From a virus, in IMG/VR virus record IMGVR_UViG_3300035698_010415, positions 1-22,305 of that record: DNA of 22,305 bases; one strand, written 5' to 3'. The position numbers and the translations under genes were made by a program. The notes under the pieces were generated by a model. The model was given only the letters and a program-made list of their open reading frames with translations. It ran no database searches and was not told where the DNA came from. This document shows, piece after piece, positions 1-22,305 of this stretch (positions are counted from its first letter, which is position 1; each line of letters starts with the position of its first letter).

Positions 1-1
1 A

Positions 2-877
2 CTCGCCACTGCCGGATTGATCATTGTGAACACCCCACAAGTTTTGAATCCCGAAAATCAAGGTGAAGCCCAAGTGAGCATCACCGAAGCTGGTAATCAA
101 GTGTTGGCTCAGTTGAATGCTACACAAGCCCTTGCCGCTGCACCCGCAGTTGCTCCCGTAGCTGCCCCTGCCCCTGTTGTTGCCGCTCCCGTAGCTGTTG
201 CACCAATCTCAGTACCGACCGCTGAGCCCGCAGATGGATTGACTCAAGGCATCATCGCTGCACCCGTTGCAGCACCAGTATCAATTGCCCCTGTTGCTGT
301 TGCACCGGCTCCCGTCGCTGTTGCACCAGTGCTTGACGCAACAGTCGACGCAACTCAACTTGGTGGTGTCGTTCAAGCTGAAAGCACGAACTTGACCATC
401 GGAGTTGATCAAGATGGTGACGGCAAATTCGAAATCGAAATCGATACTGCCATCCCAATGCCGAAGATTGAGCGTGGCAATAACCTTGCTGGTTTCATTC
501 GCGAGTCGAAGTACCCATTCGATACGCTTGGTGATCCCGGTAAAGACCCCAACACGGGGCAACCAATCTACGCTTCGTTCCACACTGCCGCAACTGAGAA
601 GAAGCCGGAGCCGTGGAAGTCGCTCGCGTCGACCGTTTCAGCACAGAACAGCAAGTACCAAGAAGAAGTTGTTCCTCAAGAAATGGTGACCGTGAAGAAG
701 CGTAAGCTTCGTCGTGATGCCGAAGGAAACGGAATGTTGGATTCCAACGGCAAGAAGCAATACGACACTGTTGAAACGCAAGAAGCAAAGAAAGTTCCAA
801 CTCGCAAGTTCGCTTGCCGTCGAGTTGGTGCTGACGATCCACGCGGTGTTGGTTGCCGTGTTTTCCGCACGATGTAA
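2..877 (+). CDS. Ala/Pro/Val-rich protein with a DxDxDG loop, 5'-truncated
   Basis: The reading frame is open to the left window edge (291 codons visible), so the true start is probably outside; an in-frame TTG at 17 is the only early start-like codon. The N-terminal third holds a long low-complexity linker of Ala, Pro and Val (APVAVAP-type units, roughly residues 38-110 counted from the TTG). Next comes a D-Q-D-G-D-G stretch near residue 131, like the calcium loop of EF-hand or dockerin repeats, although loop position 12 is Ile instead of Glu. The last 120 residues are Lys/Arg-rich and contain two Cys. I do not recognise a family. A terminator follows 50 bp downstream, so the gene closes an upstream transcription unit. 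A structural protein with a flexible linker is a guess from composition only. Confidence 0.75.
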   Translation, partial: LATAGLIIVNTPQVLNPENQGEAQVSITEAGNQVLAQLNATQALAAAPAVAPVAAPAPVVAAPVAVAPISVPTAEPADGLTQGIIAAPVAAPVSIAPVAVAPAPVAVAPVLDATVDATQLGGVVQAESTNLTIGVDQDGDGKFEIEIDTAIPMPKIERGNNLAGFIRESKYPFDTLGDPGKDPNTGQPIYASFHTAATEKKPEPWKSLASTVSAQNSKYQEEVVPQEMVTVKKRKLRRDAEGNGMLDSNGKKQYDTVETQEAKKVPTRKFACRRVGADDPRGVGCRVFRTM

Positions 878-929
878 TTGAAGAAGCAGACTTGGGTGGA
901 TGACTCCCATTGGGAGTTGATTCGGGAAG

Positions 930-966
930 AACCGTGGTTGGCGAAAGCTGGCTCCGGTTTTTTTTT
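930..966 (+). terminator. Rho-independent terminator
   Basis: AACCG at 930-934 pairs with CGGTT at 955-959. The stem continues inward with several G-U pairs to a GAAA tetraloop (943-946), and a run of nine T covers 958-966. A second perfect inverted repeat, ACTCCC/GGGAGT with a 3-nt loop (903-917), lies just upstream. Together they close the transcription unit that ends with the gene stopping at 877. Confidence 0.8.
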
Positions 967-980
967 GTGTTCGAGCGGGG

Positions 981-1008
981 TTGACAAATCCGTCTAGGTC
1001 TCTATCGT
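981..1008 (+). promoter_or_regulatory. Candidate sigma70-type promoter
   Basis: A consensus -35 box TTGACA (981-986) is followed after 16 bp by TATCGT (1003-1008), matching four of six bases of TATAAT. It lies just after the terminator and 53 bp before the next start codon, which is where a promoter for the block starting at 1061 would be expected. The -10 box is weak, so this is a prediction. Confidence 0.5.
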
Positions 1009-1060
1009 CTTGTTGGAGCGGTCACGCTCACTTTACGGATTCTTGGAAATCTTTAGTTAA

Positions 1061-1429
1061 ATGCCCGATATTAAGCTATTCCCCGGCGATTTGTTCTTTG
1101 GTCGAATCATTGCCGGTCCACCGAGCGATCCGATCCGACTTTCAAATCAACAATTATCAATGGTTGTTGGGGATGGTCTTGGTTATCAAATACCACAATC
1201 TAAAGTGCGAACGTCTAACATGCAAGTTAGCAGTGTGACGGAAGATGGCAACGGATACGTTCCCGTTGTCGTCACTGAGCATGTTCGTGTGTCCAACACC
1301 GCAGTTTCCGTAGTTGCAGTTGATGATGCTGGTTATGTGGCATCGAACGCAGTCAGAGTTTCCAACTCTATGATATCCGTGGTTACCGAACAAACATTAG
1401 CATATCTTGAAGTTATACCACCAGCATAG
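1061..1429 (+). CDS. Four-repeat beta-rich protein, probable virion protein
   Basis: This 122-residue protein is almost entirely four tandem units of about 21-26 residues. Each begins R-[LTV]-S-N and continues with a V-S-V-V-like strand and a D-G-x-G-Y-like turn; the arginines are near residues 26, 50, 76 and 99. The degenerate RVSN/VSVV pattern recalls the RVSQ/QVL repeats of some phage virion proteins, but that is from memory and unproven. It starts 53 bp after the candidate promoter with only a weak Shine-Dalgarno (GGAAA, placed far upstream) and ends 9 bp before the LamG-like gene, so the two are probably co-transcribed. A short fibre or decoration role is an inference. Confidence 0.75.
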   Translation: MPDIKLFPGDLFFGRIIAGPPSDPIRLSNQQLSMVVGDGLGYQIPQSKVRTSNMQVSSVTEDGNGYVPVVVTEHVRVSNTAVSVVAVDDAGYVASNAVRVSNSMISVVTEQTLAYLEVIPPA

Positions 1430-1438
1430 GCAGTACAA

Positions 1439-2503
1439 ATGGCAATTACATTCCACGACCAGTATGGTTTTGAATTCATTACCACACCTAATGAAATTAG
1501 TTTTCAGTCGCAACGATTACGGTATCTCGCCGAACTTGTCGATCCTGATAGTGTCGCCTACATTGCCGCTGGCAATGCTATCACCAACACGTCAATCATC
1601 ACTGGAGTTCAAGGTGGTAACACCAAAGCTTTGCGAATGACTGCCCATGCTGACGGCGAGTCTCACATTGCGGTTTACCAACTGAATGCACCACTGACCA
1701 AGTTGACGGTTCATTTGGGATTCCGAGTAGACACGTTAGCCAATGAACGCGATAACAATCACGATTGTTTGATTTCAATTCCTGGATTCGGACTCACTGG
1801 GGCACAGTTTTGGATCAACTCAGACGGCTTTGTTCAATTGTTTGACGAACTTACTTCGTTGCAAATTGGAACCGGACTTGTCACTACGGACGTTTGGCAT
1901 CACTTGGTTGTTGAAGTTGACGTTGTCGCAAAAACAGTCAGTGTCCGATTGAACGGTGTGGTGCAGTTTACCCACACTTATGTTGCCGCCCCGGCAGACG
2001 TTGATCGCATCGCACTTGGCTCACCGTCGAATGCTGGCGAGTATCACGACTTCGATAATTTGGTTGTCTACGCAGTGACCGTGGTTGACGAAGACGCTGG
2101 ACCATTAGTGGTGTCGGACTCGGTCGCAGTTGCTACGTCAGCAAACAACGCTTTCGGTGTTTTCGGAGCCGCGACACTCCACGAAGCAATTGATGAAGTC
2201 GATAGCGATGACGACACTACTTACGTCGAAGCTTCCGCTATCAACTCTAACTTCTTTGCGATTCCCGACAATCCAACCTTTACTGGCGAACTGAAAGTCA
2301 TTGAAATGTGGGCAGAAGTTCGCCATACCATTTCGTCTAAGACCGTGCAAATGCAGTACAAAGTTGGAGGAGCCGCAGTCGACTTAGGTGCGACCGAAGC
2401 CACCAGTGCCGCTTACACGCAAATCAACAAACGCAACGCAGCACTTGCTATTCCGGTGGGTGGAGCGAATCAACTTGTATTCGGGTTGAACAAAGACGAT
2501 TGA
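1439..2503 (+). CDS. LamG / concanavalin A-like lectin-fold protein
   Basis: The 354-residue product has the look of a concanavalin-like jelly roll in residues about 60-215: alternating beta strands, a V-W-H-H-L-V-V-E-V-D segment, an S-V-R-L-N-G-V segment and a closing D-F-D-N-L-V-V-Y strand, which are typical of LamG-type domains that bind glycans. A second beta-rich domain fills about 225-354 and begins after an acidic linker. Such proteins are usually surface-exposed virion or adhesion proteins. It ends in TGA at 2501-2503; the same frame stays open for 23 more codons to a TAA at 2573, overlapping the next start. That matters only if UGA is recoded here. The assignment rests on pattern, not on a search. 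Confidence 0.75.
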   Translation: MAITFHDQYGFEFITTPNEISFQSQRLRYLAELVDPDSVAYIAAGNAITNTSIITGVQGGNTKALRMTAHADGESHIAVYQLNAPLTKLTVHLGFRVDTLANERDNNHDCLISIPGFGLTGAQFWINSDGFVQLFDELTSLQIGTGLVTTDVWHHLVVEVDVVAKTVSVRLNGVVQFTHTYVAAPADVDRIALGSPSNAGEYHDFDNLVVYAVTVVDEDAGPLVVSDSVAVATSANNAFGVFGAATLHEAIDEVDSDDDTTYVEASAINSNFFAIPDNPTFTGELKVIEMWAEVRHTISSKTVQMQYKVGGAAVDLGATEATSAAYTQINKRNAALAIPVGGANQLVFGLNKDD

Positions 2504-2562
2504 TTTCTCGCCGACGCGGGTTTGCACTCGAATAGCTTAATCACGAAATTGGACAATGGGGT

Positions 2563-2994
2563 ATGGAAACCGTAACTTTGCTTGGAGTCATCGACGCTCA
2601 GACTGGAGTGTTGTTGACCGTTGTAGTGTTGGCGGCATTTTGCATTTGCGGAGTCGCAGCATTCACAAGCGGGAAAATTCAAGCAACCCTTGCCTCATTA
2701 GAAAAAGCAATTGAAGACTTAAAGGGGAATCACGAAACTGTGCAAGACTCCATAGTTGAAATTTCGAAGATGCAAGGTGCCATTGAAGTTTACAAAAAAC
2801 TCATTGACGATCATGGCGATTTGCTCCAGAAGCAAGGTAACTACATTGGTAAGTTACTGGAGCGAACTCGAATCCACGGAGCAACGTTAACGTCAGTTGT
2901 TAACGCATTGCGAGAAAGCGATTTGAATATCAACATCACTGCCGACAACTTGCAAGCTCAAGTCGGTGACGGAAACACGCAAGAGCGAGGTTAA
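2563..2994 (+). CDS. Membrane-anchored coiled-coil protein with C-terminal RHIM-like motif
   Basis: This 143-residue protein has one hydrophobic segment (residues 15-35), then a long charged helix with heptad character (about 40-115), then a polar tail N-I-N-I-T-A-D-N-L-Q-A-Q-V-G-D-G-N-T-Q. The tail shares 10 of 19 aligned residues with the N-terminus of the product of the next gene, including QVGD. The core resembles the RHIM amyloid tetrad ([IV]-Q-[IV]-G) with the first position changed to Ala. The next gene begins 2 bp after this stop codon, so the two are co-expressed. A single N-terminal helix plus coiled coil would also fit an accessory lysis protein or a membrane-tethered adaptor; no named family is recognised. 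Confidence 0.75.
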   Translation: METVTLLGVIDAQTGVLLTVVVLAAFCICGVAAFTSGKIQATLASLEKAIEDLKGNHETVQDSIVEISKMQGAIEVYKKLIDDHGDLLQKQGNYIGKLLERTRIHGATLTSVVNALRESDLNINITADNLQAQVGDGNTQERG

Positions 2995-2996
2995 CA

Positions 2997-3449
2997 ATGC
3001 CAAACGAATTCAACTTCAATGCCAATAACCAACAAATACAAGTTGGTGATAACAACTCGCAAACCCAAAACATCGGAAGCGATGAACACAACTGGAAAGA
3101 CGTGTTCGATGATTTGATTGAGCAAACTCAAGACAAAGAGTTCTTGCCCGACACCGATCCCGAAATCGTTGAAACCTACGGCACTCCGTTGAAGCTCGCG
3201 ACCTCAGCGATGGACCAAGCTGAGACTGATATTCAAACGTCGGAAAATTCTGACGAGCCACTGTACCAAAGCGAAGACGATTTTGATGACGAGTCATCAA
3301 CATGGACTGACCGCTTCAAAACGTTGCTGCCGCTCGGCGTGAAGATCGGTGTGAGCGTCGGGAAAGCGGTTGTCGATTCCTACGTCAAAAAATCTCCAGT
3401 AGTTGCGGGTTTACAAGCTTTGTTTTCAGAGATACAATCCAACTCCTAA
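2997..3449 (+). CDS. Small acidic protein with N-terminal RHIM-like motif
   Basis: The 150-residue product begins with a polar Asn/Gln-rich segment containing I-Q-V-G-D-N-N at residues 14-20, close to the RHIM core of human RIPK3 (VQVGDNN) and to bacterial amyloid signalling motifs. An acidic, probably disordered middle follows (about 30-100), then a C-terminal stretch from W-T-D-R-F-K (about 102) that is hydrophobic and amphipathic (L-L-P-L-G-V-K-I-G-V, then S-P-V-V-A-G-L). That end could associate with membranes. The first 15 bases of the gene are identical to those of the peptidase gene at 4501. Whether the motif forms amyloid and what the C-terminus does cannot be told from sequence. Confidence 0.7.
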   Translation: MPNEFNFNANNQQIQVGDNNSQTQNIGSDEHNWKDVFDDLIEQTQDKEFLPDTDPEIVETYGTPLKLATSAMDQAETDIQTSENSDEPLYQSEDDFDDESSTWTDRFKTLLPLGVKIGVSVGKAVVDSYVKKSPVVAGLQALFSEIQSNS

Positions 3450-3479
3450 TAAACAATTGCCAATGTCACAAGGTGTGTT

Positions 3480-3959
3480 ATGAAAAAGTTTTCGACGGAA
3501 AGAATAGTATCAATTGCGGTTGGTGCCATTACGCTGTTCATTGCCTACCAGTTTTGGTTCGGCTCCGGCATCTTCAACGGTTGGTTTGAGCAAGGTGTTG
3601 AGACTGGCAAGCTCGGTGCTGGCTCCGCTGACTTCATGTCGCAATCCCTGGAGATCGTGCTGACCGTATTGTCGACCATCGGCACCGTAATGATCTCGAA
3701 CTTTTTCAAGATCACGCAGTGGATTTCTGGAGCGTTCGCGGGTGACGACGATCCCGAAGATGATCAAGGTGACTTACTCGCAACAATTCGACGAACCATC
3801 ACTCGGCAACAACAGGGTGATTACAGTCGTGTGCTAATGCAAGCTATCGTCGAAGGTGACCGCGATTTGACAATTGCAATGGCTGAGCGAATTAACGGTG
3901 GTAAGTTTCTGACTGCAACTTCACCAAGCGGCTTTCCATCTAGCGGAGATTCAAACTAA
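3480..3959 (+). CDS. Two-helix membrane protein, holin-like
   Basis: The 159-residue product has two hydrophobic segments, residues 9-27 and about 56-76, separated by a loop with an acidic patch. A soluble charged C-terminus of about 80 residues follows, beginning with an acidic run (G-D-D-D-P-E-D-D) and containing R-R-T-I-T-R. Two helices in a small phage membrane protein fit a class II-like holin, but the long C-terminal tail is unusual and no family match is claimed. The start is supported by AAGGTG just upstream, and the stop overlaps the next start as TAATG, so translation of the next gene is probably coupled. Confidence 0.65.
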   Translation: MKKFSTERIVSIAVGAITLFIAYQFWFGSGIFNGWFEQGVETGKLGAGSADFMSQSLEIVLTVLSTIGTVMISNFFKITQWISGAFAGDDDPEDDQGDLLATIRRTITRQQQGDYSRVLMQAIVEGDRDLTIAMAERINGGKFLTATSPSGFPSSGDSN

Positions 3960-4498
3960 TGTCGTACTCACCCTATAACCAAGTGCCGCAATCGACACCG
4001 CAATCGAAGACGCAGAAACAACCGGCACCATTAGCATTCATAATGATGTTAGTTGTCGCTGGTTTGATTGCGTTCGTTTATGCTCAACAGACTGGACTGC
4101 TTAACAACGATACTCAAGTGGTCGTTGATCCGAGTGACAGCAATGACGATGCACCAATTGGTGACAAAGTCGAAATGAAAGACACTTATGTCGTGCGAGT
4201 CTTCGAGACCGCAGCGGACAAAGAGTTATGGTTAACAAAGCAAGTTAACAATGAGCAATTTTGGATTAAGTGGGTCGCTGAGCAAGGTATGAATCTGCAT
4301 ACACTTGATCCAATTGACGGTGATGGTAATCCCAACCCGCAAGCCGCGACGTTTGTTAAAGCTGCGAAAGACCGTGGAATCAATTCCCCATTTTGGATGC
4401 ACGTAAAGAAGGGTGGCAATGTGCTGACCATAACACCCTTTGAAGAATCAGTCAGCGATGATACTTGGAAAACCATCATTCAAAACTCGGTGAAATAA
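3959..4498 (+). CDS. Single-pass membrane protein with soluble C-terminal domain
   Basis: A Pro/Gln-rich N-terminus (residues 1-24) is followed by one transmembrane segment (24-42), an acidic linker and a soluble domain of about 115 residues from residue 64. The alternation T-Y-V-V-R-V-F ... F-W-I-K-W-V ... S-P-F-W-M-H-V-K ... N-V-L-T-I-T-P-F is reminiscent of a thioredoxin-like fold, but the CxxC pair is absent, so an oxidoreductase role is not supported. The start overlaps the previous stop and the next gene starts 2 bp after this stop. The function is unknown; the topology places most of the protein outside the cytoplasm if the N-terminus stays inside. Confidence 0.65.
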   Translation: MSYSPYNQVPQSTPQSKTQKQPAPLAFIMMLVVAGLIAFVYAQQTGLLNNDTQVVVDPSDSNDDAPIGDKVEMKDTYVVRVFETAADKELWLTKQVNNEQFWIKWVAEQGMNLHTLDPIDGDGNPNPQAATFVKAAKDRGINSPFWMHVKKGGNVLTITPFEESVSDDTWKTIIQNSVK

Positions 4499-4500
4499 CT

Positions 4501-5367
4501 ATGCCAAACGAATTCGAATTTGAAATCCCCGGTGGTGGCAAAGTCTACACTGGAAACCAAGTGCCCGACACCATGCCGTTGTCGTTCGTGGCGTTTCCGA
4601 AGCCCAAGATTAGAACGCTTGCTCAGATCGCAGAACTCACGCGAGACTCGCAGACATTGAAAGTTCAAGAAGAATGGGCGAACGAAGTCGAGTGGTTCAA
4701 TCAGGGTCGTCGTAGTTCTTGTAACGCTTACATGATTGCTTGGATCGTTTGTGTTTTGATCTGGCGATTCACTGGCAACAAAGTCAGACTGTCACCGGAG
4801 TGGGTCTATTCTATTATCAACGGTGGTAAAGACGGTGGCTCAATGCTTGACGACGGAATGGTCCAAGCGTTCGAAGGTGGAATGCCAGCTTACGCTGCCG
4901 CATTCTATCAACGCTACAAGCAAGGGCAATTCGGGATGGAAGAAAAGCGTTGGGCGAAACAATCAGCGAACGATCACAAGTTTGCCGAGTGCTACAAAGC
5001 ACCGACCGACAGTTTCGAAAACATGATGCTCGCATTGTTTACTTGCATTGCAGAAGGTGGAGCCGTTGGTATGGCAGTCCATGTGGGCAACAACTACATG
5101 AAGTCGGGCAAAGTCGCTGGATTTGACAATGGTAAAGGCAACCACGCAATCGCTGGTGTCCAACTTCACTTGAAAACAAACAACCCACGATCAATCGAAG
5201 ACATTGATATTGTGTCTCCGCAATCTTGGGGAAGGAATTTCGCTAATCGTGGTTTCACGCGAATCACTACAAAACATTGCCATGAACCGGTACGTTACCA
5301 TGCTTTCTATTGCGTTCGAGCGGTCACTGCGACCCAAAACGCAGTTGAGACTTGCCGAATTAAGTAA
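4501..5367 (+). CDS. Papain-like cysteine peptidase (C1-type)
   Basis: The 288-residue product carries the papain signature in order: an oxyanion Gln and nucleophile in F-N-Q-G-R-R-S-S-C-N-A-Y (Gln68, Cys74), the His in G-N-H-A-I-A-G-V (His215), and P-Q-S-W-G (241-244), where papains normally have Asn-Ser-Trp-Gly; Gln replaces the usual Asn. F-A-N-R-G-F-T-R-I follows, as in the family. Cys-His spacing (141) is near that of papain. There is no signal peptide. The start at 4501 is chosen over an in-frame ATG at 4465 because it begins 2 bp after the previous stop and its first five codons (MPNEF) match the gene at 2997. Surrounding membrane proteins suggest a lysis, entry or host-envelope role, but the substrate is unknown. 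Confidence 0.7.
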   Translation: MPNEFEFEIPGGGKVYTGNQVPDTMPLSFVAFPKPKIRTLAQIAELTRDSQTLKVQEEWANEVEWFNQGRRSSCNAYMIAWIVCVLIWRFTGNKVRLSPEWVYSIINGGKDGGSMLDDGMVQAFEGGMPAYAAAFYQRYKQGQFGMEEKRWAKQSANDHKFAECYKAPTDSFENMMLALFTCIAEGGAVGMAVHVGNNYMKSGKVAGFDNGKGNHAIAGVQLHLKTNNPRSIEDIDIVSPQSWGRNFANRGFTRITTKHCHEPVRYHAFYCVRAVTATQNAVETCRIK

Positions 5368-5396
5368 CAACTAATTTCACACGGAGAACACGAGAC

Positions 5397-6041
5397 ATGA
5401 AACGCTGGACTATTATTTTGATGATGTTCGTTATCGCATTGCCAATGGCAACACAAGCCCAAGAGCTTAACGAACCAGTCGCTTATGGCGACAGTATTGT
5501 TGATGAACCAACGCAAACGGTGGACGAGTCGCAGCTATTCCAGCGTGTCGATGAACTCACCGAAGTCGTTAATACGCACAGTGACCAGATCGCAACTTTG
5601 GACGCCCGGGTCAAAAAATTGGAAGGGGGCACGCTTGCGGTCTCCGCTCCGATCGGCTCGACGCTTGGAACGCTTCGCTCAACACTGAGAAAGCCCGGCA
5701 CAGTCTCGTATGGGTCCACTGGATCACGACTTGGTGGTGTCGTCACAAGTTCCAGGATTGTCAGCATCGGCGAGCCCGTGGTGACCAGCGTGAGCTATGG
5801 ACCGTTGGAACCAGTAATCGTACCAACCGCTCCGACAATCGTGACCATGCCAATGTTAGCCGCACCGGCAACTCAACAGCAAGTCTCGCGACGAACCGTT
5901 CGTGTGCCATTGCAAGAAGTTCGGACAACCAACGTGAGTTATGAAAATTGCCCCGGTGGTAATTGTCCAACTCCGCGAGCATCGTTTTTAGGTAACTCCA
6001 ATCGACCGAAGTTACTTCAACCCCGCACTTGGCGAATGTGA
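5397..6041 (+). CDS. Secreted coiled-coil protein with CPGGNC motif
   Basis: A clear signal peptide (K-R-W then hydrophobic residues 5-17, likely cleavage after A21 in A-T-Q-A-Q-E) precedes a short coiled coil (about 44-76, F-Q-R-V-D-E-L-T-E-V-V). Next are Ser/Thr/Val/Pro-rich beta-like segments and, near the C-terminus, N-C-P-G-G-N-C-P with Cys185 and Cys190. Similar Cys-Pro-Gly/Asn-Gly-x-Cys motifs are frequent in exported planctomycete proteins (from memory). GGAGA lies upstream of the start. The gene ends at TGA 6039-6041, but the same frame stays open to 6218. It may be a periplasmic partner of the neighbouring membrane proteins, such as a spanin-like factor, though this is speculative. 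Confidence 0.7.
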   Translation: MKRWTIILMMFVIALPMATQAQELNEPVAYGDSIVDEPTQTVDESQLFQRVDELTEVVNTHSDQIATLDARVKKLEGGTLAVSAPIGSTLGTLRSTLRKPGTVSYGSTGSRLGGVVTSSRIVSIGEPVVTSVSYGPLEPVIVPTAPTIVTMPMLAAPATQQQVSRRTVRVPLQEVRTTNVSYENCPGGNCPTPRASFLGNSNRPKLLQPRTWRM

Positions 6042-6049
6042 ACTGGTGG

Positions 6050-6090
6050 CACCAACAACCAACGAGTTAGTTCTCAATGGACTGTTGGTG
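6050..6090 (+). promoter_or_regulatory. Stem-loop downstream of TGA 6039
   Basis: CACCAAC (6050-6056) is perfectly complementary to GTTGGTG (6084-6090). The stem begins 8 nt after the TGA of the secreted protein gene. Spacing and form resemble downstream structures that favour stop-codon readthrough in some viruses, and a similar but larger arrangement follows the TGA at 21705. Confidence 0.35.
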
Positions 6091-6095
6091 GAGCA

Positions 6096-6218
6096 ATGCC
6101 CGGTGACGTTACTTGGCACTTGATTAACGAACACGGAATATCAGCTGGAACTGTTTATTCGATGACTGTGAGTCAACGTTACGCATTGCATGACCAAATT
6201 CACAATTCTGGTGGATAA
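6096..6218 (+). CDS. Small ORF, or readthrough extension of the secreted protein
   Basis: In the same frame as the gene ending in TGA at 6041, 58 sense codons run to TAA at 6216-6218. The only ATG in this stretch is at 6096, giving a 40-residue product that begins M-P-G-D-V-T-W-H-L-I-N-E-H-G and ends A-L-H-D-Q-I-H-N-S-G-G. GGTGGAG lies 2 nt upstream of that ATG, closer than ideal. The stop overlaps the next start as TAATG, the coupling seen elsewhere in this cluster, which argues the segment is translated. Either it is a tiny independent gene or it is the C-terminal domain of the preceding secreted protein reached by UGA readthrough. I cannot decide between these. Confidence 0.5.
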   Translation: MPGDVTWHLINEHGISAGTVYSMTVSQRYALHDQIHNSGG

Positions 6219-6475
6219 TGAAAGAATACCTAATTTTAGGTTTACTAATACTTGTCGCACTCGTGATACTTCAACGCGGGTGCGGCAATCTTGGTGAACG
6301 ATTCCGAGAACGTCAAGAAGAACGGCAGATTGACCGGGACGAGCGTAAACAAGAACGTAAAGACCGAATCGACGACCGTAAAGACAATCGGGGTCGTTTC
6401 ATGGATGGAAAGAGAAGGTTTAAAGATCGACGTGGACGCAATACCGAACCAGCACCATACGAGCACGGAAGTTGA
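6218..6475 (+). CDS. Small membrane-anchored, highly charged helical protein
   Basis: The 85-residue product has an N-terminal hydrophobic anchor (residues 4-18), a Cys at 22, and then an extremely charged helix of Arg, Glu, Asp and Lys (about 27-75). The layout of a short anchor plus a long charged helix resembles inner-membrane spanins or accessory lysis proteins, but no family is recognised. The sequence around the Cys (Q-R-G-C) is a poor lipobox. Its start overlaps the upstream TAA (TAATG). The 3' end overlaps the proposed small terminase gene by about 70 bp in another frame. It ends in TGA; the next in-frame stop is TAA 14 codons later. Confidence 0.6.
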   Translation: MKEYLILGLLILVALVILQRGCGNLGERFRERQEERQIDRDERKQERKDRIDDRKDNRGRFMDGKRRFKDRRGRNTEPAPYEHGS

Positions 6476-6986
6476 GTTGAAAAAGAAGTTCGCCTACGAG
6501 CTTCTTCGCAACCCTAACAATCCATTTGCCGCAGCTAATGAAGTTCCGGTACCAATGAAAATCCGTACCCACATGGTGTCGGATTGGACGTTTGACCCCG
6601 TCGTGCAAAAATTCAAAGACGAGCTTCTGGAAGAACACGGAGCCCGTTACTTCTTACCGAACCGTGAAGACGCGGCTCGCTTGATTTGGGACAAAGCACA
6701 ATCGTGCACGCCCGATGACTTCAACAAGCTAATGAAACTCTATGGTGACTACATGGGCTTCATCGAAAAGCCCGGTCTCACAGTCAACAACACCACCAAC
6801 GTGCAACACAACGTTATGCACGTACCGATGGCAGCAAGCGAAGACGAATGGCAAGCTCGTGCAACACTGCAACAAGAAACGCTAACTGCGAAGCTCATTG
6901 AGCAAGACAAAGCGAGTAAAGGTAAAGCCAGCTTAGAAGTCATCAAAGGTAGAGTCGCAGAACTCACCAACGGTGAAGCCCAATGA
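6405..6986 (+). CDS. terS: Terminase small subunit (probable)
   Basis: The 193-residue product lies directly before the large terminase and overlaps its start by ATGA. After a short charged N-terminus, A-Y-E-L-L-R-N-P-N-N-P-F-A-A-A and the following helices look like the helix-turn-helix DNA-binding part of small terminases. The central W-T-F-D-P-V-V and D-D-F-N-K-L-M-K-L-Y-G-D-Y-M-G segments fit the oligomerisation region. It would recognise the packaging site and regulate the large subunit. The frame is open upstream to an ATG at 6291, but ATG 6405 is preferred because it limits the overlap with the charged membrane protein to about 70 bp. The stop is a tandem TGA TAG. Confidence 0.7.
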   Translation: MEREGLKIDVDAIPNQHHTSTEVELKKKFAYELLRNPNNPFAAANEVPVPMKIRTHMVSDWTFDPVVQKFKDELLEEHGARYFLPNREDAARLIWDKAQSCTPDDFNKLMKLYGDYMGFIEKPGLTVNNTTNVQHNVMHVPMAASEDEWQARATLQQETLTAKLIEQDKASKGKASLEVIKGRVAELTNGEAQ

Positions 6987-8527
6987 TAGTTTTGCCAGAT
7001 AACAATGTCGTTTGGGCTCCGATTCCAGGATCATCGCAAGAACTGGCATTGACTTCACCTACCGACATAACCTTCTTCGACGGAGCCCGTGGACCCGGTA
7101 AGACGATTGCTCAGTGCATGAAGTACCGCAGTCGTGTGGGTATCGGGTACGGGAAGTTCTGGCGTGGCATCATCTTTGACCGTGAGCATGATAACCTTGC
7201 TGACTTGGTCGCACAAACCAAACGTGAGTTTCCGAAGTTTGAAGACGGTGCCCGCTTCAAAGAGTCTAAGGGTGACTACAAGTGGGTTTGGCCGACCGGC
7301 GAAGAACTTATGTTTCGTCACGTTAAGAAGCCCGAAGATTACAGTGGTTTCCACGGCTGGGAAATCCCATTTCTTGGTTGGAACGAGATAACGAAATATG
7401 CCACACGATTTCTTTATGACAAGTTTATGTCAATCAATCGTTCTTCTTTTCATCCTGAAAAAGACACCCCGAAAATCAAAGAAGGGAATCGGTTTGTGTA
7501 CGCAACGCATGATCGCGAACCGCTGCCACCAATACCACTCGAAGTATTTATTACCACGAACCCGAACGGTCCCGGTCACAACTGGTGCAAAGAAGAATTC
7601 GTTGATCCGGCACCACCGGGTCAGATCGTTCGTAAACGAGTAGAGTTGTACGACGATCTGAAAGACGAAACGCGAGTTGTCGAAAAGACACAAGTGCGAG
7701 TCTTCGGAAACTTTTACGAGAACCCATACATTCCCGATGCGTATCGAGCGAGCATCATCGAAGCGTGCGAACGTGATCCGAACTTGAAAGCCGCATGGGT
7801 CTTTGGTGACTGGGCTGTTAACGCTGGTGGTGCAATTGACGATCTTTGGCGTGATCCAATTCATGTGATTGAGCGATTCGCGATTCCGAAAGATTGGATT
7901 GTGGACCGTGCGTTCGATTGGGGCTCCACGTCACCGTTCTGCACAACGTGGTGGGCAGAAGCCAATGGCGAAGAAGTGGAATTGCTCAACGGTCGAATAT
8001 GGGCTCCACCACGCGGCACATTGTTTTGCATTTCCGAAGACTACGGAACGCACAAGATTGGTTCCAATGTAGGCTTGAAGTTATCAGCTAAAGACGTGGC
8101 ACTCCGAGTTAAGAAGATTGACGATCAATTGCGAAGTGAGTTGTGGATTAGCTCGCAAGTGCGACCGGGACCGGCAGACAATTCAATTCGCAATGTAATT
8201 CAATCTGACGTTGACACCATCGAAACCCAAATGGCTGATCAGAAAGTTCTTTGGAGCGAGTCTGACAAGTCACCGGGTTCCAGAATAAACGGCTTGCAAC
8301 TTTTTCGCGACCGACTGCAAGCGTCGGCTCGACAAGAAGGTCCAGGAATTTACTTCTTCCGCAATTGCGTAGGGTGCAATAAAACATTACCATCCCTGCC
8401 CCGCGACGAAGACAAACCCGACGACGTTTGCACAGAATCAGAAGATCACTTGTACGATACGGTTCGCTACCGTGTTCTCAAGTCAGCTAACCGATACGCG
8501 ACAAACCTTAACGTGCAATGGAACTAA
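6983..8527 (+). CDS. terL: Terminase large subunit
   Basis: This 514-residue packaging motor has an N-terminal ATPase and a C-terminal nuclease. Walker A is G-A-R-G-P-G-K-T at 34-41. The Walker B region is I-P-F-L-G-W-N-E-I near residue 130, where Asn takes the usual Asp place before the catalytic Glu. The RNase H-like nuclease starts with F-D-W-G-S-T-S-P-F (Asp312) and ends with E-D-H-L-Y-D-T-V-R-Y (Asp488, Asp492), the expected metal-binding acids. It cuts concatemeric DNA and pumps it into the prohead through the portal. The start overlaps the small subunit stop, and the portal gene follows after 1 bp. Length is normal for the family. Confidence 0.93.
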   Translation: MIVLPDNNVVWAPIPGSSQELALTSPTDITFFDGARGPGKTIAQCMKYRSRVGIGYGKFWRGIIFDREHDNLADLVAQTKREFPKFEDGARFKESKGDYKWVWPTGEELMFRHVKKPEDYSGFHGWEIPFLGWNEITKYATRFLYDKFMSINRSSFHPEKDTPKIKEGNRFVYATHDREPLPPIPLEVFITTNPNGPGHNWCKEEFVDPAPPGQIVRKRVELYDDLKDETRVVEKTQVRVFGNFYENPYIPDAYRASIIEACERDPNLKAAWVFGDWAVNAGGAIDDLWRDPIHVIERFAIPKDWIVDRAFDWGSTSPFCTTWWAEANGEEVELLNGRIWAPPRGTLFCISEDYGTHKIGSNVGLKLSAKDVALRVKKIDDQLRSELWISSQVRPGPADNSIRNVIQSDVDTIETQMADQKVLWSESDKSPGSRINGLQLFRDRLQASARQEGPGIYFFRNCVGCNKTLPSLPRDEDKPDDVCTESEDHLYDTVRYRVLKSANRYATNLNVQWN

Positions 8528-8528
8528 G

Positions 8529-10079
8529 ATGCTTACACCAACCGGCAAATCAGAAAAAGACAAAACCGTCAGCAAGTGGGACGCAGTCGGGCACACTCGT
8601 GCCGAATTGTTAGAAGTGACACCCCGCTACGACATGATTCGTGATTGCCTCAAAGGGCAGTATGCAATCAAAGCAAAGAAGACTGAATACTTGCCAATGC
8701 CCAACGCAGTGGACCGGTCGCAGAAGAACATTGATCGTTACGCTGAGTACCTAATTCGTGCAGTCTTCTACAACGTTACCGAACGAACGAACGAAGGTTT
8801 GGTTGGACAAATCTTTCTTCGCAATCCGATCCACAAGCTGCCCACATTGTTGGAGCCGTTAATCAAGAATGCAGACGGCGAAGGGCTCACGCTGACCCAA
8901 GTTGCCAAACGTACATGTGGGCACATGTTGCCATTTGGTCGTGGTGGATTGTTGGCTGATTTTCCGCATGGCAAAGACGGTAACGAAGCTGTTTCAAAGA
9001 AGGATTTGGAAGAAGGTAAGGTGACACCGACTGTCAAGTTTTACGCACCTTGGGATATCGTCAATTGGCAAACAGAAGTGATTGACGGCAAGACTGTTTT
9101 GACGATGGTAGTGTTGAAAGAATACTACGAGCATCGAGCGAAAGATAGCTTCGAAGTTACGAAGTACGAACAGTACCGCGTAATCGAATTGATCAAGGGT
9201 TGTGCCAAAGTTGTCATCGTGAAGTTTGGCGAAAAAGGTGACGACGTAAAGACTGAAAAGTATGACCTGTGCGACAGTGATGGAAAGCCATTTGATCACC
9301 TACCGTTCATCTTCTGCGGCTCCGAAAACAATGACGCACGAGTTGATGCTCCACCGCTTTACAACATGGCAGTGTTGAACGTCGGGCACTATCGCAATAG
9401 TGCTGACTACGAAGAATCTTGTTTCTTCATCGGGCAACCAACTTTGTTTATCAGCGGCTTGACTGACCAGTGGGTCAAAGACGTTTTGAAAGACAAAGTG
9501 CAGATGGGAGCCCGTGGTGGAATACCGGGACCACCGGGAGCCCGTGCTGACTTACTTCAAGTTGCACCCAATACAATTGCATACGAAGCGATGCTTCACA
9601 AAGAGAACCAAATGGTCGCAATTGGTGCCAAGTTGGTGGAGCGAAAAAGCAATGTTGAGCGGAAAGAAAAAGAGATCGAAATCGAAGCTGCGAGCGACGT
9701 TTCAGTTCTCACCAAGATCGCAATGAACTTGGAAGACGCAATGGTTCAAGCTTTGACTTTTTGTGCCCGTTTCGTCGGTGCCGAAGCCGAAGGAATCGAA
9801 TACGAAGTCAACAAGATTTTCGATCTAACATCGTACACACCAGAAGAAGTTCGACAACTAAAAGAGATTTACGAATCCGACGATCCAACAATCTTGCCAG
9901 AAGAAATGCGTGCCGTCTTGGACCGCATGGGAATCACCAAGTTTGACTTCGTTGAATTCGAAACCAAAGTCGAGGAATTGAAAACGAAACGGCTCGCTCA
10001 TAGCAAAGCCGTGATGGAAGCAACCACCCCACCCAAGCCACCGGGTGAATCGGGTACATCAAAAGGTGGAAACAATTAG
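8529..10079 (+). CDS. Portal protein (DUF4055-like)
   Basis: The 516-residue product begins 1 bp after the terminase stop; an in-frame ATG at 8472 lies inside the terminase gene and is rejected. Y-D-M-I-R-D-C-L-K-G, Y-L-P-M-P, R-Y-A-E-Y-L-I-R-A-V-F-Y-N-V-T and G-L-V-G-Q-I-F match my memory of the DUF4055 phage family, which occupies the portal position beside large terminases. A long helical region (N-V-E-R-K-E-K-E-I-E-I-E-A-A-S, about residues 375-395) fits the portal stem and crown. The C-terminus is Pro/Gly/Lys-rich and probably disordered. It would form the twelve-fold ring at the capsid vertex through which DNA passes. Confidence 0.85.
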   Translation: MLTPTGKSEKDKTVSKWDAVGHTRAELLEVTPRYDMIRDCLKGQYAIKAKKTEYLPMPNAVDRSQKNIDRYAEYLIRAVFYNVTERTNEGLVGQIFLRNPIHKLPTLLEPLIKNADGEGLTLTQVAKRTCGHMLPFGRGGLLADFPHGKDGNEAVSKKDLEEGKVTPTVKFYAPWDIVNWQTEVIDGKTVLTMVVLKEYYEHRAKDSFEVTKYEQYRVIELIKGCAKVVIVKFGEKGDDVKTEKYDLCDSDGKPFDHLPFIFCGSENNDARVDAPPLYNMAVLNVGHYRNSADYEESCFFIGQPTLFISGLTDQWVKDVLKDKVQMGARGGIPGPPGARADLLQVAPNTIAYEAMLHKENQMVAIGAKLVERKSNVERKEKEIEIEAASDVSVLTKIAMNLEDAMVQALTFCARFVGAEAEGIEYEVNKIFDLTSYTPEEVRQLKEIYESDDPTILPEEMRAVLDRMGITKFDFVEFETKVEELKTKRLAHSKAVMEATTPPKPPGESGTSKGGNN

Positions 10080-10088
10080 TTAATCGTA

Positions 10089-10121
10089 GGGTCAGTGACC
10101 CGCAACCAAAGGTAGTACCTT
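10089..10121 (+). promoter_or_regulatory. Tandem hairpins before the scaffold gene
   Basis: Two perfect inverted repeats stand in tandem: GGGTC-AGT-GACCC (10089-10101 including flanking bases) and AAGGT-AGT-ACCTT (10109-10121). Both have a 5-bp stem and the same AGT loop. The left arm of the second contains the only Shine-Dalgarno-like AAGG before ATG 10125, so folding could hide the ribosome site or alter its spacing. There is no T-run, so this is more likely a translation or mRNA-stability element than a terminator. Confidence 0.5.
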
Positions 10122-10124
10122 CAA

Positions 10125-10901
10125 ATGAGTCTTAAACCAAAATTAAACGCAACTGATCACGCCAAACTTGAAGCACCAATCAAAGCTTTGTACAAGCAAG
10201 TTGGTGACGAGTTTGTCTTACAAATAGCTGGCTTCGTAACTGACCAAGACCCCACCGCATTGCTCACTGCAAAGCAACACGAAGTGGACCGTCGCAAAGT
10301 TGCGGAGTTGAAGCTGAAAGAGATTGAAGACGAGAGAGCTGCCGAGATTCAACAAGCCACCACCGAAGCTGCCGAAGCTGCCCGATTGAAAGCGTTGGAA
10401 GACAACGACGTTGGTGCGATCACGACACAACTCGAAGACCGCATGACTGCGATGCAAACAAGTTTCGAGTTGCAGATCGCAGAGCGTGATGCAGCAATGG
10501 TCGCGGAGAAAGAACGCACTCGGCAGATGCAAATTTCGACGACCGCGAATTCAATGGCGGCAAAGATTTGCTTGCCCGGCGAGTACGCGGGTTTGTTGGC
10601 TCCCAAGATCGCCGCTCAGCTTGGTTTATCCGAAGCTGGACAAATCGGTGTGCTTGGTGCAGACGGGCAAATAAATCCTGGAATGGGGCTTGAAACCTTG
10701 GAAAAATCCTATGTTGACAATCCCGCGTATGCCGCTATGATTGCGGGTACAAAAGCTCGCGGAGCCAGTGGCACGCCGACGACCGGGGGAACTCCAGTGG
10801 AGATCGCCGGAAAGAAATGGAGCGAAGTAACGTCGGAAGAAAAGATTGCCCTAAAGCACAGTGATCCCGACGCATACGCTGCACTTCTCAAAACGAAGTA
10901 A
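10125..10901 (+). CDS. Head scaffold protein (probable)
   Basis: The 258-residue product lies between portal and major capsid genes. It has a Glu/Ala/Lys-rich coiled-coil middle (about residues 65-145, A-E-I-Q-Q-A-T-T-E-A-A-E-A) and a C-terminal region with G-K-K-W-S-E-V-T-S-E-E-K and H-S-D-P-D-A-Y. Helical, charged and lacking catalytic residues, it fits phage scaffolds that template prohead assembly and are later lost. No protease motif was seen, so a separate maturation protease is not evident in the window. Tandem hairpins sit directly before the start. The name rests on position and composition. Confidence 0.75.
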   Translation: MSLKPKLNATDHAKLEAPIKALYKQVGDEFVLQIAGFVTDQDPTALLTAKQHEVDRRKVAELKLKEIEDERAAEIQQATTEAAEAARLKALEDNDVGAITTQLEDRMTAMQTSFELQIAERDAAMVAEKERTRQMQISTTANSMAAKICLPGEYAGLLAPKIAAQLGLSEAGQIGVLGADGQINPGMGLETLEKSYVDNPAYAAMIAGTKARGASGTPTTGGTPVEIAGKKWSEVTSEEKIALKHSDPDAYAALLKTK

Positions 10902-10941
10902 TCGTTAATGCAACCACTTGATTCGAATAAGGGATTCAGAA

Positions 10942-12009
10942 ATGGCTAACGCAGACTTACGGGATATCATTGATATCGAAGTTTGGGCAGATTTGGAAGC
11001 GGAAAATGATCCGACCAAAACCGAACTTTACAAATCCGGCATCGTAGCTGCCGGTGACTTCTTCAACAACCTTGCTAACGCACCGGGCGAATCGGGCGAA
11101 GTGAACTTCTGGCGTGACATTGATCACACTTCGGAAGCGAACTACACGACCGACACGAACGCTGTTAGCACGCCGGAGAAGATCGTTCAAGACACCATGA
11201 CGTGGCGTAAGAACCACTTGAACAAGTCATGGGGTTCGAAAGACCTAGTTCGCGAACTGCAATCCAATACGGATATAATGCAGCGTATTCGCGAACGTGT
11301 GGGCACCTACTGGACTCGCCAATGGCAGTCTCGTTTGATCTCCACTTCGATTGGTATTTTCAATGCCACCGTTAACGACAATGCTGCCGCTCAAATTGCT
11401 GGTGCATCTTCTGCCAGCGACATGGTTAACGACATTGCGATTGAAGACGGTGACAATGCCGCTGCAATCAACTTGTTCAACCGTGACGGTTTCATTGACG
11501 CCGTCTTCACGATGGGCGACAAAGCCGAAGGGCTTTCCGCAATGGTCATGCACTCAACGGTCCACAAGACTGTTGTGAAGTTGGATGACCATGAATACAT
11601 CATGGATTCAACGGGAACAACTCGTATCTCGACGTACATGGGTCGACCGATCGTCGTTGACGATAATTGCCCCGTCATCGCTGGTACAACAAGTGGCTTC
11701 CGCTACTTGACCATGCTCTACGGTCCAGAAGCTTTCTCTTACGGAATGGGCTCAGCCACCGTACCAGTGGAAGTTGATCGCAAAGCGGATTCCGGTAACG
11801 GTGGTGGTGAGTCTGTGCTTTACACTCGCGAAACGTTCTTGCTGCACCCGCTTGGGTGGAAGAACAACAACGCGGTTGTGAATGGTCCACTTTACGCTGA
11901 CGGCAATGCCCACCAGCAAACTCTTGCTGACTTGCAAGACGAAAGTAACTGGACACGGACACACCTTCGTAAGAACGTGCCGCTCGCGTTCTTTGTCACC
12001 AACGGCTAA
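10942..12009 (+). CDS. Major capsid protein (HK97 fold)
   Basis: The 355-residue product follows the scaffold. ATG 10942 is chosen over a TTG at 10918 because AAGGGA (10929-10934) lies 7 nt upstream of it. N-terminal W-A-D-L-E-A-E-N-D-P-T-K-T-E-L-Y-K-S-G, a long R-E-L-Q-S-N-T-D-I-M-Q-R-I-R-E-R-V helix, the S-A-M-V-M-H-S-T-V-H-K-T-V-V segment and the E-T-F-L-L-H-P-L-G-W-K near the end are characteristic of HK97-fold coat proteins, close to those often named major capsid protein 13-like. It forms the icosahedral shell. Two hairpins follow immediately at the stop codon. Confidence 0.9.
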   Translation: MANADLRDIIDIEVWADLEAENDPTKTELYKSGIVAAGDFFNNLANAPGESGEVNFWRDIDHTSEANYTTDTNAVSTPEKIVQDTMTWRKNHLNKSWGSKDLVRELQSNTDIMQRIRERVGTYWTRQWQSRLISTSIGIFNATVNDNAAAQIAGASSASDMVNDIAIEDGDNAAAINLFNRDGFIDAVFTMGDKAEGLSAMVMHSTVHKTVVKLDDHEYIMDSTGTTRISTYMGRPIVVDDNCPVIAGTTSGFRYLTMLYGPEAFSYGMGSATVPVEVDRKADSGNGGGESVLYTRETFLLHPLGWKNNNAVVNGPLYADGNAHQQTLADLQDESNWTRTHLRKNVPLAFFVTNG

Positions 12010-12035
12010 ACCGTTTAGCTGTTTTCCAGGAAAAC
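12005..12035 (+). promoter_or_regulatory. Tandem hairpins after the capsid gene
   Basis: GCTAAA-CCG-TTTAGC (12005-12019, including the capsid stop TAA) and GTTTTC-CAG-GAAAAC (12021-12035) are perfect inverted repeats with 6-bp stems and 3-nt loops, one base apart. No T-run follows, so they more likely protect the capsid mRNA 3' end or partly attenuate transcription than fully terminate it. Confidence 0.5.
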
Positions 12036-12076
12036 GATTTCACTAAAGCATAGTCAAAACAAAGCGAGATAACGCA

Positions 12077-12598
12077 ATGTTCCAAGCTGGTAATTACCAA
12101 TTGTTCGCTGTCGCCGAAAGCGATGGCAGCAAAATCTTGGTAGGTCAGTCTGGAAATCTCCAAAGCGAACCGCAGATGAACGCATGGAGTTCCAGTGAAG
12201 CCACCAAGCGTCCCTTAACTGGGGATGAAAAATGGTTACTTGTTCACGAAACCGATTCTCGGTACGTGGCAAGTGAGATTCCCGCAGCGACCACGACCAG
12301 TAAAGGAACGTCAAGTTCTGGAATGGCTCCGGCAGCTGCACCAACCGTGACGACGTTGGATCAAACCAACCAGTCGCCGCAGCACGACGGTAATGTTGAG
12401 CGTAAGCCAAAGGGCAAGTTGAAACTTGCTTCACCGGCAAAACAACCGACGTTCTCCGAAGTCGCTGACTACGAGAAGAAGCAATCTCGTAAACGGCAAC
12501 TACGAGCGTTTGAAGAAGAACAAGCTGTTCGTGAACAGTTGCGAGCCATTGGCAAGCGACCGAAAACGTCAACAGTAATTCCAAACGCTGCACAGTAG
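12077..12598 (+). CDS. Hypothetical head-region protein
   Basis: The 173-residue product has a compact N-terminal part (residues 1-70, beginning M-F-Q-A-G-N-Y-Q-L-F-A-V-A, with W-S-S-S-E-A-T-K-R and K-W-L-L-V-H-E-T). A Ser/Thr/Ala/Pro-rich linker (70-105) and a very basic helical C-terminus (108-173, K-P-K-G-K-L-K-L and R-K-R-Q-L-R-A-F-E-E-E) follow. It lies between the capsid and adaptor genes, where head decoration or completion proteins are common, but no family is recognised. The basic tail could contact DNA or the inner capsid. A long open frame on the opposite strand overlaps it and is considered a shadow. Confidence 0.65.
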   Translation: MFQAGNYQLFAVAESDGSKILVGQSGNLQSEPQMNAWSSSEATKRPLTGDEKWLLVHETDSRYVASEIPAATTTSKGTSSSGMAPAAAPTVTTLDQTNQSPQHDGNVERKPKGKLKLASPAKQPTFSEVADYEKKQSRKRQLRAFEEEQAVREQLRAIGKRPKTSTVIPNAAQ

Positions 12599-12613
12599 TT
12601 CCCTGCATGGGGG

Positions 12614-12658
12614 CAACGGTGTCAGCGGTTTGGCAATTGTTCGTTGTCACCGTTGTTT
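12614..12658 (+). terminator. Intergenic hairpin, possible weak terminator
   Basis: CAACGGTG (12614-12621) is perfectly complementary to CACCGTTG (12648-12655), leaving a 26-nt loop, and TTT follows. CCC-TGCAT-GGG (12601-12611) could form a small hairpin just before it. The short T-run makes full termination doubtful; partial attenuation between head genes is possible. Confidence 0.4.
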
Positions 12659-12678
12659 AATCAAGAAAGAGCGTCATC

Positions 12679-13245
12679 ATGGCAGTCGCGTTAATAGTCG
12701 AAGACGGTTCAATCGTAGTCGACGCTAACTCTTATGTTGATCTCGTTGCGGCTCGCGAATTCGCGGACTGTCGCGGGATTGACCTAGCTGCCGATGACGA
12801 ACTTTTGATTAAACATTTGATCCGGGCTGTGGATTACCTTGAAGCTCGACGTGACGAGTATCAAGGGTGCAAAGTAGAAATCACGCAACCATTGCAGTTT
12901 CCACGAAGCGATTTCATTTACGACGACTTCGACGTAACTAACGCTGTTGATCCTGATCCGTGGTTCATGCCCAAAGAACTTGCTTACGCTCAAACACAAC
13001 TCGCGGCTGAGATACTTGTGGGCACGCCACTGTATCCACCGACTGTTGCTTCTCCAAGTAACACGGAAGGTGCAATCATCGAAGAAGTGATTGGACCCTT
13101 AAAGATCAAATATAGCGACGAGCATACTGACGCTCAATTGATCGGACCCCGCGTCGAGGGTCGACCAGTAATCATTGCAACAGTCGAAGTCTACCTAAAG
13201 CCACTACTTAAATCAATTTCAGGTTTCGAAACGATCCGAGTGTAA
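12679..13245 (+). CDS. Head-tail adaptor, DnaT-like fold
   Basis: The 188-residue product contains the pattern of phage neck adaptors often labelled DnaT-like: D-A-N-S-Y-V-D-L-V-A-A-R-E-F-A near residues 15-29, L-L-I-K-H-L-I-R-A-V-D-Y-L-E (about 42-55), Y-Q-G-C-K and Q-P-L-Q-F-P-R (about 70-76), then A-Y-A-Q-T-Q-L-A-A-E-I-L. In these families the protein forms the ring below the portal that starts the neck. Position directly after the capsid region fits. The stop overlaps the next start (TAATG), so the beta-helix protein is probably translationally coupled to it. Confidence 0.8.
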   Translation: MAVALIVEDGSIVVDANSYVDLVAAREFADCRGIDLAADDELLIKHLIRAVDYLEARRDEYQGCKVEITQPLQFPRSDFIYDDFDVTNAVDPDPWFMPKELAYAQTQLAAEILVGTPLYPPTVASPSNTEGAIIEEVIGPLKIKYSDEHTDAQLIGPRVEGRPVIIATVEVYLKPLLKSISGFETIRV

Positions 13246-14711
13246 TGTTACCCCAACTATTTGTTAATCCGACCGGCAGCGGCAATCACTCCGGTGATAA
13301 TGAAGCTGACGCTATGTCTCCAGACGAAATGGTCGTGGATATGGTTGGTGGATTGAAGCAATACAACTTGAAGGGTGATTGCGAATTAACAACACTTGGA
13401 ACAGTATTACCGTCAGCACCAACCCCAACCGACATAATTCGCATCGAAGGTTACAACACTGCACCCGGTGACGTGGTTGAAAAGTTTGCTCGCAAGTTTG
13501 ACGGTGGTGGTTACATCGACACACCAATGCCGAAGTTTCAAGTTGGACCCGATGGTAACTTAACAGCTAGACTCGTACTAGGCGATTATACAGAACTCTT
13601 TGGTCTTGATATAACTAGCGGCAACGCAACTTCGGGTGACATGCTTGGAGCGGCTTTGAGTGGCACAATTTCGTTCTCAAAGTTCACGTCGCGTTCAAGT
13701 GCAATGGGCAACTTGTTAAATTGCAATTCAGATCAAGCCACTATCACTGATTGTGATTTTCTTGGAATTTCAGGAACGAACAACGACGGAGCATTGTTAT
13801 CTCGCCAAAGTATCGAGCGTTGCTTCTTCAAAGATTTACGTTACGCATGTGAAGGGTCGGATTTATTTTCTACGGTTTCGCAATGTGTTTTTGATTCTTG
13901 TGTTCGAGCATACACCGCTCAAACCAACGTTGGTGTTTTCATTAACAACAGCGTATGGAACTGTGAAACGGGAATCTTTGGCTCGTCGTTTTCAACTCAC
14001 AAAGTGTCATTGCAGAACAATGTTCTTTGGGGCAACAACATTGCAAACAGTTATCCGTACCGTGGTTGGTCGGTTGTGTCAATGCAATACTTAATCAACA
14101 ACGCATGGGGTGGCTTCACTAACCAAGACCCACTTCCAGGAAACGCGAGACTGGTCAACAACTTACCGATCACCGAAGACCCGTTTAACGATCCAGCGAA
14201 CGGCGACTTCCGACTCAAACGGACCATGTCCGCGTTGCGGTGCTACGACGCTCTACGGAACACGCTCGGTGCCGCACAGTCTGTTCCAGATATCGACAAC
14301 AGCTTGACCCACACTGGATCATACGAGCGATTTTTGAACGCTGCAATTCGACTAATTGACCGCTTCGTCCCGAACCCGAATGTGACATGGTTGTCCAATC
14401 CAGACGGTGCGGTGACTGATCCAAATCAACCGTGGATACGTGACCTTGCTGACCCAAGTAAATACGACTCCCGCATTTTCTTCTTCCGTGACGATCTCGA
14501 AGATAGACAAGCGAAACGATATTTGAAAGATACCGAAGTTGTCGACGGCATGGTCAACGGATACATGTACTACACTGGCGACTTCGAGCCACAACTTAAA
14601 GATACAGTCGTGTTGAAGTCAACGGGCAAAGTGTTGACCATCGACGCAATCAATCCAATCCCACCAGCGGGGTTGCCAATCGTAATTTATGAAATTGAGT
14701 TTGGAACGTAG
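13245..14711 (+). CDS. Parallel beta-helix protein with C-terminal stopper-like domain
   Basis: The 488-residue product begins L-F-V-N-P-T-G-S-G-N-H-S-G, a typical opening of right-handed parallel beta-helix proteins. It continues with short Asn-, Cys- and Val-rich rungs (about 70-300; C-V-F-D-S-C, N-N-S-V-W-N-C, L-Q-N-N-V-L-W-G-N-N) and the usual G-D-F-R-L-K close. After a helical linker, the last 100 residues end in D-T-V-V-L-K-S-T-G-K-V-L-T-I-D-A-I-N-P, a beta motif like that of head-tail stopper proteins. Position between adaptor and terminator genes is where the stopper belongs. I infer a fusion in which the beta-helix projects from the neck; an independent appendage protein is the alternative. 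Confidence 0.7.
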   Translation: MLPQLFVNPTGSGNHSGDNEADAMSPDEMVVDMVGGLKQYNLKGDCELTTLGTVLPSAPTPTDIIRIEGYNTAPGDVVEKFARKFDGGGYIDTPMPKFQVGPDGNLTARLVLGDYTELFGLDITSGNATSGDMLGAALSGTISFSKFTSRSSAMGNLLNCNSDQATITDCDFLGISGTNNDGALLSRQSIERCFFKDLRYACEGSDLFSTVSQCVFDSCVRAYTAQTNVGVFINNSVWNCETGIFGSSFSTHKVSLQNNVLWGNNIANSYPYRGWSVVSMQYLINNAWGGFTNQDPLPGNARLVNNLPITEDPFNDPANGDFRLKRTMSALRCYDALRNTLGAAQSVPDIDNSLTHTGSYERFLNAAIRLIDRFVPNPNVTWLSNPDGAVTDPNQPWIRDLADPSKYDSRIFFFRDDLEDRQAKRYLKDTEVVDGMVNGYMYYTGDFEPQLKDTVVLKSTGKVLTIDAINPIPPAGLPIVIYEIEFGT

Positions 14712-14713
14712 TC

Positions 14714-15250
14714 ATGCCCACAACACATGTCAACGCGATGAACGCAATACGATCCAAGTTTTGGCTAACTTGGGTTGATTGGATCACAAACGGTGTTCCA
14801 ACTGACATTCGCCAACCAGCGGGATCGCGAGATTTCCCATTGTCGTTACTGACGGCACCGGGGCAAGAAGCTTACGTTCCAGAAGTTGTTTGGCAAAATG
14901 TCGAACGCAAAGACCCAAATGATCATTCTCGACATTGGTGTCGATTTGTAACTGACGTTGTTAGTAACAACCAAGCTGCATTTCGCACGGACGACACGAC
15001 TATCAGTGATAAGCGTGTCAAGTATACCGAGAAGGGAATTATCATTATCCAAATGTTTCTTTCGAAGTCAGCGTTTGAAAGTGACATTGACCGCAAGTTG
15101 TCAGTGATAGCTCGCGACATATTTCGAACCCGCAACAATCGGGACGCAGTGGTGTGGTATCAAAACCCTACCATTCGTTATTTGAAGCCCGAAGAACGGT
15201 GGTTTCGATCAAATGTTATTGCTGAATACGAATTCGATGAACATGTTTAA
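14714..15250 (+). CDS. Tail terminator / tail completion protein (probable)
   Basis: The 178-residue product sits immediately before the tail tube gene. The central part has an alternating alpha-beta pattern: K-Y-T-E-K-G-I-I-I-I-Q-M-F-L-S-K as a hydrophobic strand, then a helix S-D-I-D-R-K-L-S-V-I-A-R-D-I-F, and late strands V-V-W-Y-Q-N-P and V-I-A-E-Y-E-F-D. This matches the size, fold pattern and position of tail terminators that cap the tube and join it to the head. It starts 2 bp after the beta-helix gene. The name rests on position and secondary-structure pattern, not on a conserved catalytic motif. Confidence 0.7.
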   Translation: MPTTHVNAMNAIRSKFWLTWVDWITNGVPTDIRQPAGSRDFPLSLLTAPGQEAYVPEVVWQNVERKDPNDHSRHWCRFVTDVVSNNQAAFRTDDTTISDKRVKYTEKGIIIIQMFLSKSAFESDIDRKLSVIARDIFRTRNNRDAVVWYQNPTIRYLKPEERWFRSNVIAEYEFDEHV

Positions 15251-15261
15251 GGAATATACCT

Positions 15262-17268
15262 ATGGGTGCAAGCCTAAAGAAAATTGACTCAAACATCACT
15301 GGACTTGCGATTGCTCAAGAAGCATCTCTTGGGACGCTACCAGATGGTGTTACTCCTGATTTTACAATCAGCGCGTTGACGGCTAACGATGCCGCAATCT
15401 CTGCAATTGATGTTCAATGGAACCAAGACTTGAAACGCTTGACCATTGAAGCAACCACCGGACCCAACGTTACCGGAGATAATATCTTCATGGCAATCGT
15501 TCGCGATGCCGGTAACGTTGGTGTGTTTACAACCGACGTTGGCGATCTCGTAGTCCAGCAAGGTGGCATCGGCTACACCGAACGCGGTAACCCGCTCGAT
15601 GCGATGGCAGAATGGTCGCCGAACAACATTCCTGGAGCCCAAGGGGTTACGCTCGGCATCGTTGCTGATATCGGTAACTACTACGAAGCTGGTGATCGCT
15701 TCATCATTGTCATTGGAACCGTACTTGCTGATCTCGCTGACCATCCCAACACGTTCGACGAGTCGACGTTCAAGGATATCTTGATCACCGCAATCGGTAC
15801 TGGTCCAGTCGAATGGTTCAACCAAGAACCAAACGAGTACGACGACTTTGGTGCTGAGATCGAAACGACCGCTCGTGAAACAATCAACCCTTCTCGTCAA
15901 ACGAAAAAGGGTGTTGTTACCGATCTCGACGCAGACGGTGGTTTTCAAACGGACTTGACGCAAAGTAACATGCAACGCAACTTGCAAGGTTTCTTCTTTG
16001 CCGACGCTCGCGAGAAAGCTACAACCGCATCGATCACAGTGCCGTATGCAACGCGGACTCAAGTTGCGATCGGGGACGATGGTGTCCTTACTTTCGGTGG
16101 TGACATTGCTACTCAATTTCGCGTAAACGATCTCATTAAAGTTTCCAACGCAATCAATGATCCCAATAACCGTGTGGGACTTACGCTGTCAATTGATGCT
16201 GGTGACGAACTCACAATGGCAAGTATTGCTAGCTTGGTGAACGAAAACACCGCAGCGGTGATTGCCGAAGTGGTTGGACACCAGTTGGCCGATGGAGCAA
16301 CGGGTATCACGTTGGCTCAGAACACGATGACGTTGACGAACGCACTCGATGACTTCACGTTGCTTGGGTTGATCCCCGGCGAGTGGATTTACATCGGTGG
16401 AGATCTTGACGAGCATAAGTTCAACAAGAACGGTCCCGGTTTCGCTCGTGTCGTTTCTGTGACCACCGACTCGTTGGTTGTTGAGCAAGTGAGTTGGGCT
16501 TCACCACAAACCGAAGCTGCACTTGCTGGTAAGTCGATTCGATTGTTCTTCGGAACTGTGATCAAAAACGAAAAGCTTTCGAGCTTGATCAAGTGCCGAA
16601 GTTACCACATTGAGCGAACGCTTGGTGAAGACTCATTCGGAACTCAATCCGAATACTTGGTCGGAGCCGTCGCTAACGAAATGACAATGAACTTCTCGTC
16701 GACTGACAAGTTGACCGTGGACATGTCATACGTCGCGACCGACAACGAGCTTCGCAACGGAGCCGAAGGAGTTCACGACGGTGATCACTACGCACCACCG
16801 TTCGAAGATGCGTTCAACACTACGTCGAACATTCATCAAATGCGAATCTATGTTCACGACAAAACTGCCGTGACTCCAGGATCGTTGTTCGGATTCGTTG
16901 AAGAAGGTGAATTGGTAATCAACAACAACGTGAGCGGACTGAAAGCAATTGGCGTGCTTGGATCATTCGATCTGAATGTGGGCAACTTCGACGTGACTGG
17001 TGAACTGAGTGTTTACTTCGCAACGGTTGAAGCTGTTCGAGCCGTTCGCAACAACGCTGACGTTGGCTTCAATGTCATCGGAACCAAAGACAACGCTGGA
17101 TTCATTTTCGATATCCCACTCTTGTCGCTTGGCAACGGTCGAAACGCTGTTGAAAAAGACACACCTATCATGCTCCCGCTGGAGAAGATGGGTGCCGAAA
17201 ACGAACTCGGTTACACCTTGCTGTCGTGCTGGTACCCATACTTGCCAAATGCAGCAATGGACGAGTAA
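15262..17268 (+). CDS. Major tail tube protein, enlarged
   Basis: The 668-residue product starts after AAGGA with good spacing. The N-terminal G-L-A-I-A-Q-E-A-S-L-G-T-L and the stretch N-P-S-R-Q-T-K-K-G (Arg212), D-G-G-F-Q-T-D-L-T and N-L-Q-G-F-F-F-A are hallmarks of siphophage tube proteins. About 150 residues of beta-rich sequence lie between these two hallmarks, and further beta domains (about 260-430) contain repeated V-V-S-V-T-type strands. The C-terminal third holds the second half of the tube fold (E-M-T-M-N-F, G-E-L-V-I-N-N-N-V-S-G-L). Hexamers stack into the tail tube; the extra domains probably decorate its outside. An 8-bp hairpin follows the stop. Confidence 0.85.
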   Translation: MGASLKKIDSNITGLAIAQEASLGTLPDGVTPDFTISALTANDAAISAIDVQWNQDLKRLTIEATTGPNVTGDNIFMAIVRDAGNVGVFTTDVGDLVVQQGGIGYTERGNPLDAMAEWSPNNIPGAQGVTLGIVADIGNYYEAGDRFIIVIGTVLADLADHPNTFDESTFKDILITAIGTGPVEWFNQEPNEYDDFGAEIETTARETINPSRQTKKGVVTDLDADGGFQTDLTQSNMQRNLQGFFFADAREKATTASITVPYATRTQVAIGDDGVLTFGGDIATQFRVNDLIKVSNAINDPNNRVGLTLSIDAGDELTMASIASLVNENTAAVIAEVVGHQLADGATGITLAQNTMTLTNALDDFTLLGLIPGEWIYIGGDLDEHKFNKNGPGFARVVSVTTDSLVVEQVSWASPQTEAALAGKSIRLFFGTVIKNEKLSSLIKCRSYHIERTLGEDSFGTQSEYLVGAVANEMTMNFSSTDKLTVDMSYVATDNELRNGAEGVHDGDHYAPPFEDAFNTTSNIHQMRIYVHDKTAVTPGSLFGFVEEGELVINNNVSGLKAIGVLGSFDLNVGNFDVTGELSVYFATVEAVRAVRNNADVGFNVIGTKDNAGFIFDIPLLSLGNGRNAVEKDTPIMLPLEKMGAENELGYTLLSCWYPYLPNAAMDE

Positions 17269-17281
17269 ACGATTCTTATGG

Positions 17282-17340
17282 GGTCTTGCGACCTAGCCGC
17301 AACAACCGGGAAGGGCTTTAAGCAAGACCGGTATTTTATT
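17282..17340 (+). terminator. Hairpin after the tail tube gene, possible terminator
   Basis: GGTCTTGC (17282-17289) is perfectly complementary to GCAAGACC (17322-17329), with a smaller nested AGCC/GGCT pair. A T-rich stretch, GGTATTTTATTTC, follows. The T-run is interrupted, so partial termination or attenuation after the highly expressed tube gene is more likely than a full stop. Confidence 0.5.
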
Positions 17341-17370
17341 TCTACAATTGCCTAACATGGAGTGCCCACA

Positions 17371-17934
17371 ATGGGACTAAGAAAGAAGTACGGAACAGAT
17401 CAGTCAAAAGTCAGCGAGGGAGTTGACTACGTCATTGATCGTTACGAAAAAGAAACCGATAAGACTGGCGAAGACGGCAAGCCCGTAATGGAACAAGTTC
17501 AAGCCATAGTCAAACTTTCGTTTATGTCCGCAGCAAGTAACGAGCGATTCGAAAAAGAAGTTTCTCGTTTGTCCAAGCCGCATCGTCGTCAACTGACTAA
17601 CAACACGTTGGACGCAGTGACGAGCCGGTTGATCACAATCAAAGCGTTTGTTCGCACAATCGTTCTCGGTTGGGAGAATGTGGTTCTCAACGAAGAAGAA
17701 GGTCCACTGTTGTTCAACGAAACCAACGCAATCACGTTGTTTGAAGAACTGCCGGAACTCTACGACGAGTTGTTGCAAGTCTCCAGCGACCGCAGTTTGT
17801 TTGGTGTTGAAGACGACGATCCAGATGCGGACAAAGCCGCAGCAAAAAACTCACCGAGTTCTTCCAGCACAAACTCGACTTTCCCGACAGCGGAGAAACC
17901 GCATCTGGAGAAGGAAAGCTTGCCCGGCAGTTAA
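17371..17934 (+). CDS. Tail assembly chaperone, short form (gpG-like)
   Basis: The 187-residue product precedes a second small frame and the tape measure, the position of lambda gpG-type chaperones. ATG 17371 is preferred over GTG 17362 because GGAG (17358-17361) is well placed only for the ATG. The N-terminal 145 residues are helical (Y-V-I-D-R-Y-E-K-E and E-E-L-P-E-L-Y-D-E-L-L). After an acidic stretch the frame reads G-C-A A-A-A A-A-C and then a low-complexity Ser/Thr/Pro tail to the stop, as expected when most ribosomes stay in frame at a slippery site. It would bind the tape measure and recruit tube subunits. Confidence 0.8.
   Translation: MGLRKKYGTDQSKVSEGVDYVIDRYEKETDKTGEDGKPVMEQVQAIVKLSFMSAASNERFEKEVSRLSKPHRRQLTNNTLDAVTSRLITIKAFVRTIVLGWENVVLNEEEGPLLFNETNAITLFEELPELYDELLQVSSDRSLFGVEDDDPDADKAAAKNSPSSSSTNSTFPTAEKPHLEKESLPGS
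17844..17877 (+). promoter_or_regulatory. Programmed -1 ribosomal frameshift site
   Basis: The heptamer A-AAA-AAC (17844-17850) is in the correct phase (GCA AAA AAC in the chaperone frame). Four bases later CGAGTT (17855-17860) pairs with AACTCG (17872-17877) around an 11-nt loop. The loop bases TCCAG (17863-17867) are complementary to CTGGA at 17905-17909, so a pseudoknot is possible. Slippage joins the short chaperone frame to the downstream frame, which is free of stops from 17850 to 18209. Confidence 0.88.
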
Positions 17935-18209
17935 GAAAAGCGGGCATGACTGATAATCGGGCACTCAATCCACCCGAATTGATAATCGGATTGTACTTTT
18001 ACTATACGGCATTTCTGGAACTATCAACTGAGCGATTGTTTGACGGTGGACCAATACCACTGAGTGCAATGAAGACTTTTGCTTTGAGACACGAACTCGA
18101 CAGTGACCAGTTCCAGGATTTGCTGTTCTTTACGAACAAGCTTGACATAACCCTAGCGGAACACATTGCCAAGAAAAGTCGTAAAGATTCCAAGATCAAA
18201 GGTAAGTAA
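17850..18209 (+). CDS. Tail assembly chaperone, frameshift extension (gpT-like)
   Basis: After a -1 shift at 17850 the frame reads L-T-E-F-F-Q-H-K-L-D-F-P and continues without stop for 119 residues, giving a 279-residue fusion from ATG 17371. An ATG at 17946 would give only 87 residues; the plausible protein sequence upstream of it argues for the fusion. Residues such as E-L-I-I-G-L-Y-F-Y-Y-T-A-F and a basic C-terminus (K-K-S-R-K-D-S-K-I-K) follow. In lambda and many siphophages the gpGT fusion, made at a few percent, links tape measure and tube subunits. The next gene starts directly after this stop. Confidence 0.85.
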   Translation, partial: LTEFFQHKLDFPDSGETASGEGKLARQLRKAGMTDNRALNPPELIIGLYFYYTAFLELSTERLFDGGPIPLSAMKTFALRHELDSDQFQDLLFFTNKLDITLAEHIAKKSRKDSKIKGK

Positions 18210-18647
18210 GTGGCGAAGCGAACATTACTTGGGTTAGCTGGCAGAACGGATCGTATGACCAAGAAGCTAGATAAGAAACGAGCCCAACTAATTCGACTCG
18301 TCGCATTCAACACTTTGGTCGAATTGGTCACTTCAACACCGGTTGATACGTCGACTGCATTGTCAAACTGGCAAGTCGCAATCAACGAGCCGGTAATGGC
18401 AGCGATCAATGCTCACTTTGAGGGTCGGTTTGGGTCCACGGCTTCTGCGTCAGTTTCGGCAGCAATCCGTGCGGCTCGTTCCGAACTCAAAACTCTTAAA
18501 GCCGGTGACGTGGTCAACTTGTCGAACTTGGTTGACTACATCGAACAGTTGAACAACGGGAGTTCGGCTCAAGCACCAGCGGGATTCGTCCAACGTGCCA
18601 TACTTGTGGGCAGAGAAACAGTTAAAGCGTTCAAAATGGATTTGTAA
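18210..18647 (+). CDS. HK97 gp10-like / minor tail protein Z-like protein
   Basis: The 145-residue product starts with GTG immediately after the previous TAA, with AAAGGT upstream. The signature T-S-T-P-V-D-T-S-T-A-L-S-N-W-Q-V (about residues 40-56) and the later D-Y-I-E-Q-L-N-N-G-S-S-A-Q-A-P-A-G-F-V are those of gp10-like neck or tail-completion proteins, which normally have T-P-V-D-T-G-x-x-R-x-N-W. Here Ser replaces the usual Gly. Such genes usually sit between adaptor and tube genes; the position between the chaperones and the tape measure is unusual. It probably helps connect tail to head, although the exact contact is not shown by sequence. Confidence 0.75.
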   Translation: MAKRTLLGLAGRTDRMTKKLDKKRAQLIRLVAFNTLVELVTSTPVDTSTALSNWQVAINEPVMAAINAHFEGRFGSTASASVSAAIRAARSELKTLKAGDVVNLSNLVDYIEQLNNGSSAQAPAGFVQRAILVGRETVKAFKMDL

Positions 18648-18650
18648 ACG

Positions 18651-21600
18651 ATGGCAGACGAACGAATTGATATTGAGATACGGGACCGTATCAATAGTCG
18701 AATCCGTAAGAAGATCAAGGCTATCGGGACCGCAGCACGAGCTTCTAGTGTTGATATCGGAATTCTCAAGAAAGCACTCAACTTCAACAATCTTAATCTC
18801 GGTCTTCGCAACACAGGGATCGGTAAGATTGGTGCGGAAATGCAGAAAGCTGCATTGAACGCTGACAAGCTCGCACTTTCACAAAATAAAGTTGCGACAG
18901 CGTTGGTGAAGCTTGGACTTGAAGAACAAAAGCTCGCAACAGTCCGATCACAAGCCGCAGCGAAAAGTGCGATTGCTCAACAGAAGTATCGCCAAGAGAT
19001 TGCCAAGACCATGACGGCACAGAGTGCCCGCGTTCACTCTGCAATGCTCGGCGAACAGAAAATTCAACAAGCTCAAAACAAAACCGCAATAACAGCTAGA
19101 CAAGTTAGTGCTGCGAATGAGCGGTTAACGCAAGTTCAACATAGAACTGCGGTATCGGCAAGTCGCTTAGCAGTTGAGCAAAACAAAGTTGCGATCTCGA
19201 ACAATCAAGTTGCGATCAGTGATAACAAGTTGTTGATCTCGCACGATAATGTGAAGATTAGTGCCAACAATCTCGCATTGAGCAATGACAAGTTATTGAT
19301 CTCAAACGACAAAGTGAAGTCGTCGGTAAACCAGTTGGCAATCGCTGACGAAAAACTATTTATCGCAGAAAACAAAGCCAAGACCAGTGCTGTTCAATTA
19401 GCTGCCGCAGAAGCTCGTCTAGCTGCACAACAAGCTCGTTTGGCGGCAGCGACAGCGAATACCAGTAGAAGTCAATCAGCGGGCACAGCGTCGTCCAGTC
19501 GCTTGAGTTCTGCGTTGTCAGTTCTCAGCACTCGACTGATTGCGGTGGGTCGCGGAGCGGCAACTGCGGCTCGTGGTCTAATGAGCTTCTTCCGAACAAT
19601 TCGAGCGGTGCGAACTGCAACAGTTGGTGCGGCACAGACAATTCGTTCGTTCTTGTCTGCATTCTTATTGATTGGTGCCACTGGTGGTATCTTCCGGCAA
19701 CTAGATGCGTATCGACAATTGCAAAACCAATTGCGAATCACCACGGACTCGCAAGATGGTTTGAATAAGATCACCAAGGAAATGTTCCAGATTGCCGACA
19801 AAGCTCGTGTGCCGGTAACGTCACTTGCGAAAACGTTCCGGCGATTCGACTTTGCGATCCAGAACTTGGGTGGTAGTCAACGCGAGTCATTACGACTGAC
19901 TGAAACCGTTGGTAAGTTGCTCACGCTATCCGGCTCGACTGCGGAAGAAGCCGCGAGTTCGTTGCTCCAGCTTTCGCAAGCGTTCAACAAAGGTAAGCTT
20001 GACGGTGACGAGTTTCGATCAGTTGCGGAATTGATGCCGCAAGCGATTCACGAGATCACTAAAGTGCTTAAAATTTCACGCGGTGAGATTTTCAAGTATT
20101 CTGAAGAAGGTAAGATTACGGTTGACGTGTTGCGAGAAGCATTTGGCAATCTTGCTAAGCAAGTTGACCGCGACATGAAAAAGTTGCCACGAACAATTGA
20201 ACAAGCTTGGACTCAGCTAAAAAACGCAGTCACTCAGTTCTTCGGCGAGTTGAATGAGAAGTTCGGCTTCACTGACGGAATCATTCGCTTCATTGATTCG
20301 ATTCGAAACAACTTACCCGCTGTTGTTCGCTGGGTGCGTGCATTCGGTGCAGCGTTGGCAGTGGTTGCAGCGTCGGGAGCGTTAGCTTTACTGTACCCAC
20401 TGACTTTGTTCTTCGTTTCGTTACCGGGTCAGATTACACTCGCCACGGGATACCTTACTTTCTTCGCTGATCAAATCAAAGTTGGTACGACTGGAATCAT
20501 AACGTTCCGTGACGTAGCTTGGTCTTTCTTTACGAAGCTGCCGGGCTTGATTGCGGAGTTGTTCAAGGTGACTGGCGTTTCCGGTTTCTTCGAGAACGTC
20601 TTTGGCGATCCACAAAAAGTGTTCCAATTGTACACTGCGTTGATCATGGGTTTGAAAGACGCTATCGTTAACTTGATCTCGTTCGGGCAAGCCCTTTTTT
20701 CAACTTGGAAGTCATTGTCTTGGGGTGACATTGGTATGTTGTTCCTTGAAGGTTTCGTTAACGCGGCTCGTACAATATCAGTTATGTTTCTCCAAGTCAT
20801 CAAAGCTTTGATTCCACCGATCATCAAAGCGTGGGACTACGGAGTGCAACTAATGATTCACTCCATTGCCAACTTGTTTGAAGCGTTTCCCCAAGGTGCG
20901 AAGTGGGCTTTCGGAATTGACGATAACGCGATTGCAAACATTCGCGAAGCTGCCACTGCGTTTAAGACGGACTTCAAACCAGCGGTCGATGGTGTTCAGC
21001 TTGCAATGGAAGCAATCAACACTACCGCAGATGATATGACTCCCGTAACACGACGTGCTGCGGCACACTTCGGTGCGGAATGGACAAACGCATACCAGCG
21101 AGCCCAAGGTGCATTCAAGGGTTTCCAAAAAGAAGTGATGAAAGACGCTATGGCTAACGCTCGCTTCCGAATCGAAGTCAACGGAACTGCGTGGCAAAAA
21201 ATCCAACTGACTGCGTTTGATTCGATGCGAAAGATAAACGAGAACTGGCGTGCAGTGAGTCAAGAAATGGTTGCGAACCAAACTGCCGCCGCCAATGGCA
21301 TGACGCAAAACTGGTCAACGACATTCGAGACATTTTATAGCATCGCAAAGATTGTGGGCAACGCAATCTTAGGTATCTTGCAACAACTCGGTGCCGAGAT
21401 TGCATCGACTGCGAACAACCTACTGAGTATTGCGAACAAAGCAACTGGCGGTTTGATCCCGAAACAAATTAGCGGTGGTGCTGTTGGTCAAGGGGTTGGC
21501 TTCGCGTTGGGTGGTCCGACCGGTGGGACACTTGGTCAAGGGCTTGGTTTGTTCGCGTCGGGTGGTGGTGACGCTAACTTACGTGGAGCATCAGAAGACA

Positions 21601-21707
21601 TTAAGAAAACTGAGAATGCGGTGTTGAGTTTGGGCAACGCAATTGGAACGGTCAAGCAAGGTGTGAATGATTTCTTCGAAGGTTTCAAAGCGTTGGAAGG
21701 ATCGTGA
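18651..21707 (+). CDS. Tape measure protein, part up to the first in-frame TGA
   Basis: These 1018 residues carry a helical N-terminus with 13 contiguous seven-residue repeats (178-268, of the form N-K-V-A-I-S-N). A conserved tape-measure core follows (about 345-470: Y-R-Q-L-Q-N-Q-L-R-I-T, L-T-L-S-G-S-T-A-E-E-A, Q-A-F-N-K-G-K-L-D-G-D-E-F-R-S, M-P-Q-A-I), then hydrophobic segments (about 565-590 and later) and a Gly-rich region. It sets tail length and fills the tube lumen. The frame meets TGA at 21705, but the same frame continues into a typical tape-measure C-terminus beyond, so this is unlikely to be the natural end. The start is 3 bp after the previous stop. Confidence 0.9.
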   Translation: MADERIDIEIRDRINSRIRKKIKAIGTAARASSVDIGILKKALNFNNLNLGLRNTGIGKIGAEMQKAALNADKLALSQNKVATALVKLGLEEQKLATVRSQAAAKSAIAQQKYRQEIAKTMTAQSARVHSAMLGEQKIQQAQNKTAITARQVSAANERLTQVQHRTAVSASRLAVEQNKVAISNNQVAISDNKLLISHDNVKISANNLALSNDKLLISNDKVKSSVNQLAIADEKLFIAENKAKTSAVQLAAAEARLAAQQARLAAATANTSRSQSAGTASSSRLSSALSVLSTRLIAVGRGAATAARGLMSFFRTIRAVRTATVGAAQTIRSFLSAFLLIGATGGIFRQLDAYRQLQNQLRITTDSQDGLNKITKEMFQIADKARVPVTSLAKTFRRFDFAIQNLGGSQRESLRLTETVGKLLTLSGSTAEEAASSLLQLSQAFNKGKLDGDEFRSVAELMPQAIHEITKVLKISRGEIFKYSEEGKITVDVLREAFGNLAKQVDRDMKKLPRTIEQAWTQLKNAVTQFFGELNEKFGFTDGIIRFIDSIRNNLPAVVRWVRAFGAALAVVAASGALALLYPLTLFFVSLPGQITLATGYLTFFADQIKVGTTGIITFRDVAWSFFTKLPGLIAELFKVTGVSGFFENVFGDPQKVFQLYTALIMGLKDAIVNLISFGQALFSTWKSLSWGDIGMLFLEGFVNAARTISVMFLQVIKALIPPIIKAWDYGVQLMIHSIANLFEAFPQGAKWAFGIDDNAIANIREAATAFKTDFKPAVDGVQLAMEAINTTADDMTPVTRRAAAHFGAEWTNAYQRAQGAFKGFQKEVMKDAMANARFRIEVNGTAWQKIQLTAFDSMRKINENWRAVSQEMVANQTAAANGMTQNWSTTFETFYSIAKIVGNAILGILQQLGAEIASTANNLLSIANKATGGLIPKQISGGAVGQGVGFALGGPTGGTLGQGLGLFASGGGDANLRGASEDIKKTENAVLSLGNAIGTVKQGVNDFFEGFKALEGS

Positions 21708-22305
21708 ACTAACGGCGAATGTCTCCCCGGCGGGGTGGATGGACCAAACATGATGCACCGAATGGGTGTCTCAACTTTTCAAGCCGCTAGTGGCATGAAA
21801 AGTTACTGGAGACAAGCAAACAAAGCGTGGCAAGAGCAAAACAAACTCCAGGAAACAGTACCGTTCGGTTCGGGCTCAACATGACAGGGTGGTGGCTGTT
21901 TTGACAGCGCCGCTGGTGCAGCGGGTAAATACGGACAAGCATTGCAAGGTGCTTCTGCCCAACAGGGTAGATTCAACAATTTAGCTCAGCAAGGTATTGG
22001 TGGACTTGGAAGTTCGCTCAGTGGATTTGCTAATCAATCACAGTCAGTAATCGGCTCAGTGTTCGGCAACTTGCAAAGTGCGTTGAGCAACTTTGTGCGA
22101 ACTGGAAAGCTCGACTTCAAAGAGTTGATGCGATCTATCCTTGACGATCTACTGAGAATGCTGACGAATAAACTGTTCCAACAATTCATGCAAGGATTTG
22201 GTGGGGGTGGCTTCGGTGGTGGTGGTGGTGGGGGTGGATTGTTTGGTGGTGGTGGTGGTGGACTATTCGGTGGGGGTGGTGGATTGTTTGGGGGTGGTGG
22301 ATTTC
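21708..22305 (+). CDS. Tape measure protein, in-frame continuation past TGA codons, partial
   Basis: The tape measure frame continues for 58 sense codons (T-N-G-E-C-L-P-G-G-V ... F-G-S-G-S-T), meets a second TGA at 21882-21884, then stays open for 140 codons to the window edge. The last part is clear: Q-S-A-L-S-N-F-V-R-T-G-K-L-D-F-K-E-L-M-R-S-I-L-D-D-L matches the C-terminal pattern of lambda gpH-type tape measures. It is followed by a tail of Gly runs and L-F pairs. No good start codon precedes the second part, so independent translation is unlikely. Either UGA is read through or decoded here, or the gene carries two nonsense mutations. Confidence 0.7.
21720..21814 (+). ncRNA. Structured RNA element inside the tape measure gene
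   Basis: TGTCTCC (21720-21726) pairs perfectly with GGAGACA (21808-21814) and encloses a second strong hairpin, AACTTTTC (21773-21780) with GAAAAGTT (21797-21804), whose interior adds GCCG/TGGC around a CTAG loop. A small CCCC-GGC-GGGG hairpin and alternative GGTG/CACC pairs lie near the 5' end. The element starts 12 nt after the first TGA. It is best seen as a cis-acting mRNA structure; I could not match it to a known ribozyme or intron class. Confidence 0.45.

Follow-up and report, generated by a model that had tools for sequence, protein, structure and literature searches.

A described parallel to the protein considered here is TsoB, a rhodanese/DsbD fusion-like protein (NF045694; PMC13188914) that contains two selenocysteine (Sec, U) residues spaced by four and encoded by in-frame UGA codons, and it is the only protein with a UxxxxU arrangement in a 2026 inventory of 119 prokaryotic selenoprotein families (PMC13188914). 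The phage tape measure proteins (TMPs) described below share the in-frame UGA codons and the spacing, but TsoB is a rhodanese-like cellular protein, whereas here the pair lies in a Gly-rich segment of a phage tail protein, and no relation of fold is claimed. Neither a tape measure nor any other phage protein is included in the inventory, whose text does not contain the word "phage" (PMC13188914), and none of the NCBIfam selenoprotein models matches these tape measures. Sec insertion of the E. coli FdhF type uses a hairpin located inside the coding region, 16-37 nt past the UGA, as is predicted here, although the hairpins of the present phages are weaker and vary from one phage to another, and binding of SelB to them is predicted. 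Lambda-type TMPs such as lambda gpH share with our locus the TMP_3 and Tape_meas_lam_C domains, the gene order, and the Gly-rich C-terminus, but the lambda-type relatives examined have no UGA at the corresponding place and almost no Cys, and the UxxxxU/C segment is a property of the present group. Other phages, among them crAss-like and Lak phages (code 15) and those using code 4 or 25, likewise read a stop as sense in late genes, but they contain many in-frame stops across genes, in contrast to the recoding of UGA at a fixed motif of one gene, with UGA as a stop elsewhere, that is indicated here. Finally, Basilisk-like phages provide another link between phages and selenocysteine in carrying a tRNA-Sec gene (PMC6145125), though no selenoprotein has been described in them and the present contigs have no tRNA gene. 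No report of a phage selenoprotein, tape measure or other, was found in the open-licence literature searched, a scope in which a report in a subscription journal could be missed.

The DNA analyzed here (the window) is a complete IMG/VR record of 22,305 bases, a metagenomic contig, and its features are collected in Table 1. The initial annotation had observed that the TGA codons at 21705 and 21882 are in frame with the ATG at 18651, and this was confirmed, with a middle segment of 58 codons and a last segment of 140 codons that is open to the contig end; read through both TGAs, the gene comprises 1218 codons up to that point. The TMP C-terminal domain, a Tape_meas_lam_C match, is located beyond both TGAs, and this region is 64% and 68% identical to those of two other IMG/VR phages, L092 and L093, respectively. 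The presence of both TMP_3 and Tape_meas_lam_C in a long gene that follows the tail tube and chaperone genes identifies the product as a lambda-type TMP. We consider it likely that the gene encodes one continuous TMP in which UGA is read as Sec within UxxxxU or UxxxxC pairs, through the SelB and tRNA-Sec of the host together with RNA structure 3' of the UGA codons.

Table 1. Features of the tape measure gene in the window
Feature	Position	Strand	Evidence
Tape measure protein (TMP) gene, incomplete at contig end	18651..22305	+	Translation through two UGAs; TMP_3 + Tape_meas_lam_C; PHROG tape measure families
TMP_3 domain, residues 346-536, 5' of both UGAs	19686..20258	+	Pfam PF20155, E 1.4e-53
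First UGA, residue 1019, predicted selenocysteine	21705..21707	+	Coding signal on each side
Cys codon TGT, residue 1024, +5 from first UGA (UTNGEC)	21720..21722	+	One of 2 Cys codons in TMP
SECIS-like hairpin for first UGA, loop GGC at 21 nt past UGA	21720..21741	+	-8.4 kcal/mol; 2.5% of background TGAs as good; 1/400 shuffles
Second UGA, residue 1078, predicted selenocysteine	21882..21884	+	Coding score for the 19 codons ahead of any later start
Cys codon TGT, residue 1083, +5 from second UGA (UQGGGC)	21897..21899	+	Compare GSGSTU in L092
Possible SECIS-like hairpin for second UGA, loop GUG at 31 nt past UGA	21907..21926	+	-9.4 kcal/mol; 1.1% of background, but 79/400 shuffles as good
Tape_meas_lam_C domain, residues 1122-1178, in frame 3' of both UGAs	22014..22184	+	Pfam PF09718, E 2.4e-10

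The relatives are IMG/VR phages, of which L092 and L093 were obtained by searching with the lam_C region, L175 by a wider search, and L270, L268, and L269 by a search with the C-terminus. Paired in-frame UGAs with x4 spacing occur near the Gly-rich C-terminus of four of these TMPs, all of which lack Cys (STUSPFGUGNASGG in L092, GGLUGAGGUGSGFASGG in L093, GGLUGAGGUGAGF in L175, and GFGUGPGGUGGKASGG in L270), and the residues between and around the UGAs vary from phage to phage. Over the five phages the motif positions are occupied by 10 UGA, two TGT, and no TGG codons. Exchange of predicted Sec and Cys is seen at the second position only, where the window has Cys and the relatives have U, so that the Cys form comes from one phage, and no Cys homolog at the first position was seen among the relatives compared. 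The placement of the motif also differs: it precedes lam_C in the window but follows that domain in the relatives. L268 and L269 are close relatives, 87% identical downstream, in which the motif is absent and the frame reads straight through as one continuous protein with no TGA at that place; the downstream part is thus tape measure, and these two phages indicate that the family can do without the motif. Among 80 TMP_3 relatives none has the motif and there is almost no Cys, so it is not general among TMPs, and a scan of 163 TMP-like frames, which includes duplicates and predates L270, found no further U-x4-U/C at the corresponding place and a few other matches in unrelated upstream parts of frames. 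No match was obtained in viral contigs when the whole TMP, a head-tail gene, the extended part of gene 5397, or gene 4501 was used as a single-protein query. The window is syntenic with G003, the contig of L175 (major capsid 53.5% and tail tube 47% identical).

Translation beyond the two UGAs is also indicated by a codon-usage score trained on the window's own genes, with out-of-frame windows as control. The middle and last segments score +7.3 and +12.1, both within the range of in-frame genes, compared with a mean of -18.4 and a maximum of 1.7 for out-of-frame windows of 58 codons, so that with the lam_C match each UGA is flanked by coding sequence. The 19 codons from the second TGA to the first possible start (TTG 21942) score +8.5, a value reached by no out-of-frame window, which argues against re-initiation, and the 14 codons from the first TGA to ATG 21750 score +2.5, reached by 2.5% of out-of-frame windows; a restart inside the TMP gene at 21750 or 21942 is a poor explanation. 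These internal starts, and the metagenomic origin of the contig, are what would speak for an error in sequencing or assembly, for decay of the gene, or for a TMP split into separately started pieces, but paired UGAs with the same spacing are kept in independent contigs from four other samples, which opposes error and decay, and a split is opposed by the coding signal ahead of the internal starts and by the unrecoded relatives in which the TMP is one continuous protein. We regard this group of explanations as extremely improbable.

A feature absent from the initial annotation is the pairing of the TGAs with Cys. Cys is encoded just twice in the 1218 codons of the TMP, in both cases exactly five codons past a TGA (U-TNGE-C and U-QGGG-C); if the Cys codons were placed at random, the probability that both fall at +5 would be about 1e-6, and that they share any offset within 10 codons about 3e-5. 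The downstream parts of the 80 TMP_3 relatives contain two Cys codons altogether, and in the corresponding segments of 48 other TMPs Trp accounts for 0.3% of residues and Cys for 0%. The Cys partners in the window would also suit decoding of UGA as Cys, giving CxxxxC motifs, if the host (selC*-type) or the phage supplied a suppressor tRNA-Cys(UCA), and a selC*-type tRNA-Cys(UCA) has been reported in Desulfobacterales (PMC7609411). Suppression of this kind, however, would leave unexplained why 10 of the 12 motif positions are UGA when TGC and TGT are one change away, and it does not account for the conserved RNA 3' of the motif unless a SelB*-like factor is involved; UGA also stops the gene 5' of the TMP in relatives. 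These points make a Cys suppressor quite improbable.

The use of UGA as a stop is seen directly upstream of the tape measure in relatives. In L174 (the whole contig of L093), G003, and L270, a 149-codon gene directly 5' of the TMP ends in TGA within AARTGAGAAAATAAATG, 8 nt ahead of the TMP ATG, and reading past this TGA gives 10-48 codons that are unrelated between the phages. UGA thus remains a stop in another gene in three of the four relatives, a point not provable from the window alone, and since it is stop and sense in neighboring genes, site-specific recoding rather than a changed code is indicated. In the window itself, all five TGA-ended frames run on to TAA or TAG, two of them to a stop that overlaps the following start codon, and the gene 5397 extension has a coding score, as would be expected if UGA were reassigned throughout the genome of this phage or its host (to Trp, code 4; to Gly, code 25). 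Reassigned genomes use UGA freely and never as a stop, whereas in-frame TGA is rare in the window (6 compared with 93 TGG), and neither this rarity, nor the UGA stop directly 5' of the TMP in relatives, nor the Cys at +5 would be explained, so that genome-wide reassignment is very unlikely.

The stretch of about 60-75 nt past the UGA pair shows nearly no synonymous change in the UGA-bearing relatives, unlike the rest of the TMP. Across the first 25 codons 3' of the motif these four relatives have 0 to 2 synonymous changes, whereas the figure elsewhere in the C-terminus is about 23-41%, or 11% for the closest pair, and against the UGA-free L268 and L269, 4-6 of 18 are changed in the same stretch; a Fisher test for L092-L270 gives 3e-5. 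In the pairs L092-L174, L092-L175, L092-L270, and L175-L270, sliding windows with zero synonymous change are confined, along the TMP, to the surroundings of the UGA pair or the sequence directly behind it; in the close pair L174-L175 such windows occur elsewhere, and L174-L270 has none. The conserved block holds a hairpin, GGUACAC-AGGUG-GUGUAUC, whose loop begins 23-29 nt after the second UGA and whose sequence is altered in L268 and L269; no covariation supporting it was seen among the relatives. This suppression of synonymous change could also have arisen if phages exchanged the module recently, though the motif codons differ. A conserved 3' stretch would likewise suit programmed readthrough, in which the RNA would stimulate leaky decoding of UGA, probably by tRNA-Trp, to make short and long TMP in a set ratio with the inserted residue unimportant, and L271 has Trp (TGG) in a comparable Gly-rich stretch. 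Two consecutive UGAs would, however, multiply the loss, and neither the exact x4 spacing in five phages nor the Cys partners would be accounted for by a mechanism indifferent to the residue; with no UGG at the motif and Trp so rare in the stretches of other TMPs, leaky readthrough appears unlikely.

For hairpins close to each UGA, we applied published bSECIS limits (loop of 3-9 nt with an early G, 16-37 nt from the UGA, stem of 4-16 bp, and MFE <= -7.5; PMC13188914) with two controls, namely 1286 background TGAs and 400 synonymous-codon shuffles that keep the peptide. These replaced an earlier free-energy ranking of the TGAs that was indecisive, and the change weakened the hairpin argument. 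Both UGAs of the window satisfy the limits, as do the first UGAs of L174 (-8.0) and L175 (-12.0; 0.2% of background), while the other UGA sites of the relatives, at about -6.4 to -6.7, are weaker than the -7.5 limit. Against synonymous shuffles only the first UGA of the window and that of L175 (18/400) are notable. The Rfam search gave no SECIS match with models that may not cover every SECIS. The hairpins provide moderate evidence for a predicted SECIS-like element, and the synonymous conservation is the stronger argument for RNA function.

Among the explanations listed in the initial annotation (readthrough, UGA reassignment, Sec-like recoding, and decay), between which it did not choose, the relatives oppose most, and Sec-like recoding is the best supported, because it accounts for the pairs, for exchange with Cys, for UGA being kept where TGG or TGT is one step away, for the constraint on the 3' RNA, and for the use of UGA as a stop elsewhere. 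As proposed here, host SelB and tRNA-Sec would decode both UGAs as selenocysteine, directed by RNA structure just 3' of these codons; the contigs examined (window and relatives) contain no tRNA-Sec or sel gene, and no close prophage was found in genome contigs. Each Sec would have as its partner, five residues further along, either another Sec or a Cys, and the pairs would sit in flexible, Gly-rich sequence close to the C-terminus of the TMP. In lambda-type TMPs the C-terminal portion lies toward the tail tip, and at this end of the protein the pair would most likely form a diselenide or selenylsulfide, or a metal site, either within one molecule or between subunits; a role as a redox lock that opens at assembly or injection is a guess. 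Possible rather than probable is the wider suggestion of a siphophage lineage with a virion structural selenoprotein, in which tail maturation or genome injection is controlled by Sec pairs acting as a redox lock or trigger, so that infection is tied to selenium-using hosts. If the reading of UGA as Sec is correct, the TMP would be, judged by the literature searched, the first structural selenoprotein of a phage, and the finding would imply that the phage depends on the Sec machinery of its host, that Sec is used outside enzymes, and that gene callers truncate such TMPs in viral databases.

The remark in the initial annotation on the intactness of the other genes broadly holds, with the exception of gene 5397 (5397-6218, + strand), in which the frame stays open and coding beyond a TGA at 6039 as far as a TAA that overlaps the next ATG. 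This TGA may be a third recoded UGA, or the extension may be a separate 40-codon ORF from ATG 6096; no relatives of the extension were found, and an alignment with hand-made variant rows, added to widen the patterns, found nothing in genome contigs. Gene 5397 contains CPGGNC (5949-5966, + strand), a Cys-x4-Cys with Gly in the middle and the same spacing as the TMP motif; a planctomycete host was considered from the style of this motif but is not claimed. In the case of gene 1439 (1439-2575, + strand), the frame runs 23 codons past the TGA at 2501 to a TAA overlapping the next start, with an ambiguous coding signal, and the TGAs of genes 5397 and 1439 both fail the bSECIS limits. For gene 1439, and likewise for the frames that end at 6475 and 6986, the evidence of recoding is weak. 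Two related contigs, L241 and L253, have in common the sequence GKKUCKPCKUWNKKHYANGV at the start of their TMP-containing frames, with two in-frame TGAs beside Cys, though it lies upstream of the tape measure and may be non-coding. Gene 4501 (4501-5367, + strand) is Cys-rich, encoding seven Cys, and has only weak matches, to a PHROG peptidase (E 0.015) and to one huge uncultured phage. Finally, the terminase small subunit gene ends in a TGA followed directly by TAG, which overlaps the next ATG (6984-6989, + strand).
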